A stretch of 64,000 bases of DNA from Chthoniobacteraceae bacterium. GTDB taxonomy: Bacteria; Verrucomicrobiota; Verrucomicrobiia; Chthoniobacterales; Chthoniobacteraceae. Below are positions 1 through 64,000 of the stretch, one piece after another. The first letter of the stretch is position 1. The number at the start of each line of letters is the position of its first letter. The translations under genes and the position numbers were made by a program. A model generated the notes under the pieces. That model was not told the DNA's origin. It ran no database searches and saw only the letters and a program-made list of their open reading frames with translations. Location of the stretch: contig CANFTB010000003.1 of assembly GCA_947449735.1 (NCBI GenBank), forward strand, positions 95,456 to 159,455, given 5' to 3'.

Positions 1-219
1 CGTGTTGTAAGCCTGGGTGAAGCGCACCCCCTCCTGGGCCAGCCAGTCGATGTAAGGAGTGGAAATCTCGCCCCCGTAACACCCGGCGTCGGAAAAGCCC
101 ATGTCATCGGCTAGCAGGATGAGAAAATTCGGAGCCTTCTGCGTCGGAGGAGCAGCGGAGAGTGAACCAGCGATGCAAATCGCGGCGCAAAAAACTGAAA
201 TCGAAAACTGACGGGACAT
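1..219 (-). CDS. Sulfatase, N-terminal fragment (runs off window)
   Basis: The first 73 codons of a secreted sulfatase are present; the rest lies beyond base 1. The product starts MSRQFSISVFCAAICIAG, a typical Sec signal peptide, and then has the alkaline-phosphatase/sulfatase opening NFLILLADDMG, in which the Asp pair binds the catalytic calcium. It continues with DAGCYGGEISTPYIDWLA, the usual second block of the family. The formylglycine motif C-x-P-x-R is not reached, so activity cannot be judged. It is one of four sulfatases in the window, and such enzymes remove sulfate esters from algal or host glycans. The ATG at 217-219 is the only start that gives a signal peptide. Confidence 0.9.
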   Translation of the reverse strand, partial: MSRQFSISVFCAAICIAGSLSAAPPTQKAPNFLILLADDMGFSDAGCYGGEISTPYIDWLAQEGVRFTQAYNT

Positions 220-334
220 GGGGGGGTGCAAATGCCTGCTCCTTACCTACCCGCCAGACCGCTCGAACCCTAGGCAGAAAATAGGAAACCTGCCTATTTC
301 AGCCTCCGTTCCGCACTACCCGCCGGCCTTCAAA

Positions 335-2647
335 TTACGGAACAGTCCGCCAGCCATCCAGTTGACCTCCACAAATCCCCTTGAACCCGCCCCCCTTCCC
401 CGACCACCCCTCCACCGCTCCGCATTCCTCCTGCAACCAAACCGCCACCCCTTCGTCACGCCACCGCTCCGCCCATCGCGTCAACCTCTGCCCATCCGTC
501 CCTCCCCGCCCCCCCCTAGCGCCGGCCACCACAATCAACTTGGCTCCCACGGACCGCACAAACGTCTCCCCACCCGTCGACTCCCTGCCGTGACTGCCCC
601 GCACCCAGACGTCCGAACGCAGACGGTCGCGCGCATTTTCCAGCAGCCAGCTTTCCGTGGGAAACCCGGCGTCCGCCGTGTAAAGGACGCTCCAGTCGGG
701 CGTACTCCAGCGCACCACCAGCCCCTTGTCATCCGCCACGGCGGCCCGCAACCCGGCCGGCGGATACAGCACCTCCATCCGGCATCCGGGCGCATCCTGC
801 CAGGCGTCCCCCGCCCCAACCCCTCGCATGCTTCGGCCGCAGGCATCCAGCCACTGGCGGACCCTGCGCCGGGCCGTGGATCTGTCGGGTAGAACGCCCT
901 CAACCACCCTGCCCGGCCGGAGCGCGTCCCAAACCGCCAGCGCCCCTCCGATGTGGGCTGCATCACCGTGGCTTAACAAAAGACCGTCAAGCCGCGATAT
1001 CCCATAAACCTGCAGGGCGGGCAAAATCACGGCGGCCACCTGTTTTTCAGAGCCGCAGTCCAAAAGCCAGACACGCCCCTTCTCCCGCAAGAGCACGGCG
1101 CCGCCTTCCCCGAGGTCAAAGACCGTCAAGTTTGGCGTCCGTGTGAAGGGATCCCCGACCGGGTAATGCCCGCCGGGCAACGCACTGGCCCAACGCACAA
1201 AATCCAGCAGCGCCTCCGCGCAGGCGGCGTTCGCCCGGTTCAACGCGGGCGTCAGCGAACCGAGGGGGGCACAGAGCAAGGCGAGAAAACCCAGCGCAAG
1301 ATTCAGGAACGCCACGGGCACGGCGACGAGGTTGGCCACAAGGGCAACAGGAGTGACCTGGCGGAACAGAAAAATGCTCCACGGCAACCCCGCAAGCCAG
1401 GTGACCAGCGTGGCGGAGCAAGCATTCGAAACGGGACGCATGCACGCCAGCAGGCCGCGCTGCCTCGCATTCCAAAGCCGCCGCGGCAGCAGCGGATCCG
1501 GTTCCCAAAGCCCGTGGATCCACCCCGCCATGGGGCCGGCGCAAAAAGCGAGGGTGAGGACCAGTCCGAAGGACAGCTGAAAGCCCCCCTGAAATAGCAC
1601 GTTTCCATCAAATCCCAGAAGCAGCAGAGCTGCCGCCCCAAGACTGTTGAGGGCGATCGAAGGCCTGCCCGTCCAAACGACCGCCAGCAACATCCCGCTC
1701 ATCACCAGCGCCCGCACGCAGCTGGGCCCGAGCCCCGTGGCGATTCCATAGCACAAAAGCAGGGGCAGCGCCCCCAGCGCGCGCCCATGCGGTCCCACCC
1801 CGATCAAACGCAGGATCCACACCACAAATCCCGCCAGCATGGACAGGTTCAATCCGCTCACGGCAAACAAATGGAGGGTCCCCGTGTCCCGAAACCAGGG
1901 CCGCGCCTCCAGCAGCGAATCGCCGCGCACCCCCAATACCATGCTGGAAATGAGCGCCTGCGTCTGAGGCCGGTCCTCGATCCCGCGCCGCAACTGCGCC
2001 TCCATCGCCGCACGGGCCCGGGCCGCCAGGGTCTTGACACTCCACCCGCCGGCGGGCTGCAGCACGCTCCCGTCCAGAGGGTTTCCCATAAAGGCCTCCG
2101 CCCAGATGTCCTGGCGCATCCAAAACAGCGCCTTGTCAAACTGCCCGGGATTGCGCGGGCCCTCCACCTTGCACACGGCCGCCCTCACACGCACCCTGTC
2201 CCCGCACCCGGGCGCCGGCCCCTTCCAGTGCACCACCAAATCGGAACCCTCCAACAAAATGCCCCCCGGTTGCACAGTCTCGACGCCGAACCGGAAGCGA
2301 AAGCCCTGTGCATGCGAGGTCTGGGTGGAAGCCTGTGGAACGTCCAGAACGCGGCCCGTCATTTCAAACGTCCGCGCCGCAGTCTTCTCAAGACGCCGGC
2401 CGCTTTCACGAGAGGGCGAAAAGACATGGCGCGACAAGTGGGCACTGGCAAAAACCGACAGCACCGCAAGGAGCACCGCCAAGCGACCCCGCCGCAAGAC
2501 CGCATACAGCATACTGAACGCCGCGAAGCCCAGTCCGACAGAGAGCCGCGGCTCGAGCGTATCGGCCAGCAACACCCCGGCCGCCGCGCCGCAGGCCGCT
2601 TCCAAAAGGGGTGCGCATGCGGCTGCCGGCGGCGCCTTGAAATCCAT
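335..2647 (-). CDS. comEC: ComEC/Rec2-family competence membrane protein with degenerate MBL domain
   Basis: Inner-membrane channel family for uptake of single-stranded DNA during natural transformation. The 770-residue product (from the ATG at 2647; a TTG at 2677 would add 10 residues) has N-terminal hydrophobic segments and a DUF4131-type soluble domain, a multi-spanning Competence domain at about residues 230-500 (FAVSGLNLSMLAG is the hallmark), and a C-terminal metallo-beta-lactamase fold. The MBL signatures are eroded: the usual SHxDxDHxGG reads SHGDAAHIGG near residue 560, GQGD reads GEGG, and HHGS reads SHGR near residue 685. The nuclease-like domain may therefore be inactive. The gene is divergent from kdtA with about 140 bp between them. 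No other com gene is nearby. Confidence 0.88.
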   Translation of the reverse strand: MDFKAPPAAACAPLLEAACGAAAGVLLADTLEPRLSVGLGFAAFSMLYAVLRRGRLAVLLAVLSVFASAHLSRHVFSPSRESGRRLEKTAARTFEMTGRVLDVPQASTQTSHAQGFRFRFGVETVQPGGILLEGSDLVVHWKGPAPGCGDRVRVRAAVCKVEGPRNPGQFDKALFWMRQDIWAEAFMGNPLDGSVLQPAGGWSVKTLAARARAAMEAQLRRGIEDRPQTQALISSMVLGVRGDSLLEARPWFRDTGTLHLFAVSGLNLSMLAGFVVWILRLIGVGPHGRALGALPLLLCYGIATGLGPSCVRALVMSGMLLAVVWTGRPSIALNSLGAAALLLLGFDGNVLFQGGFQLSFGLVLTLAFCAGPMAGWIHGLWEPDPLLPRRLWNARQRGLLACMRPVSNACSATLVTWLAGLPWSIFLFRQVTPVALVANLVAVPVAFLNLALGFLALLCAPLGSLTPALNRANAACAEALLDFVRWASALPGGHYPVGDPFTRTPNLTVFDLGEGGAVLLREKGRVWLLDCGSEKQVAAVILPALQVYGISRLDGLLLSHGDAAHIGGALAVWDALRPGRVVEGVLPDRSTARRRVRQWLDACGRSMRGVGAGDAWQDAPGCRMEVLYPPAGLRAAVADDKGLVVRWSTPDWSVLYTADAGFPTESWLLENARDRLRSDVWVRGSHGRESTGGETFVRSVGAKLIVVAGARGGRGGTDGQRLTRWAERWRDEGVAVWLQEECGAVEGWSGKGGGFKGICGGQLDGWRTVP

Positions 2648-2791
2648 CTCATTCCGAATCGCAGGCGCCCTCGCCAAAGGCGGCGGGTCGCGCCCGATTC
2701 ATACACTCCATACCGCCCAGCGCACACATACGGCCGTCGTCCATGCGATCCGCGCTTTTCCCCGGCGCCCCGCCCCCTTTTACTGCTCACT

Positions 2792-4120
2792 GTGTTTCTT
2801 TCCCCACAAGACAGGCAGGCCCTGAGGCGTTCGCTGCGGATTTACCGCATCGGACTCCCCCTTGCCGCGATCCTGCTGGTGCCGGGATTTCTGCGCCGCA
2901 TGGTACGCCGCGGCGGCTACGAGGCGCACTTCGGCCAGCGCTTCGGCGCCTTCACCCAAGAGGTATCAACCCGCCTGCAGGCGCACACGTGGACCTGGAT
3001 CCGCTCCATCAGCGTGGGGGAGACGCTCGTAGCCCTCAAACTCGCCAAGGCCCTCCGCGCGGCCAGCCCGCAAATTCGCATCGCCCTTTCCGTCACCACT
3101 TCCACCGGCTACGCCCTTGCTGAAAAGGAGGCCTGCGACTGGCTGTTTGTCTTCTACAACCCCATCGACAGCCGGCGCGCCGTGCAGAAGGTCCTCGACC
3201 TCCTCAAACCCGAGCGCCTCGTCTTGGTAGAGGGCGAGCTCTGGCCCAACCTTCTGGACGCCTGCCTCCAGCGCGACATCCCGGTCATGCTGGCCAACGC
3301 TCGCCTCTCACCGCGTTCGGCCAGACGCTTTGCCAAAGCCAGAACATGGACCGCCCCCTTCTTCAACCTCCTGCGCTGGGTGGGAATCCCGGACCCGGAA
3401 GACGGGCCGCGCTGGGAATCCATCGGCTTCCCGAGCGAACGCCTGGTTCTCACCGGCAGCATCAAGTTCGACCAAGACGCCGCCGGCGAGCCAGCCGTGG
3501 AACCGCTGCGCTCCCTGCTGATACACCCGGGCACGCCGGAGGACGCCCCCCTGCTCGTGGCCGGAAGCACCCACGACGGCGAGGAAGCCTGGCTTGTTTC
3601 CCGCCTCCCAATCTGGCGCCAAAAACACCCCGGCCTTCGGCTCCTCGTCGCCCCGAGGCATGTGGAAAGAGTCCCCGAACTCCTCCGGGAACTCGCCCCG
3701 CTGGGCGCGAAAATCCAACTCCGCTCCGCCCTTCCCTCCGGCGACCCTTGGGACGTTCTGCTACTGGACACCACCGGCGAGCTGCGGGCCTGGTACTCCC
3801 TTGCAACCATCGCCTTCATCGGAAAAAGCCTCACCGCGCACGGCGGCCAGAATCCCGTCGAGCCCGCCCTCGCCGGCAAGCCCGTCGTCTTCGGGCCGCA
3901 CATGCAAAACTTCGAGTCGGTCGTCCGGCTCCTGCTGGACGCCGGCGGCGCCGTCCAGGCCGGCACGCCCGAAGCTCTGGAAGCCGTCCTTTCCCAGCTC
4001 CTGGACGATCCCGAACGATGCGACGCCCTGGGCAAACACGCTCTCAACGCCCTGCACGTCCACCAGGGCGCCGCCAGGAAGACCGCCCAGCTTATCCTGC
4101 AAAGCCCCGCCCGCGGCTGA
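2792..4120 (+). CDS. waaA: 3-deoxy-D-manno-octulosonic-acid (Kdo) transferase
   Basis: Transfers Kdo from CMP-Kdo to the lipid A precursor at the inner face of the inner membrane, the first step of LPS core synthesis. The open frame extends far upstream antisense to comEC, but homology begins at the GTG at 2792, giving 442 residues, close to the roughly 425 of the E. coli enzyme. Family marks are one membrane anchor near residues 18-32, GGYEAHFGQRFG, the active-site Glu in SVGE (about residue 77), VEGELWPN, GSIKFD, GSTHDGEE, RHVERV and the C-terminal SLTAHGGQNPVEPA with HMQNF. No Shine-Dalgarno sequence is evident. Its presence implies a Gram-negative envelope with Kdo-containing LPS. Confidence 0.93.
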   Translation: MFLSPQDRQALRRSLRIYRIGLPLAAILLVPGFLRRMVRRGGYEAHFGQRFGAFTQEVSTRLQAHTWTWIRSISVGETLVALKLAKALRAASPQIRIALSVTTSTGYALAEKEACDWLFVFYNPIDSRRAVQKVLDLLKPERLVLVEGELWPNLLDACLQRDIPVMLANARLSPRSARRFAKARTWTAPFFNLLRWVGIPDPEDGPRWESIGFPSERLVLTGSIKFDQDAAGEPAVEPLRSLLIHPGTPEDAPLLVAGSTHDGEEAWLVSRLPIWRQKHPGLRLLVAPRHVERVPELLRELAPLGAKIQLRSALPSGDPWDVLLLDTTGELRAWYSLATIAFIGKSLTAHGGQNPVEPALAGKPVVFGPHMQNFESVVRLLLDAGGAVQAGTPEALEAVLSQLLDDPERCDALGKHALNALHVHQGAARKTAQLILQSPARG

Positions 4121-4379
4121 ATCCAAGACCAGTGGAGATCACTAAGCTCCAACTGAAGTGACGCACATGCTGGCCCATCGGTGAGGTCCGGCTCCGGCAA
4201 GACAAGGCGATCACTCCACGGAATAATCTCACCAAGTGCACCGAGCATGATCCAGCGTGCGCCGATCACTTTCCCAAGAAACTCAAAAACGCCAAACAGC
4301 GTGCCGCGCTAAACGCGTGTCCCGCCGCTTGCTTGGGTCCGCGCGGAAGCGTGGTGCGCCGCGAAGCGATAGAAAGACC

Positions 4380-4829
4380 ATGAGTTTTGTATCCGAGTTT
4401 AAAGAGTTTGCGGTGAAGGGAAACGTCGTGGATCTGGCGGTGGGGGTGATCATCGGCGGGGCGTTTGGGAAAATCGTCGATTCGCTGGTGAAAGACCTGA
4501 TCATGCCGGTGGTGGGGCGGGCCGTGGGCGGCCTCGATTTTTCCAACCACTTCTGGCTGCTCTCTTCGCTTCCTGCGGATTACCGGGGCGGAATGACGTA
4601 CGCGGAGCTGACGAAAGCGGGCGTGCCCTTGTTCGCTTACGGCAGTTTTCTCACGGTGGCGCTGAACTTTTTCCTCCTGGCGCTGATCATTTTTGTGATG
4701 GTCAAACAGATCAATCGCATCCGCTTGGGGAAGGTCCCCGCACCCTCCGCTGCGCCCGCGGCGCCTGCACCAACGCCGGAAGATATCCTGCTGCTGCGTG
4801 AAATTCGAGATGCGCTGAGCAAGCGCTAG
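4380..4829 (+). CDS. mscL: Large-conductance mechanosensitive channel
   Basis: Inner-membrane pentameric channel that opens at high membrane tension and releases solutes during osmotic down-shock. The 149-residue protein starts [20 protein letters not shown], the conserved amphipathic N-terminus plus start of TM1, followed by [23 protein letters not shown] periplasmic loop follows, then TM2 (about residues 80-102), then an Ala/Pro linker and the C-terminal helix [13 protein letters not shown] that forms the cytoplasmic bundle. The length is normal for MscL. The frame is open 41 codons further upstream, but the family begins at the ATG at 4380. It is a single gene between kdtA and a convergent AraC regulator. 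Confidence 0.96.
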
Positions 4830-4891
4830 CCAGACATGGCCGAGGACATGGAACGCCTCTGACTTCCCAGCGCCGCCGGCCTTCCGAGCGG

Positions 4892-5701
4892 CTACCAGTT
4901 TTCGCGGGGCAGCAGTTCGCCGTAGCGGCGCTTGGGTTTCTGACGGAAGGCCACGGGCGACTGGCTGGTGGCCTTGCGGAAGCGGACGCTGAAGTGCTCC
5001 GGACTTGGGAACCCGGTTTGGGCGGCGACGTCCTTGATTTGAAGGTTGGTGGTGAGCAGAAGCTGCCGGGCGCGCTCGATGCGGCGCAGTTCGACGTACT
5101 GCATGGGGGTGAGGCAGATGCGTTCTCGGAAAAGATGGGCGAGGCGGGAGGGGGAAAGGGAGGCAACCTTGGCCAGGCTTTCCACGGAGAGGGTGGCATG
5201 GAGGTTTTCGCGGATGAACTCTGTGACGCGTTCAATTCGTTCATCCTGGGTGGTCTGCTGAAGCGGATCACGGACCCAGAGGGAGAGCAACAGCACTCTC
5301 TCCAAGGCGTTTTCGGCGAGGGGAATCTGAGGGGGATGGGTGTTCCACCAGCGGATGAGTGCCGCGAGCCCGTTTAAGAGGAGCTCCCACGCGGCGGCGG
5401 TGGCGAAGTGTACCTGAGTGATACGCTGGGGTTCGGCGGGATTGGGCAGGGCGCCGGCCAGAGCGGGGCGTGGTTCAAACAGCATCCACACCTGGTCCTC
5501 CCGGGAGACAACGCTGCCTTTGTAGGGCGTGTTGGGCGGGATGAGGATTCCAGAACGTCTTCTGAGCAGGAAATTACAGTGGCGGAACTCGATTTTGCTG
5601 CAGCCAGACCGCCAGAATGCGGCGGTCCAATAAGGGAACCCGGGGTGGCGTTCCCAGAGGGTTCCCGGCTCTTGGTCGCTGACTCCTGCGGCGATAATCA
5701 T
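4892..5701 (-). CDS. AraC/XylS-family transcriptional regulator
   Basis: A 269-residue DNA-binding regulator. The N-terminal two thirds form a cupin-like sensing domain (IPPNTPYKGSVVSREDQVW is a recognisable stretch). The C-terminal 95 residues are a double helix-turn-helix: SVESLAKVASLSPSRLAHLF is the first helix pair and VAAQTGFPSPEHFSVRFRK the second, ending in the usual P-x-x-F-R (SPVAFRQK). The ATG at 5701 is chosen; a TTG at 5737 would add 12 residues. It is transcribed away from the DUF1549/DUF1553-DUF1501 pair across a 350-bp intergenic region, so it may regulate that pair. The ligand is unknown, but such regulators often sense a sugar. Confidence 0.88.
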   Translation of the reverse strand: MIIAAGVSDQEPGTLWERHPGFPYWTAAFWRSGCSKIEFRHCNFLLRRRSGILIPPNTPYKGSVVSREDQVWMLFEPRPALAGALPNPAEPQRITQVHFATAAAWELLLNGLAALIRWWNTHPPQIPLAENALERVLLLSLWVRDPLQQTTQDERIERVTEFIRENLHATLSVESLAKVASLSPSRLAHLFRERICLTPMQYVELRRIERARQLLLTTNLQIKDVAAQTGFPSPEHFSVRFRKATSQSPVAFRQKPKRRYGELLPRENW

Positions 5702-6054
5702 GGAAGGGAGGATGGGAGAAAAAACGTGGAAACCCAAAAGCGAGGGTCACGGGGGCGAGAGAACACCGCCTGGCTTGTGAAGTACAACCAATTAAATGGG
5801 ATGTTGTTAGGCGTAAATGAGATCGCTCTCGACACACAGGGCGCACCGGACTGCGTAGCAGGATAACACAGGCGAATAGCAGGTCTGTCGATTCCCCTCC
5901 CCACCGGGGCGGTGGTAGATTGGCGACCGTCCTACTTCCCTCCGGATCGGGGCTCTTGCTAGAGCCGCCCCGGGGGCGAGTTTGTCCGTTCAATGCCCTC
6001 GGTTTTATGAGAAGCGTGTTCACGAAATTTCTTTTGCAGGCCATATCCCCTCGG
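5702..6054. other. Divergent intergenic region, AraC regulator / DUF1549 gene
   Basis: About 350 bp without a supportable gene between two divergently transcribed genes. It is less GC-rich than its surroundings near 5780-5825. An imperfect inverted pair, ACAAC at 5785-5789 and GTTGT near 5803-5807, flanks an AT-rich core and could be a regulator site, but this is only a pattern match. A weak promoter for the rightward gene lies at its end and is listed separately. Confidence 0.4.
6019..6047 (+). promoter_or_regulatory. Weak sigma70-like promoter before the DUF1549/DUF1553 gene
   Basis: TTCACG at 6019-6024 (4 of 6 to TTGACA), a 17-nt spacer, then CATATC at 6042-6047 (3 of 6 to TATAAT). The ATG at 6055 follows after 7 nt, so the message would be essentially leaderless. 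The match is weak on its own, but the geometry repeats at several better promoters in this window and it favours the ATG at 6055 over the one at 6007. Confidence 0.35.
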
Positions 6055-8403
6055 ATGTTCTTGCGGCGCGCCGTGCGTGGGCTGGGCCTGGCGGCCATGC
6101 TTGGATTGGCGGGGAACGGCCTGGCGGCGGAGATCCCTCCCGATCAACTGGCGTTCTTCGAGAACAAAATCCGGCCCGTCCTTGTGAAGGAGTGTTACGA
6201 GTGCCATGCGGAGGGGGCCAAAAAAATCGGCGGCAAACTCAAGCTCGACACCCGTTCCAACATGATGAAAGGCGGGGAATCCGGTCCGGCTATGGAACTG
6301 GGTAAGCCCACCACGAGTTTGATCATCCAAGCCCTCCAGTACGACGGCACGGAGATGCCTCCTAACAAAAGGCTCCCAGAAAACGTGGTACAGGACTTCA
6401 TCACTTGGGTGAAAATGGGAGCGCCGGATCCCCGCACGCAACCAAAGGGCGCCCAGTCACGGGAACCGGTCGCGCAGCGGAATCTCAATCTCTGGTCGCT
6501 CAAGCCGGTGGTCGATCCGCCCATTCCCTCGGGGGAGGAGGGAGCCGCCTGGGCGAAGGATCCGCTGGACCGTTTGGTATTGCAGAAAATGCGCGGGGGC
6601 GGGCTTCATCCTGCCGCCGATGCGGATCCTGCAGCGTTGCTTCGCCGCCTGAGCGTGGATTTGACCGGTCTGCCCCCCACGGCGGAGCAGAGCGAGCAGT
6701 TTGTCGCCGAGCATCGGGTCCAGGGGCGGGAGGCTGTGGCGCGCTGGGCAGACCGTTTCCTGGCCTCGCCCCAGTATGGCGAGCGCTGGGGCCGCCACTG
6801 GCTTGATGTGGCTCGCTACGGCGAGTCCAACGGTGACGATGGTCTGGGACGGAACCCCAATTTCCCCCACGCTTGGCGCTACCGGGACTACGTGATCGAC
6901 GCGTTTAACCGGGATCTCCCCTACGATCGATTCATCAAGGAGCAAATCGCAGGGGATTTAATGCAGGCGGACTCCGCACCCGAAAGAGACCGGCAGTTGG
7001 TCGCGACGGGTTTCTTGGCTCTGGGAGCAAAACCAGCCATCGCGATGAACAGCAACTTCGCGAGTGATGTCGTCGCCGATCAGATCGGGGTTGTGGGAAG
7101 CGGGATCCTCGGGATCAGCGTGGGCTGCGCACGCTGCCATGACCACAAGCACGACCCGATTAGCCTGCGCGACTACACGGCCTTGGCAGGCATTTTCAAG
7201 AGTTCTGAAACGCTCTGGGGTGCCGCAGGGATGGAGCCTCTTTCGGCGCCTCAGACCCCTTTGCACGAACTTCAAAAAACTGCGTTCTTGCCGCTGCCCC
7301 CAGACTCCCAACTCCCCCAGCCCGTCGCCCCTTTCAAGAAGCGGGCCGCCAAGGGAAAGTTCGAATATCCGCCCGGGGCTCCCTTGGCCATGGGGGTTCG
7401 GGAGTCTCCGAATATCGCAGACTCCCGGGTGGAGATCGGAGGCGATTCAGGCAAGTTGGGCGAAGTCGTTCCCCGGGGATTTCTCTCCTTGTTTCCTTCT
7501 GGACCCATCGAAACGCACGTTTGTCCGCCTCAAAGCGGACGGCTGGAGCTCTCAGATTGGCTGGTCGATGAAGCCCGTCCGCTTACTGCACGCGTGCTGG
7601 TCAACCGGGTCTGGCTGCACCTTTTCGGCGATGGGCTTGTTCGTACCCCGGACGATTTCGGGGTCTTTGGCGACAGCCCGGAGCATCGCGAACTGCTCGA
7701 CCACCTCACCACCCGTTTCCTCAAAGGCGGATGGTCTGTCAAAGGATTGATTCGAAACATCGTACTCAGCCGCACCTATCAAATCGCGAGCGCTCAAAGT
7801 GATGCCGCCCGCGCCACGGATCCCGAGAACCGCTTGCTCTCCTACCATTCCCGGCGCCGACTCGAAGCCGAATCGCTTCGCGACACGATGCTCTTTGTCA
7901 GCGGCCAACTGGATCTCCAACCTGCTCAAGGTTCCCTGCTTCAGCACCAAAACGTGCTGGTAAACGAGATGGGGAACCTCCACCGACCGAATACACACCG
8001 CAGCATCTACCAACTCATGCTGCGTGCAGCGATGCCTGCGGAACTGACCGCCTTCAACCTCCCCGATGCGCTCACCGTCAAAGGAAAACGCGAGACCAGT
8101 ACCCTTCCCACTCAGACGCTTTACCTGCTCAACAACGATTTCATCATCGCACAAGCCGACCAGTTTGCGGATCGGCTCCTCTGCGACGCGGGCGAGGACG
8201 CCGCTGCCATCTCCCGGGCCTATCGGATTGCTTTTGCCAGAAACCCAAATGCCTCGGAGACACAACGGGCACTCCAGTTTGTGAGGGAGGCTCAAGCCGC
8301 CCTCGCGGAAGCCAAATCCGCTCCCGAAAATCCCAGAAAACAGGCGTGGGCTGCCTTTTGCCAGGCTCTGCTCGCAAGCAACGAACTGCGTTACACCGAT
8401 TAA
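6055..8403 (+). CDS. PSCyt1-DUF1549-DUF1553 (Planctomycete-type cytochrome) protein
   Basis: Secreted 782-residue protein of a family expanded in Planctomycetes and Verrucomicrobia. After a Sec signal peptide (ending near LAAE) comes a Planctomycete-type cytochrome C domain with a single haem motif CYECH (residues 47-51). A DUF1549 domain follows with [15 protein letters not shown] and a second Cys/His cluster, [11 protein letters not shown]. The C-terminal DUF1553 domain has [21 protein letters not shown] and SRTYQ. Enzymatic function is not established; the genes habitually pair with DUF1501 genes in polysaccharide-degradation loci, and a redox or glycan-processing role has been suggested. 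The DUF1501 gene follows after 21 bp. An ATG at 6007 is an alternative start that gives a long n-region. Confidence 0.9.
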
Positions 8404-8424
8404 CGTTACTCCCTCTTTCACTTT

Positions 8425-9777
8425 ATGAACTCTCTCTCCCGCCGTGAAATGCTTCTTCAGGCCTCCTGCGGCTTCGGCTACCTTGCCCTGGCAGGGTTAG
8501 CCGGTGCCGCGACCCCTGCCGCGACGGCCCCCGACCTTCGAGCCCGTCCTCCCAAACTTCCAGCCCGAGCCAAGCGGGTCATCTTCCTTTGCATGTCTGG
8601 AGGCCCCGCCCAGATGGACACCTTTCACTACCGCCCCCAGGTGATGGACAAGCCTCATCCGGGTTCAATCGCGGCGTTTTCCCAGCACGGCGAAAGCGGC
8701 CTGTGGATCTCCGAACTGCTGCCCAACCTGGCCCGGCACGCGGACAAGCTTTGTGTGCTCAACGCGATGTACTCCGACACCAGTAACCACGCGCAATCCT
8801 TCCTCCAACTGCATACCGGAGACCGTTTGCGCCCCTGTCCCAGCATGGGCTCCTGGGTTAGCTACGGACTGGGCACCGAAAATCAGAACCTTCCCGGCTT
8901 TGTCTGCCTGAACCCCTGGATGCCGACGGTTTATTCCTCCGCCTGTCTGCCGGCTCTCTTCGAAGGAACCCCCATCGGCACCAATGGAGAGGACATGACC
9001 AAGGCCACCATACGCGACATTTCCAGCCACCATCTGCCCACGGAACTCAAACAAGGCCAATTCGCGCTCCTTCAAAGCATGAACCGGGAGTATTCCTCCC
9101 TGCGTCCCGATGATGACCGACTCGAGGGCGTCATCCAAACGATGGAACTGGGCTTCCGGATGCAGACAGCCGCTCCTGAACTGTTGGATCTACGGGGAGA
9201 ATCCCGCGCAACCCTGGAGCGCTATGGGGTGGGCAAACGCTTTGATACGGGACGCAGCAAACCCTCGGATTTCGGCAGGCAATGTTTGCTGGCACGCCGC
9301 TTCGCGGAGGCTGGCGTGCGTTTTATCGAGCTCGATCACCGGGATTGGGATCAACACGAAAACCACCTGCGCGACCTGAGTGCAAACTGTGCCTCCATCG
9401 ATGCCCCAATCGCAGCTCTCCTGGACGATTTACAGCAGAGCGGTCTTCTGGAAGACACGCTGGTGATTTGGGGCGGAGAGTTCGGCCGCCCAGGCATGAC
9501 GCCCGGACAGAAGGCAGTGATGGGATCGGGACACAACAACAGAGCATTCACCTTCTGGATCGCCGGCGGCGGAATCAAAGGCGGGTATACCCATGGAGTC
9601 ACCAATCACACCGGCACCGAGGGACTTGAAGGAAAGGTGCATTTCCATGATTTGCACGCCACCCTGCTGCACTTGCTCGGACTCGACCACGAACGTCTCT
9701 CGGTCGTGCAAGGCGGCCGGGATATCCGGCTCACCAGCAGTCAAGGCGGCAAGCTGATTCCAGAGATCCTAGCCTAA
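8425..9777 (+). CDS. DUF1501 family protein, Tat-exported
   Basis: 450-residue exported protein of the DUF1501 family, which has an alkaline-phosphatase/sulfatase-like fold. It opens with a twin-arginine signal ([14 protein letters not shown]), so it is probably exported folded through Tat. Conserved marks are [17 protein letters not shown] near the start (metal-site region), [15 protein letters not shown] in the middle, and WGGEFGRPG plus [15 protein letters not shown] near the end. It lies 21 bp behind its DUF1549/DUF1553 partner and is probably cotranscribed and cofunctional with it. The substrate is unknown. A second DUF1549-DUF1501 pair lies at 47.6-51.6 kb. Confidence 0.9.
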
Positions 9778-9935
9778 ACCGCTCCCCACCGCCATTTCGC
9801 CGAAATCCCCCGGACCCGTCGCCTTTCTGGTCCGTTTGGAAGCGGTTTGCCCCGCACCTTGGGAAGCGCGCCTGCCTGCCTCGCTGGGACGTGCCCAGAC
9901 ACTTCGGTTTCCAAACCATCACCACAACTACATCC

Positions 9936-10817
9936 ATGAAAAAAATCCTCCTAACCTTCCTAATTGCCGCCTCCCTCGCGCACCTAGCGTGTGGCGCATC
10001 CGATGCACCCCACCGTTTGTTCGCCGATTATCTGGGCGGGCGCGTCGCCATGGTTTCGCCTAAGGGCGAAGTGGAATGGGAATTTCCGGCCCGAAAAGCC
10101 GATCACTGCGTGCGCCTTCCCAACGGAAATATTTTCTTCTGCGACTTGGACGGTGTTCGAGAAGTCTCTGCCGACAAAAAGGTCGTCTGGGAATACCGCG
10201 CCAAGTCCCCCGGAATCTTTCACTTTTTTGACCTCCTGCCCGACGGCAACGTGCTCCTGGCTGAATCGGTACGTAGCCGGCTCATCGAAGTGGGCAGAGA
10301 TGGTGAAATCAAAAAAGAGATCCCTGTTCCCTCCAATCCAGCCAAGGTCAACAGCCACCAGTTTCGGGGCGTGCGGAAGCTTGCGGACGGGCGCTATATG
10401 CTTTGTATGATGGAAGAGCGGAAGTTGGTGGAGCTCTCTTCAGAAGGCACCGTTCTGCGGGATCTTCCGATGCCCGGGTGCCCCTGCGAAGCCCTGCCGC
10501 TGCCAAACGGCCACTGGCTGGTCACGATGTGGGCTCCGGGAAAAGTCGTGGAGTATGATGCGGACTTCAAAGCCGTCTGGGAGATCACGGAGCATGAATT
10601 GCCCGGTAATCCTCTGCGCATTCCTTACGGAGTGGAACGACTGGCCAATGGGAACACCGTGGTTTGCAATTCGCTCACCCACGGCTTTGTCGGAAAACAA
10701 CCGCAGGCCTTCGAAGTGACACCTGGGAAAAAAGTGGTTTGGGAACTCGCCGACCATGAGCGCTTCACAAACGTCGCTTACATTCAGACGCAGACCGACT
10801 CCGGTGAGGTGAAGTAG
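9936..10817 (+). CDS. Secreted beta-propeller protein (paralogue of the domain in the 43.4-kb fusion)
   Basis: 293-residue secreted protein with a lysine-rich signal peptide (MKKILLTFLIAASLAHLACG). A cysteine at the end of this segment could be a lipidation site, though the lipobox is imperfect. The rest is made of about six repeats of the type PxGxVxWxF...LPNGNxxxxD, as in PQQ-like or NHL-like propellers. Over its whole length it matches the C-terminal 290 residues of the FAD/SLH fusion at 43.4-46.5 kb (VEVGRDG, PLPDGxVL, PNGHxxV, NPLRxxxGxxRLxxGNT and HGRF/HERF occur in the same order). It lies 158 bp downstream of the DUF1501 gene and may belong to that unit. No catalytic residues can be assigned. 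Confidence 0.75.
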   Translation: MKKILLTFLIAASLAHLACGASDAPHRLFADYLGGRVAMVSPKGEVEWEFPARKADHCVRLPNGNIFFCDLDGVREVSADKKVVWEYRAKSPGIFHFFDLLPDGNVLLAESVRSRLIEVGRDGEIKKEIPVPSNPAKVNSHQFRGVRKLADGRYMLCMMEERKLVELSSEGTVLRDLPMPGCPCEALPLPNGHWLVTMWAPGKVVEYDADFKAVWEITEHELPGNPLRIPYGVERLANGNTVVCNSLTHGFVGKQPQAFEVTPGKKVVWELADHERFTNVAYIQTQTDSGEVK

Positions 10818-10947
10818 ACGAGTACTCACCAGCCTTGCCAATGCCCGTGACCACTCCGGTTCTCCGCCTCCTTCTGGCCCGTGGCGCCCTGTGCTCCGGC
10901 GGGGCCAGAAACCCCGGGCACTCGGGAACCGCCCCAATGCCCACAGT

Positions 10948-10976
10948 TTGACACAAGATCGAGATGCCATCATACT
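10948..10976 (+). promoter_or_regulatory. Promoter of the VapBC-like module, leaderless geometry
   Basis: A perfect TTGACA at 10948-10953, a 17-nt spacer, and CATACT at 10971-10976 (4 of 6). The antitoxin ATG begins 6 nt after the -10 box, exactly where transcription should start, and no Shine-Dalgarno sequence precedes it. A leaderless mRNA is inferred. Confidence 0.7.
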
Positions 10977-10982
10977 GCAGCC

Positions 10983-11231
10983 ATGGTTAGGACTCAAATC
11001 CAACTGCCAGATGAACTGTTTGCTCGAGCCAAGAAACTGTGCGCAGCAAGGGAGATCTCTCTCGCTGAATTGGCGAGGCGAGGCATTGAATACACTCTGA
11101 GCGTTTATTCGCCGGATGCAGATCCTGATTGGCAACTGCCGACACCGAGGCGCTTGGGTTGGTGCGGGCTGACGGACGATGAACTCAAGGCGCAGGCGCA
11201 AATGACCTCCACAGAGGCGTCGCTTTCTTAG
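10983..11231 (+). CDS. Antitoxin, ribbon-helix-helix type (VapB-like)
   Basis: 82-residue protein preceding a PIN-domain toxin. The N-terminus (VRTQIQLPDELFARAKKLC) has the beta-strand followed by two helices (ISLAELARRGIEYTL) of a CopG/ribbon-helix-helix DNA-binding domain. The C-terminal half (SPDADPDWQLPTPRRLG) is likely the toxin-wrapping tail. Such antitoxins bind and neutralise their partner and repress their own promoter. The stop is 4 bp before the ATG of the toxin (or 1 bp before an in-frame GTG), so translation is probably coupled. The start coincides with the predicted transcription start site, which implies initiation on a leaderless message. Confidence 0.82.
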   Translation: MVRTQIQLPDELFARAKKLCAAREISLAELARRGIEYTLSVYSPDADPDWQLPTPRRLGWCGLTDDELKAQAQMTSTEASLS

Positions 11232-11235
11232 CGTG

Positions 11236-11679
11236 ATGCTTTCGATCGACACCAACATTTTGTTGCATGGGTTTAACGCCGACGCTCCCCAGCATGGAGC
11301 GGCCTATGCGTGGCTGCAGTCGGTACAGGCTCTGGAAGAGGTGGCGATTTCAGAGTTCATCCTGGCCGAATTTTACGGGTTGTTGCGGAACCCAGCCGTC
11401 TTGAAGCAACCGTTGGGCGCATCGGAAGCGACGACTGTGGTGCAGGTGTACCGCCGCCATCCACGGTGGCGGTTGATCGGGTTTCCAACCGAGAGTTTGC
11501 CGCTGCACGAGAATCTGTGGCAGGTGGCGGGCAAAGAAGGGTTCGCCTTCCGGCGCTTGTACGATGTGCGTACGGCGCTGAGTCTTCTCGCTCAGGGTGT
11601 GACTGAGTTTGCCACGACGAACACGAAAGATTTCACAGGTCTCGGGTTCCGGCGGGTGTGGAATCCGCTGTTGAGCTGA
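11236..11679 (+). CDS. vapC: PIN-domain ribonuclease toxin (VapC-like)
   Basis: 147-residue PIN-domain protein. It starts MLSIDTNILLHGFN, with the first catalytic Asp at residue 5. It contains SEFILAEFYGLLRNP with the second acidic residue and DVRTALSLLAQGVTEFATTN followed by KDF, which supply the later Asp residues of the Mg2+ site. Toxins of this family cleave tRNA or rRNA when the antitoxin is lost. It follows the ribbon-helix-helix antitoxin almost without a gap. The GTG at 11233 directly before the ATG is an alternative start. The module stands alone between metabolic genes, as expected for a mobile addiction cassette. Confidence 0.85.
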   Translation: MLSIDTNILLHGFNADAPQHGAAYAWLQSVQALEEVAISEFILAEFYGLLRNPAVLKQPLGASEATTVVQVYRRHPRWRLIGFPTESLPLHENLWQVAGKEGFAFRRLYDVRTALSLLAQGVTEFATTNTKDFTGLGFRRVWNPLLS

Positions 11680-11766
11680 GAGGGGAATCCGCCCTCGGTC
11701 GTGGGCCGTCTCCTCCGTCCGGCGCGACCTTCACCCGCGTTGACGCCAGATTTCCCAGCGCACGCC

Positions 11767-13296
11767 CTACTTCCGCAGCCGGTTCACCGTATACGCAACC
11801 ATCGAGTGGCCCAGCGGCTGCCCCGCCGACTTCAGCCCAGTCAGCGTCACCCGCATCACACGCTGCGCTTCCATCCCCTCGTAGGAAAGCTCCACCCCGC
11901 GCCGGTCCGCGCTCCAGCGCACCGAGGCCGGCCGCACCAGCTTCGGATCGGTCTCAGGTCCCCCGTAACTGGAGGAATATTTGTACCAGTACGTCTCCGT
12001 CCCGAAAGCCTCCGGCGTTTCGCCGGTTCCCGCGTCCACCGGTTCCGTGAACTCCAGGGCGAACCCGCCCTTGAGCAGGCGCATGGACAGCACTTCAAAC
12101 ACCTTTCCTCCGTTGAACTTGATACGCTGCAACCCCTCCATCGCACCGGCCCATTCGCGCATCGTCTGCCCGACGTACAGCTCCGTGCCCCCGGGCGAAA
12201 ACGCCATCCGGTTTGATCCGTTGCGCAGCCCGTCATTCGAATAAAAGTCCACGCACGCCCCCTGCATCACGCCGTCCACCCGCTCAGGCATCACCCGGAT
12301 GATCCGGGGCGCGGCGGCGTCCGCCACCAGCATTTGCCCGGCGAAGGGCCCGAATTTCCCTCCGGTCAGGTCAAAGAGGGGTTCCGCGGGCGAACGGGAA
12401 AAGCCGTAGGGAAAGAGCACCGCGGCCGGGTCGCGCATGGCGTCGAGTTCCTCCATGGGCTGCTTGAGGGGATCCCGCTTGGGGTCGGCTTTCACGTATT
12501 CGGGATCCCAAACGAGCGAGGAAGGGTGGCCGTAGAACCGGTCCTTCTGCACATGGTACAGCGGATTGGTCATGCGAAAGTCGCCCTGGTTGTCCGTCAC
12601 CCAGATAGCGCCGTCGGGCCCGCACTGGATCCCGTTGGGCGAACGAAAGCCCTTTGCAAAAGGCGTCAGGCCCGTCTTCGGATCCCAGTGCATGACCCAG
12701 CCCCGGTACTGGACGGAGGCGAAGTTGCGCCCCCGGCGGCTCACTTCTGAAAACAGGCCGCGGGTGTGTTCAAAGGTGAAACCCGAGTGCGAAGCGGTGT
12801 TGAGAGCGATGTAAAAACCGCCCGCCCCGTCCGGCACCGGCCCCGCGGTCACCTCGTGGTAGGCACCGCTCAGGTTGAAGGACGCCTCGGTGCGGTACTC
12901 GTCCGCCACCCCGTCGCCATCCACGTCCACCACCCGGGTCAATTCCGGCATCTGGCTCACCAGCATTTCGCGGTCGGAGACGACGAACAATCCGTTCGCG
13001 TTGTGCAGGGACTGGTCGCTGAAGCGCGTCCACTGCATCTTCGCGGGATCCGCCTCGGGCCGCGCGGTCAAAATGCCGGAGCGGCGCGTCAGGACCACGA
13101 GCTTGCCCGAGGGCGTGAAGCCCAGCCCGCCGATCTCGGGGGCGATGCCTTTCGGCACGGGGATCTCCTCCACCTGGTAGGGTTTCAAGGAAGACCCCTC
13201 GCCGGCCTTGGCAAGGAGGGGTGAGGGCAGGCTCAAAAAGGAGGCGCCGGTCGCAGCGGCGAAGGACAGGAGATGCAGTGTTTTCACGGGATTCAA
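11767..13296 (-). CDS. Secreted sorbosone-dehydrogenase-like beta-propeller protein (PVC type)
   Basis: 509-residue secreted protein with an N-terminal signal peptide (about 29 residues, ending near LLAKAG). The body has propeller repeats typical of PVC membrane-bound dehydrogenase or sorbosone/glucose dehydrogenase-like proteins: IPVPKGIAPEIGGLGF, HNANGLFVVSDREML, an Asp-rich calcium loop DVDGDGVADEY, FRSPNGIQCGPDGAIWVTDN and FYGHPSSLVW. A C-terminal domain (about 390-509) contains RIKFNGG and LEFTEPVD and resembles the beta-sandwich following such propellers. No haem motif is present. It is 28 bp downstream of the cupredoxin gene, so electrons from the propeller enzyme could pass to the copper protein. 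The substrate is unknown. Confidence 0.78.
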   Translation of the reverse strand: MNPVKTLHLLSFAAATGASFLSLPSPLLAKAGEGSSLKPYQVEEIPVPKGIAPEIGGLGFTPSGKLVVLTRRSGILTARPEADPAKMQWTRFSDQSLHNANGLFVVSDREMLVSQMPELTRVVDVDGDGVADEYRTEASFNLSGAYHEVTAGPVPDGAGGFYIALNTASHSGFTFEHTRGLFSEVSRRGRNFASVQYRGWVMHWDPKTGLTPFAKGFRSPNGIQCGPDGAIWVTDNQGDFRMTNPLYHVQKDRFYGHPSSLVWDPEYVKADPKRDPLKQPMEELDAMRDPAAVLFPYGFSRSPAEPLFDLTGGKFGPFAGQMLVADAAAPRIIRVMPERVDGVMQGACVDFYSNDGLRNGSNRMAFSPGGTELYVGQTMREWAGAMEGLQRIKFNGGKVFEVLSMRLLKGGFALEFTEPVDAGTGETPEAFGTETYWYKYSSSYGGPETDPKLVRPASVRWSADRRGVELSYEGMEAQRVMRVTLTGLKSAGQPLGHSMVAYTVNRLRK

Positions 13297-13324
13297 AAGG
13301 TTGAAAGGCTCAGCACTGGGAGAC

Positions 13325-14641
13325 TTACTTTTTCTTGGGCTTGTCCGAAGACTCCTTCGCGGGAGCTAGCTGATCGGGTTCGGGCCGGTCCTTGAACGCC
13401 ACCACCACGGCGCCCTTTTCATTGCGGACACTTGCCGCGGCGGTATCCGCGGAAGCCACCTTCCAAACGGGCGCGGCGCCGTCCTCGCACACGACGTTCA
13501 GCTCAAAGCCGCCCGCCGCGGTGGGGGCGATACGTTCGCGGTACACGCGGCCGCCTAGGCGGTAGCGGAACTCGGGCGCCCCGCCCACCATGCGGTACCC
13601 GAGGAACACCGGCGCGGGATCCCCCGCCTGCGCGAGGGGCATCGTCCCCGAAGCCCGGTACACCAGATGGCCCATGATCAGGGGCAGGTACACCTTGGGC
13701 CGCCCGCTGCCGGGCTCCTTCCCCCAGTAGGTGTCCATGTCAAAAAAGCCGCCGCGCCAGACGTAAAGCAGCCGGCACTCCGTTGAATCCCAGACGTACG
13801 AAAAGTCCTTCCCCTGGTTGACCGCAACGGCCCCGGCCACCCCCTTCAGCGAGGGAATCACGATGGGCGTCTCCACGGTTTTTCCCGTCACAGGATCGGT
13901 CTCCTTCTTGGTCACGTCCTGGCGCGTGGCCGGGTCGTACTTGAAGGCGTCCCTGCCTGTGCCGTGGTTGGCAAACACCGCCGGATCCAAGCCGGGATCG
14001 GGGGCGAAAGTCCGCATGACGAACGCCTTCTCCGGCGTTCCCAGCGGTTTGTGGGTCATGCCGGAACTTTTCAAAGCATCCTCCACCTGCTGGATTTTTT
14101 CCGTGCTCTTCACGCTGCCCGCCAGCTTCGCCCCCGCTTCGCGCACCCGCATCACTCCGCGCATGGTGAACCAATGGCCCGGAAACGTGCAGAGATACGG
14201 GTAGTCGCCCGGCTTCTTGGGCGCCCTAAAATTCAGGACCTCCTTGCCCTGGGGCTGGAGCAGCTTTGTAGACGCGATGATGCCGGGTACCGCCGGCACG
14301 AAATGCTTGTCCATTCCCTCCAGACCCAGCGCGTTGACACCGGCAATCAGGGCGCCCTCGGCATCGGGTTCAATCAAGACCAGATTGTGCGGCATGATGC
14401 AGTCGTTCGAGAAAGTCAGCTCCACCGGCAGGCCGGCAGTCACGTCAAACTGGGTCGTCTCGAACTTGACCTGCCCGGGCACCACTTTCACGGAAACGGA
14501 CACGGTGCCGGCGGTTTTCTCGGAAGCCGCGGCTTCACGGGCGGCGGGCGCCTGGGCGAAGGCGCAGGGGCCCAGAGAGGGAAGAAGGACGGCCGCTGGG
14601 ATAAGGGCCGGAAGCAGGGCCGAGGGGAGCAGGAGACGCAT
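13325..14641 (-). CDS. Secreted protein with azurin-like type I copper domain
   Basis: 438-residue exported protein (signal peptide ending near FAQ, about residue 30). Residues 45-168 form a cupredoxin: PHN supplies His85, and the loop CTFPGHWFTM supplies Cys151, His156 and Met160. The Cys-x4-His-x3-Met spacing equals that of azurin, so a mononuclear blue-copper centre is likely. The remaining 270 residues have no recognised motif except beta-rich stretches (VYRERIAPTAAGGFELNV) and a Lys-rich end. The frame stays open 38 codons upstream, but the ATG at 14641 gives the clean signal peptide. First gene of a two-gene operon with the propeller at 11767-13296, and divergent from a LysR regulator. 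Confidence 0.82.
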   Translation of the reverse strand: MRLLLPSALLPALIPAAVLLPSLGPCAFAQAPAAREAAASEKTAGTVSVSVKVVPGQVKFETTQFDVTAGLPVELTFSNDCIMPHNLVLIEPDAEGALIAGVNALGLEGMDKHFVPAVPGIIASTKLLQPQGKEVLNFRAPKKPGDYPYLCTFPGHWFTMRGVMRVREAGAKLAGSVKSTEKIQQVEDALKSSGMTHKPLGTPEKAFVMRTFAPDPGLDPAVFANHGTGRDAFKYDPATRQDVTKKETDPVTGKTVETPIVIPSLKGVAGAVAVNQGKDFSYVWDSTECRLLYVWRGGFFDMDTYWGKEPGSGRPKVYLPLIMGHLVYRASGTMPLAQAGDPAPVFLGYRMVGGAPEFRYRLGGRVYRERIAPTAAGGFELNVVCEDGAAPVWKVASADTAAASVRNEKGAVVVAFKDRPEPDQLAPAKESSDKPKKK

Positions 14642-14753
14642 AGGAAAAGTGGGCTTTGTGTCTAAGTAATACCCCGCTCCGGTGTTTAGCATTTGATTTA
14701 TTTTCCAACCCTTCGTTTGGGCCCCGCAAACGGCCGTCAATCTCCCCCCCGCC

Positions 14754-15683
14754 ATGTCCCGCCACTATTTCAAGGAACTCCGCCTCCAGCAGTTTCGCGG
14801 GCTGCTCGCCGTCGTCCGCACCGCAAGCTTTTCCAAGGCGGCCCGCGAATTGCAGCTCACGCGGGCTTCCGTCTGGCAGCAAGTGCGCGCGCTCGAGGCG
14901 GAGTTTGGGTGCCTCCTCATCGAACCCGCCGGAAAACAAATCCGGGTGACCCCGGAGGGTGCCCGCCTCGCAGGGATGGCGGCGCCACTCGTGGAGAGCT
15001 TCGACTCGATCAAACAGGCGTTTCGCGCTGCCGGTGCGGCCGCGGTGTTGTCGATCGCCACCACGCCGGGCTGCCTCGTGTACGAACTGCGCTCCGCGGT
15101 GGAGCGCGTCCGCGCGCTTTTTCCGGAAGCAAAGCTCACCTTTCACGACCGCAACTCGCCCGCCGCTCTAGCGATGCTCGAGGCCGGCGAGGTCGACATC
15201 GCCGTGGCCGCGCGCTTCGCAGAATGGCCCGAAAAGCCCGCCCTCGAATACGTCCCCTTCGCCGAACATCCCTTTGCCCTGGTCGCTCCGGACGGGCATC
15301 CGCTTCTGACCCTTAAGACGCCCGCGCTGGCGGACCTTGTGCGATTCCCTGTGCTATTACCCGGAGTGACCACCAACTGCCGGCCCCGGCTGGAGCGCCT
15401 CCTCCGCGAGGCGGGTGTCTGGGAGCGGTTGCAAATTGTTCTCGAATGCAGCTTCCCGGGCAGCCTGCTGGAGTATGTGGACTCCGGCCTCGGCATCGCC
15501 CTCACCCCGCTAGCACCCGTGTTGTTGAAGCAGGGCGGCAGCAAGCCGCTGCCCGGCCGCCGCACGCGCGTGCGGGACTTGAGCGGACTGCTGGGCAAGG
15601 AGCCGCTCTTTTACGTCCGCCGCAAGGGCTGGGTGGAAACGCCGATCGCGACCGCGTTTCGAGAAAGCATTTTGCGCTCCTAG
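14754..15683 (+). CDS. LysR-family transcriptional regulator
   Basis: 309-residue regulator. The N-terminal winged helix-turn-helix covers about residues 10-68 (QFRGLLAVVRTASFSKAARE and TRASVWQQVRALEAEFG). A linker helix and a periplasmic-binding-protein-like effector domain follow (EVDIAVAARF, FALVAPDGHPL and LEYVDSGLGIALTP are typical positions). It is divergently transcribed from the cupredoxin/propeller operon with 112 bp between the starts, the classic arrangement in which a LysR protein controls its neighbour and itself. No clear T-N11-A site could be singled out in the spacer. Confidence 0.92.
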   Translation: MSRHYFKELRLQQFRGLLAVVRTASFSKAARELQLTRASVWQQVRALEAEFGCLLIEPAGKQIRVTPEGARLAGMAAPLVESFDSIKQAFRAAGAAAVLSIATTPGCLVYELRSAVERVRALFPEAKLTFHDRNSPAALAMLEAGEVDIAVAARFAEWPEKPALEYVPFAEHPFALVAPDGHPLLTLKTPALADLVRFPVLLPGVTTNCRPRLERLLREAGVWERLQIVLECSFPGSLLEYVDSGLGIALTPLAPVLLKQGGSKPLPGRRTRVRDLSGLLGKEPLFYVRRKGWVETPIATAFRESILRS

Positions 15684-15789
15684 CGCGGGTTCCCATGGGC
15701 CAAAATCGCCCCACCGAGCAGAGGACTTTTAATCGCCCGCACACGTAAAACGCCCCAAAGAAACCGATCCCCCAAACGCTCCGCATTTC

Positions 15790-17040
15790 ATGAAACGCCT
15801 GCTCTACACCCTGCTCCTCCTCTGCACCATGACCGCCATCTCCGCTGCCGAACAGGTGGGCGGCTGGGACCTGGACAAACTCAAAAAGGAAATCCCCGCC
15901 GTGGAATGGCTCAAAAAGGAGGGTTCCGTGCACTCCCTTCTCTATGCCGGCGAAGCCTACCGCGGAAACCCGACCCAGGTTTTCGCCGTGTACGCCTCCC
16001 CCGCCACGCTCGGCGAAGCAAAACCCGGGGAGCGCTTTCCCGGCGTCGTGCTGATCCACGGCGGCGGCGGCACCGCGTTCGAAGAATGGGCCTACCTCTG
16101 GGCGAAACGCGGATACGCCGCCATCGCCATGGACCTCGGCGGTTCACGCCCGCCCGAATGCAAGACCGACCCCAAGACCGGCTCGCCCGTCCCCAGCGAA
16201 CGCAGCGCCAAAACCATGACACGCCTCCCCAACGGCGGTCCGAACCAGGGACATCCCGAAAAATTCGACAGCATCACCGCCGAGCGCAACGACCAGTGGC
16301 CCTTCCACGCCGCGGCTTCCGTGATCCGGGCGCACACCCTCATCCGCTCCTTCCCGGAGGTGGATCCGGAACGCACCGCAGTCACCGGCATCAGCTGGGG
16401 CGGCTACACCACCTGCCTTGCCGCCTCGCTGGACGACCGGTTCAAGGCGGCGGTGCCTGTCTACGGATGCGGCTTCCTTCACGAGGGCGAGTCCGTGCAA
16501 AAACCATCCATCGACAAGCTCGCCGAGCGCGCCGCCGACTGGGTGCGGGAATACGACCCCTCCAGCCTCCTGCCCAGATGCCGCGTGCCGATCCTTTTCG
16601 TCAACGGCACAAACGACGTCCACTACCCGCTCGACAGCTATCTCAAAACCTTTTCCAAGGTTTCCGGCGAAAAACACATGCGCATCCAAGTTAACATGGC
16701 CCACGGACACCAGGCCGGCTGGGCCCCGCAGGAAATCGGGCTTTTCATCGACTCCAAATGCCGCGGTGGAAAACCCCTCCCGGTTCCGGGCAACCCGCGC
16801 CTAGCGGACGGCAAGGTCTCGGTGCCCTTCGAGTCAGCACTGCCGCTCAAAAGCGCGCAACTGCACTACACGACGGACACCGGCGTGCGCTCCAAGCGGA
16901 CCTGGAAATCCGTAGACGCGACCGTCGGAGGCAACGGCGTCACGGCCCCCGAACCGCCCGCGGAGGCGAACACCTGGTTCGTGAGCCTCAGCGACGAACG
17001 CGGCGCGATGACCACCACCGCCATCCAACTGAAACCCTAG
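15790..17040 (+). CDS. Secreted alpha/beta-hydrolase (esterase/peptidase-like)
   Basis: 416-residue exported hydrolase with a clear signal peptide (MKRLLYTLLLLCTMTAISAA). The alpha/beta-hydrolase core has the oxyanion segment VVLIHGGGGTAFEEW, the nucleophile elbow GISWGGY (Ser202), the acid in NGTNDVHYP (Asp276), and a His in MAHGHQ (305 or 307). It resembles acetyl-xylan-esterase or dienelactone-hydrolase-like enzymes and prolyl-oligopeptidase catalytic domains. About 90 C-terminal residues form an extra beta-sandwich-like domain (VSLSDERGAMTTTAIQ). A role in deacylating polysaccharides fits the sulfatase-rich context, but the substrate is inferred. Confidence 0.82.
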   Translation: MKRLLYTLLLLCTMTAISAAEQVGGWDLDKLKKEIPAVEWLKKEGSVHSLLYAGEAYRGNPTQVFAVYASPATLGEAKPGERFPGVVLIHGGGGTAFEEWAYLWAKRGYAAIAMDLGGSRPPECKTDPKTGSPVPSERSAKTMTRLPNGGPNQGHPEKFDSITAERNDQWPFHAAASVIRAHTLIRSFPEVDPERTAVTGISWGGYTTCLAASLDDRFKAAVPVYGCGFLHEGESVQKPSIDKLAERAADWVREYDPSSLLPRCRVPILFVNGTNDVHYPLDSYLKTFSKVSGEKHMRIQVNMAHGHQAGWAPQEIGLFIDSKCRGGKPLPVPGNPRLADGKVSVPFESALPLKSAQLHYTTDTGVRSKRTWKSVDATVGGNGVTAPEPPAEANTWFVSLSDERGAMTTTAIQLKP

Positions 17041-17065
17041 GCCGAACGACAACCACCGGAGGCGC

Positions 17066-17761
17066 TCAGTCCAAGGATTTGAAAAAAGACTCTCCGGCCT
17101 TCCGGTAGGTGCGGTCCCCTTTGGAGGAGAGGAAAAAACTCTGCCCCGAACGCGTTTCGGAATAGTGCATGAGCAGGAAGTCCATGATTCCGTCTTGGTT
17201 CAGATCCCCCGCCCACAAAAGGAAAAGCGACTCCGGCTTGGCTTCCTCCTCCATTTCAAAAGAGCCGACGAACTCCGGGGCCGAATCGTTTGTCGCCACA
17301 TACACGGAACAAAGCCGCTGGTCGCCTTTGGCGGCCTGCGCACTGAACTTGTATTCATCCGCCTGAAAAACCACGGAGGCGATGGGGCTAGACGCCCCAA
17401 GCAAATTGACCCGCCCGGCGACCCCCAGATTGACCCCGTCCACCCGCCCAGCCCGAAGGGATCGGTCCCTTAGAAGCGCCACCGCCTGCGGCCGCTTGCT
17501 GGAGATTTTGACGCCTGTCTTCTGACCCTTGGCGTCCACCTTTTCATCGTAAAAACTACGGATGCTCACACCCACGGGCGACAACTCCCAACGTCCACCG
17601 ACGGCATCCAGCGCCAGCCAACCGCCCCCCGCGCGCGCCGGCGCCTCCGCCCCATGGCGCTTGCCGTCGACCAAGATCGAGTGATCTGCGCTGTGCTGCA
17701 AGGCACAACCAGACAGCAGCAAAAGCGATGCGGCCCAAATACCGGGGGGGAGTTTAGCCAT
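17066..17761 (-). CDS. Hypothetical lipoprotein
   Basis: 231-residue predicted lipoprotein. MAKLPPGIWAASLLLLSGC has a positive start, a hydrophobic segment and a good lipobox (LLSGC), so lipidation and envelope anchoring are likely. I recognise no family. The middle contains an Asp/Asn-rich segment AGDLNQDGIMDFLLMHYS that looks like an FG-GAP or EF-hand-like calcium loop. An in-frame start 8 codons upstream (17785) would destroy the signal, so the ATG at 17761 is chosen. It is convergent with the hydrolase gene, 25 bp from its stop. Confidence 0.65.
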   Translation of the reverse strand: MAKLPPGIWAASLLLLSGCALQHSADHSILVDGKRHGAEAPARAGGGWLALDAVGGRWELSPVGVSIRSFYDEKVDAKGQKTGVKISSKRPQAVALLRDRSLRAGRVDGVNLGVAGRVNLLGASSPIASVVFQADEYKFSAQAAKGDQRLCSVYVATNDSAPEFVGSFEMEEEAKPESLFLLWAGDLNQDGIMDFLLMHYSETRSGQSFFLSSKGDRTYRKAGESFFKSLD

Positions 17762-17863
17762 GAATGTGGCTAATGATAACTCCACGCAACCCTGCCTCGG
17801 CGAGCCTTATTCTTCAAGGCGGCCCCTTCCAAGTTCCGCGCCACGCTCCCCGCGCGACTTTGC

Positions 17864-18262
17864 TCACTCGGGCTTCACCATTTTTACCAACCGCTCATGC
17901 TGCTCGCGGGTATTCACCACCACAAGGTGCCCAAACGCTCCGAAATAGGTGGCGGAAGCCCCCTTTGGAAACCGGATCCCCTTGGACTCCAGATACGGCT
18001 TCCAATCGGACTCCCCCTTGGGCCCGTCCTGCAACGCGGGCGTCGCCTCCACACCGAAGGTGCTCCCGATGTAGCCGGTCGGAACCTGGGGCATTTCATA
18101 GGCAAAAACTCCGTCGATGTAGCAAGCCCTTCCCCCGGCAGGCGTCGGCTTATAGGAGATCCCCTTGCGAGGCGAACCGGCAAATGCAGGAACTTCCCCC
18201 AGCCCCACACAAAAAGCGCCGGCCAGGAAAACCACCATCACTACACTCAAGAGTCGCCTCAT
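17864..18262 (-). CDS. Small secreted protein with a secretin-associated-like motif
   Basis: 132-residue exported protein with a signal peptide ending near AFAG. The mature part has ACYIDGVFAYEMPQVPTGYI and then, at about 92-130, GIRFPKGASATYFGAFGHLV followed by VVNTREQHERL. From memory, segments of the form G-x-x-FPxGASAxY...LxVxNTxxNLxxI occur in verrucomicrobial and lentisphaeral secretin-like and related envelope proteins, where they form a small alpha/beta domain. I cannot confirm this by search. The protein lacks a secretin pore, so it could be a stand-alone accessory domain. The lipoprotein gene at 17066-17761 lies downstream in the same direction, about 100 bp away. Confidence 0.6.
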   Translation of the reverse strand: MRRLLSVVMVVFLAGAFCVGLGEVPAFAGSPRKGISYKPTPAGGRACYIDGVFAYEMPQVPTGYIGSTFGVEATPALQDGPKGESDWKPYLESKGIRFPKGASATYFGAFGHLVVVNTREQHERLVKMVKPE

Positions 18263-18440
18263 GGGGCCGCATTTTAAAGAGTCCCCACCCCCGCCACCAC
18301 CCTTTTTCCAACCCCTCCCCCGGGACCCGACCTACGCCCACTTGGCGCTTCCATTCACAAAATCGCCGCGGGAGTTCTATCCAAAAAACACGCATTAGCA
18401 GACTTTTAAACGGATAACCTAGGCCCTAGAGACAAGAAGG

Positions 18441-18537
18441 TCTCACGCAAGCCGCGGAGGACGCGGAGAAGATCTTCAGAAACAAAGGAAGCAAAACCAT
18501 TTAAGCCCCTCCGCGGCTCCGTTCCTCCGCGTGAAAT
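18441..18537. repeat. Imperfect palindromic intergenic repeat, copy 1
   Basis: Two inverted arms about 27 bp long, GCCGCGGAGGACGCGGAGAA (18451-18470) and CCGCGGCTCC...CTCCGCGTGAA (18511-18534), flank a less GC-rich middle. Closely related arms recur at 22341-22446 (full), 40496-40526 (half) and 42663-42692 (half). It lies between a minus-strand and a plus-strand gene, in the 317-bp gap 18263-18579 where I see no coding sequence. It could be a REP-like element. Confidence 0.7.
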
Positions 18538-18579
18538 TCTGTTTTCGGTCTCAGTTAAAACACCCCCCATTCCCGGTTC

Positions 18580-21500
18580 ATGAAGCCTCCAGCCAAAACA
18601 CCCGACTCCAAACGCAGGGGCCATCCCGCCGCGCAAATCCTCGCCCTGCTCGTCTTGGCCTGCCACCCCGCCGCGGCGCAATCTCCGGCCGACACGGCAA
18701 CCATCCGAAAGCCGCCCACGGCCCGGGTGGACACCGAGCTGTTCCGGCAGTCGAACCTGGCCGCCTGGTGCATTGTTCCCTTCGACAAAGCCAAGCGCAC
18801 CCCGGAACAACGCGCGGCAATGCTTGAGGAACTCGCCATACGCCAGTTCGTGTACGACTACAGGGCCGAACACATCCCCCAGTGGGACGAGGAAATGGAG
18901 GCTCTCAAACGCCACAGCATCAATCTCCTCGGTTGGTGGTTTCCCGGCTCGCTCAGTCCGGACGCCACGAAGGCCCTAGAACTGTTCCGCCGCCACAATT
19001 TCAAGCCCCAGCTCTGGGTCTCCGGGGGCGGCGGTTCCATCTCCGGTGTTCCGCCCGAAGAACAGACCCGCCGGGTTGCCGCCGAGGTCCGGCGCCTCAC
19101 ACCCATCGCCGAAGCAGCCAAAGCGGACGGCCTCACCGTCGGCCTCTACAACCACGGGTCGTGGTTCGGAGAACCCGACAACCAGATTGAAATCATCAAA
19201 TCCCTCCGCGAAGCCGGCGTCACCAACGTGGGCATCGTCTACAACCAGCACCACGGGCACGGGCAAGTTGCGGGCTTCAAAGACCTCCTGCAAAGGATGC
19301 TCCCCCATTTAATTTGCCTCAACCTCAACGGCATGGACCCGGGCGGCGACACCGTGGGAAGGAAAATACTCCCCCTCGCCACCGGTTCGCAGGACCTGCC
19401 GTTGCTCAAGATCATCGCGGAAAGCGGCTACAAGGGGCCCATCGGCATCCTCAACCACACCGGCGAAGACGCCGCCGGCCGGCTCCAGGACAACCTCGAC
19501 GGCCTGCGCTGGCTGCTCCCCCAACTCAGGGGCGAACCCGCAACAGCCAAACCCGTCCCCCGCACCGCCGTTCCGCAGAGCGCCAAACCCCAGTCCGCCG
19601 CCTCCCAGTCCAAGGCCTCCGCCACCGCCGCTGCTTCGGGCGTCCCATCACTTTCGCCGGCTTTCGGCAAAGCGCTTCAAGGGGCCATGCGGCTCGAGGG
19701 AAAAACCGCTTACCGGACGCTCCCGTTAACCGTGGAATGCCGCGCAAAAATCGACAGCAAAGACCACTTCAACATCCTGGTCGCCTCCGACCCCAAGGCG
19801 TCTGCCGACCACTGGGAGCTTTACACTTATGCAAAGACCGGCGGCCTGAGCCTGTACCTCCCGGGACGCGGAGGCGAAGTCGCCAGCGGCGTCAACATCT
19901 GCGACGGAAAATGGCACACCGTTGCGGCGGTCATCGAACCGAACCGCGCACGGCTTTACGTGGACGGCGCACTGGTCAAGGACGTGCCGTTGCGCGAGCG
20001 GTCCGGCAACCCCGTCCCCGGGGCGCTCGCGCTGGGTTCACTTGCCGAAGGCAACCTGCGCTGCGACGGGATCATCGACGACGTGCGCCTTTCGAGCGGG
20101 GCCCGGGAAATCGGCGCCCCCGCCGCGGGCCCTTTGCAAAAGGATGCGCAGACCCTCGAGCTTTGGAGTTTTGACGACCTTCCGACGCCCGACCCCGATA
20201 CGGCGCCGGCCGCGCCGGCCAAGACAACGCAGACCGGCCAGAGTTCAGGCGCCGCAGCTGCAAGCGCGAACCCCGACCGCAAGTCCCTTCCCGCCGAGTT
20301 TGTTATCCCGGCCGCCGCGCCGGAAAGCCTCACAGCCGCCAACGGCTGGCCTCGTTCCGGCAGCGGGGCGGACTGGGAGCGCTCCCTCGGCGGCCCCACC
20401 TCCAACCGCTTCTCAGAGCTCACGCAGATCACCCCCGCCAATGTTGCAAATCTGGAGCCCGCGTGGACCTATCGGAGCGGCGACGGCGGTGGCAATATCC
20501 AGTGCAATCCCATCATCGTGGCGGGCACCCTGTTCACCCCCACCCCGGGCAAACACATCGTGGCAGTCAACGCGGCCACCGGCGAGGAACGCTGGCGCTT
20601 TTCCCCCGGAACACTGCTCGGCAAGGAGTCCAGCAACCCCGCGCGGCGCGGCCTCCTTTACTGGAAGGGCGATCGTGAAAACAAGCCGCGCCTGCTCTTT
20701 GGCGACGGCAAATGGCTGCTCGCGATCGACCCCGACAACGGCCGCCCTCTGGCGGACTTCGGCGACGGCGGCAAGACCCCCGTCCCCATGGGCACCACCG
20801 CCGTGGGCGCGATGCACGGGCACATCTTTGTCCTGCCCGGCTACGCAGGGGACGTCTACGGGTTCGACGCCCGTAACGGCAAACTGCTGTGGACCTTCAA
20901 AACGCGTCCCGAGCCCGGGCAGTACGGGCACGAAACCTGGAGCGAGATGGAAAGCGGCGCCAACTGCTGGGGTGGCATGGCGCTGGATGAGTCACGCGGC
21001 ATCGCCTTCGTCAGCCTGGGCTCCCCCAAGCCGAACTTCATCGGACTCAAACATCAGGGCGACAACCTTTTTTCCAACTGCATCGTAGCCCTCGACACGC
21101 TCACCGGCGAGAGGCTCTGGCATTTTCAGGAGCTCCGGCACGACATCTGGGACTGGGACATTCCCGCCCCCCCGAACCTCGTGACCGTCGAACGCCACGG
21201 GCGCCGCGTCGACGCCATCGCGCAGGTGACAAAGCTTGGCAATACCCTGCTCCTGGACCGGGTGAGCGGCCAGCCGCTCTACGATTTCCGTCTCGTGCGG
21301 GTCGACACGCACGGGCTGCCCGGCGACCAAACCGCCCCCTACCAACCGGCCCCCCTGCTCCCGCAACCTTTCGCGCGCCAGGCTTACACCAAGGCCGACC
21401 TCCCGCTGAACCCCGAAGCCAGGACCCTCCTGCAGCCCATGTTCGAGCGCGCAAACTCGGGCCCGTTCCCCTCCTTCGACGAGGCGAAGCCCACCATTCT

Positions 21501-22326
21501 TTTTAACATCCACGGCGGCGCTGAATGGACCGGAGCCGCCGCCGATCCGAAGGGTTTTCTCTACGTCACCTCCAACGAGGTGCCCTGGAGCATCACCTGT
21601 TTTCGCGACGACGATCCGCCGCCCGCCGTGCCCGCCAGCGCCGGCGAGGAAGTCTACAAAACAAACTGCGCCGTCTGCCACGGCCCCGACCGCATGGGCA
21701 TCAGCCACGCCCCGCCGATGCGCGGCCTCAGGCACCGCGTGGGGGAACCGGAGATCCGCGCCCTGCTAAAGACCGGCCGCGCCACGATGCCGCCGATGGC
21801 GCATCTTCCAGAAGAACAGGTCCGCGTGCTGCTCGACTTTTTACTGTGCCGCGACCGCGGCGATGCGAAGGCGCTCCCGCAAAAATCCAACGCGTGGACC
21901 TTCTCTGGCTTTAAACGGATCCTCGATGCGAAGGAATATCCGGCCTGCACGCCACCCTGGGGCACCCTGAACTGCATCAACCTGAACACGGGAAAAATCG
22001 CATGGAGCGTGCCCCTTGGAGAATATCCCGAGTTGAAAGCCGAGGGCATGGCCAAGACGGGGCAGGAAAACTTCGGCGGCGCCATGGTGACCTCCACCGG
22101 TCTGGTCTTCGCCAGCGGAACGCGGGACAAAAAGATTCGCGCCTTCGACGCCGCTTCCGGTGCCGAGCTCTGGAGCAGGGACCTACCCCTCCACGGCACG
22201 GCCCCGCCCGCTTGCTACGAGGCCGGGGGACGCCAATTTATTCTCCAACCAGCCACGGGCGGTGGAAAACTCGGAGGCGCCGCCGGCGACACCTGGGTCG
22301 CTTTCGCGCTTCCCAAGAAGTCCTGA
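18580..22326 (+). CDS. Four-domain fusion: TIM-barrel, LamG, PQQ dehydrogenase with inserted cytochrome c
   Basis: 1248-residue secreted protein (signal peptide about 1-34). Residues 50-320 resemble a xylose-isomerase-like sugar isomerase/epimerase barrel (GLTVGLYNHGSWFGEP, GIVYNQHHGHG, ICLNLNGMDPGGD, GPIGILNHTGED). A Gln/Ser/Ala/Pro linker follows, then a LamG/concanavalin-like domain at about 365-545 (DGKWHTVAAVIEPNRARLYV, IIDDVRLSSGAREI). A second linker leads to a quinoprotein glucose-dehydrogenase-like propeller from about 590 (ITPANVANLEPAW, GYAGDVYGFDARNGKLLW, WDWDIPAPPNLV). A c-type cytochrome is inserted at about 1020-1090 with haem motif CAVCH (1030-1034), and propeller blades resume to the end. 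It likely oxidises a sugar in the periplasm and passes electrons via haem. The PQQ and barrel activities are inferred. Confidence 0.88.
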   Translation: MKPPAKTPDSKRRGHPAAQILALLVLACHPAAAQSPADTATIRKPPTARVDTELFRQSNLAAWCIVPFDKAKRTPEQRAAMLEELAIRQFVYDYRAEHIPQWDEEMEALKRHSINLLGWWFPGSLSPDATKALELFRRHNFKPQLWVSGGGGSISGVPPEEQTRRVAAEVRRLTPIAEAAKADGLTVGLYNHGSWFGEPDNQIEIIKSLREAGVTNVGIVYNQHHGHGQVAGFKDLLQRMLPHLICLNLNGMDPGGDTVGRKILPLATGSQDLPLLKIIAESGYKGPIGILNHTGEDAAGRLQDNLDGLRWLLPQLRGEPATAKPVPRTAVPQSAKPQSAASQSKASATAAASGVPSLSPAFGKALQGAMRLEGKTAYRTLPLTVECRAKIDSKDHFNILVASDPKASADHWELYTYAKTGGLSLYLPGRGGEVASGVNICDGKWHTVAAVIEPNRARLYVDGALVKDVPLRERSGNPVPGALALGSLAEGNLRCDGIIDDVRLSSGAREIGAPAAGPLQKDAQTLELWSFDDLPTPDPDTAPAAPAKTTQTGQSSGAAAASANPDRKSLPAEFVIPAAAPESLTAANGWPRSGSGADWERSLGGPTSNRFSELTQITPANVANLEPAWTYRSGDGGGNIQCNPIIVAGTLFTPTPGKHIVAVNAATGEERWRFSPGTLLGKESSNPARRGLLYWKGDRENKPRLLFGDGKWLLAIDPDNGRPLADFGDGGKTPVPMGTTAVGAMHGHIFVLPGYAGDVYGFDARNGKLLWTFKTRPEPGQYGHETWSEMESGANCWGGMALDESRGIAFVSLGSPKPNFIGLKHQGDNLFSNCIVALDTLTGERLWHFQELRHDIWDWDIPAPPNLVTVERHGRRVDAIAQVTKLGNTLLLDRVSGQPLYDFRLVRVDTHGLPGDQTAPYQPAPLLPQPFARQAYTKADLPLNPEARTLLQPMFERANSGPFPSFDEAKPTILFNIHGGAEWTGAAADPKGFLYVTSNEVPWSITCFRDDDPPPAVPASAGEEVYKTNCAVCHGPDRMGISHAPPMRGLRHRVGEPEIRALLKTGRATMPPMAHLPEEQVRVLLDFLLCRDRGDAKALPQKSNAWTFSGFKRILDAKEYPACTPPWGTLNCINLNTGKIAWSVPLGEYPELKAEGMAKTGQENFGGAMVTSTGLVFASGTRDKKIRAFDAASGAELWSRDLPLHGTAPPACYEAGGRQFILQPATGGGKLGGAAGDTWVAFALPKKS

Positions 22327-22340
22327 GGCCGGAAACAGAA

Positions 22341-22446
22341 GTTCACGCGGAGGCACGGAGGCGCGGAGAAATGCTGAGTGTAAACATCTTTAAATCATGT
22401 TTTTATATGTTTCTTCTCCGCGCCCGCCGCGGCTCCGCGTGAGAAC
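22341..22446. repeat. Imperfect palindromic intergenic repeat, copy 2
   Basis: The left arm 22341-22370 and right arm 22411-22446 are inverted versions of each other (TTCACGCGGAGG... against ...CTCCGCGTGAGAA), with an AT-rich centre. The right arm core from about 22417 to 22442 is identical to the half-copy at 40496-40526. It sits just after the quinoprotein stop, so a hairpin here could also end transcription. Confidence 0.75.
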
Positions 22447-22471
22447 CTTTTTTCCCAGCCGGGGCTGCGAA

Positions 22472-22500
22472 TAGACCCGCTGCCCCTCTGCTGCTAGGCT
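22472..22500 (+). promoter_or_regulatory. Candidate promoter of the DUF5069 gene
   Basis: TAGACC at 22472-22477 (4 of 6), a 17-nt spacer, TAGGCT at 22495-22500 (3 of 6), then 6 nt to the ATG at 22507. Same leaderless geometry as the stronger promoters at 10948 and 63737. Confidence 0.4.
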
Positions 22501-22506
22501 TCAGCC

Positions 22507-23031
22507 ATGTCTGAAGACGCCTGGATCCAAACATTCCGCGATGTACACGCCAGAGGCCTGGCCGCCCTGGCTGCCCGCCGCCATTCCCCGTCGACGCTCT
22601 TCCCTCCCGGGGATGTGGAGTTTCTGGCCTCCATCGGCTGTTCCCCACAAGAGCTGTTCGACTTCATCGAAGACCTGCAGGACTACGGAGAACCCAATCT
22701 GGAAACCGCCCTCGCCGTTCAGGCGATCCGCCGGGACTACTTTTTAAACGTTCAAGGAGGCAAGCCCTCCGGCCGCAAGGTGCCCATGAGCGAACTGCCT
22801 CCAAAGTCGGAAGCCGTCGACGGCATCTCGTGGCTCCCTCGGCTCATCGCGAAGGCGCGGCTCAAACTGCGGGGAGAAATGCCGGACGACCTCATGTACG
22901 GCTGCGGCGGAGACCGTCCGTTTTTGAAGCGCATGCGCTCCTCCCTGCCCGAGTTCCTGACACTGGTCTGGGAATGCGGTGACGACGACCGGCGCATCAT
23001 CGAGACGCTCAAACGCGGCGCCGGTTTGTAA
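22507..23031 (+). CDS. DUF5069 family protein
   Basis: 174-residue soluble protein with no signal peptide or membrane segment. The C-terminal 70 residues carry what I recall as the DUF5069 signature: DGISWLPRLIAKARLKLRG (105-123) and DDLMYGCGGDRPFL (127-140). The N-terminal 90 residues are helical (SPQELFDFIEDLQDYGEPNL). The function of the family is unknown. The gene is alone between the quinoprotein fusion and the convergent DHPS-like gene. No Shine-Dalgarno sequence precedes the ATG. Confidence 0.72.
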   Translation: MSEDAWIQTFRDVHARGLAALAARRHSPSTLFPPGDVEFLASIGCSPQELFDFIEDLQDYGEPNLETALAVQAIRRDYFLNVQGGKPSGRKVPMSELPPKSEAVDGISWLPRLIAKARLKLRGEMPDDLMYGCGGDRPFLKRMRSSLPEFLTLVWECGDDDRRIIETLKRGAGL

Positions 23032-23060
23032 AACCTCAAGGCTCGCGGCGGCGGGCCCGT

Positions 23061-23879
23061 TCAGGCGCGCCAGCCGCCCAGCACCGCCGCAATCGTCCGC
23101 GCGGCGTACACAGTCGGGCGCACGTCCCCCGCGTCTTCAACCCTTAGGATGTGCGCACCCGAGAGGACTGCCTGCACCACGCACGCCACAAGCGTCGCGC
23201 CCCGTGACGTCGGCCCTGGCGTTCCAAAGCCCCCACCCAGAACCCCCTCCGCCAGCCTCCGGCCCGAAACCGACACACACCACGGCCGCCCCAGCCTTTC
23301 CATCAACTCACGTCGAAAGCCCCCCCCAGGGACCCCGCCGGGAGCGTCGCCTGCATCCAGCAGCACGGCATCGCGGGAAAGCCCCGCCCTTGCGACTAGC
23401 GACATGCTTTCCTCGAAAAAGACCTCTGCCGAACGTGTAAACGCCGCCCTGGAACCAGTAGCAGCCTCTCCCTCGGCGCCTTCGAACACATGCGCGAGCA
23501 ACAACGCAGCGCCGGTGTCCGCACACACGCGGGCGGCAGCCTCCACACCCAAAACACCCCCGCCGCAAAGCATGTTCCCGCCGGCCTCAAGCGCCAACCG
23601 CGCGGCGGACTCACAGGCCGTCCGGATCACCACGGGCAACGCCAGCCCCTCGCCCGAACAGCGCTCCAAAAACGCGCACAATCCCGCCGCCTCCTCCGCT
23701 TCTCCAGCCGCCCCCCCGCCGCACCACTCCACCCAGTCCGCCCCGTCCGCAACCATCTGCCGCGCCTGCGCGATCCGCCCGTCCACGCCTCCGTCCGCAC
23801 CATTCAACCGCGGCAGCACCCCCACGACAACCGGGTGCCGGGGAAATTCAATCCCGCCGCCGCGCATCCGTAAAATCAT
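23061..23879 (-). CDS. Degenerate dihydropteroate-synthase-like protein
   Basis: 272-residue protein with the overall outline of dihydropteroate synthase but eroded catalytic motifs. The C-terminal GAHILRVEDAGDVRPTVYAA matches the final DHPS block (normally GAxIxRVHDVxxxRxA). DGADWVEWCGGG stands where GADIIDVGGESTRPG should be. VVIRTACESAARLAL stands for the SIDTxxxxVAxxAL block, so the Asp is lost. VLLDAGDAPG stands for LDPGIGFGK. The pterin- and pABA-binding residues therefore appear absent. The ATG overlaps the stop of the upstream PHP phosphatase gene (ATGA), so the two are translationally coupled. The protein is rich in Gly, Ala and Arg. It could be a repurposed barrel or a decaying paralogue. 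Confidence 0.6.
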   Translation of the reverse strand: MILRMRGGGIEFPRHPVVVGVLPRLNGADGGVDGRIAQARQMVADGADWVEWCGGGAAGEAEEAAGLCAFLERCSGEGLALPVVIRTACESAARLALEAGGNMLCGGGVLGVEAAARVCADTGAALLLAHVFEGAEGEAATGSRAAFTRSAEVFFEESMSLVARAGLSRDAVLLDAGDAPGGVPGGGFRRELMERLGRPWCVSVSGRRLAEGVLGGGFGTPGPTSRGATLVACVVQAVLSGAHILRVEDAGDVRPTVYAARTIAAVLGGWRA

Positions 23880-24709
23880 ACGCCCGCCGTTCCCGAACCG
23901 GACTCCGGAAGCGGAACGCTTTGACGCCGGCGCCTCTCAAACCGCACCACCTCCCGGTAGCCCGCCTCCCGCAGCATCGCCACCGCCTCGGCGTATCCGG
24001 CGCCGAGTTCCGCCGGATCATGCGCATCCGAATTAATCAGCACCGGCACCCCGGCCTCCCGGGCCAGTTCCACAAACCCGCGGGCCGGATACAGCGCCCT
24101 GCAATCCTTGCGCAATCCGGCGGTGTTCACCTCATACGCGATCCCGGTGTCCACCAAGGCCTGAATGGCGGGTTCGTAAAAGCGCCTCAAATCGCCCGCG
24201 GGCACAAATCCGAACTTCTTCGGCAGGTCCGGATGCCCCACGAAATCAAACCAGCCCGAACGGATACAGGCCTCGTACTGCTTCCAGTAAAGGCTCCAGA
24301 TCTCTTCGGGATCCGCCTCGCGATACCGGCTCAGGTACTTGGGATTGTCGACCTCCATCCCGCCGGGAAGGTAGTGGACGCTGCCGATCCAAAAATCCCA
24401 TTCGGCAAGCCCGCGCAGTTCCTCCCACCAGGCCTCCGCCCCGTCCAGGTAGTCCATTTCGAGGCCCAGCCTCACCGGCAGCTTCGGAAACCGGCAGCGC
24501 ACGAGCTCCACCTCCTCCAGATACCGGGGGAGTTCCTCGCGCAGCATGCGCCAGTCGTCGAAGGGTTCCGGCATGGGATTGTGGTCCGCAAAACCCAGTT
24601 CCGTGAGACCGAGGGCCACCGCCCTCTCGGCCATCTCCACGGGCCACCCCTGCGCATGCCTGCAAAGGGGCGTGTGAACATGGTAATCGGAGAGACCGGC
24701 GAGTGACAT
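23876..24709 (-). CDS. hisJ: Histidinol-phosphatase-like PHP-domain phosphoesterase
   Basis: 277-residue PHP-family enzyme; the HisJ type removes phosphate from L-histidinol phosphate in histidine synthesis. Metal ligands are visible: DYHVHTPLCRHA (residues 8-19), LGFADHNPMP, LGLEMDYLDG, DFWIGSVHYLPGG, FVGHPDLPKKFG and LINSDAHDP near the C-terminus. The ATG at 24709 has GGAGGG directly abutting it, which is too close for a normal ribosome site, so a GTG at 24733 (8 residues longer) is possible. No other his gene is present. It is coupled to the DHPS-like gene by an ATGA overlap and is divergent from trpS. Confidence 0.85.
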   Translation of the reverse strand: MSLAGLSDYHVHTPLCRHAQGWPVEMAERAVALGLTELGFADHNPMPEPFDDWRMLREELPRYLEEVELVRCRFPKLPVRLGLEMDYLDGAEAWWEELRGLAEWDFWIGSVHYLPGGMEVDNPKYLSRYREADPEEIWSLYWKQYEACIRSGWFDFVGHPDLPKKFGFVPAGDLRRFYEPAIQALVDTGIAYEVNTAGLRKDCRALYPARGFVELAREAGVPVLINSDAHDPAELGAGYAEAVAMLREAGYREVVRFERRRRQSVPLPESGSGTAGV

Positions 24710-24816
24710 CCCTCCGTTGTAGGCGAACCGCACGAAGAATGGGAGAGGTGAAAACGCCCCGATTCCAAACTGCCGCCCTGCCGAAAGGCCCTCCCCCGGG
24801 CCGGTGCATCCCTTTC

Positions 24817-24846
24817 TTGTACCGAACCGGCCTTTTCGCCGACACT
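24817..24846 (+). promoter_or_regulatory. Candidate promoter of trpS
   Basis: TTGTAC at 24817-24822, an 18-nt spacer, GACACT at 24841-24846, and the trpS ATG 6 nt later. Each hexamer matches consensus at 3 of 6, so this is weak; it is listed because the distance to the start codon repeats the leaderless pattern. Confidence 0.3.
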
Positions 24847-24852
24847 CCCTAG

Positions 24853-25824
24853 ATGGCAGCGCCCCGCATTCTCTCAGGCATCAAACCCACAGGCCGCCCG
24901 CACTTGGGCAATTACTTCGGCATGATGCGCCCCGGCATCGAATGGCAGGAGCGCGGCGAAGCCTTCTACTTCATCGCCGACTACCACGCCCTGACCACCG
25001 TCCACGACCCAGCCGCGCTCCGCGAATACACCCGCAGCGTGGCGCTCGACTTCCTCGCGTGCGGCCTCGACCCGAAGAAGGCCGTGCTTTTCCGTCAGAG
25101 CGATGTGCCCGAAGTTACGGAACTCGCCTGGCTGCTCACCTGCCTCACCCCGATGCCGATGCTGGAAAACTGCCACGCCTACAAGGACCACGTGGCCAAA
25201 GGCAAGGTCCCCTCCCACGGCCTCTTCGCCTACCCAGTCCTCATGGCAGCCGACATCCTGCTCTACAACAGCAACGTCGTGCCGGTCGGCCGCGACCAAA
25301 AGCAGCACGTGGAAGTCACCCGCGACCTCGCCGAAAAGGCCAACCGCGTCTTCGGAGAAGTGTTCACCGTGCCAGAGGCCAGCATCGTTGCGGAGGTCGC
25401 CACCGTGGTCGGGCTGGACGGACAGAAGATGAGCAAGAGTTACAACAACACCATCGGCCTCTTTGAAGAGGAAAAGGTGCTGCGCAAAAAAGTCATGAGC
25501 ATCGTCACCGACTCCGCCCCTGTGGAGGCCCCCAAGGATCCCGCCAATTCAGCAATCGTCGCACTCTACAGGCTCTGCGCCGAACCGGACGCCGTGGCGT
25601 TGATGGAGGACCAGTTCCGCGCCGGCGGGATCGGCTACGGCGATTTTAAAAAACGCCTCTTCGAAGCCCTCTGGGACCGCTTCGCACCGTTCCGCGCAAA
25701 GCGGGCGGAACTCTCGGCCGACCCCGCCACGCTCGACGCCATTCTGGAAGACGGCGCCAGGCGCGCCCGGGCCGTCGCCCTGCCCACCATGGACCGCGTC
25801 CGAAAAGCGTTCGGGCTGAAATAG
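24853..25824 (+). CDS. trpS: Tryptophanyl-tRNA synthetase
   Basis: Class I aminoacyl-tRNA synthetase charging tRNA-Trp in the cytoplasm; 323 residues, normal for a bacterial TrpRS. The HIGH-type motif is PHLGN (16-20) within SGIKPTGRPHLGNYFG, and the KMSKS motif is intact at 192-196 (GLDGQKMSKSYNN). The substrate-pocket segments FYFIADYHALT, CLTPMPMLENCHAYKDH, YPVLMAADILLYN and PVGRDQKQHVE are all present. The upstream 143 bp, shared with hisJ, show no obvious leader peptide or T-box. A possible leaderless promoter ends 6 nt before the ATG. Confidence 0.96.
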   Translation: MAAPRILSGIKPTGRPHLGNYFGMMRPGIEWQERGEAFYFIADYHALTTVHDPAALREYTRSVALDFLACGLDPKKAVLFRQSDVPEVTELAWLLTCLTPMPMLENCHAYKDHVAKGKVPSHGLFAYPVLMAADILLYNSNVVPVGRDQKQHVEVTRDLAEKANRVFGEVFTVPEASIVAEVATVVGLDGQKMSKSYNNTIGLFEEEKVLRKKVMSIVTDSAPVEAPKDPANSAIVALYRLCAEPDAVALMEDQFRAGGIGYGDFKKRLFEALWDRFAPFRAKRAELSADPATLDAILEDGARRARAVALPTMDRVRKAFGLK

Positions 25825-25921
25825 CGCCCCGGCCCACGGCACTCCCGAGGCGCTGCAGCGGTTTTAACGCAGACTTTTTCTCAAACAAGACCGCCCCCCC
25901 AGAACCCTAGAACGAAGGCCG

Positions 25922-28075
25922 ATGAAAAATCTTAAAAACGACATCCTTCGCCTGCTCGCCAAGCCCGGCTACCAACCCCTCGAAAAGGTCGGCATCTCCC
26001 GCCAGCTGGGACTCGGCCCGGCACAGCGGAAAAAAGTCCGCGACGCCCTTGCCGCCCTCGAGCAGGACGGCCACATCGCGCGCGTCCGCCGCAACTACTA
26101 CGTCCTCCCCTCCACCGCGAACCTCGTCACCGGGACGGTCCTCGCCTTCCCCGGAGGCAACGCAAAGCTCATCGACACGGAGGGCGGCAAGGGCGAATTT
26201 TTCCTGTCCTCCATCAACCTCGGTACCGCCCTGCATGGGGACCGTGTTCTGGTAAGGCCCGTCCACGAGGGTCGCGAACAGCCACGCCACGGCGGGGCTC
26301 CGGAGGGACGGGTGGTTCGCATTCTGAAGTCCGCCAATGAAACCGTGGTGGGCACCGTCGCCTCCACCAAGGGCTTCCAATACGTGATCCCGGACGACCC
26401 CCGCCTGGCCCAGGACATCTACCTTCGCCGCCCGGACAAGGCCCTGCCCCAGCAGCCGAAGGAGGGGGACAAGGTGGTCGTCCGCCTCGACCCCTGGGAG
26501 TCACGCCACGTCAATCCCGAGGGCGAGGTGCTTGAAATTCTGGGGCAGGCCTATGCGCCGGGTGTCGATCTGATTTCCATCATGCGCCGGCACGGCCTGC
26601 CGGAAAGCTTTCCAACGGCGGTCCAGGGCGAGGCGGAGCAGATCCCGGAAACCGTCCAACCCTCCGACAGAAAGGGGCGCGAGGACCTGAGGGACATGGC
26701 CGTCGTCACCATCGACCCCGACGACGCAAAGGACTTCGACGACGCCATCCATGTGGAACGCAAGGGCGCGGGATGGCGGTTGAGCGTGCACATCGCCGAC
26801 GTTTCCCACTACGTCCAGCGGGGCACCGCGCTGGACCGCGAGGCCCGGCACCGGGGCAACTCCACCTATCTGGCCGGCAAGGTCATTCCGATGCTTCCGG
26901 AGCGCCTCTCCAACGGCGTCTGCTCCCTGAAACCGGGCGTTGAGCGGCTCGCCTTCTCCGCATTCCTTGATTTCAACGCGGAGGGGGTGCTGCGTTCCGC
27001 GCGCTTCGCCCGGACGCTCATCCGAAGCATCGCCCGGCTCACCTACCGGCAGGCGTTCGCAATTTTAGAAAACAAAACAAGCGGCCGCAGCGATCTGCCA
27101 GTCGTCCCCGAAGGCTCGCTCTGCTACACCGATGCGGGTGTTCAGGAGCGCGTCAAGGCGGCATGGGAGCTGGCGCGCGTGCTGCGGCGCAGACGCTTTG
27201 AAGGAGGCTCGCTCGACCTTGATTTTCCCGAGGTCAAAGTGTGGCTCGACCCCGAAGGCCGCCCCGAGCGGCTGGAAAAGATCGAGAACGACGTTTCCCA
27301 CCAGCTGGTGGAGGAATGCATGCTGGCGGCCAACGAAGCCGTCGCAAGCGCGCTCAAACGCGCCAAAACCCCGGCAGTCTACCGGATCCACGAAGTGCCG
27401 GATCCCGACAAGCTGAACGAGTTTCGAGAAAAGGCGGCCCGCTACGGATGCAGGTCCGGCGACCTCACCAAGCGCGCGGAGGTGCAAAAACTCCTCAAGC
27501 TGATCCGGGGCAAGCCCGAGGAATACCTGCTCAAACTGGAGTTTCTCAAAAGCCTCAAGCGGGCCACCTACGGCATCGCACCGCTCGGACACTACGGCCT
27601 CGCAAAAGCCAACTACACGCACTTTACGAGCCCCATCCGGCGTTACGCCGACCTTCTGGTGCACCGTGCCCTCGCGGGCGAACCCTCCGGCAAGGCAGGC
27701 GAACTCGGCGAGGCCGCCATGCACATTTCCCGCACCGAACGCACCTCCGCCGAGGCGGAAAAGGATTCCGTGCAGCGCAAAAAACTCGAGTACTTCGAGC
27801 GGCAGCTTCGGGCGCGGGTTCCGGAGAAGTTCCGGGCCACGGTGATCGACGTGCGCAGCCACGGACTGGTCGTCGAGCTGCCCGACGTGCTGTTCACCGG
27901 AATGATCCACGTGAGCAAGCTGCCCGACGACTTTTACACCTTCGACCCGGTGCGCCTGCTATTCAGGGGCCGCAGGGGGAAGAACAAATTCGGGCTGGGC
28001 GCGGAGCTTCAAGTGAAGGTCTGCAGGGTGGATGTTTATAAAAAGCAGGTGGATTTCGAACCTGTCAAAACCTAG
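25922..28075 (+). CDS. rnr: Ribonuclease R (RNB-family 3'-5' exoribonuclease)
   Basis: 717-residue processive exoribonuclease that degrades structured RNA. Domains in order: an N-terminal helix-turn-helix (to about residue 65), OB/cold-shock domains (about 65-245), the RNB catalytic domain beginning TIDPDDAKDFDDAIHVE (Asp cluster from about 265), continuing with HIADVSHYV, NSTYLAGKVIPMLPE and YTHFTSPIRRYADLLVHR, and a C-terminal S1 domain (about 625-712). The lysine-rich tail of E. coli RNase R is missing. The ATG at 25922 is preceded by GAAGG at short spacing. rlmH follows 2 nt after the stop, so both are cotranscribed. Confidence 0.95.
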   Translation: MKNLKNDILRLLAKPGYQPLEKVGISRQLGLGPAQRKKVRDALAALEQDGHIARVRRNYYVLPSTANLVTGTVLAFPGGNAKLIDTEGGKGEFFLSSINLGTALHGDRVLVRPVHEGREQPRHGGAPEGRVVRILKSANETVVGTVASTKGFQYVIPDDPRLAQDIYLRRPDKALPQQPKEGDKVVVRLDPWESRHVNPEGEVLEILGQAYAPGVDLISIMRRHGLPESFPTAVQGEAEQIPETVQPSDRKGREDLRDMAVVTIDPDDAKDFDDAIHVERKGAGWRLSVHIADVSHYVQRGTALDREARHRGNSTYLAGKVIPMLPERLSNGVCSLKPGVERLAFSAFLDFNAEGVLRSARFARTLIRSIARLTYRQAFAILENKTSGRSDLPVVPEGSLCYTDAGVQERVKAAWELARVLRRRRFEGGSLDLDFPEVKVWLDPEGRPERLEKIENDVSHQLVEECMLAANEAVASALKRAKTPAVYRIHEVPDPDKLNEFREKAARYGCRSGDLTKRAEVQKLLKLIRGKPEEYLLKLEFLKSLKRATYGIAPLGHYGLAKANYTHFTSPIRRYADLLVHRALAGEPSGKAGELGEAAMHISRTERTSAEAEKDSVQRKKLEYFERQLRARVPEKFRATVIDVRSHGLVVELPDVLFTGMIHVSKLPDDFYTFDPVRLLFRGRRGKNKFGLGAELQVKVCRVDVYKKQVDFEPVKT

Positions 28076-28077
28076 GC

Positions 28078-28521
28078 ATGCACCTCCAAGTCCTCGTGAT
28101 CGGAAAGCCCAAGCTCGCCTTCGCAAAGGCGGGCGTCGAGGAGTACGCGGGCCGCCTGCGTCCGTGGGTTTCCTGCGAACTCTCGTATCTGAAGGCAGGC
28201 ACGCGCGAAGCAGAGAGCGCCGCCCTGCTCAGCCGCAGCGAGGGGCTGCTTCGGGTCGTTCTCGACGAGCGCGGCGAACAGGTCACGAGCCGCGCGCTCG
28301 CCACGAAGATTTCAAACTGGGAACAGACGGGCTCCATCAAGGGGGTTGCCATCGTGATCGGCGGCGCCGACGGCCATACGGAGGAGATGCGGAGTTCGGC
28401 GGGTTGGCTTTGGTCGCTCAGCCGCCTGACCCTGCAGCATGAAATGGCGCTGCTTTTGGTCCTGGAGCAGCTTTACAGGGCTTACACCATCAAAGCCGGC
28501 ACCCCGTACCACCGCGACTGA
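28078..28521 (+). CDS. rlmH: 23S rRNA (pseudouridine1915-N3)-methyltransferase
   Basis: 147-residue SPOUT methyltransferase that methylates pseudouridine 1915 in helix 69 of 23S rRNA using S-adenosylmethionine. Visible marks are IGKPKLAF at the start, LDERGEQVTSRALA, the SAM-binding knot segment VIVIGGADGHTEE, and the strictly typical C-terminus YRAYTIKAGTPYHRD. The length is close to the usual 155. The start is only 2 nt after the rnr stop, and no independent promoter is apparent, so the two RNA-metabolism genes form an operon. Confidence 0.94.
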   Translation: MHLQVLVIGKPKLAFAKAGVEEYAGRLRPWVSCELSYLKAGTREAESAALLSRSEGLLRVVLDERGEQVTSRALATKISNWEQTGSIKGVAIVIGGADGHTEEMRSSAGWLWSLSRLTLQHEMALLLVLEQLYRAYTIKAGTPYHRD

Positions 28522-28570
28522 GCAGGCCGCGCACTCCGCTTCTCCACCACTCCACAATGCGGGAGCTTGG

Positions 28571-29863
28571 CTAGTCGTGCCGAAGAGCCTTCACCGGCTC
28601 CAGACGCGCCGCCACAATCGCCGGAAGCAGCGCCGCCAGCGAACAGATTACAAAGGCGCTCACACAGATCACGGCGAGATCCGAGGGCACCAGTTCCGCG
28701 GGGATGTCCCTAAACTGGTAGATCCCCGGCGGGAAGATTTCGATCCCCAGCCTCGAGGCGAGCCAGTCCTTAAACTCGTTTCTCCAGTGCACGATGGTCA
28801 GCCCCAGCCCCACGCCGGTCAGGTTTCCAAACAACCCTACCACCATGCCCTGGGTCAGAAACACCCATACGATCTGCGTCCGCGTAGCGCCCAGCGCCTT
28901 CATCACCCCGATCTCGCGCGTCTTCATCACCGTCACCGTGATGAGCGTGTTCATGATGCTAAAAGCCGCCACGATCACGATGAACAACAACAAGAAAAAC
29001 ATCGTGTTCCGCTCCAGACGGATGGCGTCGAATATCTCGCGGTTGAGGTCGATCCAGGTCAGCACTTGCAAATCCGGAAACGACCGGGCCCGGAACTTCG
29101 CCGCGTACGCCGGCGCCTTGTAGGGCTCGCCAAGCCAGACGCTCATCCCGTGCACCGCATCCCCGAGCCCGTACAGCTCCTGCCCGATGTGCAGAGGCAC
29201 CAGCAAAACCTCCGAATCATACTGGTAGCGTCCCGAGGCGAAAATCCCGCTAACCGTCAGGGTCGAAGGCAAGACCAGTTCCCGCAACTTCTGGATGGCG
29301 GCCTTGGGATCCGTCGCGGACTCGGCTTCGTTCAGGGCCGTCAGAACCGGCCCGAAGTCCTTCGCGGGATAAAGCGTGATTTTGCTGCCCACATTGACCC
29401 CAAGCGACCGCGCAAGGTCGATTCCAAGGACCGCAGTGTCGCCCTCCAGCTTGAAGTCTCCAGCCACCACCGACTCCTTGATTCCCTGCCGGGCCGACTC
29501 TGCCACGGGATCGATCCCCCGGATTTGCGCCGAGCGAACCGCCCCTTCGTCCGTGGAAATAAGCACCGGCCCCTGGACGAAGGGGGCGGAGTTCAGGACG
29601 CCCTTGTAGCCGGCAAGTTTCGGTGGGATTTCCCTCCACTCCGCGAGGGGAACCCCCTGCGACGCCAGCACAATATGCGGATCAAAACCGAGCACCTTCC
29701 GGCGCAACTCGAGGTCAAAGCCCGTCATCACCGAAATCACGAGAATCAGGACCGCGATTCCGAGGGTCACCCCGAGCACGGAAACCACCGTAATCACCGA
29801 GACAAAGGTCCGCTTCGGCTTGAGGAAGCGGAGGGCTAAAAAGAGACTGAACGGCAGTTGCAC
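28571..29863 (-). CDS. lolC: LolC/LolE-family lipoprotein-releasing permease
   Basis: 430-residue inner-membrane permease of the LolCDE type that extracts lipoproteins for transfer to the outer membrane. An N-terminal membrane segment (LPFSLFLALRFLKPKRTFVS then VISVLGVTLGIAVLILVISV) precedes a MacB-like periplasmic domain with VMTGFDLELRRKVLG. Three C-terminal membrane helices include NTLITVTVMKTREIGVMKAL and the end PAIVAARLEPVKALRHD. The GTG at 29863 is chosen: a longer frame to 30070 would overlap the start of the divergent gene, and a candidate promoter ends 6 nt before this GTG. No lolD ATPase is adjacent. Confidence 0.92.
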   Translation of the reverse strand: MQLPFSLFLALRFLKPKRTFVSVITVVSVLGVTLGIAVLILVISVMTGFDLELRRKVLGFDPHIVLASQGVPLAEWREIPPKLAGYKGVLNSAPFVQGPVLISTDEGAVRSAQIRGIDPVAESARQGIKESVVAGDFKLEGDTAVLGIDLARSLGVNVGSKITLYPAKDFGPVLTALNEAESATDPKAAIQKLRELVLPSTLTVSGIFASGRYQYDSEVLLVPLHIGQELYGLGDAVHGMSVWLGEPYKAPAYAAKFRARSFPDLQVLTWIDLNREIFDAIRLERNTMFFLLLFIVIVAAFSIMNTLITVTVMKTREIGVMKALGATRTQIVWVFLTQGMVVGLFGNLTGVGLGLTIVHWRNEFKDWLASRLGIEIFPPGIYQFRDIPAELVPSDLAVICVSAFVICSLAALLPAIVAARLEPVKALRHD

Positions 29864-29869
29864 GAAGCA

Positions 29870-29898
29870 AAAATGATTTCCGGCTGGGTAAAAGTCGA
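29870..29898 (-). promoter_or_regulatory. Candidate promoter of lolC
   Basis: On the minus strand TCGACT (4 of 6), a 17-nt spacer and CATTTT (3 of 6) end 6 nt before the GTG at 29863. The geometry matches the other leaderless candidates; the sequence match is modest. Confidence 0.35.
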
Positions 29899-29982
29899 GC
29901 GGCACCGCGCCCGCAGGCAAAAGTTGCCGCCCGTTTTGAGACGCAAGACCTTCGCATGCACTTCGATTCTCGAAACGCCGCG

Positions 29983-30011
29983 TTGACACTTTGGGGCTTA
30001 AATAGGATGAT
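29983..30011 (+). promoter_or_regulatory. Promoter of the 307-residue secreted protein
   Basis: Perfect TTGACA at 29983-29988, a 17-nt spacer, GATGAT at 30006-30011 (4 of 6), then 8 nt to the ATG at 30020. No Shine-Dalgarno sequence fits between, so the transcript is probably leaderless or carries only 1-2 leader bases. Confidence 0.6.
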
Positions 30012-30019
30012 CTCGGGAT

Positions 30020-30943
30020 ATGAAGCGAGTGCTCTCCCTCCTGCTCCTCATCCCCTTCCTCGTGACCCAAGCTTGGGCCATCACCGGCGGTCCTTACGAT
30101 TCCACTGTTGGGCGCAGTCTGAGCTCCTACTCAGGGACCTACGGAGTGATCATGCAGGGAACCTCCACCGACGACGACGCTTGGAACAACGACTCGAGCA
30201 ACAAGGCCGAGATTGCAGCCGGCACCGCCACACTTTCCAGCGCGATCGGATTTCTGGGCTTTTCAATTCCGCGTCCGGGATCCAAATCCTCCGGAAATTC
30301 AGGCAGCACCGGCGGCACCGGCGGCACTGGAGGAGGAACCGCCCAGGGCAGCGGCACGCTCACCTACGCGAGCATGCTGATATTCGACCAAGGCCTGATG
30401 TACACTGGAGTTTCTCACGGGATCATCGACATCCGCAGCGGGAAGCTCGCGCTTCTCTCCCAGGCCACCCACTACGCAGTTAGGATCGCCTCCAACGGCC
30501 TCACCCAGACCAGCGCGTCCGTACCAGATGCCATTCTGAACGGCGTCGTCAACCTGAACCTCTCTCTAAACTACTATTCGGGCCTCATAGAGGCTGAAGG
30601 CAAGGCGACATTCACTCTGTACGACCCGCTCGTTACCGAGTCCAGCACCAGTGCCGTGACGAACACGACCTCCGGAGCCAATCAGAAGGGGTTTGTGAGC
30701 ACAACCGTCGAAACGGACGGCACCGTGACACTCACCACGACAACCAACCAGACGGACCAGAACACTGACCAAGTCACAAATACAAAGCAGGTATTCGACC
30801 CCGCTAAAGTCCGTCAGCAGGGAGTCGCCAATGGCAAGCCCTACCTCATCATGACCGCGTCGGGCGCCCGTCAGGATCCTTACGACGAAGGCGTCTTTGC
30901 CATATCTCCTCCTTCGGCAGGGACAAACTTCCAGTACTACTAG
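30020..30943 (+). CDS. Secreted protein of unknown function with a Gly-rich linker
   Basis: 307-residue exported protein (signal peptide MKRVLSLLLLIPFLVTQAWA). The mature part starts ITGGPYDSTVGRSLSSYSG, has a low-complexity Gly/Thr/Ser linker at about 92-112 (GSTGGTGGTGGG), and then beta-rich segments ending in a Thr-rich stretch (TLTTTTNQTDQNTDQ) and QVFDPAKVRQQG. I do not recognise a family. The composition, rich in Ser, Thr, Gly and Asn, suggests a surface or matrix protein. Downstream, 73 bp away, is a prepilin-like gene in the same orientation, so they may be coexpressed. Confidence is high that it is a gene and low as to role. Confidence 0.72.
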   Translation: MKRVLSLLLLIPFLVTQAWAITGGPYDSTVGRSLSSYSGTYGVIMQGTSTDDDAWNNDSSNKAEIAAGTATLSSAIGFLGFSIPRPGSKSSGNSGSTGGTGGTGGGTAQGSGTLTYASMLIFDQGLMYTGVSHGIIDIRSGKLALLSQATHYAVRIASNGLTQTSASVPDAILNGVVNLNLSLNYYSGLIEAEGKATFTLYDPLVTESSTSAVTNTTSGANQKGFVSTTVETDGTVTLTTTTNQTDQNTDQVTNTKQVFDPAKVRQQGVANGKPYLIMTASGARQDPYDEGVFAISPPSAGTNFQYY

Positions 30944-31016
30944 GATCCGACCCGAGGCCCAAAGGCTTTTGTATCCGCGCATCCCGAGATACCCGCCCTA
31001 CCTCCCGTCCCCTCGT

Positions 31017-31637
31017 TTGAGTAAACAAGCCCCCCGCATTTCCGGCGTTTCCGACAAGCGAACCGTCCCGTATCGGGATCAGGCCTCGTACCGTTGCTCC
31101 GGCTTCACGCTTCTGGAACTGGTGGGTGTTGTCCTCATTCTAGGAATCCTTGTCACCTTAATCGCTCCCCTGTTCAAGAGCTACCGCCTGCGAGCGGAGA
31201 GCCTGCAGTGCGTGGCAAACCTGCAAGGCCTGGGCCTGGGAGTTCAAGCCTACATGGAAGATCACCGTTCCTGGCCACAGATCGCTCCAGAACGCGCTGG
31301 AGGTAAAAAGAGCCCCGCTCCACAAATGTCCCCGGAGGACAACTCCCATGCCGGAAAATGGATCGCCGCCCTAAAACCCTACGGCATTTCACCTAAGACC
31401 TGGCGTTGCCCCTCTGTGGAACGCCAGATCAAGGCGGAGGGAAAGCCCGAAGCCCTGAATTTGAACCGGGTCGATTACATCGCGACCACTTTTGACTCAC
31501 GCCCCGAAAGTCCACGGCAGTACCCGAAACACCCCTGGTTCATGGAGCGTGGAAACCTCCATCCCACCGGTCCGAACATCCTCTTCGCCGACGGCTCCGT
31601 CGCCAACCCGACCGAACTGTTGAAGCCCTCCCGCTGA
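31017..31637 (+). CDS. Type II secretion/prepilin-like protein with H-X9-DG tail
   Basis: Prepilin-like protein with the cleavage and transmembrane signature GFTLLELVGVVLILGILV (after about 28 leader residues) and a C-terminal H-X9-DG motif, HPTGPNILFADG. The combination is the hallmark of a family expanded in Verrucomicrobia, Lentisphaerae and Planctomycetes. The middle (LQCVANLQGLGLGVQAYMED, WRCPS) is also typical. No ATG is available: the TTG at 31017 gives 206 residues, but the frame is open to 30897, so the start is uncertain. The leader would be longer than in ordinary type IV prepilins. Cleavage by a PilD-like peptidase, encoded elsewhere, is inferred. Confidence 0.8.
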   Translation: MSKQAPRISGVSDKRTVPYRDQASYRCSGFTLLELVGVVLILGILVTLIAPLFKSYRLRAESLQCVANLQGLGLGVQAYMEDHRSWPQIAPERAGGKKSPAPQMSPEDNSHAGKWIAALKPYGISPKTWRCPSVERQIKAEGKPEALNLNRVDYIATTFDSRPESPRQYPKHPWFMERGNLHPTGPNILFADGSVANPTELLKPSR

Positions 31638-31664
31638 CCCCCGCTGACCCCCGCTGACCCCCGT
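31631..31664. repeat. 10-bp tandem repeat over a stop codon
   Basis: Three exact copies of CCGCTGACCC (31631-31660) and a degenerate fourth. The TGA stop of the prepilin-like gene lies in the first copy, so changes in copy number would not alter the protein. The 117-bp gap to the radical SAM gene has no other feature I can support. Confidence 0.8.
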
Positions 31665-31754
31665 TGGGCACTGGACCAAGCTAGACCGCGCCGGACCAAG
31701 TCTGCGCTCGCGCAGGGTTGGCATTTGCGCCCCCCTGTGAGACAAGTGAGGGTC

Positions 31755-33017
31755 ATGCTCCCCGAACTTGTCTCCCGAATCGTCTCCTCAACGCACCCGC
31801 GTTGCCTAGGCAAGTTCCTTTGGAACTTCGGCGCCAAGACTTTGTGGAGCGTCGAGCGCTTCAAAGCCCGCGTTCGCAGGGGCGAATACTTCCCCGCCTT
31901 CCTCTACATCTCCATCCTCAACTCCTGCAACCTGCGCTGCCAGGGCTGCTGGGTCGACGTGGAGGCCGAACGCTCCCAACTCGACGTGGACGCCGTCAGC
32001 CGCCTCATCGAGGACGCCAAAACCCAAGGTAACCGCTTCTTCGGCCTTCTGGGCGGCGAACCTTTCCTGCACCCGGGCCTCCTCGAAATCCTCGAACGCC
32101 ACCCGGACTGCTACTTCCAAATCTTCACCAACGGCCAGTGCATCACCCCAAAAATCGCCAGGCGGCTGGTCGAACTGGGCAACGCCACCCCGCTGGTCTC
32201 CATTGAAGGCCGGGAAATTGTCAGCAACCAGCGGCGCGGCAACGTCGACGTGCTGCACCGCACCCTCCGCGGCCTGGACGCCTGCCTCGAAGCGGGACTG
32301 CTCACTGGCGTCGCCACCTCCGTTTGCCAGACCAACATCGACGACCTCCTCACGGAAAACTGGCTCCAGGAACTCATCTCCCGCGGCGTCCACTACGTCT
32401 GGTTCCACACCTACCGGCCGGTCGGCCCGAAAATGAACGCCCAGCTCGGGCTCACGCCGGAGCAACTGGTCCAGGTCCGCCGTTTTATCGTCGAAATGCG
32501 CGCCACCATGCCCATCGGCATCGTCGACGCCTACTACGGCCACGACGGCAAGGCCCTTTGCCCCATGTCCACAGGCATCTCTCATCATGTCAGCCCCTAC
32601 GGCGACGTGGAACCCTGCCCGATCATCCAGTTCGCAAAAGAAGGCATCAACGACAAGAGGGGCATCGTCGCCACCCTGCGAGACTCCGCCTTCCTGAAGG
32701 ACTTCCGCGACCTCAGCGCCAAAGCCACCCGCGGATGCGTCGTCCTTGAGCGTCCAGACCTCGTCCGCGACCTCGTCCAGAAACACGGCGCCAAGGACAC
32801 CACGGTGCGCCAGACCGCCATGGCCGAACTCGAAGCCATGGCCCCCCGCTACAGCCAGTGGCTGCCCGGGGACGAAATCCCCGAAAAACACTGGATGTAC
32901 CGTCTTGCCAAACGTTTCTGGTTTAGCGACTTTGGCGCCTACCAGAAGATGGACCCCTCCAGCCGCCCCCGCGCGGAGGCGCTCGCCAAGGCCCCGCCGA
33001 AACGCTCCGCAGCGTGA
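31755..33017 (+). CDS. Radical SAM enzyme
   Basis: 420-residue cytoplasmic radical SAM protein. The cluster-binding motif is CNLRCQGC (Cys58, Cys62, Cys65) in SILNSCNLRCQGCWV. SAM-contact regions LLGGEPFLHP and FTNGQCIT follow, with VSIEGRE later. A C-terminal segment with CPMSTGISHHVSPYGDVEPC contains the extra Cys residues of a SPASM/Twitch-like auxiliary cluster region. GAGG-type Shine-Dalgarno bases (GTGAGGG) lie 3 nt before the ATG at 31755, which decides this start over 31725. It is the first gene of a co-oriented run with a DUF116-polyprenyl synthase fusion, an MFS transporter and an enolase-family enzyme. The substrate is unknown; a role in modifying an isoprenoid or its precursor is inferred from context. 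Confidence 0.88.
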   Translation: MLPELVSRIVSSTHPRCLGKFLWNFGAKTLWSVERFKARVRRGEYFPAFLYISILNSCNLRCQGCWVDVEAERSQLDVDAVSRLIEDAKTQGNRFFGLLGGEPFLHPGLLEILERHPDCYFQIFTNGQCITPKIARRLVELGNATPLVSIEGREIVSNQRRGNVDVLHRTLRGLDACLEAGLLTGVATSVCQTNIDDLLTENWLQELISRGVHYVWFHTYRPVGPKMNAQLGLTPEQLVQVRRFIVEMRATMPIGIVDAYYGHDGKALCPMSTGISHHVSPYGDVEPCPIIQFAKEGINDKRGIVATLRDSAFLKDFRDLSAKATRGCVVLERPDLVRDLVQKHGAKDTTVRQTAMAELEAMAPRYSQWLPGDEIPEKHWMYRLAKRFWFSDFGAYQKMDPSSRPRAEALAKAPPKRSAA

Positions 33018-33080
33018 TTTTCCCAGATACCGCCTAATTACCGCTTCACTGACGGCATCTTCGCCTTAACCAACATCCTT

Positions 33081-34817
33081 ATGTCCGCCCCAGCGACCCT
33101 CTCCGCCCCGCCAGTCCAGCTCACCCTACCCCGCCCAGTGCCGGTACAAAGGGTCCGCAAGCCGAAGAAAAACATCCCCCAGACGCTCGCCGAACGCACC
33201 CGGGTGCTCATGGCGGCGCGCGACTACGTGGAGAAGGAAAAGCCCGTCCCCCCGCTTCCCGCTGACCAGCTCCGGATCCATGCCGACCGCCTAGCCGCGG
33301 ACTTGCAGCTCGACCCCATCTACAGCGACTACGTCGGCGTGCTCATCAACAACGAGCTCTGGCGCGAGACCCTCGCCGCCGTCCCCTACGAGAGACGCCT
33401 CCTCCTCATTCCCAAGTGTCTTCGCGTCGAAAGCAAGTGCCCCGCGCCCTTCGATGAATTCGGCCTCCTGTGCAAACAGTGCGGGCTGTGTTCCATTCAA
33501 GACCTCCAAAACGAGGCCGAACGCCTCGGGTACGCCGTACTCGTCGCCGAGGGTTCCGCCATCGTGATGTCGCTCATTCAAACGGGGAAAATCGAAGCCA
33601 TCGTTGGCGTCAGCTGCCTGAGCGTCCTCGAGCGCGCCTTCCCATACATGGAAGCCGCTGCCGTCCCGGGCGTCGCCGTACCCCTGCTTCAGGACGACTG
33701 CATCGACACCACCGTCGATCTCGACTGGGTCTGGGACTACATCCACCTCACCAGCGACGACCGCACCCGCCGCATGGACCTCGGCGCCCTGCGCGAGGAG
33801 GTCGAATTCTACTTCACCCCGCTCGCCCTCGATTCCATCATGGGCCCGGCCCACGGGGACACCGAACGCATCTCCCGCGAATGGCTGCAGCGCGCCGGAA
33901 AACGCTGGCGGCCCTTCCTCACAGTCGCCGCCTACCAGGCCCTTCAGGCCGAACCCGGCGCCCCAATACCGGACTCCCTCAAAAAGCTCGCCGTCGCTGT
34001 CGAGTGCTTCCACAAAGCGTCCCTCATCCACGACGACATCGAGGACGACGACGCCGAGCGTTACGGCGAAGCCACCCTCCACTCCGAACACGGCGTTCCC
34101 GTCGCCCTCAACGTGGGCGACCTGCTCATCGGCGAAGGCTACCGCCTCCTTTCCGAAAGCGGCTTCAGCTCCGAACAACGCGTCGCCATGCTCCAAGTTG
34201 CCGCCCAGGGCCAGCGCGAACTCTGCCGCGGACAGGGAGCCGAGCTCCACTGGACCCGCAACCCGCGTCCGCTGAATTCCGTCGAGGTCATCGAAATCTT
34301 TGAAAAGAAGACCGCGCCCGCCTTCGCCGTCGCCCTGCACATCGGGGCCATCGCGGCCGGCGTCGACTCCCACGAGGACGTCGCCCCGGTGCTCGAGGCC
34401 TACAGCAAAGCCATGGGTATCGCTTACCAGATCCGCGACGACCTCGAGGACTACACCCAGGGCGGTGTCGGCGCACCCGACGACCTCGAAGCCATGCGCC
34501 CCGGCGTTGTCATGTCCGCCGGATGGGAGCGCGCCCAAGGCGATGCCAAGGACATCCTGACCTCCCGCTGGAAGCGCGAGACCACCCACAACACCGCGGC
34601 AGTGCGCCAGGCCTGCATCGAATCAGGCGCTCTCGACCGCTGCCAGGATCTGCTGGAACGCTATAAGGAGGAGGCCATCCGATCCTTGGCCGAGCTCGAA
34701 AACGCCAGCCTGAAGGGCCTCCTACGCCGGGTCATCGGCAAGATCTTCAACGACACCGAAATCAAGGGCTGGTGCAAGGAGTTCGAGCAGGCCAACGGCG
34801 TCGCGCCCCAAAGCTAA
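33081..34817 (+). CDS. DUF116-polyprenyl diphosphate synthase fusion
   Basis: 578-residue protein with two modules. Residues about 60-225 match DUF116: LIPKCLR (109-115), then Cys113, Cys120 and CKQCGLC (131-137), with VGVSCL and DDCID further on; such a cysteine set could bind an Fe-S cluster. Residues about 260-560 are a trans-isoprenyl diphosphate synthase: GKRWRP (273-278), the first Asp-rich motif HDDIEDDD (317-324) and the second DDLED (453-457), with FEKKTAPAF between. Both Mg2+-diphosphate motifs are intact, so chain elongation from isopentenyl diphosphate is likely. The fusion links prenyl synthesis to a cysteine-rich domain next to a radical SAM enzyme. The product and chain length are unknown. 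Confidence 0.88.
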   Translation: MSAPATLSAPPVQLTLPRPVPVQRVRKPKKNIPQTLAERTRVLMAARDYVEKEKPVPPLPADQLRIHADRLAADLQLDPIYSDYVGVLINNELWRETLAAVPYERRLLLIPKCLRVESKCPAPFDEFGLLCKQCGLCSIQDLQNEAERLGYAVLVAEGSAIVMSLIQTGKIEAIVGVSCLSVLERAFPYMEAAAVPGVAVPLLQDDCIDTTVDLDWVWDYIHLTSDDRTRRMDLGALREEVEFYFTPLALDSIMGPAHGDTERISREWLQRAGKRWRPFLTVAAYQALQAEPGAPIPDSLKKLAVAVECFHKASLIHDDIEDDDAERYGEATLHSEHGVPVALNVGDLLIGEGYRLLSESGFSSEQRVAMLQVAAQGQRELCRGQGAELHWTRNPRPLNSVEVIEIFEKKTAPAFAVALHIGAIAAGVDSHEDVAPVLEAYSKAMGIAYQIRDDLEDYTQGGVGAPDDLEAMRPGVVMSAGWERAQGDAKDILTSRWKRETTHNTAAVRQACIESGALDRCQDLLERYKEEAIRSLAELENASLKGLLRRVIGKIFNDTEIKGWCKEFEQANGVAPQS

Positions 34818-34907
34818 GCCGCGGTCACCGCGCCCCGCCCAAGTCCCACCCCAAACGTCCAGCGCGCTCGGCCCGTCCCCGGCCGCGCGCTCCAACGCAC
34901 CCACCCC

Positions 34908-36161
34908 ATGGTCCAGACAGCACAATCCCCCTCCACCACCCAAAAAGGCATCGCCCTCACCCTGATGGCCGCCTTCCTGGGCTGGCTCCTCGACGGCTTT
35001 GAACTCGGCCTGTTTCCCGTCGTGGCACGCCCTGCGCTCCTCGACATGCTCGGCCCCGGCGGCGAAGGCGCCGTCGGCCAGTGGATGGGCCGCATCACGG
35101 CCGCCTTCCTCGTCGGCGCTGCCCTTGGCGGTGCGCTCTTCGGCTGGCTCGGCGACCGCATCGGCCGCGTCAAAGCCATGTCCTGGAGCATCCTGTGCTA
35201 CTCCCTCTTCAGTGGAGCAGGCTACTTCGCCCATTCCCCCTGGGACCTCGCCGTCCTCCGCTTCATCGCCTCGCTCGGCATGGGCGGCGAATGGGCCCTT
35301 GGCGTGGCCTTGGTCATGGAGTCCTGGCCAGACAACGCCCGCCCCTGGCTCGCCGCCGCCATCGGCGCCGCCTCCAACATCGGCATGTTTCTCGTCGCCC
35401 TCGTCGCCCGAATCTTTCCCGTCACCCCCGACTCCTGGCGCTGGCTGTTCCTCGTGGGCGCATCACCCGCCGTGCTCACCCTGATCGTCCGCATCTGGGT
35501 GCCCGAATCCGAAAAATGGAAGGAAGCCTCCAAGAACTCCAAGGACACCTCCTCCCATCTGGCAACCGTTTTCAGCCCCCCGCTCCTCTTCCCCACCCTC
35601 CTCGGCATCGGCCTTTCCGCCGTCGCCCTCATCGGTTCGTGGGGCAGCGTGCAGTGGATCCCCCTCTGGGTGGACAAAATCACCGGCGGCAACCAGCCCG
35701 ACGCCAAGGCCACCGCCCAGATGATCTCCGCCCTCGGCGCCACCGCCGGCTCCATGCTCGGCCCCCTCATCCTCGCCAAAATGCCGCGCCGCGCCGCCTA
35801 CGGCACCCTCTGCCTGCTCGCCCTCCTTGCCAGCGCGTGGACCTTCCGCTTCCCCGCCGACTGGGGAAACCTCTTCCTCTTCAAAGTCGGCTGCATCGCC
35901 TTCACAACCGCCTCCTTCTACGGCTTTTTTCCCCTCTATTTCCCGGAACTCTTCCCCACGCGCGTCCGAGCCACCGGACAGGGCATCTGCTACAACGCAG
36001 GGCGCATCATCGCCGCCTTCGGCGCGCTCGCCAGCGGACAGCTCGTCACGCACTTCGGCGGCTACGCCGAAATGGGCGCCGTTGTGACCCTCGTCTACGT
36101 CATCGGCATCATGCTCTGCTTCACCGCGCCGGAAACCTACGGCAAACCCCTTCCCAAGTAA
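34908..36161 (+). CDS. Major facilitator superfamily transporter
   Basis: 417-residue inner-membrane transporter with about 12 predicted membrane segments. MFS hallmarks are GWLGDRIGRVKAM between TM2 and TM3, RFIASLGMGGEWALG in TM4, and PELFPTRVRATGQGICYNAG in the second half. These resemble the sugar/aromatic-acid:H+ symporter branch. Position between the prenyl synthase fusion (90 bp upstream) and the enolase-family gene (18 bp downstream) suggests export of a pathway product or import of its substrate. Specificity cannot be read from the sequence. Confidence 0.88.
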   Translation: MVQTAQSPSTTQKGIALTLMAAFLGWLLDGFELGLFPVVARPALLDMLGPGGEGAVGQWMGRITAAFLVGAALGGALFGWLGDRIGRVKAMSWSILCYSLFSGAGYFAHSPWDLAVLRFIASLGMGGEWALGVALVMESWPDNARPWLAAAIGAASNIGMFLVALVARIFPVTPDSWRWLFLVGASPAVLTLIVRIWVPESEKWKEASKNSKDTSSHLATVFSPPLLFPTLLGIGLSAVALIGSWGSVQWIPLWVDKITGGNQPDAKATAQMISALGATAGSMLGPLILAKMPRRAAYGTLCLLALLASAWTFRFPADWGNLFLFKVGCIAFTTASFYGFFPLYFPELFPTRVRATGQGICYNAGRIIAAFGALASGQLVTHFGGYAEMGAVVTLVYVIGIMLCFTAPETYGKPLPK

Positions 36162-36179
36162 CCCCACCTCTCCGGAGCC

Positions 36180-37592
36180 ATGAACCCAACCGACATCCGC
36201 ATCCGGTCCGCACGCTGGTTTCCCATCCCCATCGAAACACGCGTCCCCCTCAAATTCGGAACCGAGACCGTCACGGAAGTCGTCTGCGCCCGCGTCTGCC
36301 TGGAGGTCGAACGCCCCGACGGCTCCGTGGCAACCGGCTGGGGCGAGACCCCGCTCGGCGTCCAGTGGGTCTGGCCGTCCTCCATCCCCTACCAGGAGCG
36401 CCTCGACGTCCTCACAAACTTCTGCGACGCCCTCACGGACGCCTACGCCTCCTGCCCCGCCTCCGGCCACGCCTTCGAAATCGGCCACCATTTCATCGAG
36501 CATTCCCTCCCCGCCCTGCGCGATCGCATCAACGCCACCCTCCCGGCCCATCTCGAAATTCCCGTCCTCGCAGCCATCGTCTGCGCCTCGCCCTTCGACA
36601 TCGCCCTCCACGACGCCTACGGCATCGCCAACGGCGTCCCGACCTACACCACCTACCGCTCCCCCTGGCTGCGCTCGGACCTCTCCTCCTACCTCACGCC
36701 CGCAACCGACAGCCCCGACGTCAGCTTTCAGGGAAAATTCCCCGCCGACTTTTTCCGCCCCCAACCCGAATCCCGCCTTGTCGCCTGGCACCTCGTCGGC
36801 GGCCTCGACCCGCTGACCGACTCCGACCCCGGCGCAGGCTCCGTCTCCGACGGCTACCCCACCACGCTGGTGGAATGGATCCAGCGCGACGGCCTCGAGG
36901 CATTGAAGGTCAAACTGCGCGGAAACGACTCCGCCTGGGACTACGAGCGCCTCAAACGCGTCGCCGAGATCGGCCTCGAACGCGGCGTGCACCTGTTCAC
37001 CGCGGACTTCAACTGCACTGTCACCGACCCCGCCTACGTCACGGACATCCTCGACAAGGTCCGCGCCGAACTTCCGGAGCTTTGGGAAAAACTCGCGTAC
37101 GTTGAACAGCCCTTTCCCTACGAACTGGAAAAACACCCCATCCCCGTTCATTCGGTCAGCGAAAGGGTGCCCTTGTTCCTTGATGAAAGCGCCCACGACT
37201 GGCAGTTGGTGCGCTTCGGCCGCGAACTCGGCTGGAACGGCGTCGCCCTCAAGACCTGCAAGACCCAGACCGGCGCTCTCCTCAGCCTTTGCTGGGCGCG
37301 GGCCCACGGCATGCAGCTGATGGTCCAGGACCTCACCAACCCGATGCTGGCCCAGATCACCCACGTTCTGCTGGCAGCCCACGCCCCCACTCTCGCCGGT
37401 GTGGAAACCAACGGCATGCAATTCTACCCCGACGCCTCAGCGCCCGAAGCCGAAGTGCATCCCGGCCTCTACAGCCGGCGCGGCGGCCACGTCGACCTCT
37501 CCTCCATCAGCGGCCCGGGGTTCGGCTACCATCTGGACGCCATCCAACGCGACCTGCCCCAGCCCAGGCACTCCGCCTCCCGCCCGGCCTGA
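36180..37592 (+). CDS. Enolase-superfamily enzyme (muconate-lactonizing/dipeptide-epimerase-like)
   Basis: 470-residue member of the enolase superfamily. The barrel residues are in place: KxK (Lys243, Lys245 in ALKVKLRG), metal ligands Asp276 (TADFN), Glu309 (YVEQPFP) and Asp335 (LFLDES), and Lys358/Lys361 (LKTCKTQTG). The KxK plus opposite Lys arrangement places it in the muconate-lactonizing-enzyme subgroup, which abstracts an alpha-proton next to a carboxylate and includes racemases, cycloisomerases and o-succinylbenzoate synthases. At 470 residues it is longer than the usual 350-400, with an extended region around 160-230. A GGAG Shine-Dalgarno sequence lies just before the ATG. It ends the putative operon. 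Confidence 0.86.
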   Translation: MNPTDIRIRSARWFPIPIETRVPLKFGTETVTEVVCARVCLEVERPDGSVATGWGETPLGVQWVWPSSIPYQERLDVLTNFCDALTDAYASCPASGHAFEIGHHFIEHSLPALRDRINATLPAHLEIPVLAAIVCASPFDIALHDAYGIANGVPTYTTYRSPWLRSDLSSYLTPATDSPDVSFQGKFPADFFRPQPESRLVAWHLVGGLDPLTDSDPGAGSVSDGYPTTLVEWIQRDGLEALKVKLRGNDSAWDYERLKRVAEIGLERGVHLFTADFNCTVTDPAYVTDILDKVRAELPELWEKLAYVEQPFPYELEKHPIPVHSVSERVPLFLDESAHDWQLVRFGRELGWNGVALKTCKTQTGALLSLCWARAHGMQLMVQDLTNPMLAQITHVLLAAHAPTLAGVETNGMQFYPDASAPEAEVHPGLYSRRGGHVDLSSISGPGFGYHLDAIQRDLPQPRHSASRPA

Positions 37593-37735
37593 GGCGGACC
37601 CCAGCCATTCGGGCGGCCGACCCGCCGGCTGCCAGAAAGTCCTCCCCTTCACGCCCCTCCCGCTCCGTCGACCGCCAAATAACCCAGACGGCGGGGAGAC
37701 CGCGGGCGCAAACGCTGACACCCACGCACCGCACC

Positions 37736-39460
37736 ATGTCAGACCGCCTTCAAATCATCTCGATCCGTTTTTCAAACTACAAGGCCTACCGCGACTACAC
37801 CGTTCCCCTCGACGCCTTCAACATGCTGGTCGGCCCCAACAACGCCGGCAAGTCCACCATCATCGGCTCGCTTCGCATCCTCAGCGAAGGTCTCCGCCGC
37901 GCGCGCGCACGCTCCTCGGACCGCGTCGAGGGCCCCGACGGCACGGAAGTCCCGGGCTACCCCATCAAGCTCGAAAAACTCCCCGTCTCCACCGAAAACG
38001 TCTTCCACAACTACGACAACTCCTCGCCTGCGACCGTCACCTTCCAGCTCTCAAACGGAAACACGCTCATCCTCCTTTTTGCTTCCGCGGGCGAATGCGT
38101 CCTCATCCCCTGCGGTGCCCGCCACATCCGCACTCCCACCGACTTCAAGCGGGAGTTCAACCTGCAGGTGGCCTTCGTGCCGGTCCTCGGGCCCGTCGAA
38201 CACAACGAGACCCTCCACGAAAAGGACACCGCCCGGAACGCCCTTCTCTCGCACAGCGCCTCCCGCAACTTCCGAAACATCTGGTACCACTTCCCGGACG
38301 GCTTTGATGAGTTTCAAAAAATGGTAAAGACCACGTGGCCGGGCATGGACATTCTCCCTCCCGAACTCACCATGCGGGATTCGAAGGCCATCCTCTGCAT
38401 GTTCTGTCCGGAGCACCGCATCATCCGCGAAATTTTCTGGGCGGGCTTCGGGTTTCAGGTCTGGTGCCAGATGCTCACGTTCATCGTCCAAGCGCGCCGC
38501 GCCTCGCTGCTCATCGTCGACGAACCCGACATCTACCTCCACGCCGACCTCCAGCGGCAACTCGTGGGCATCCTCAAAAATCTCGGCCCCGACATCATCG
38601 TCGCCACCCACTCGGTGGAGATGATCTCCGAGGTCGAATCCCACTCGCTCCTCCACGTAAACAAGCACTTCCCCGAGGCCCGCCGCCTCCCGCAAACCGC
38701 CCTGCTCCACGACCTCTCCGCCGTCCTTGGCCCCCAGCTCAACCCCCTCCTTGCACAGCTCGCCAAAACTCGGCGCGTCGTCTTTGTCGAAAGCCACGAC
38801 TTCCAAATCCTCTTCCGCCTCGCGCGCGTCCTCGGCCTGGAGATCCTCGCAAACCGCTCCGATTTCGCCGTCATTCCCGTCCCCGGCCGCACCCCGGGGG
38901 GCGTCGAAAAGATCGCCTCCCAACTGGAGGAAACCCTCGGCCTGAAGCTCCTCAAAACAGCCATCTTCTCCAAAGGCCCCCGAAGCGACTCCGAAGCCCG
39001 TGCCCTCCTGAACGCTCTCGAAGGATTCTGCACCTTCGCGGCGGTTATTCCGGGCGCAGACCTTGAAAGCCTGCTGCTGTGCCCGGAAGCCATCCACAGA
39101 GCCGTCTTACAGCGACAGGAAGAATCTAAGCGCACTGGGGCGCCGAACCCCTCCGAACCCGCGGACATCCCCGCTCTTCTGGAGGAAATTTACACCTCCC
39201 TGAAGAAGGCCGGGAGCGGCCCGTCGATTCAATCCGCGCACCAATCTGACTTCGCATCCGGCCTCCACGCCGGGGTCGTGTCCGGCGGGGCGGTGCTCTC
39301 CCTTCTGAATCAGGCCCTGAAACGGCTCCATCTTCCAGGCATCTCAAGCTCGGCCATCGCGAAATGCCTCCTGCCCGCGGAGCTTTGGCCGGAGGCCGTC
39401 TCAGCCCTCCAAATGCTGGAAACCGCCCGCCTCACCCCCCCGAAAGACGGCCCGGCCTAG
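37736..39460 (+). CDS. OLD-family ATPase with degenerate Toprim region
   Basis: 574-residue P-loop ATPase of the OLD (overcoming lysogenization defect) type. The N-terminal ABC-like ATPase has Walker A GPNNAGKST (33-41), a Q-loop/signature-like GFGFQVW near 237-243, Walker B LLIVDEPD (258-265) and the His switch ATHSVEM (290-296). The C-terminal part begins RRVVFVESHDFQIL, matching the first Toprim strand and its catalytic Glu (352). The later DxD motif is not found, and its place has FSKGPRSDSE, so nuclease activity is doubtful. OLD proteins act in phage defence (for example with UvrD-like GajB) or DNA repair, but no helicase is adjacent here. The ClpP-like gene follows after 85 bp. Confidence 0.85.
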   Translation: MSDRLQIISIRFSNYKAYRDYTVPLDAFNMLVGPNNAGKSTIIGSLRILSEGLRRARARSSDRVEGPDGTEVPGYPIKLEKLPVSTENVFHNYDNSSPATVTFQLSNGNTLILLFASAGECVLIPCGARHIRTPTDFKREFNLQVAFVPVLGPVEHNETLHEKDTARNALLSHSASRNFRNIWYHFPDGFDEFQKMVKTTWPGMDILPPELTMRDSKAILCMFCPEHRIIREIFWAGFGFQVWCQMLTFIVQARRASLLIVDEPDIYLHADLQRQLVGILKNLGPDIIVATHSVEMISEVESHSLLHVNKHFPEARRLPQTALLHDLSAVLGPQLNPLLAQLAKTRRVVFVESHDFQILFRLARVLGLEILANRSDFAVIPVPGRTPGGVEKIASQLEETLGLKLLKTAIFSKGPRSDSEARALLNALEGFCTFAAVIPGADLESLLLCPEAIHRAVLQRQEESKRTGAPNPSEPADIPALLEEIYTSLKKAGSGPSIQSAHQSDFASGLHAGVVSGGAVLSLLNQALKRLHLPGISSSAIAKCLLPAELWPEAVSALQMLETARLTPPKDGPA

Positions 39461-39545
39461 AAGCGGACGCCTCCGGCCGGATTTTTTTGAAAAAAAAATG
39501 AAAGCCTGCACTCCCCCTTCTCAATTGTTGTGCAACACTACTGCC

Positions 39546-40487
39546 ATGCCGCGCGCCAAAATCCCTTCGCCCGCTCCAGCCCTGACCTACTATCCCGTCA
39601 TCATCAATTTCGGTGACGACTCCACCACTTGGTACCAACAGGTTGCAGCGGCCATCCACGCGCAACCGCCCGAGATCCGGGTCCAGTTCGTGGGCGGCAA
39701 CGTGGTCGCGCCGTACGACATCGTTTCGCTGCGCAACTGCCTCCTTGAAGTCCCCGCGCACATCCGGCTGGTCACCACCGCCGCAGCATCCCTTCCTCCC
39801 TTTGCCTGCGCCGCCTGGATGACCGGCGACGAACGCCGCATCGCCAGGGACGCAGTCGTCTGGATTCCAAACCTGCCGGAACAGCTTCTGCGCTCCGGCA
39901 GCAAGGGCCCGCACGGCTGCCTCCAAAAGCAACAGGAGGACGAAGACCTTCAGGACGACGGCTTTGACGACGATGACATCCCCTTCGGCGCGCCCCCCAT
40001 CTGGGAGTCCCGCAACCATCGCAACGAAAGCCAGAACATGGGCACCGCCCGCATGGAGGCCGACATCCGCATTCTGGCCGACATCGTCAACGCCTGGTTC
40101 CCCACTTGGGAGTACACGGGCAAATTCCTCCGCTTCGACGACCTGCTGGAATGGGGCGTCGTCCGGCCCGAATGGGGCTTTGGAGGCACCCGCTCCCGCC
40201 AGACGCTCCCCGCCAAGGTCGCGCAGCCTCCTCAGATCCCTCAGCCTCAGCAGACTCCTGCATCCGCAGAAGCGCCGGCCGCAAAGCATCCCCGCGAAGC
40301 CAAGGCAACGAAGGCTTCAAAGTCGAGCAACCCGGCCGCCAGCGATTCGCCCGCGCCAGCCGTAAATCCGCAACCCCCCGCCGCAAACACCGCAGCAGCC
40401 CCTGGCGAGGGCGCAAAGCCTTCAAGAAAGCGCACCAAGCCCGCGGCCAAGTCCGACCAGCAAAACCCGCCGCCGGGAACTGCTTAA
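39546..40487 (+). CDS. ClpP-fold-like protein with acidic and Pro/Ala-rich tail
   Basis: 313-residue protein with no signal peptide. Residues 15-115 follow the ClpP pattern block by block: VQFVGGNVVAPYDIV for the GG-containing oxyanion strand, then LVTTAAASLPPFACAAWMTG for the nucleophile helix (Ser82 sits where ClpP has Ser), then ERRIARDAVVWIPNLP for RxxLPNARVMIHQP. The catalytic His of the IHQP segment is lost (WIPN). An acidic stretch (130-144) leads to a second region (155-225) and an 85-residue Pro/Ala/Lys tail. This looks like a catalytically altered ClpP/SppA-type protein. It lies 85 bp behind the OLD-type ATPase in the same orientation. A frame extension to 39498 exists but has no good start. 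Confidence 0.6.
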   Translation: MPRAKIPSPAPALTYYPVIINFGDDSTTWYQQVAAAIHAQPPEIRVQFVGGNVVAPYDIVSLRNCLLEVPAHIRLVTTAAASLPPFACAAWMTGDERRIARDAVVWIPNLPEQLLRSGSKGPHGCLQKQQEDEDLQDDGFDDDDIPFGAPPIWESRNHRNESQNMGTARMEADIRILADIVNAWFPTWEYTGKFLRFDDLLEWGVVRPEWGFGGTRSRQTLPAKVAQPPQIPQPQQTPASAEAPAAKHPREAKATKASKSSNPAASDSPAPAVNPQPPAANTAAAPGEGAKPSRKRTKPAAKSDQQNPPPGTA

Positions 40488-40495
40488 AATTCAAC

Positions 40496-40526
40496 CTCCG
40501 CGCCCGCCGCGGCTCCGCGTGAACCC
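40496..40526. repeat. Half-copy of the palindromic repeat, facing copy at 42663
   Basis: The core CTCCGCGCCCGCCGCGGCTC and the following CGCGTGA are the same as the right arm of the 22341-22446 element. Its inverted counterpart is at 42663-42692, so the two halves bracket the ABC transporter and tRNA-Tyr genes. Confidence 0.7.
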
Positions 40527-40547
40527 CTTCCCATCAGGGGCGGAGCC

Positions 40548-42410
40548 TTACTCCGCCGCCTGCAACTCCGACGCAAACTGCAGCCGGAACAGCCGCTCGT
40601 ACGTCGCACATCGGCCCAGCAGTTCCTCGTGAGTGCCGCAGTCCAGGACCGCCCCCTGGTCCATCACCACGATCTGATCGGCCTCCAAAATCGTCGAAAA
40701 CCGGTGTGCAATCGCCACCACCGTACGCCCACGCCGCAACACCCTGAGCGCATCCTTGAACGCCTGCTCCGTGTCCGGATCCAAATTCGAAGTCGCCTCG
40801 TCGAGCAGCAACACCGGCGCGTTGCGCAGAATCGCCCGGGCGATCGTCACGCGCTGCAGCTGCCCGCCCGACAAATTGCACCCCTTGTCCCCCACCAGCG
40901 TCGCATAACCCTGCGGTTGCTTCATAATAAAGTCATCCGCACGCGCAATCCGCGCCGCCTCCCGGACCTCCTCAAGCGTCGCGTCCAGCCTCCCATACCG
41001 GATGTTGTTCTCGATCGTGTCGTGAAATAAAAACAAGTCCTGGTTCACGATCGCCATCTGCGCCCGGAGCGAACTCTGCGCCAGACTCTTCAGGTCGTGC
41101 CCGTCCAGCAGGAGCCGACCCGCGTGCGGATCATAAAAACGCAGCAGCAGCGACAGCGTCGTGCTCTTCCCTGCACCGCTCTCGCCCACCAGTGCATAAA
41201 ACTTGCCCGGCTCGAAACGCAGGTTCAACCCCCGCACCGCCGGTGCCGCCCCGGGCTGGTAGCCAAAGGTCACGTTCTCAAACACAATCTCCCCTCGCGC
41301 CCTCTCCAGCCGCACCGCGTCCGGCGCGTCTTGGATCTCCAGCGGCTCGTTCAAGAGCTCAAAAATACCGTCCGACGCCGCCCGGCACCGCTGCATCACC
41401 ATCTGCGTCCGGCTCAACGCCTTGACATCAGGATAAATGCCCACCAGCAGCAGGCACCGCGCGATGAACTCGTCAAACGGCACCCCCCGCCACCAGCAGT
41501 AAAAAAGCCCTCCCGCTATCCCGAGCGACGCCGTCGATTCCACCAGCGGCCCCACCACCTCCACCATCCGGTTTAGCCTCAAAGCCGTGTCTTTCACCGC
41601 GGTCGCCGACACCGTGAACCGCTCCAGTTCGTGCGGCTCCCTCGCGTGCGATTTCACCACACGGATCCCGGCAAACGCCTCCTGCAAGATCCCCATGATC
41701 TGACCGGCGTTCTGCTGCTCGCGCTTACCGCTCTTGCGCACACGCCGGCTGAAAATAATCACCGGCAGCATGCAAATCGGGAACACCAGAAAGGTAAATC
41801 CCATGAACACAGGATCGTTGATTACCAAAACCGTCACCACGGAAAGCACCGCCGCAGGACGCCGCACCATGTCCTGGGCGAGCGTCATCGCCGCGTTCGC
41901 GCACGTCGTCGTCATCCCGACCGCGGACTGAATCAAATCGGAACTGCGCCGCTTGTTAAAAAACTCCAGAGAACGGTCCATGATCCGGGCAAACACCTGC
42001 CTGCGCAAATCCAGCGCTATGGTCTGCTCCACCCAGGCGAGCTGAATGTTGGCCAGAAAATCCAGCGTTCCCCTCAACAGCACGCAGGCGGAAACCACCA
42101 GGCACAGCGCAGCCACCCGTCCCGAGGTCCGCCACTCCCCCTCGAGGCTCAACCACGGCTTCAACCAGGGGGAAAGATCCACATTTCCCAGCCCGGGAAC
42201 AGTGAATGAAAAATCCGCGTACCCGCGCAGCACAAGCCCAGTCACCGTCTTCAAAGCCACATAAACCACCGTGGTGCTCGCCCCCGCCAAAAGCGCGGTC
42301 ACCAGTCCCATCCCGAATCGAAAACGGTAGGGCCGAATGTAGCTGAAAATACGCCGGTACAACTGTGCGACTCCGTCGCCGGCTGACCCGGTCTGCGATG
42401 CTGGTTCCAT
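40548..42410 (-). CDS. ABC exporter, MsbA/lipid-exporter type
   Basis: 620-residue half-transporter with fused membrane and ATPase domains, working as a homodimer or heterodimer in the inner membrane. The N-terminal domain has six membrane helices, including the VFARIMDRSLEFFNKRRSSD coupling region. The ATPase has Walker A GESGAGKST, Q-loop NQDLFLF, signature LSGGQ and Walker B LLLDEATSNLD with H-switch IAHRFST. It resembles MsbA-type exporters of lipid A or other amphiphiles. The ATG at 42410 is chosen; the frame remains open 13 codons upstream. It is convergent with the ClpP-like gene. Kdo transferase in the same window makes an LPS role plausible but not shown. Confidence 0.9.
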   Translation of the reverse strand: MEPASQTGSAGDGVAQLYRRIFSYIRPYRFRFGMGLVTALLAGASTTVVYVALKTVTGLVLRGYADFSFTVPGLGNVDLSPWLKPWLSLEGEWRTSGRVAALCLVVSACVLLRGTLDFLANIQLAWVEQTIALDLRRQVFARIMDRSLEFFNKRRSSDLIQSAVGMTTTCANAAMTLAQDMVRRPAAVLSVVTVLVINDPVFMGFTFLVFPICMLPVIIFSRRVRKSGKREQQNAGQIMGILQEAFAGIRVVKSHAREPHELERFTVSATAVKDTALRLNRMVEVVGPLVESTASLGIAGGLFYCWWRGVPFDEFIARCLLLVGIYPDVKALSRTQMVMQRCRAASDGIFELLNEPLEIQDAPDAVRLERARGEIVFENVTFGYQPGAAPAVRGLNLRFEPGKFYALVGESGAGKSTTLSLLLRFYDPHAGRLLLDGHDLKSLAQSSLRAQMAIVNQDLFLFHDTIENNIRYGRLDATLEEVREAARIARADDFIMKQPQGYATLVGDKGCNLSGGQLQRVTIARAILRNAPVLLLDEATSNLDPDTEQAFKDALRVLRRGRTVVAIAHRFSTILEADQIVVMDQGAVLDCGTHEELLGRCATYERLFRLQFASELQAAE

Positions 42411-42500
42411 ATCTAACGCCAAAGGTATCGCGCAATGTCCGGAATCCAATCTAAAGCAACATCCTCCGCCCTTCAGTTGCCGAAGTTTTGGAAAACAAGC

Positions 42501-42530
42501 TTGCTGACCGGTTCCACCCTACCCTATTGT
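42501..42530 (+). promoter_or_regulatory. Promoter of tRNA-Tyr
   Basis: TTGCTG at 42501-42506, an 18-nt spacer and TATTGT at 42525-42530 (4 of 6). Transcription would start near 42537, about 12 nt before the mature tRNA 5' end. Confidence 0.5.
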
Positions 42531-42548
42531 CCCGCTCCCCCACGGGAA

Positions 42549-42634
42549 GGGTAGATACCGAAGTGGCCAAACGGGGCGGACTGTAAATCCGCTGGCTTAC
42601 GCCTTCGCTGGTTCGAATCCAGCTCTGCCCACCA
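42549..42634 (+). tRNA. tRNA-Tyr (anticodon GUA)
   Basis: The acceptor stem GGGTAGA pairs with TCTGCCC, the D arm is CCG...CGG, the anticodon stem GCGGA/TCCGC holds the loop CTGTAAA (anticodon GTA), a long variable arm (TGGCTTACGCC region) marks a class II tRNA, and the T arm is GCTGG-TTCGAAT-CCAGC. The discriminator A and a genomically encoded CCA complete the 86-nt gene. No second tRNA is adjacent. Confidence 0.96.
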
Positions 42635-42662
42635 TCCCGTGCACACGAAAGAATCAGGTAGG

Positions 42663-42692
42663 GGTTCACGCGCCGCGGAGGACGCGGAGAAA
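42663..42692. repeat. Half-copy of the palindromic repeat, inverted relative to 40496
   Basis: GGTTCACGCGCCGCGGAGGA followed by CGCGGAGA is nearly the reverse complement of the 40496-40526 element. It lies in the 160-bp gap between tRNA-Tyr and the GxxExxY gene. Confidence 0.7.
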
Positions 42693-42797
42693 TACAGGAT
42701 GCAAAAGTAGGCACGGTTTGGTTGCGCCTTTGCCCCCAATCTTTGATCAAGAGCCGAGCCATGCGCCGCACGGTGCCAGCGGCTGCGATTCTCTTGA

Positions 42798-43244
42798 ATG
42801 CCAGATAGCACAGCTTTCAAGAACCTCTCCAACTCCTCTTCACTTGCGCAGGGGAAGTCCCCGGCGCTAGACGAAATCACCGGGGGGATCGTGGATGCGG
42901 CTTTGAGAATCCACATCGATCTGGGACCGGGTTTGCTGGAGTCCGTCTATGAAGTGGTGCTGGCGCGGACGCTGGAGAAGCGTGGATTCCAAGTCGAGCG
43001 GCAAAAAGTCGTCCGCTTTGAATATGAAGGGATCGTTTTCGAGGAGGGCTTTCGCAGTGACTTGCTCTCGGACTCGCGCGTCGTTGTCGAAATCAAGTCC
43101 GTAGAAAATCTCGCTCCCGTCCACTTCAAACAAACTCTGACCTACCTGCGCCTGCTCAACCTTCAGGTCGGCCTCCTCATCAACTTCGGAGCGCCGACCC
43201 TCAAAAAAGACCTGCGCCGCGTGAACCAAAGTCGTCCGCTTTGA
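42798..43244 (+). CDS. GxxExxY family protein
   Basis: 148-residue protein of the GxxExxY family, named for the motif seen here as GPGLLESVYE (about 43-52). The core continues with EYEGIVFEEGFRSDLLSDSR and VVVEIKSVENLAPVHFKQ, in which E-I-K is a PD-(D/E)xK nuclease-like strand, then TYLRLLNLQVGLLINFG and LKKDLRRV. The family is widespread and of unproven function; the fold suggests a nuclease-related role. About 20 N-terminal residues (SNSSSLAQGK) are unusual and may mean that translation begins later. It stands downstream of tRNA-Tyr in its own transcription unit. Confidence 0.85.
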   Translation: MPDSTAFKNLSNSSSLAQGKSPALDEITGGIVDAALRIHIDLGPGLLESVYEVVLARTLEKRGFQVERQKVVRFEYEGIVFEEGFRSDLLSDSRVVVEIKSVENLAPVHFKQTLTYLRLLNLQVGLLINFGAPTLKKDLRRVNQSRPL

Positions 43245-43350
43245 TTTTTATGAAGGGGCGACCTCATAAACGGTGGCGCTATCCCTGCGCTCCAAGCCCG
43301 GGCGTGGTAAGCCCATTTGCAAAACCCTCCCTGCTTACAAAACCCAAACC

Positions 43351-46300
43351 CTACCGCAAGACCTCGTCGCTGCCCGGATCGCCCGCTACGTCTAATACCT
43401 GCACCTTGTTGATGCTCACGAACCTTCCGTGATCCGTAAACTGCCGCACGATTTTCTTCTCCGCATTCAGCTCAAAAAACTGCGCCGTCGTCGCGAGATA
43501 TCCGTGCCCGAGCCAGTTCACGACCAAGGTGTTCCCATCCGGGAGTCGCTGAAAGCCACTCACCAGCCTGAGTGGATTGTCGGGCACCTCCGCCGTTCCC
43601 AGCTTCCACACCGTGCGCCCTTCGCGGTCCATTTCGATAACGGCCTCCCCCTCACCGCACGCAATCATCAAGTGCCCATTTGGCAGCTCCCGCACCTCAT
43701 GCGGATCCCCAGGCGTCTTGATCTCGCGCATCAACCTGCCGTCCGCTCCCAGTTCCATCACCACCCGGTCCCCCTTCGCGCAAACCCAGTAGCGCCCGTC
43801 CAGCGTGCGCCTGCACCCTCGCATCTGATTGTGTGTGTTCTTCGTCCTCACCGGAACCGCGATCTCGCGGGTGATTCCGCCGTCTCGGCCCACCTCCACC
43901 AGGCGCCGCGTGCCGCACTCCACGACAAGGACCCGGCCGTCAGGCAACGGCTGACAGCCCTGCACTTCCGTTCCCTCGGGGCTGGAATACTCCCACACCA
44001 TCTTCTTGTCGGGCCCAACCTCCCGCGCACCCCGCAGATGGCTGAACAGGACATTCCCGTTTGCCAGCATCCACACGTCCTGAGGCTTCTGCGCCGGATA
44101 ACTCCACTCCACCCGACCATCGGCCGCAACGATCGCAACCTTGTCGCCGCCGTAGTCGCTCACGAGCACACGGCGTCCAAACGCCACTCCGCCCTGCTTC
44201 AAGCTGGGCGCCTGCAAACGGTCGGGAATGTTGTTGTTGTCCCGGTCGAATGGCAGCGGATCTTCATAATCCCTGATGCCGTCCCCGTCATCATCCCCGC
44301 CACGCTGCAGCCAGCTCTTGTCTACCGGCAGCCCTTCCCCGCGCTGCTGGAACACCCGGTACAAGTAGTCCGCACACTCGGCCCGTGTCAGCACGTATTT
44401 CGCCGCCCCGCCTTCCAGCGAGGAGAACTCGGGCAATCCCAAAGCGCGGAACCACTGGTTGAGTTCGCGCCAGCTCATCCGCGCATCCGGTTTGAACTCC
44501 GCCCATTTTCCCTCGAATCTTCCCCAGCTGAAAAGCGCCTCGATCAAGCCGCAGTCGGGATCCTCCCGCGGCAGATCCGTGAAGCGCGGAACCGCAGGAT
44601 AGTCGGGCCACTCCCGTGCATCGCCAACCGCCCGGCAGAGACGCGCAAGCGCCCCAGCCGCCTCCCGGCGGGTCACCGGCTGCCCCGGGCCAAAGGTGAC
44701 ACCGCCCTTGTCCGCCTTCCATATTCCGGCGACGCTCAACATGTTCACCGCCTCGAAATACGCGTCGCTACTCGACAGATCGTGATAGGGCCAGAGCAGT
44801 GTTCCCGAGCCGCTCACCCCGCGGACCAGCCGTCTCTGCACCTCGCGCACCATGGCCATCGAACCAGCCACCTCCCTCGGCTGTTTTTTGTGTTCCAATG
44901 CCAGCGCCGCCACGCATCCCACCGCAGCGCCGACATGAGTCATCTGCCCGTGCAAACGAAGCGCAGACTGCACCATGCTTGAAACCCCGATGTTCTTTGA
45001 AGCGCCAAGCAAGCCGTCCATTTCCACAGGCACCAAGGACCGCAATGGCAGCATCGCGCGGTCGGTATGGGTGCTCCAGTTGCGCGAACCCACATGCTGC
45101 CCCACCCACGGCTTCGAAGTGTCGCCGTCTACAAACCGCCGACGGGTCGGGTGAAAGTCCATGTTGAACTGAAACCCAAACACACCGTCTGGAACCATGG
45201 CCACAGCCCAGCGCGGCACATCGCTCTCCGTGCGAATATCCTGCTCCTTAAGCACGTACAATGCCTCCAGCCGAAGGCCCTCGCGGATGTAAGGCTTGGG
45301 CGGCAGCTTGTCGGGCGTCCCGTAGTCGTCGCCCAGCGCCATGTAACGAAACGAGCGCGGATAATCCCCCACCCGTTCGTGCGCAGACGTCTGGAGGTAG
45401 TACAGGAAACCGAGCGAATGCCGCTTTGCATCTTCGAAAATCACACGCCGCTGCGCGGGCGTCATGTCCACGATGTTCTTGCGCGAAGCCCCCGGCTCAA
45501 GCGCCTCCAATGCATCCGCAACAGGCTTCGGCAGGTTGCACAACGGATAGTCATGCACGGGCCAGTTCAACACCACCGCCTCGCTCCCCGGCGGCAACCC
45601 AAAGTGCACCCGGTCAATGATCCGCCGGTGCGTGTACACGCACCACCCCGCGAAATTGTAGATCCCGCCGCTCCCGTCCCATTCCTTCCAAGGCGGAACC
45701 TTCGCCATCCCGCCAAAAAACCTTTCATCATATCCCGGCGGCTTTGGGATGACAGCCTCACGGCCCGCCTCGCGTAAAAACACGCACCAGCTGATCGGGT
45801 TCATCTCTTGATGCGAATCATCCGCCAGAGATTCCGGCGCCCCCGGCTCCTTGAAGCGCGACTTCAAATCCGGCCCGGCCATGTACTTCGCACCGCTCAA
45901 CCGGATGACGTCCCCCCAGTCAGAGGAGTCCACCGTAAGCGCCGCGCGCACCTCAAGCGTGCCGCCACCGCCGTCCGGCCTCGCAAAAGTCACCCCGGTT
46001 ACCCGCATTCCCGATCGCTGTACGCTGACCGGCTCCCATTCCCGCAACACACGGATCTGCCCGGTGCCCCCCTCTCCGTAAGGGGCCAGACGCTCCTCGA
46101 AAATCCGCGCAGCGGCCCGGGGCTCGATCGTGTCCGTCCCGCACCAGCTGTTGCCCGGCGTGGCGATCCCGTAGGTCTTCGAGTTGTGCGCCCGGATGCT
46201 TCCGATGACCTCCTCGAACTGGCCGGACCGCGGAAAGTTGACGCGCTTGCCGTCCACCAGCGTCCATTCGTCAACCGGCCCGATTCCCTGCGTTGAAAAC

Positions 46301-46479
46301 TGGCCCCCCAGCCATTGAATGTCGTTCGTGAGCACGATGCGGCGCACCCCCATCCGGGCCGCCTGCACCGCAGCCGCGCATCCGGACTCGTCCGCCCCCA
46401 CAATAAGCAGGTCGGTTTCGATCGGAGCCGCGTGGCTCAACAGTGGCAGCAAGGAGAGGAGAATGGGGATGGTTTTCAT
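43351..46479 (-). CDS. FAD-dependent oxidoreductase / SLH / Ca-binding / beta-propeller fusion
   Basis: 1042-residue secreted protein (signal peptide MKTIPILLSLLPLLSHAAP). The N-terminal part is a FAD_oxidored-type flavoprotein with a dinucleotide-binding fold (DLLIVGADESGCAAAVQAAR, WLGGQFSTQGIG), a region extending to about residue 560. S-layer homology repeats follow at about 570-700 (YFEAVNMLSVAGIWKAD, FGPGQPVTRREAAGALARL), then an Asp-rich calcium segment at about 722-745 (DDDGDGIRDYEDPLPFDRD). The C-terminal propeller (about 750-1042) is homologous end to end with the stand-alone protein at 9936-10817. The SLH repeats suggest attachment to cell-surface polymers. The frame extends 26 codons upstream, but the ATG at 46479 gives the signal peptide. 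Divergent from an IclR regulator. Confidence 0.87.
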   Translation of the reverse strand: MKTIPILLSLLPLLSHAAPIETDLLIVGADESGCAAAVQAARMGVRRIVLTNDIQWLGGQFSTQGIGPVDEWTLVDGKRVNFPRSGQFEEVIGSIRAHNSKTYGIATPGNSWCGTDTIEPRAAARIFEERLAPYGEGGTGQIRVLREWEPVSVQRSGMRVTGVTFARPDGGGGTLEVRAALTVDSSDWGDVIRLSGAKYMAGPDLKSRFKEPGAPESLADDSHQEMNPISWCVFLREAGREAVIPKPPGYDERFFGGMAKVPPWKEWDGSGGIYNFAGWCVYTHRRIIDRVHFGLPPGSEAVVLNWPVHDYPLCNLPKPVADALEALEPGASRKNIVDMTPAQRRVIFEDAKRHSLGFLYYLQTSAHERVGDYPRSFRYMALGDDYGTPDKLPPKPYIREGLRLEALYVLKEQDIRTESDVPRWAVAMVPDGVFGFQFNMDFHPTRRRFVDGDTSKPWVGQHVGSRNWSTHTDRAMLPLRSLVPVEMDGLLGASKNIGVSSMVQSALRLHGQMTHVGAAVGCVAALALEHKKQPREVAGSMAMVREVQRRLVRGVSGSGTLLWPYHDLSSSDAYFEAVNMLSVAGIWKADKGGVTFGPGQPVTRREAAGALARLCRAVGDAREWPDYPAVPRFTDLPREDPDCGLIEALFSWGRFEGKWAEFKPDARMSWRELNQWFRALGLPEFSSLEGGAAKYVLTRAECADYLYRVFQQRGEGLPVDKSWLQRGGDDDGDGIRDYEDPLPFDRDNNNIPDRLQAPSLKQGGVAFGRRVLVSDYGGDKVAIVAADGRVEWSYPAQKPQDVWMLANGNVLFSHLRGAREVGPDKKMVWEYSSPEGTEVQGCQPLPDGRVLVVECGTRRLVEVGRDGGITREIAVPVRTKNTHNQMRGCRRTLDGRYWVCAKGDRVVMELGADGRLMREIKTPGDPHEVRELPNGHLMIACGEGEAVIEMDREGRTVWKLGTAEVPDNPLRLVSGFQRLPDGNTLVVNWLGHGYLATTAQFFELNAEKKIVRQFTDHGRFVSINKVQVLDVAGDPGSDEVLR

Positions 46480-46549
46480 GGTCCTGGTCGGGCACCGCGC
46501 GTCCGCGGCAAACACCCCATGAAATCCGACGCACTTGCTGTTTCCAATC

Positions 46550-46564
46550 ACAAACAATGTTTGT
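46550..46564. promoter_or_regulatory. Perfect palindrome, candidate IclR operator
   Basis: ACAAACA-A-TGTTTGT, a 15-bp perfect inverted repeat with one central base, lies 13 bp before the IclR-family start codon and 70 bp before the divergent FAD/SLH gene start. Position, symmetry and length fit an operator for the neighbouring regulator. Confidence 0.65.
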
Positions 46565-46577
46565 TATTTGAAATGCA

Positions 46578-47396
46578 ATGGCCGCTAAAAAAACGTCGCA
46601 ACCGCCCACCACCAACCTGGAACGGTACAGGGTCCCCATCCTCGACAAGTCCCTGGACCTTCTTGAATCCCTGGTGTCCCATCCCGACGGCCTGACGCTC
46701 ACCGAACTCACTGCAGCCATCAAGATCCCCAAAAACTCCGCCTTCCGAATCGCCAGCACCCTCACCCTGAGGGGCTACCTCAACCGCGACGAGGCCTCCA
46801 AGCATTACAGTGTCAGCCGAAAGCTTCTCGCGCTCGGACACAACGCAATCGGAGGCAGGCGCCTCACCGAACTGGCAGACCCCCACCTAAAGGCGCTGCG
46901 GGATGACACGGGCGAGACGGCCCTGCTCGGCACCCTGAGCGGCAACTGCGGCGTCGTCCTCGACCAGGTTGCCTCCTCCCACCCGGTCAAGGTGGTGGTC
47001 GAGATCGGGCATCCCTTTCCCCTCCTGACCGCCGCCCCCGCAAAGGCCATTCTCGCTTTTCTGGATCCGGAGCAGCAAAAGCGGCTCATCCAAAGCATCC
47101 ACTTTAAAGCCCACACCAAAACGACCCTCAGGACGGCCGCGGCCTATCAAAAAGAGCTGAAAACCGCCGCCGCCGAGGGCGTCGCTTACGACAGGCGGGA
47201 GGAAAGTCTCATGTTCGCCTGTGTCGCAGCGCCGGTGTTTGACCACAAAGGCGCCCCCGTCGCGGCACTCTGGATCAGCGGACCGGCGGACCGCGTCACT
47301 CCCGAGAAAATGCCCGCCTTCGGAAAGACCGTGCGTCGGCACGCCGCAGCGCTCTCAAAGGCTCTGGGCCACGGATTTGACTCCCGTCACGACTGA
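46578..47396 (+). CDS. IclR-family transcriptional regulator
   Basis: 272-residue regulator. The winged helix-turn-helix lies at about 20-85 (ILDKSLDLLESLVSHPDGLT, KIPKNSAFRIASTLTLRGYL, SVSRKLLALG). The effector domain follows (GETALLGTLSGNCGVVLDQV, PLLTAAPAKAILAFL, and AYDRREESLMFACVAAPVFD). Members respond to small organic acids or sugar derivatives. It is divergent from the FAD/SLH/propeller fusion, with a perfect 15-bp palindrome between the two starts, and probably controls that gene and itself. The N-terminal 14 residues are polar and flexible. Confidence 0.93.
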   Translation: MAAKKTSQPPTTNLERYRVPILDKSLDLLESLVSHPDGLTLTELTAAIKIPKNSAFRIASTLTLRGYLNRDEASKHYSVSRKLLALGHNAIGGRRLTELADPHLKALRDDTGETALLGTLSGNCGVVLDQVASSHPVKVVVEIGHPFPLLTAAPAKAILAFLDPEQQKRLIQSIHFKAHTKTTLRTAAAYQKELKTAAAEGVAYDRREESLMFACVAAPVFDHKGAPVAALWISGPADRVTPEKMPAFGKTVRRHAAALSKALGHGFDSRHD

Positions 47397-47602
47397 AAGG
47401 GCATGGGGGTCCTAAGAAACCGGCCCTCCGGAGCCTTGGCATGGCGTGCTTCATATGACTGACTTTCGACGGAGCCCGGTTCCGTTCACGCTGCGGGGTT
47501 CCGATGCGAGGACAGCCCCGGGAAGTTTTTCCGAAGGGATTGCTTCGCGCTGAAAACGAGCTGAAAATGCGCCCCTCAACCCAAGACGAACAAGCTCCTC
47601 CC

Positions 47603-50164
47603 ATGCTCCGGTACAAAACTCCTACTGCCAGCATATTCTGGTGCGCCATTGCCGCGCTCGCCATGCACATGGAGGCGGCCGTGGACTTCAACAGGGAGGT
47701 CCGGCCCATTCTCTCAGAGAACTGCTTCTACTGCCACGGCCAGGACCCCAACCACCGGAAGGGCAACCTCCGCCTTGATCTCCAGGACGCCGCATTGAAA
47801 CCAGCCGAGTCCGGCGAGATCGCCATAGTCCCCGGTGAACCGGATAAGAGCGCGCTCATCGCCCATATTTTCGCCACCGAAAAGGACGAGCTCATGCCGC
47901 CGCCAAACTCCAACCGCAGGCTGACTGCGGAGCAGAAGGCGACTTTAAAACAATGGGTTTCCGAGGGGGCAAAATACGCACCGCACTGGGCCTTCATTGC
48001 GCCAGCCAAAGCCGGGCCGCCCGAGGTTCACGACGCCTCCTGGAATCGGAACCCGATCGACCGATTTGTCCTCGCCAAGCTGGAGAGCCGCGGCCTGAAG
48101 CCCTCGCCGGAGGCTGACCGTCGCACACTTATCCGGCGCCTGAGCCTCGACCTCACCGGCCTGCCACCAAAGCCCGGCGACGTGGACACCTTCGTAAACG
48201 ACCCAACACCGGATGCCTACGAACGGCTGGTCGAGCGGCTCCTGAGCTCAAAACACTTCGGAGAGCGCATGGCCCTGCCGTGGCTCGACGCGGCGCGTTA
48301 CGCGGATAGCAACGGCTTCCAGCAGGATGGGGACACCTTCCAGTGGATCTGGCGGGACTGGGTCGTCAAGGCCCTCAACGCGGACATGCCCTTCGACCGG
48401 TTCTCCATCGAACAACTCGCGGGCGACCTCCTGCCAAACCCCACAAACGAACAACTGATCGCCACCGGATTCAACCGGAACCATCTCGTCAACGGCGAGG
48501 GCGGCGCCATACCCGAGGAGCAGCGCTTCAACATCCTATTCGACCGGGTCGACACCACCGCAACAAACTGGCTCGGCCTTACCATGGCATGCGCCCAGTG
48601 CCACGACCACAAGTACGACCCCATCACGCAGAAGGACTACTACGGCCTGATGCACAGCTTCAACCAACTCTCGGAGTCCGGCCTCGCGGGCGGCGGCCCG
48701 GGCCCGATGCGGATTTCACCGCCTTTCGTCGAACTCCCGTCCGAGGAGAACAAAACTTGGCTCGCTCAAAAGACCACAGAACTCAACACGGCCACCGAGC
48801 AGGGGCAGATCAAGGCAAAGTACGACCTGGCCCTCGCCGCGTGGATCAGCGCCGTCGAGCCCGAAACCCGCACTCCCGACCGCAAGCCGCTCCAGGCCAA
48901 CCTGATTCGAATTCTCCGCACGGAGGAAGGCAAACGCACCAAGGACGACAAGCGCGACCTTGAAAACGGCCTCAAAGGCGTCTTTGAAAGCAAGGTCTGG
49001 CCGACCGTTGCCGCAAGCGACCCAGCCGCAAAGAAGGCCAGTGACCTCAAGATTGCAATCGCCACTTACAAGCGGGAGACCGTTCCCCGCGTGATGGTGA
49101 TGCGCGATGACCGTCCACGGGACACCTTCATCCTCGGCCGCGGCGACTATCTCCAGCCGAAGGACAAAGCCGGGTTCGCAACCCCCGCGTTTCTACCGGC
49201 AATGCCGAAAGACCTCCCCGCGAACAGGCTTGGCTTTGCACAGTGGCTCTTTTTACCCGAGCACCCCCTCACCGCCCGCGTCCAAATCAACAGGATCTGG
49301 CAGCACTACTTCGGCACCGGTTTCGTCAAAACAGCGGAAGACTTCGGCGTGCAAAGCGAAATGCCGGTTTACCAGGAGCTGCTCGACTACCTGAGCGTCG
49401 AGTTCCGCGAGCACGGCTGGAGCCAGAAACACATCCACCGGCTTATTGTGAACAGCGCCACCTACAAGCAGAGCAGCAAGGTCACCAAAGAGCTTCAGCA
49501 AAACGACCCGGAGAACCGCCTCCTCGCGCGCGGCGCCCGGTTCCGTCTTCCCTCGCTGGTCCTCAGGGACGTTGCCCTCAGCGCCAGCGGACTCCTCAAC
49601 CCCGCACTCGGCGGCAAGCCGGTCTATCCCTACCAGCCCGACGCAATCTGGGAGACCCTTGCCATCACCAAGGAGCGCGACTTCACCTACCCGGCATCCA
49701 CCGGTTCCGACCTCTACCGCCGCAGCCTCTACACGTTCTGGCGGCGCACGATCGGCCCGGCAAACATGTTCGACGCCTCAAACCGCCAGACCTGCAAGGT
49801 TCGCTCCGCCACCACGAGCACTCCTCTCCACGCCCTCACCACATTGAACGACCCGACCTGGGCCGAGGCGGCGAGGGTGCTCGCCCGCGAAACACTCGCC
49901 GGGGCAGCCGACTTTGAATCCCGGCTGGATTTCGCCTTCCAACGCGTTCTGTGCCGGCCCCCAAGCGCTCTGGAAAGCCGGATCCTGGCGCGGGGCCTCG
50001 AGAAGCAGCGGGCCATTTACAACGGGCATCCCGACGCCGCAAAAAGACTGCTGTCCGTCGGAGCCTCGCCCGCCAGCGACGGCTTTCCTCCCGCAGAACA
50101 GGCCGCCTGGACGGCGGTCTGCCTCGGCATTCTCAACCTCGACGAGTCTTTGACCCGCGAATAA
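47603..50164 (+). CDS. PSCyt1-DUF1549-DUF1553 protein, second copy
   Basis: 853-residue secreted member of the same family as the protein at 6055. Signal peptide about 1-25 (MLRYKTPTASIFWCAIAALA), then the Planctomycete-type cytochrome motif CFYCH (41-45) with MPPP at the expected distance. The DUF1549 domain has LPWLDAARYADSNGFQQDGD and CAQCHDHKYDP, and the DUF1553 domain LTARVQINRIWQHYFGTGFV and NSATYKQSS. A longer insert (about 365-520, KTTELNTATEQGQIK) is absent from the first copy. The ATGs at 47504 and 47567 are possible but would displace the signal peptide. The DUF1501 partner starts 14 bp after the stop. Confidence 0.9.
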   Translation: MLRYKTPTASIFWCAIAALAMHMEAAVDFNREVRPILSENCFYCHGQDPNHRKGNLRLDLQDAALKPAESGEIAIVPGEPDKSALIAHIFATEKDELMPPPNSNRRLTAEQKATLKQWVSEGAKYAPHWAFIAPAKAGPPEVHDASWNRNPIDRFVLAKLESRGLKPSPEADRRTLIRRLSLDLTGLPPKPGDVDTFVNDPTPDAYERLVERLLSSKHFGERMALPWLDAARYADSNGFQQDGDTFQWIWRDWVVKALNADMPFDRFSIEQLAGDLLPNPTNEQLIATGFNRNHLVNGEGGAIPEEQRFNILFDRVDTTATNWLGLTMACAQCHDHKYDPITQKDYYGLMHSFNQLSESGLAGGGPGPMRISPPFVELPSEENKTWLAQKTTELNTATEQGQIKAKYDLALAAWISAVEPETRTPDRKPLQANLIRILRTEEGKRTKDDKRDLENGLKGVFESKVWPTVAASDPAAKKASDLKIAIATYKRETVPRVMVMRDDRPRDTFILGRGDYLQPKDKAGFATPAFLPAMPKDLPANRLGFAQWLFLPEHPLTARVQINRIWQHYFGTGFVKTAEDFGVQSEMPVYQELLDYLSVEFREHGWSQKHIHRLIVNSATYKQSSKVTKELQQNDPENRLLARGARFRLPSLVLRDVALSASGLLNPALGGKPVYPYQPDAIWETLAITKERDFTYPASTGSDLYRRSLYTFWRRTIGPANMFDASNRQTCKVRSATTSTPLHALTTLNDPTWAEAARVLARETLAGAADFESRLDFAFQRVLCRPPSALESRILARGLEKQRAIYNGHPDAAKRLLSVGASPASDGFPPAEQAAWTAVCLGILNLDESLTRE

Positions 50165-50177
50165 CCCGGCAACTCCC

Positions 50178-51644
50178 ATGTTTCAGGAACTCTTCGAAAA
50201 CCAGCAGCGCGTCACCCGCCGACAGCTTTTCGGCTCCGCCGCCCAGGGAATCGGAGGCATTGCCCTCGCCTCGCTCCTTGCGGACTCCAGCGCAAAGGCA
50301 GCCGCAGTCTCCTCAGCCCCCTCCGGAGGCGGCCTCCCGAGCCTGCCCCACTTCGCGCCCAAGGCCAAACGCATGGTCTGCCTCTGGCAGGGCGGCGGAC
50401 CCTCCCATGTCGACCTCTTCGATCCGAAGCCGACCCTTCAAAAGATGGCTTCGCAGGACATTCCGGAAAGCATCCGGGGCGCCACCCGGCTGTCCACGAT
50501 GACCGCCAGTTCCAAGAAGTGGCCCATCACCCCCGCGATCAAGCCCTTCAAACAGCGCGGCCAGTGCGGCACCCCGTTCAGCGAGATGCTCCCCTTCATC
50601 GGTTCGCAGGCCGACGACATCTGCGTCATCCGTTCCATGACCACCGAGGCCGTCAACCACGCACCCGGAGTCACCTTCTTCATGACCGGCGCGCAGGTCC
50701 CCGGCCGCCCCAGCCTCGGCGCCTGGCTCAGCTACGGACTGGGCTGCGAATCCGATGATCTGCCCGCCTTTGTTGCGATGACCTCCTCCGACAAGGAGCG
50801 CACCTGCGGCCAGTTGTTCTACGACTACTACTGGGGCAGCGGCTTTCTCCCGAGCCGCTACCAGGGCGTGCGGTTCCGCAACGTCGGAGACCCCGTGCCT
50901 TACCTCCAAAACCCCGAAGGCATGAGCCGGCCCGAACGCCGCGCCCTCCTCGACAACATCAACGCCATCAATGCCGCGCATCTCAGCGACTATGGCGACC
51001 CGGAAATCGACACGCGCATTTCGCAGTACGAAATGGCCTACAAGATGCAGGCCAGCGTCCCCGACCTCCTCGACTTTTCATCCGAACCCAAATCCGTCAT
51101 CGAAAAGTACGGCCCCGACGCTCTCCTCAAGGGCTCCTTTGCCAACAACTGCCTGATCGCACGGAGGCTCCTCGAGCGCGGAGTGCGTTTTGTCCAGCTC
51201 ATGCACAGCGGTTGGGACCAACACAACAACCTGTTCACGCAGCTCGAGCTGCAATGCCGCGACACCGACCAGCCCTCCGCCGCCCTAGTCAGCGACCTCA
51301 AAGAACGCGGACTCCTTGACGACACGCTTGTCCTTTGGGGCGGCGAGTTCGGACGCACACCTTTCGGCCAGGGAGATCCCGCCAAGCCCAACGGCCGCGA
51401 TCATTTCGGCAGGTCCTACAGCATGTGGATGGCCGGCGGCGGCGTCAAAGGCGGGACCGTCTTCGGTGAGACAGACGAGTTCGCCTGGAACATTGTCCGC
51501 GACCCCGTGCACATCCACGACCTGCAGGCGACCATCATGCACCTGTTCGGTATCAACCACGAGGCCCACACCTTTAGGTTCCAAGGCCGCCAGTTCCGGC
51601 TCACTGACGTTCACGGCAAAGTCGTGAAGGGCGTCCTTGCCTGA
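50178..51644 (+). CDS. DUF1501 family protein, second copy, Tat-exported
   Basis: 488-residue DUF1501 protein paired with the preceding DUF1549/DUF1553 gene. It has a twin-arginine signal (VTRRQLFGSAAQGIGGIALA). Conserved parts are MVCLWQGGGPSHVDLFDPKP, NHAPGVTFFMTG, RFVQLMHSGWDQHNN, VLWGGEFGRTPFGQG and MWMAGGGVKGGTVFGETDEF. It is closer to the commonest form of the family than the copy at 8425, which lacks the first loop length and has HPGSIAAF there. It may process a different glycan substrate. The arsenic cluster begins downstream on the other strand. Confidence 0.9.
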   Translation: MFQELFENQQRVTRRQLFGSAAQGIGGIALASLLADSSAKAAAVSSAPSGGGLPSLPHFAPKAKRMVCLWQGGGPSHVDLFDPKPTLQKMASQDIPESIRGATRLSTMTASSKKWPITPAIKPFKQRGQCGTPFSEMLPFIGSQADDICVIRSMTTEAVNHAPGVTFFMTGAQVPGRPSLGAWLSYGLGCESDDLPAFVAMTSSDKERTCGQLFYDYYWGSGFLPSRYQGVRFRNVGDPVPYLQNPEGMSRPERRALLDNINAINAAHLSDYGDPEIDTRISQYEMAYKMQASVPDLLDFSSEPKSVIEKYGPDALLKGSFANNCLIARRLLERGVRFVQLMHSGWDQHNNLFTQLELQCRDTDQPSAALVSDLKERGLLDDTLVLWGGEFGRTPFGQGDPAKPNGRDHFGRSYSMWMAGGGVKGGTVFGETDEFAWNIVRDPVHIHDLQATIMHLFGINHEAHTFRFQGRQFRLTDVHGKVVKGVLA

Positions 51645-51698
51645 GCAGAACACCCAGCTTCAAGTCTCCCCGAACAAACCTCGAACGCGTCTCGAGGT

Positions 51699-51821
51699 CT
51701 ATTTGGAGTCGCTGCAGCACGACTTGCACTTCTTGTCAGTCGCAACCGACTGGGTGCTGCACGCGGACATCACGACAGCAGTCATCACAAGCGACAATAG
51801 GAGGCGGATCTGGTTTTTCAT
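51699..51821 (-). CDS. 40-residue cysteine-rich lipoprotein
   Basis: A small gene easily missed. It encodes 40 residues: MKNQIRLLLSLVMTAVVMSA then Cys21 and STQSVATDKKCKSCCSDSK. The hydrophobic segment and VMSAC end fit a lipoprotein signal (Cys21 lipidated). The mature part of 20 residues then has Cys32, Cys35 and Cys36, a metal- or arsenite-binding style cluster. A strong purine-rich Shine-Dalgarno (GGAGGGGG) ends about 1-4 nt before the ATG at 51821. It is the last gene behind arsC in the same direction with 63 bp between, so it belongs to the arsenic operon or just follows it. Function is unknown; metal capture in the envelope is inferred. Confidence 0.7.
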   Translation of the reverse strand: MKNQIRLLLSLVMTAVVMSACSTQSVATDKKCKSCCSDSK

Positions 51822-51884
51822 ACCCCCTCCCTTTAGCCAGCTTTCAACACAGGTCAAGCCGCGGCCGTAAAACAGCCGGTCGTT

Positions 51885-52325
51885 TCACCGCCGCTTCCCC
51901 TCGTCGCGCCGACCCGCCGCATAAGCTTCAAACACGCGGCGGATCTCGTCCCTCACGCGGCGGAACACCACGAGCTGCTCCTCCTCGCTTCCCGTCGCAT
52001 GCGCGGGGTCGTCAAAACCCCAATGGTGCCTGTTCAGCTGCCCGGGATACATCGGACACGCCTGGTCCGCGTTGCCGCAAACCGTGATCACGGTCTCGAC
52101 CTCGCCTTCCAAAAACTCGTTCATGTGCTTGCTATGGTGCGCGCTGATGTCGACGCCAATCTCCTGCATCGCTTTGATCGCAAGTGGATGCACATAGCCG
52201 GCCGGCTTCGAACCGGCGCTCGCCACCTCTAAAATATCGCCGGCGGCGGCTCGCAAAAGCCCCTCCGCAAGATGGCTCCGACAGGAATTTCCCGTACAAA
52301 GAATGAGGACAGTTGGTTTTTTCAT
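51885..52325 (-). CDS. arsC: Arsenate reductase, low-molecular-weight phosphatase type
   Basis: 146-residue enzyme reducing arsenate to arsenite with thiols. The phosphatase-like loop [13 protein letters not shown] (starting at Cys10) carries the nucleophile, and [15 protein letters not shown] supplies the downstream cysteines (about 83 and 89) of the thioredoxin-coupled relay. [19 protein letters not shown] carries the acid-loop Asp. It belongs to the thioredoxin-linked family rather than the glutaredoxin one. The start is 3 bp after the stop of the DUF6428 gene upstream. Arsenite would leave through the aquaporin encoded at the head of the cluster. Confidence 0.95.
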
Positions 52326-52328
52326 AAA

Positions 52329-52823
52329 TTAGCAGCAGCCGGAACCGGGCGCACAGGCGGGAGTTGCGGTCTTGATCTTAAGCGTCACCGGGGGCTTCGG
52401 GGCGCAGGCGTCGGGCAGGCAGATACCGCGCGCCAGGCAGTCCGTGTGTTTCACCCCCAGGTTGAAAACAACCGTCCCTCCCCGGACCTCGGCGCTTTCC
52501 ACCGGAAACTGCGCCACACAATCCCGCTCGTGCTCCATCTCCACATCCAGCCCGTCATGCGGGAGAACGTCGCCCGCTTTTTCGAAAATAGCCGCCAGCT
52601 TGCCCGCCTCAAGACGGTGTTCGATGTCGTCGTGCACCCATACCTGGAGCAGGCAACTCTCCTGCTCACGGCGCGTTCCGCCACAGTCGATGAACCGCTT
52701 CGTAACGTGACCCACTTCCGTGATGTGGAAATGCGCAGGAACGAGGGAGCCATCCGGCAGCCGAATGGCAACATGGGCACCGGGACTCTCCAGCAGAGGG
52801 TTAAGGAATTCTCGAATTTTCAT
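52329..52823 (-). CDS. DUF6428 family protein, arsenic-operon-associated
   Basis: 164-residue cytoplasmic protein. IRLPDGSLVPAHFHITEVGH, then FIDCGGTRREQESCLLQVWV, then DDIEHRLEAGKLAAIFEKAG match what I know as DUF6428, which often sits in ars clusters. The C-terminus is cysteine-rich (HTDCLARGICLPDACAP, ACAPGSGCC), which could bind As(III) or other soft metals; whether this tail is universal in the family I cannot say. The ATG at 52823 follows the arsR stop by 11 bp. An upstream in-frame TTG would add two residues. Coexpression with arsR, arsC and the aquaporin is very likely. Confidence 0.75.
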   Translation of the reverse strand: MKIREFLNPLLESPGAHVAIRLPDGSLVPAHFHITEVGHVTKRFIDCGGTRREQESCLLQVWVHDDIEHRLEAGKLAAIFEKAGDVLPHDGLDVEMEHERDCVAQFPVESAEVRGGTVVFNLGVKHTDCLARGICLPDACAPKPPVTLKIKTATPACAPGSGCC

Positions 52824-52834
52824 AGTCAATCAAA

Positions 52835-53161
52835 TCAACAGCACTTGCGCCCCGCAGCGCGCAAGGCAGAGGGAACCGGACACACCTGGTCCACGCACTT
52901 TAAAAACTCCCCGAAACAGTCGCACGCGAGCGTGTAAAACACATTTAATCCCCGCTTCTCCGATGCCAGGACGCCCGCGGCGCGCAGAATGGAGAGATGC
53001 TTTGAAACCGTGGAAACATCATCCCCGACAAGGTCGCGAATTTCCTGCACGCACAGCTCGCCGTCCATCAGCGCCTCAGTAATCAGCAGCCGGGACGGAT
53101 GCCCGAGCGCCTTGAGCACGGCAACCCTCTTTGCGGAAACTGGATCGAGTCTGGCTGGCAT
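52835..53161 (-). CDS. arsR: ArsR-family metalloregulator
   Basis: 108-residue winged-helix repressor. The HTH region covers AKRVAVLKALGHPSRLLITE, LCVQEIRDLVGDDVSTVSKH and LRAAGVLASEKRGLNVFY. Cysteines lie at LCVQ (about 37), ACDCFGEFLKC (80s) and at the C-terminus (CPVP, RKCC), a pattern suited to As(III) or Sb(III) sensing, different from the classic ELCVCDL box (here ELCVQEI, so the second Cys of CxC is absent). Arsenite binding would release DNA and induce the operon. It lies between the aquaporin gene (27 bp upstream) and the DUF6428 gene. Confidence 0.92.
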   Translation of the reverse strand: MPARLDPVSAKRVAVLKALGHPSRLLITEALMDGELCVQEIRDLVGDDVSTVSKHLSILRAAGVLASEKRGLNVFYTLACDCFGEFLKCVDQVCPVPSALRAAGRKCC

Positions 53162-53188
53162 ACGTTTGGTTTCCAGTGATTTAAGGAA

Positions 53189-53851
53189 TCAAGCTCCGCC
53201 CTCTTCGGAACTTCCAAGAGCCTTGTGCACCAACACCCCCGCCGCCGCGCCCGCAAACTGCGCCGCCACAAACGCCAGCACGCAATCCGGCGCGATCCCC
53301 GCAAAGGTGTTTGAAAACATTCTTCCGAACGCCGCCGCCGGATTCGCAAACGACGTCGAGGCGGTGAACCAGTAGGCCGCCCCAATATAAGCGGACACCA
53401 GTCCCGCCGCGCGCCCGGCCGGCGCCCGGAGAATCACCAGCAAAAGCCCCCCTGTGGCAACGGCCTCCGCCACCCATTGACCCCATCCCGTCCGCGCCTT
53501 CTCAGACCACTGCATCACAGGCAGCTCGAACATCACATGCGAGAGCCAAGCGCCGCACACGCCCCCAAAGAGCTGCGCCAACACATACGGCAGTAGCAGC
53601 TTCCACGCGAGCCCGCCCCGGAACGCCATCACAAACGAAACGGCCGGATTAAAATGCGCCCCGCTCACCGGCCCGAACGTGTTTATCAGAAAGTACAACC
53701 CCCAGACCGTGGCGAGAGTGTTGCCAAGAAGCGCCACCGCAACGTTGCCCCCGGAATGCCGCTCCGCCATCACTCCAGAGCCAATCACAACGGTCAACAG
53801 CAGGGCGGTGCCGAGCCATTCGGAAAATACTTTCTGGAAACTGCGGGACAT
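53189..53851 (-). CDS. aqpS: Aquaporin/MIP-family channel, arsenite-efflux type
   Basis: 220-residue major intrinsic protein with six membrane helices and two half-helix motifs: SGAHFNPAVSFVMAF and STSFANPAAAFGR. The second NPA normally reads NPAR; here it is NPAAA, a change at the position that lines the selectivity region, seen also in the AqpS-type proteins of ars operons. In such clusters the channel replaces the ArsB pump and lets arsenite leave the cell down its gradient. It heads the operon aquaporin-arsR-DUF6428-arsC. The short C-terminus (GSSEEGGA) is acidic. Confidence 0.9.
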   Translation of the reverse strand: MSRSFQKVFSEWLGTALLLTVVIGSGVMAERHSGGNVAVALLGNTLATVWGLYFLINTFGPVSGAHFNPAVSFVMAFRGGLAWKLLLPYVLAQLFGGVCGAWLSHVMFELPVMQWSEKARTGWGQWVAEAVATGGLLLVILRAPAGRAAGLVSAYIGAAYWFTASTSFANPAAAFGRMFSNTFAGIAPDCVLAFVAAQFAGAAAGVLVHKALGSSEEGGA

Positions 53852-53903
53852 GGGTGGATTTGAAAAGAAGCGGACGCCGACGCCTCCGGGACGCCGCCAT
53901 TTA

Positions 53904-53929
53904 CTTGGTTACTTGGCAAAACAACCAAG
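53904..53929. promoter_or_regulatory. Inverted repeat upstream of the arsenic operon, candidate ArsR site
   Basis: CTTGGTT at 53904-53910 and AACCAAG at 53923-53929 form a perfect 7-bp inverted repeat, 12 nt apart, about 55 bp before the aquaporin start. On the minus strand TTGGTT and TAAATG sit around it at near-promoter spacing (19 nt), so a bound repressor would cover the promoter. Inference from position. Confidence 0.45.
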
Positions 53930-54012
53930 CAGAGGAGAGCCGCTGTGTCAACCGCCGCCCGTTCTCGCGGCCACGCGCCCCGCACTCCACACACCATCCC
54001 TCAACGCAGGAG

Positions 54013-54041
54013 TTGCTTGTTTTCGAAGCGTTCGCTTCCAT
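54013..54041 (+). promoter_or_regulatory. Weak promoter candidate for the HEAT-sulfatase gene
   Basis: TTGCTT at 54013-54018, a 17-nt spacer, TTCCAT at 54036-54041, and the ATG 6 nt later at 54048. The -10 match is poor; listed for its repeated spacing. Confidence 0.3.
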
Positions 54042-54047
54042 CTCTAA

Positions 54048-55970
54048 ATGAACCGTTCCACCCCCGGAATCATCGCGGCCTTAGCCTGCCTGTGGATCGC
54101 TGCCACCGCCGACGCAGCTGCACCCGCGCAGCCGGACAAGCCCGCACGCCCCAACATCCTCTGGCTGGTCAGCGAGGACAACGGCCGCTTCCTCGGCTGC
54201 TACGGCGACGCGCAGGCGCACACGCCCACCATCGACAAACTCTCGCGGGACGGCATCACCTACGAACGCTGCTTTGCCCAGCCCGTCTGCGCGCCCTCGC
54301 GCTTCGCACTGATCTCCGGCGTCTTTGCAGTCTCCTGCGGGCCCGCCGAACACATGCGCGCCTCCGGCAAAATCCCCGCAGCCATGAAGGGCTTTCCCTC
54401 CTACCTCCGCGAGGCCGGCTACTACGCAACCAACAACGCCAAGACGGACTACAACTCGCCCATCGATCCCTCCAGCACCTGGGACCAAAGCAACCGCAAT
54501 GCTCACTACCGCAACCGCAAAGACCCCTCGCAACCCTTCTTCACGGTGTTCAACCACGAGGTTACCCACGAAAGCTGCCTCTTCCCCGACAAGGGCCCCG
54601 CGCTGAGCATCCCTCCGACCGATCCCGCAAAGGTCCGCATTCCTCCCTACCAACCGGACACCCCGGAGATCCGCGCAGACTGGGCACGCTATTACGACTG
54701 CCTCGGCGCGCTGGATGACCAGATCGCCCGCAAACTAAAGGACCTCGAAGCGGACGGCCTCGCCGAGGACACCATCATTTTTTATTACAGCGACAACGGC
54801 GGCGTGCTTCCCCGCAGCAAGCGCTTCCTCCAAGAGAGCGGCACCCACGTTCCTTTGATCGTCTACTACCCGCCGAAGTGGCGCCACCTGGCTCCCGCAG
54901 CCCCGGGCTCCCGCATCTCCGATCCCGTAAGCTTCGTCGACTTCGGACCCACGGTGCTTTCCCTCGCCGGAGTCAAGGCGCCGGAGATCATGCAGGGCCG
55001 CGCCTTTGCCGGCGGCGCAAAAGCGGCCCCGAACGAGTTTGTCTTCTGCACCCGCGACCGCATGGACGAGCGCTACGACATGATCCGCTCCGCGATGGAC
55101 CGCCGCTGGTTGTACATCCGCAACTACCGTCCAGACAGGCCCTACGTCCAGCCGCTGGCCTACATGTTCCAGGCGAGGGGGTACCAAAGCTGGGCGAAAG
55201 TCGCACAGGAGGGAAAACTCACCAAGGCGACGGCGATGTTCTGGGGCGAGAAACCTGCCGAGGAGCTCTACGACATGGACGCCGACCCGGACAACATCGT
55301 GAACCTTGCCGACGACGCCCATCAGGCAACCCTCGAGCGCATGCGCGCCGCACTTCGCAAACACACGCTTGAAATCGTGGACAACGGATTCGTTCCCGAA
55401 GGCTCCCCACTCGAGGGCTACGACGCGTCGCGCGCTCCGGGCGCGCTTCCGCTGGAGCGTGTCGTTGCACTCGCGGACCTTGCCTCGACTCGAAAGTCCG
55501 AGAATCTCGCGTCTTTCATCGCTGCTCTCGACGACCCAAACGAGGCCGTGCGCTGGTGGGGGGCGCAAGGCTGCAGCATGCTCAGAGAGAAGGCCGCTCC
55601 AGCCGCGGAAGCACTCCTCAAGCATCTCGCAGACCCCTCCGGAGCGGTACGCGTTGCGGCGGCGGAAGCACTCGCGCGGATGAGCAAAGCCGATCAGGCC
55701 CTCCCAACCCTCGAAGCCGTCCTGACAGACCCGTCAAATTCCTGGTTCGCACTTCAGGCGGCGAATGTCATCGCGCATCTGGGTGAAGCAGCAAGCCCCT
55801 CCCTCCCTATGTTGAAGCGCACACTGCAGGATTTTGAAGCGGCGACAAAGGCGCCCGGAGCCGACAAATACGGCCCCCGCTATCCAAAAGACCTGCTCAA
55901 GCGCACCATCGAAGCCCTTGAGGGAGTTTCAAAGCCTCTGGCGTATCCCTTTCCCTCTCCAGCTCGCTGA
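54048..55970 (+). CDS. Sulfatase with C-terminal HEAT repeats
   Basis: 640-residue secreted sulfatase. Signal peptide about 1-24, then NILWLVSEDNGRFLGCYGD (the metal Asp44 and neighbours), the formylglycine motif CAPSR (81-85) in QPVCAPSRFALISG, and IFYYSDNGGVLPRSKRF for the second metal site. Cysteine at position 81 means the activation is by FGE-type oxidation. From about residue 470 the protein carries HEAT-type helical repeats (LADLASTRKSENLASFIAAL, LLKHLADPSGAVRVAAAEAL, LEAVLTDPSNSWFALQAANV), not part of the enzyme. They may bind partners or substrate. It is divergent from the arsenic operon. Confidence 0.9.
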   Translation: MNRSTPGIIAALACLWIAATADAAAPAQPDKPARPNILWLVSEDNGRFLGCYGDAQAHTPTIDKLSRDGITYERCFAQPVCAPSRFALISGVFAVSCGPAEHMRASGKIPAAMKGFPSYLREAGYYATNNAKTDYNSPIDPSSTWDQSNRNAHYRNRKDPSQPFFTVFNHEVTHESCLFPDKGPALSIPPTDPAKVRIPPYQPDTPEIRADWARYYDCLGALDDQIARKLKDLEADGLAEDTIIFYYSDNGGVLPRSKRFLQESGTHVPLIVYYPPKWRHLAPAAPGSRISDPVSFVDFGPTVLSLAGVKAPEIMQGRAFAGGAKAAPNEFVFCTRDRMDERYDMIRSAMDRRWLYIRNYRPDRPYVQPLAYMFQARGYQSWAKVAQEGKLTKATAMFWGEKPAEELYDMDADPDNIVNLADDAHQATLERMRAALRKHTLEIVDNGFVPEGSPLEGYDASRAPGALPLERVVALADLASTRKSENLASFIAALDDPNEAVRWWGAQGCSMLREKAAPAAEALLKHLADPSGAVRVAAAEALARMSKADQALPTLEAVLTDPSNSWFALQAANVIAHLGEAASPSLPMLKRTLQDFEAATKAPGADKYGPRYPKDLLKRTIEALEGVSKPLAYPFPSPAR

Positions 55971-56005
55971 AGGGCGCAAATCCCGACGCAACGGGCATCT
56001 TCCCT

Positions 56006-56083
56006 GGGAGCGCGGAGCCCCAGCTCCGCATTGAAGATCCAAACACCCAGTGCGCCCTGGCCGAGTTGGGGCTCAGCGCTTCC
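56006..56083. repeat. Imperfect inverted repeat between convergent genes
   Basis: Left arm GGGAGCGCGGAGCCCCAGCTC (first 20 bases from 56006) and right arm 56063-56083 (reverse complement GGAAGCGCTGAGCCCCAACTC) match at 17 of 21 positions. It sits in the 151-bp gap between the sulfatase and the convergent GH99-like gene and could end transcription from both sides. Confidence 0.6.
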
Positions 56084-56121
56084 GGGAGACAGATATCCAA
56101 ACCTTTAGCTGAATCGGGGTA

Positions 56122-57369
56122 CTACTTCGGGTCTCGCGTCGGAAGCTCTTCGCTCACGGGCGCCTCGCCACGAAGCATCCGCCCGGCCTCCTTGCACAGC
56201 CAAAGATAGTGGTCGCTTGGAGCATCCGAAAGGTCGACGAACGGGCTCGCCCCCGCCGGCCTTTGCCCGCCGCACTTCATGACCGCCGTGCCCTCATCGA
56301 TCTCGTCAAACATCGCCACATAAAGCGCGCGGGCCCCGGCTTTTTTCGCCTCCACCGCCTGTCTCCAGAACAGCCTGCCTCCAAGCCTCGGGATCTGGTC
56401 CAGAGGCGCCTCCTTGCCCTGAAGGGCTGAAAGGTTTCGCCAGCTGAACCCTGGAAAAATTACCGGCAGATACGCCTTCTTCACGGCGTCGCACCACTCC
56501 ACGTCCTTTTGCCAGACCTCCACAGCCAGCTTCGTGACATTTTCAGGCTTAGTACATCGCCCCACCGTCCAGGGACTCACCACATCCGCCTCCTTTATCA
56601 AACTGTGCACTTCGGCCTCCGCCCACGCGTCCCCCTTCAACTCCCGCCAATAACCCGGAACCCCCACCATCACTGCACAGCCCGTCGCCTTGATGCGGCC
56701 GATCAACGCCCTCCACTCTGCAAACGCCGGAGCCCTGTCCCGAAACCCGAGCCCCCACAGCGCCACCAAAGGCCGTCCCTCATGCTCCTGCACACAGGAA
56801 TGTTTGAGCTGCCCCGCCGCCACCAGCAACTCCCAGTCCACCGCGATCAATTCGAATTTCTCAGGCGCCAGTCCCGAAAGGTCGTACATGACCGTCAAAG
56901 AACGCCCCTCCGCACTTGCAGACTCCGTGCAGTTCTTGAGAACCGCATTGAGCGACGGCACATGCGAGGAGAGCGTCAGCATCGTTCCAAAGCGCTGCAC
57001 AAACGCTCCGTCGATCCCGTACTCGCGCATCCAGCGAAAATGCCGCCGCACCGTCAGCGGATTCACGCTGCTGAAAAGCTCGGCAGGGCGCCCGTCGGCA
57101 AATTGAAAGGGAGCTGGATACTTCTCCCCGGGGCTGAATTCAGCCAGGTCGGGCCAGAGGTCAAAAGCGCAATGCCCCGGCGCGAACTTCTTTCCGGGAC
57201 CGTAGTGCACCCAACCCAAACCGCTACCGTCACCCTCCGCGCGAAACCAGCCCTGATAGCCGCAAAAAACGCTGCCGTTGAGCGTGGTATGCGCGCTCTC
57301 GGCTTGGACGCCCGTGCTGCAAGCGGTGGCAATCCACACCAGCACAATCCAAATCTTTAGTCTCAACAT
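56122..57369 (-). CDS. Secreted GH99/GH71-like glycoside hydrolase candidate
   Basis: 415-residue exported protein from the ATG at 57369, with a hydrophobic signal (LRLKIWIVLVWIATA). It begins with CGYQGWFRAEGDG, then GWVHYG, GIDGAFVQRFG, TVMYDLSG, VALWGLGFRDR and ends with YVAMFDEIDEGTAVMKC, a set seen in xylosidase/arabinosidase-annotated proteins of the GH71/GH99 fold (endo-alpha-mannosidase or glucanase barrel). An acidic residue in MFDEIDEG is the likely catalytic region. The GTG three codons upstream coincides with the predicted transcription start, so MKGML is a possible N-terminus. Convergent with a sulfatase and divergent from another, which fits a glycan-utilisation setting. Confidence 0.75.
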   Translation of the reverse strand: MLRLKIWIVLVWIATACSTGVQAESAHTTLNGSVFCGYQGWFRAEGDGSGLGWVHYGPGKKFAPGHCAFDLWPDLAEFSPGEKYPAPFQFADGRPAELFSSVNPLTVRRHFRWMREYGIDGAFVQRFGTMLTLSSHVPSLNAVLKNCTESASAEGRSLTVMYDLSGLAPEKFELIAVDWELLVAAGQLKHSCVQEHEGRPLVALWGLGFRDRAPAFAEWRALIGRIKATGCAVMVGVPGYWRELKGDAWAEAEVHSLIKEADVVSPWTVGRCTKPENVTKLAVEVWQKDVEWCDAVKKAYLPVIFPGFSWRNLSALQGKEAPLDQIPRLGGRLFWRQAVEAKKAGARALYVAMFDEIDEGTAVMKCGGQRPAGASPFVDLSDAPSDHYLWLCKEAGRMLRGEAPVSEELPTRDPK

Positions 57370-57384
57370 CCCTTTCACCCACCC

Positions 57385-57413
57385 ATTATACAACACCCAC
57401 CCGCCACCAGCAA
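57385..57413 (-). promoter_or_regulatory. Promoter of the GH99-like gene
   Basis: Minus strand: TTGCTG at 57413-57408, a 17-nt spacer and a perfect TATAAT at 57390-57385. Transcription should start at about 57378, which is an in-frame GTG (GTG AAA GGG ATG); the ATG at 57369 is 9 nt further. Either a leaderless GTG start or a 9-nt leader follows. Confidence 0.65.
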
Positions 57414-57606
57414 CGGTGCAAGACCGACCCCCACGCCTCTTCAAGAACTTTATACGCTTCCCAAAAAGCCAGCCCTCCTCCCTAAAACGGCAACACCTCC
57501 TTTCCCCGTTTCGACATTGTCCGTGCATTCACCGATTCCTATCTTTGAGCAACGTCCGTCCGCATGGAGCGGACCACTTCAACCCTCCAACGCTTCCCCA
57601 CCCCCA

Positions 57607-58953
57607 TTGAAAGCACGCCTCTTGCTCCCCCTTCTCCTGTGCCTCGGCAAGCTGTGTTCAGCGGGAGGCGTCGCTGCTCCGCCAAATATCGTCGTCATCC
57701 TCGCCGACGACCTCGGGCGCGCCGACTACTCCGCGTTCGGCACCCCGGATCTGCGGACACCCCACATCGACCGGCTCTTTTCCGAAGGCCTAACCTTTCA
57801 AAACTTCCGCGCGAACTCGTGCGTCTGTTCGCCCACCCGCGCAGCCCTTCTCACCGGCTGCCACCCCGACCGCGTGGGTGTTCCGGGCGTGATCCGCGAA
57901 GAATCGCCCGACAACTCCTGGGGATATTTCACTCCTTTCGCCCCTACCCTGCCAGAGGTGCTCAAAGCCGCCGGCTACCATACCGCTATCATCGGAAAAT
58001 GGCACCTTGGCATCACCTCCCCGAACGTCCCCAACGAACGCGGCTTCGACACGTTTCATGGCTTCCTCGGCGACATGATGGACGACTACTGGACGCATTT
58101 ACGCAACGGTCAGAACTTCATGCGGCGGAACTCGGAGGTCGTTGATCCAAAAGGCCACGCCACAGACCTCTTCACGGACTGGGCGTGCGAGTACATTCAA
58201 GAACGCTCCCAGGCCAAGGCGCCCTTCTTTTTGTACCTCGCCTACAACGCACCCCACGATCCGGTTCAACCCCCAGCGGAATGGCTGGATATCGTCCGGA
58301 AGCGGCAACCCGGGATTCCGGAGAAGCGCGCCGCGCTGGTGGCACTCATCGAACACATGGATTCGGGGATCGGCAAGGTGATGGAAGCCCTCAAACGATC
58401 GGACCAGGACCAGAACACTCTCGTCGTCTTCACCTCCGACAACGGCGGGCTCCTTTCCTCCGGCGCAAACAACGGGCCGTGGCGGAGCGGCAAGACCCAC
58501 ATGTATGAAGGCGGCCTGCGGGTACCCTGCGCCGCGCGCTGGCCCGGACACATTCCCACGAGAAGCCGGACTTTACGGAACGTCCTCACCATGGATTTGT
58601 ACCCCACCCTTTGCGAGGCAGCCGGCGCCCGTATTCCGGAGGGTATCGACGCAACCACCTGCCTCCCCGCGCTTCTTGGAAAGCCACAGGTCGAGATGCC
58701 GCGGGGCCAGTATTTTGTACGGAGAGAGGGCGGGCCTATGTACGGCGGAAAGACCATCGAGGCGCTGATCTCCGGCGACTGGAAGCTCGTCCAAGACAGC
58801 CCGTTTGCTCCGCTCGAGCTGTACAACCTCGCTCAGGATCCTGCGGAGCAGAACGAACTCTCCCGCAAGGAGCCCAAGGCCTTCAAAGAGCTCTCGGCCG
58901 AACTCAGACGCCAAGTCCAACGCGGCGGCCAGTCGCCCTGGCAGGCGCGCTAA
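57607..58953 (+). CDS. Secreted sulfatase
   Basis: 448-residue sulfatase from a TTG at 57607, which gives the signal peptide KARLLLPLLLCLGKLCSAGG; the frame is open up to a TTG at 57517 and a GTG at 57523, so the start is uncertain. PNIVVILADDLGRADYSAFG provides the calcium Asp pair, CSPTR (74-78) is the formylglycine motif in CVCSPTRAALLTG, GKWHLG has the conserved Lys/His, and VVFTSDNGG is the second metal site. The C-terminal part (ELYNLAQDPAEQNELS) is the usual closing strand region. It resembles arylsulfatase A-like enzymes acting on sulfated glycans. Confidence 0.85.
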   Translation: MKARLLLPLLLCLGKLCSAGGVAAPPNIVVILADDLGRADYSAFGTPDLRTPHIDRLFSEGLTFQNFRANSCVCSPTRAALLTGCHPDRVGVPGVIREESPDNSWGYFTPFAPTLPEVLKAAGYHTAIIGKWHLGITSPNVPNERGFDTFHGFLGDMMDDYWTHLRNGQNFMRRNSEVVDPKGHATDLFTDWACEYIQERSQAKAPFFLYLAYNAPHDPVQPPAEWLDIVRKRQPGIPEKRAALVALIEHMDSGIGKVMEALKRSDQDQNTLVVFTSDNGGLLSSGANNGPWRSGKTHMYEGGLRVPCAARWPGHIPTRSRTLRNVLTMDLYPTLCEAAGARIPEGIDATTCLPALLGKPQVEMPRGQYFVRREGGPMYGGKTIEALISGDWKLVQDSPFAPLELYNLAQDPAEQNELSRKEPKAFKELSAELRRQVQRGGQSPWQAR

Positions 58954-58989
58954 GTTCCACGAGGTAAGCCGGCCGAGCTTCCACATTCC

Positions 58990-60522
58990 TCATCCGCCGC
59001 CCTGCGCCAGATGCCGTCGCTGCCTCTTGGCCACCGCCGCGCCACCGCCCGTGTCGGCAACCGTTCTGGCGCCAGGCGCCGGTTCGAAAAATGCCAGCTT
59101 CTCCCGCTTCACCCCGCCCCTGAACCAGTCGCTCGACAAGACCTCCTCCATCCCCTCAATGCCGCGCACCCCGCTCAAGTACCGGTACAAATACTCCGCC
59201 AGCGTGAGCAGCGCGATGGAATGCGTCCGCCCCAGCTCCACTCCCATCCAGTCGCTGAACCGCAGGAAGGCGTCAAACGCGGAGGCTTCGTCCTTCCAAA
59301 CCCAGGGCAGCGTCTCTGTGAAACGACCGCTGTTTGCCAGCAGGTCCCAAAACCTCGCAAACCGCCGCAACCGCTGCAGCGTCTCAAAATCGAGCAGCTT
59401 GTTCCGCAGGATCTCGTAGGGCGGGTTCGGACTGTAAACCATCTCCCACTCGCGGTCGTGGCGGATCAAGGGTGTCCCGCGCAGGCGTTTCAAAATGCCG
59501 ATCTGAATTTCCTGCGGCCCCATCGCAAGCAGCCGGTCAAACCCCTTCCCGAAGCTTTCCAGCGACTCGCCCGGCAGTCCCGCAATCAAATCGGCATGGA
59601 TGTGCACGCCCGTGTGCTCCCGCAAATAGCGCAGGTTGTATCCGAGCTTTTCGTAGTTCTGCCTGCGGCTGATGTTCTTCGCCGTCGCTTCGTCAAACGT
59701 CTGGATCCCCACCTCAAGCTGCACGCCGCCCGCGGGAAACCGTGAAAGCAGCTCCAAAAGCGCCTCCGGCATCCGGTCGGGCACCATCTCGAAATGCACA
59801 AACATGCCCTCCTCCCAACGGTCCAGGAAGAACTGCAAAATCGCCCGGCTGGTCTTGATGTTCAGATTAAAGGTCCGGTCCACAAACTTGAACACCCGCG
59901 CGCCCCGCTGATAAAGGCCGTCCAGGGCTCCCAAGAAACGCTCGAGGTCGAAGGCCCGCACCGGCACGTCCAGCGAGGAAAGGCAGAACTCGCACGTGAA
60001 CGGACACCCCCTCGAGGCCTCCACGTACAACACCCGGTTCGCTAGGTCCTCGCCGTTGTACAACTCGTACGGAAGCGCCACCGTATCGAGCGCCGGAAGC
60101 TCCGCGTGGATCACCTTTGGTAGCTCGGCATCACCCCCGAGAATCTGCCGGCACACCTCCGCGAATTTGAGATCCGCCTCGCCGGTGATCACATGGTCCG
60201 CCCACTCCACCATGGGCTGCAGAGCCGTCTCGTGGCTGACCTCCGGCCCCCCCAGAATCACACGCAGCCCGGGACGCACCCTCTTCAAGATCGCCACGAC
60301 CTCCTCGGTTTGCACGGCGTTCCAGATGTAGACGCCCAGCCCCACAATCTTCGGCTCCTGCGCCAGAATCTCCGACGCCACTTCCAAGGGACGCTGCTTG
60401 ATTTCAAACTCCAGAATCCGCGCGCGCTCCTGCAACTCGCCCAGATTCGCGTACAAATAGCGCAACCCCACCGCGGCATGAATGTAACGGGCGTTGATGG
60501 TCGCTAAAATGATGTCAGCCAT
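58990..60522 (-). CDS. B12-binding radical SAM protein (DUF4080-type)
   Basis: 510-residue protein. Residues 1-140 form a cobalamin-binding-like Rossmann domain (ARYIHAAVGLRYLYANL, VGLGVYIWN, VILGGPEVSHE). The radical SAM core follows with CPFTCEFC (Cys173, Cys177, Cys180) in EASRGCPFTCEFCLSS and with GVQLEVGIQTFDE and LIAGLPGES. The C-terminal DUF4080-like part (NKLLDFETLQRLRRFARFWD) completes it. It probably methylates or rearranges a carbon centre using B12 and SAM; no substrate is known. The ATG at 60522 follows the family start (MADIILATIN). No evident partner gene lies next to it, only sulfatases. Confidence 0.88.
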   Translation of the reverse strand: MADIILATINARYIHAAVGLRYLYANLGELQERARILEFEIKQRPLEVASEILAQEPKIVGLGVYIWNAVQTEEVVAILKRVRPGLRVILGGPEVSHETALQPMVEWADHVITGEADLKFAEVCRQILGGDAELPKVIHAELPALDTVALPYELYNGEDLANRVLYVEASRGCPFTCEFCLSSLDVPVRAFDLERFLGALDGLYQRGARVFKFVDRTFNLNIKTSRAILQFFLDRWEEGMFVHFEMVPDRMPEALLELLSRFPAGGVQLEVGIQTFDEATAKNISRRQNYEKLGYNLRYLREHTGVHIHADLIAGLPGESLESFGKGFDRLLAMGPQEIQIGILKRLRGTPLIRHDREWEMVYSPNPPYEILRNKLLDFETLQRLRRFARFWDLLANSGRFTETLPWVWKDEASAFDAFLRFSDWMGVELGRTHSIALLTLAEYLYRYLSGVRGIEGMEEVLSSDWFRGGVKREKLAFFEPAPGARTVADTGGGAAVAKRQRRHLAQGGG

Positions 60523-60675
60523 GGGGTGCGCCCGCATGGCGGGAAACCCGTTTTACATCGAACACGCCTTAGTGTCGCGCCGAAGAGCGTCTTTTTTTGA
60601 CTGGTCGCACCCCCGTACACCGCCCTCGCACACACACCGCGGCACCCAATGGCGCTGCAAATCCGCTTCTGCCCG

Positions 60676-62511
60676 CTACGATCCCTTCAAGGTCAGAGTC
60701 ACCCTCCGCACATCCATCACCGTCCTGCCGGGAATCTCCAAGGCCCGCAGGGTCAGCGCTCCCTCGCCCGACTCCAAGTCCATCTCGCCGAGCTTCATCG
60801 TCTTGAAAGGCTTCATCTGCGATTCCCCGTGCCCGCGGGGAATCGTGTCCTGGTTGGTGTTCAACGGCGGATCCCATCCCGGCCCGACCTTCCCGCTCAG
60901 CCGCGCATTCCCAAACGCCAGTTCCACCGTCGAACCCGCGTCCGCCTCGGGGCACGTGTAATCCACAGTCACTTCGTACCTTCCTGAGGTGTGCACCCCG
61001 AGCCGCCACACCATGCGATCCTGCGGGCTCGTCCAGTTTACAAAATAGGAGCAATTCGGCGCCTGGCCGCTCCGTTTCACCCCGCCTTGGGGCTCTCCAT
61101 CCCTCGCCGGCAGCATCGTCACCGGAAACTCCCTGTACCCCACAGGAATCGGCCGCGGGTCAACCCCCTGTTTCTTTCCCTTCGGCGTCATCGGAGCAGC
61201 CCCCGCAAACATCTCATCCTTCCACGCCTTCGCCGCCTCGCTCAACTTCTCGGCAAGCGCACTCTCCCGGTCATTCACAGGAGTCGTCTGCCCAGGGTCC
61301 GCAACCATGTTGAAAAGCTGCCCGTTGTTGTCCAATCGGTGCGTCTGAGTCCGGACGCTCAGACTCCCCGCCCAAAAGGAGAAAATCATCCTGTCCTTCC
61401 AGTCGACACCCTGTTTCAGCAGCAGCGGAGAGAGGTCCCTTCCGTCGAGCGGCTTGGCGCCCACGCGCGGCACGCCGGCGAGGCTGGTGAGCGTCGGAGC
61501 CAGATCGATCGCGCCGCTGATCTGCGTCACCGCGTGCCCCCGGGGAAGGCGCGCCGGCCAGCGCATGTAACAAACGGACCGCACCCCGCCCTCGTCTGTC
61601 CTAGACTTCTGCCCCTTCATCCCGCCGTTCCAACGGGCCGAGTTCGGTCCGTTGTCGGAGAAATAAACGACGATCGTGTTCTCCTCTATATGATAGCTTT
61701 TTAGCCGCTCAAGAATCCGACCCACGTTCCAATCCTGATTTTCAATCATCGCCAGAGCGCAGCGCGTCTGGTCGGCATTCTCCTCGGCGGGCACACTCGC
61801 GAACTGCTCCAGAGGCTTGTCCTTGAAACGAGCCCAGTCCTTCTCCGGAGCAGCCCACGGGGAATGCGGAGTCGTGAAGGGTACGTAACACAAAAACGGC
61901 CTGTCCTTGTTGCGATCGATAAACTGGAGTGCCCGGTCCGTGCACACGTCCACGATGTAACCGTGCGTCTGAACCATCCGGCCCCTGTCTTCCAGCGGCG
62001 CATTGAAGTATTCCCCCCAGTGCCCGGAGGAATGCCCGAAGTACTCGTCAAATCCGCGAGCCATCGGGTGATAGGGCCACGGGGATCCATTGTGCCACTT
62101 GCCAAAGGCACCGGTCGCGTAACCTGCAGCCTTGAACGCGTCGGCAACGGTCTTCTCGTCCAGATTAAGGCGCTCGGCTCCCTCCGAGACACCGCGCACT
62201 CCGCCCCGCAAATGGTAGCGTCCCGTCAAAAATTCGGCCCGTGTCGGAGAGCACACGGGACACACATAAAAGCGGTCCAAAGACACGCCGCGCTCCGCAA
62301 GGCTGTCAATGTTTGGAGTGCGCACCTGACGGTTGCCGGAATGACCGTAATCTCCCCAGCCGGCGTCGTCTGCGAGCAGCACCACGACGTTCGGCTTGCG
62401 GGCGTCAGCTGCCTGGGAAGCGACTGCGCAAAGAAAGATGAACGCCAACCCGAGAAGCCGTCGGGCCAGAATCCCCCAAGATGTGCAACCGATGCGCGTG
62501 TTTCCGTTCAT
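60676..62511 (-). CDS. Sulfatase with C-terminal beta-sandwich domain
   Basis: 611-residue secreted sulfatase. The ATG at 62511 gives a signal peptide (ARRLLGLAFIFLCAVASQAA), and NVVVLLADDAGWGDYGHSGN follows with the metal Asp pair. The formylglycine motif is CSPTR (87-91) in CPVCSPTRAEFLTGRYHLRG, GKWHNGSPWPYHP holds catalytic His, and VVYFSDNGPN the second metal site. From about residue 485 an added domain (YFVNWTSPQDRMVWRLGVH, RYEVTVDYTCPEADAGSTVE, LELRALEIPG-like end) looks like a carbohydrate-binding beta-sandwich that follows some sulfatases. Gene-level confidence is high; the substrate is not deducible. Confidence 0.9.
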   Translation of the reverse strand: MNGNTRIGCTSWGILARRLLGLAFIFLCAVASQAADARKPNVVVLLADDAGWGDYGHSGNRQVRTPNIDSLAERGVSLDRFYVCPVCSPTRAEFLTGRYHLRGGVRGVSEGAERLNLDEKTVADAFKAAGYATGAFGKWHNGSPWPYHPMARGFDEYFGHSSGHWGEYFNAPLEDRGRMVQTHGYIVDVCTDRALQFIDRNKDRPFLCYVPFTTPHSPWAAPEKDWARFKDKPLEQFASVPAEENADQTRCALAMIENQDWNVGRILERLKSYHIEENTIVVYFSDNGPNSARWNGGMKGQKSRTDEGGVRSVCYMRWPARLPRGHAVTQISGAIDLAPTLTSLAGVPRVGAKPLDGRDLSPLLLKQGVDWKDRMIFSFWAGSLSVRTQTHRLDNNGQLFNMVADPGQTTPVNDRESALAEKLSEAAKAWKDEMFAGAAPMTPKGKKQGVDPRPIPVGYREFPVTMLPARDGEPQGGVKRSGQAPNCSYFVNWTSPQDRMVWRLGVHTSGRYEVTVDYTCPEADAGSTVELAFGNARLSGKVGPGWDPPLNTNQDTIPRGHGESQMKPFKTMKLGEMDLESGEGALTLRALEIPGRTVMDVRRVTLTLKGS

Positions 62512-62599
62512 GTGACAAAGATGTCTCAAGGAAACACTGTCGCGGCGCCCGAGTTGCGCACAGCGTTTAATAACGAAGGGAGACGCGCTTAGTGAACCA

Positions 62600-62985
62600 C
62601 CAAACGCGTCTTCCGCCGCATCGAGCCAAGCGTGCCCAGACAAAGGCTTTCGTTGCGGACGAATTCAGCCCGTGAAATGCGGTCCAAGGGAATAGGGAAT
62701 TCACCTTCACCGTCGCGGTTTCGCTCACGACTCCCTCGATCGGCGTGCGGTCCGCCCCGCCCGCACGCACGGTCTGGTTGAGCGCATTGTGAAACGACAT
62801 CGTCGTCGCGTTCCCTCGTGTTGTGAGGATCCGGTTCCCGGCGCCGTCACAACGCCACGAACGCTGTTCTTCCCCGGACGCCGCGAGGTTCATTCCCACG
62901 GCTTCCTCGGTGGGTCTCTGGATAGGAATTCTGCACGACGCGACACACTTTCGCATCCGTAAGCCGCATAACTCCCTGTGGAGTA
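62600..62985 (-). pseudogene. Remnant of an RHS-repeat protein, frameshifted and out of order
   Basis: Two pieces of RHS type in different frames. One reads EFLSRDP near 62910-62935, the start of the usual SRDPIEE end block, and continues after a one-base shift as TEEAVGMNLAAS. The other reads RCDGAGNRILTTRGNATTMS and FHNALNQTVRAGG near 62740-62860, which normally stands upstream of that end block in intact RHS proteins. The order is reversed and there is no signal or full core, so this is debris of one or more genes. Some ORFs cover parts of it, but none is a believable protein. The rest of 62512-63226 shows no supportable gene. Confidence 0.5.
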
Positions 62986-63226
62986 TTGATTTGCAGGCAA
63001 TTTACTGCCAACGCGACCCGATGGACTCGCCTCAAAGCCCCATGACGCGATTTTTGAGGGGGGGTAACACCACCGCTTCAACCCGTGCGGGCGCAGTAAG
63101 CGCGCATATCCAAACGCACAAGAGCAGCAGCAAGGCAGATCAGGCGGCTAAAAAGGAAAAGCGGCGGTGCAAGAGATGCAACACGCCGCTAACTTTTTCC
63201 GAATTCCCAGTAACGGAAAGCCAGAA

Positions 63227-63529
63227 TTACTCTTCGAAACGAGGGGTTTTGGGATGCCTAAAGCCATGCCAGAAGCGCAATACTCGCACGATATTCGAAT
63301 CCGTCTCAACCCGGTAATACACCAGATAAGGACGACACACGATTCGCCTCACCCCGAGTTTTCGCACGAACAATTTACCCCGCTGCGGACTGTGCGCTAA
63401 CGAGAAGGCTTCATCCAAAAGCTTGTTCGTAAACCGAATCGCTGCCGCTGGATTATCTAGGGCGATATGTTCGGCTATGGACTGAAGATCCGATTGAGCC
63501 CGCTCCGTTATGATGACTTGGTAACCCAA
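63227..63529 (-). CDS. ParE/RelE-superfamily toxin
   Basis: 100-residue toxin of the RelE/ParE fold: YQVIITERAQSDLQSIAEHI at the start, then AAIRFTNKLLDEAFSLAHSP, then RRIVCRPYLVYYRVETDSN, then VRVLRFWHGFRHPKTPRF. The spread of basic residues at the C-terminus and no obvious RelE catalytic pair make ParE (gyrase) or a ribosome-type target equally possible. It overlaps the upstream antitoxin gene by 22 bp and begins with a TTG at 63529; no ATG is available. Translational coupling would set the dose. The module lies next to RHS debris near the end of the window. Confidence 0.85.
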   Translation of the reverse strand: MGYQVIITERAQSDLQSIAEHIALDNPAAAIRFTNKLLDEAFSLAHSPQRGKLFVRKLGVRRIVCRPYLVYYRVETDSNIVRVLRFWHGFRHPKTPRFEE

Positions 63530-63729
63530 GACGCGATTTTTCCCCTAACCTGCTCCACTGTCCAACCCGGCTCTGTTTCTGCCGAACGGATTCCCTCTTC
63601 AATAGCCGCTAAAACTTCGGGCGTTGCTTCCATTTCCTCCAACTCGATTTCCTCCAAACGCTCCCAGATTTTTTCGCGTTCTTCGCGGGCCAGTCGGGGC
63701 AGTTCCTCAAGGATTTCGGGCGTGCTCAT
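63508..63729 (-). CDS. Antitoxin of the RelE/ParE module
   Basis: 73-residue acidic helical protein (MSTPEILEELPRLAREEREK, then IWERLEEIELEEMEATPEV, then AAIEEGIRSAETEPGW). It lacks a clear DNA-binding motif but has the length and acidity usual for an addiction-module antidote (PHD or RHH-like classes not discernible). It ends 22 bp inside the toxin gene. The ATG at 63729 is preceded, 7 nt away, by a good -10 box, so its message is probably leaderless; a longer frame to 63765 would run through that promoter and is less likely. Confidence 0.75.
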   Translation of the reverse strand: MSTPEILEELPRLAREEREKIWERLEEIELEEMEATPEVLAAIEEGIRSAETEPGWTVEQVRGKIASWVTKSS

Positions 63730-63736
63730 ACAAGAG

Positions 63737-63765
63737 ATTCTACGCTTTCCTCTCCTTCGCGGCAA
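63737..63765 (-). promoter_or_regulatory. Promoter of the second toxin-antitoxin module
   Basis: Minus strand: TTGCCG at 63765-63760 (4 of 6), a 17-nt spacer, TAGAAT at 63742-63737 (5 of 6), then 7 nt to the antitoxin ATG. Same leaderless geometry as the VapBC promoter. Confidence 0.6.
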
Positions 63766-63935
63766 GGCTGCTCCGCCGGATGACAGCGCCGGTGAACCTC
63801 CTGAAGCTGTTTGATCGATACCTCAGTGTAAATTGCCGTCGTTCGCAGATTCAGCGTGCCCCCGGTTTTTGATCCACTCGTTATGAGAGTTTTGGGTTAG
63901 TTTTGGATCCTTTGTTCTTGGTTTGTTGTTTGGGG

Positions 63936-63998
63936 GATGGAGCGCAGCCTTCCGGCTGCTGGAGCGTAGCGGAAGCGGCCGCAAGGCTGCGCTGCGCA
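63936..63998. repeat. Inverted repeat at the window end
   Basis: GCGCAGCCTT at 63942-63951 and AAGGCTGCGC at 63983-63992 are perfect reverse complements, with a GC-rich stretch rich in GGAGCGTAGCGG between. It resembles a dispersed intergenic element. The stretch from 63766 to 64000 has no gene I can support; continuation past the window is unknown. Confidence 0.6.
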
Positions 63999-64000
63999 AA

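Follow-up and report, generated by a model that had tools for sequence, protein, structure and literature searches.

The genes for the radical SAM protein (rSAM) and for the DUF116-polyprenyl synthase fusion described here belong to a five-gene set whose members nearly always co-occur in the tested genomes of Verrucomicrobiota, even when they are scattered. The functional unit consists of the genes for rSAM, the fusion, a cyclase, a single-toroid protein and a ferredoxin-like protein, and not of the four adjacent genes of the window (the whole stretch of 64,000 nucleotides that was analysed). Judging from the sequences, we consider it fairly probable that this set makes a cyclic, hopanoid-like terpenoid lipid and does not depend on squalene synthase to do so.

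The window locus and its proteins

The first-pass annotation presented the locus as a cluster of four co-directional genes with gaps of 63, 90 and 18 bp; all four open reading frames are indeed on the plus strand, and the gap lengths are exact.

31755..33017, plus strand: radical SAM (rSAM) gene; ATG start at 31755, with TTG at 31725 as an alternative start
33081..34817, plus strand: DUF116-polyprenyl synthase fusion, 578 aa (Pfam, both domains)
33324..33740, plus strand: DUF116 domain of the fusion, residues 82-220 (PF01976, E 7e-36)
33867..34610, plus strand: trans-polyprenyl synthase domain of the fusion, residues 263-510 (PF00348, polyprenyl_synt, E 1.9e-42)
34908..36161, plus strand: MFS transporter gene (MFS_1 above the Pfam cut-off)
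36180..37592, plus strand: MR/MLE enolase-superfamily gene (MR_MLE_C, E 6.9e-11)

A further open reading frame of the window (37289-39460, plus strand) follows the enolase-like gene and contains the stretch RFSNYKAYRDY...GPNNAGKST, which by eye looks like the start of an AAA/OLD-type ATPase.

The radical SAM motif reported as intact, CNLRCQGC, is found in the sequence, and the Radical_SAM Pfam match (E 3e-13) is above the cut-off; together with the fold matches they place the protein in the radical SAM superfamily. The CxxxCxxC cysteines are kept in 63-64 of 65 sequences and three C-terminal cysteines in all 65, a number sufficient for a twitch-like cluster; a SPASM Pfam match was sought and none was found at E 0.001. 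The best structural matches of the predicted model (pLDDT 93.8) are SPASM/twitch-type enzymes, and the NCBIfam matches include NirJ and AhbC/AhbD of the heme pathway, which score far under their cut-offs.

The fusion had been described as a DUF116 module with about six conserved cysteines joined to a synthase with both Asp-rich motifs intact. The domain assignment stands, as given by the PF01976 match (123.5 bits against a cut-off of 25) and the conserved cysteines, the number of which is seven rather than six (Cys113, 120, 131, 134, 137, 179 and 207, every one of which is conserved in 124 or 125 of the 125 sequences). Both Asp-rich motifs are present in the window protein, the first as DDIED and the second as DDLED; D318, D319 and D322 of the first occur in all 125 sequences, and HKASL is invariant in the synthase domain. 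The two motifs and the all-alpha fold identify this domain as a trans-polyprenyl diphosphate synthase. The matches obtained in a structure search with the predicted model (pLDDT 88) are filled by the synthase domain, which has the normal trans-prenyl synthase fold. In the DUF116 part of the model, strands alternate with helices. An invariant Ala stands five residues before DDIED; we take an Ala at this position to follow the rule for prenyl products longer than C20, so that the product of the fusion is probably longer than C20.

Of the 7,998 proteins scored in a protein search with the fusion, 7,206 matched at E 1e-30 or lower, and both Pfam domains are present in all 120 fusion homologues among the matches listed. 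The fusion was matched at E<1e-80 in 64 of 387 genomes of the phylum, including that of the window; in two of these carriers (G205 and G218) it is split in two. Synthase-only relatives were also noticed (G230:C18:50121-51050, in L173, and G326:C20:103611-104540), with 39% identity to the fusion over residues 243-558; both genomes also carry the full fusion, and the synthase-only copy is possibly a paralogue without DUF116. Fusions 61-81% identical to that of the window stand under the titles Akkermansia muciniphila, Proteobacteria or Acidobacteria (L041, L070, L104, L110 and others); such titles of metagenome-assembled genomes may be wrong or loosely assigned.

Selenocysteine or another recoding was considered on account of TGA codons inside some fusion and cyclase matches, and was dropped after six of them were translated: in five the stop closes the aligned stretch, and the fusion of G007, translated over a somewhat shorter stretch, has no stop. 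Further rows with stops, beyond these six, include the cyclase matches in G214 and G197 and several toroid and ferredoxin-like matches.

The transporter and the enolase-family enzyme were correctly recognised as such. The MFS_1 match confirms the former; for the latter, the MR_MLE_C match is above the cut-off, the metal and base residues (KxK, D, E, D, K) can be found by eye, and the PF13378 score (42.7 against 29.4 bits) places the protein in the MR/MLE enolase superfamily. NCBIfam gives for it only a weak DgcA match (22.1 bits against a cut-off of 400), and no solved relative was found by sequence at E 0.001.

Conserved neighbourhoods and co-occurrence

Two sets of loci were compared. The first comprises the best 80 of 520 relatives from a scan of genome contigs with the fusion and includes Chthoniobacter flavus, a Verrucomicrobium and Prosthecobacter; the second comprises 60 further loci from the search of 387 genomes, which are for the most part more divergent. 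The two sets share at least one contig (L096 and L167), and one of the 60 further loci, L173, holds the synthase-only relative and not the fusion. In the total of 140 loci, clustering of open reading frames placed the fusion family in 124, and the profile search found it in all 140, L173 included.

The clustering revealed a ferredoxin-like gene upstream of rSAM, a single-toroid gene (PF00432) directly downstream of the fusion and, after it, a squalene-hopene-cyclase-like gene. Positions were then counted by profiles, only at loci with enough flank. The rSAM gene is upstream of the fusion in 30 of 63 loci of the 80-locus set and in 33 of 48 further loci, and the ferredoxin-like gene in 22 of 59 and 33 of 45, respectively; downstream are the toroid gene (18/60 and 38/53) and the cyclase gene (just 6/52 in the 80-locus set, and 26/48). 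All five families meet in 32 of the 140 loci, only 8 from the 80-locus set and 24 from the 60 further ones. In the latter set, matches to rSAM and to the fusion frequently overlap. Pairwise distances of the fusion, rSAM, cyclase and toroid proteins correlate (r 0.83-0.92; 276 pairs from 24 chosen full-cluster loci), for which the common ancestry of the genomes could by itself be a sufficient explanation.

The two remaining genes of the window behave differently. The MFS gene accompanies the fusion in 5 and the enolase-like gene in 3 of the 80 loci, always downstream (both in L039, L041 and L043), and neither does so in the 60 further loci; as many loci are cut by contig ends, the counts are minimum values. 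They accompany the fusion only in close relatives, and we judge them to be lineage-specific and outside the module. The expectation that the four genes would co-occur in other genomes as one unit fails in the neighbourhoods of both genes, and the same counts lend no support to a pathway that includes transport and an enolase acting on a carboxylate. The boundaries drawn in the first-pass annotation are therefore right for rSAM and the fusion and wrong for the other two genes, and three partners were missed.

Some lineages have additional neighbours. At L101:1077-5168 and several other loci, genes for a cysteine-desulfurase-like aminotransferase, a GcvH-like protein and a CobW-like GTPase are upstream of the module; all 14 copies of the GcvH-like protein in the alignment have the lipoyl lysine, and the protein scores under the curated GcvH cut-offs. 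In other lineages a block with PQQ/BamB-like beta-propellers, an NHL-repeat protein, a TAT-type 4Fe-4S protein and a NapH-like polyferredoxin recurs beside the module (L142:80-5722, L152:13078-18661, L132:1559-6955).

Co-occurrence was assessed in 80 genomes of the phylum, 50 of the 64 fusion-positive and 30 of the 323 fusion-negative ones, selected by us rather than at random and mostly as the more complete assemblies. The cyclase (E 1e-50) was found in 49, rSAM (E 1e-50) in 47, the toroid protein (E 1e-25) in 49 and the ferredoxin-like protein (E 1e-25) in all 50 of the fusion-positive genomes, and each in none of the 30 fusion-negative ones; the profiles were built from carrier sequences, many of them within the 80 genomes, only part of the candidates was scored where these were many (in some genomes of both kinds), and genomes of one family do not count as independent. 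The supposed partnership of rSAM with DUF116 is borne out by these figures. The profile searches at the same thresholds did not find rSAM in carriers G209, G124 and G114, the cyclase in G341 or the toroid protein in G209, which may reflect assembly gaps, divergence or real absence; if real, the absence of rSAM in its three genomes would mean that it is dispensable. Families f23, f24, f28, f31 and f40 hold both fusion-positive and fusion-negative genomes, and the module genes go together there, with the exception of G209 in f40, which is without rSAM and toroid.

The genome of the window itself illustrates the scattering. Its cyclase is encoded at C4:117908-119674 with the toroid gene adjoining at 119695-120621, and its ferredoxin-like protein, split into two genes, is on contig C20; since the partners missing from the window sit on these contigs, the module is complete and lies in three places. 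In C. flavus Ellin428 it is in two parts, the fusion, toroid and cyclase in L194 and rSAM in L195, with the ferredoxin-like match on the same contig as rSAM.

The cyclase substrate, the proposed route and its rivals

The cyclase of the window genome has the motif VPDADDT, aligned in the family over DVDDTA of squalene-hopene cyclase 1gsz; D355, D357 and D358 are invariant in 22 sequences. Both SQHop_cyclase domains, N and C, score above the cut-off, which makes it a class II (DxDD) cyclase. The best solved relative of the family is the squalene-hopene cyclase chain 1gsz (profile match, E 1e-37), and the source names of the homologues listed, where given, are mostly squalene-hopene or tetraprenyl-curcumene cyclase. 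The copy of the window genome reaches 80.2 bits, far short of the 431.1 bits that serve as the equivalog cut-off for hopene cyclases.

Squalene/phytoene synthase (PF00494) was sought in the same genomes: 39 of the 50 carriers gave no match, and 11, including the window genome, gave one, as did 12 of the 30 fusion-negative genomes. Squalene is thus a possible substrate in these 11 carriers. Supply of tetraprenyl-curcumene was rejected, as the tetraprenyl-beta-curcumene synthase family (PF10776, YtpB) was found in none of the 80 genomes, while the B. subtilis control was found. As far as the assemblies show, the cyclase substrate is hence made without these enzymes in the 39 carriers. We infer that the fusion is its obvious source, scavenged squalene being another possibility.

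The ferredoxin-like protein has an N-terminal half that may be HdrA-like, going by the pattern CxC...DLC...ACxPR; a PDB profile search with its family lists HdrA chains, the best stretch being in the ferredoxin part of the profile. Protein prenylation of the zinc type by the toroid protein is disfavoured. When toroid sequence A4 is read against the Rab GGTase motif, the Asp appears to be kept (PDLLST) and the Cys and His ligand positions do not.

A dedicated prenyl-diphosphate pathway, as anticipated for the locus, is likely, and the following route may be proposed. The synthase domain would build up an all-trans polyprenyl diphosphate, the length of which probably exceeds C20. The DUF116 domain, with its seven cysteines, and rSAM would then alter the prenyl chain by Fe-S chemistry in place of squalene synthase; reductive loss of diphosphate, reduction and radical C-C bond formation are the candidates, with electrons presumably supplied to both by the ferredoxin-like protein. 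The squalene-hopene-cyclase-like protein would protonate the chain through its DxDDT motif and close the rings, perhaps in cooperation with the single-toroid protein. The GcvH-like lipoyl protein, the CobW-like GTPase and the cysteine desulfurase encoded upstream in some lineages may serve the Fe-S enzymes. The module would fall within terpenoid biosynthesis, with a chance of new Fe-S chemistry. It is tempting to go further and to suppose that the reductive removal or coupling of polyprenyl diphosphates, by Fe-S and radical chemistry of the DUF116-synthase, rSAM and the ferredoxin, takes over the part of squalene synthase, and that the DxDDT cyclase converts the resulting linear polyprene into a hitherto unseen, phylum-wide class of polycyclic lipids; this stronger version we put forward only tentatively.

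Alternatively, the lipid product of the module could resemble a quinone or a tetrapyrrole instead of a sterol or a hopanoid, and be a redox cofactor with a prenyl tail. The Fe-S proteins would then build the head group, and the cyclase would fold the tail at its end. The NapH-like, TAT-ferredoxin and beta-propeller (PQQ) genes found repeatedly next to the module in some lineages suggest electron transfer and not a membrane lipid, which keeps this reading alive; NirJ and AhbC/AhbD among the rSAM matches, though far below the cut-offs, agree with it. So does the tie of standalone DUF116 to sulfite/nitrite reductase genes and electron transfer, as reported in the part of PMC5898192 available to us. 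However, no UbiA-type transferase or methyltransferase was found among the 20 neighbour proteins run through Pfam, and the closest folds of rSAM are peptide-modifying SPASM/twitch enzymes. We regard this reading as unlikely, yet worth keeping in mind.

Less plausible still is a set of hopanoid-tailoring genes around a squalene-hopene cyclase of the ordinary kind. The relationship to 1gsz and the names of the homologues agree with this, but the score of the window genome cyclase, far under the equivalog cut-off, and the 39 carriers in which squalene/phytoene synthase was not found speak against it.

We give very little credence to the idea that the fusion is a housekeeping polyprenyl synthase whose DUF116 domain senses the redox state: the normal fold of the synthase domain would suit such an enzyme, but the fusion is present in 64 of the 387 genomes and not in all. 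Moreover, the window genome has three further PF00348 matches, and the two readable proteins among them show what we take to be FPP-type and long-chain-type motifs, so that the fusion need not be the housekeeping enzyme. Finally, the pathway of four genes, in which the prenyl product is exported by the MFS protein and the enolase acts on a carboxylate, is hardly credible, since the shared direction, the short gaps and the three loci with both genes downstream are outweighed by the locus counts, which largely refute it.

Relation to known systems

Polycyclic terpenoids give order to bacterial membranes and are used as molecular fossils. Some public entries label the cyclases considered here squalene-hopene cyclase, and gene surveys of hopanoid producers may consequently count Verrucomicrobiota that would make something else. 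If the proposed terpenoid route is true, DUF116, a domain of unknown function, would gain a testable catalytic role, and DxDDT cyclases could be supplied by a further means that does without squalene synthase.

The squalene-hopene cyclase of the hopanoid route and the cyclase of the module are both two-toroid class II enzymes with DxDDT; one difference is in the partners, which in the module are Fe-S proteins and the DUF116 fusion. The sesquarterpene route of Bacillus (HepS/T, YtpB, SqhC) is similar in that a polyprenyl synthase is followed by an SHC-like cyclase and squalene is not involved; in the module, however, Fe-S partners appear instead of the YtpB-family gene, which is in 0 of 80 genomes. 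In comparison with the SPASM/twitch enzymes SkfB, SuiB, anSME, BlsE, PqqE and MoaA, rSAM is only 14-18% identical, has only three conserved C-terminal cysteines, and presumably acts on a prenyl lipid.

The fusion as such is already in print, while a description of the five-gene module was not found among the matches listed in the open-licence literature searched (DUF116 and combinations), nor in the accessible parts of PMC8692599 and PMC3505017. In the portion of their article that we could consult, Makarova and co-workers report a polyprenyl synthetase fusion of DUF116/arCOG02078 in Psta_0175 of Pirellula staleyi, the same domain fusion as in the window protein; conserved cysteines including CxxCxxC are noted for DUF116/arCOG02078, and a flavodoxin-like fold is proposed (PMC5898192). 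The role considered in that portion is electron transfer, and the cyclase, toroid, rSAM and ferredoxin partners are not named in it (PMC5898192). The closest analogy on the side of the substrate is offered by the fungal TvTS and MpMS, which the consulted part of PMC9177416 describes as chimeric class I non-squalene triterpene synthases: there, too, a polyprenyl diphosphate is cyclised instead of squalene, whereas the module has a separate class II DxDDT cyclase and carries DUF116 on its synthase.
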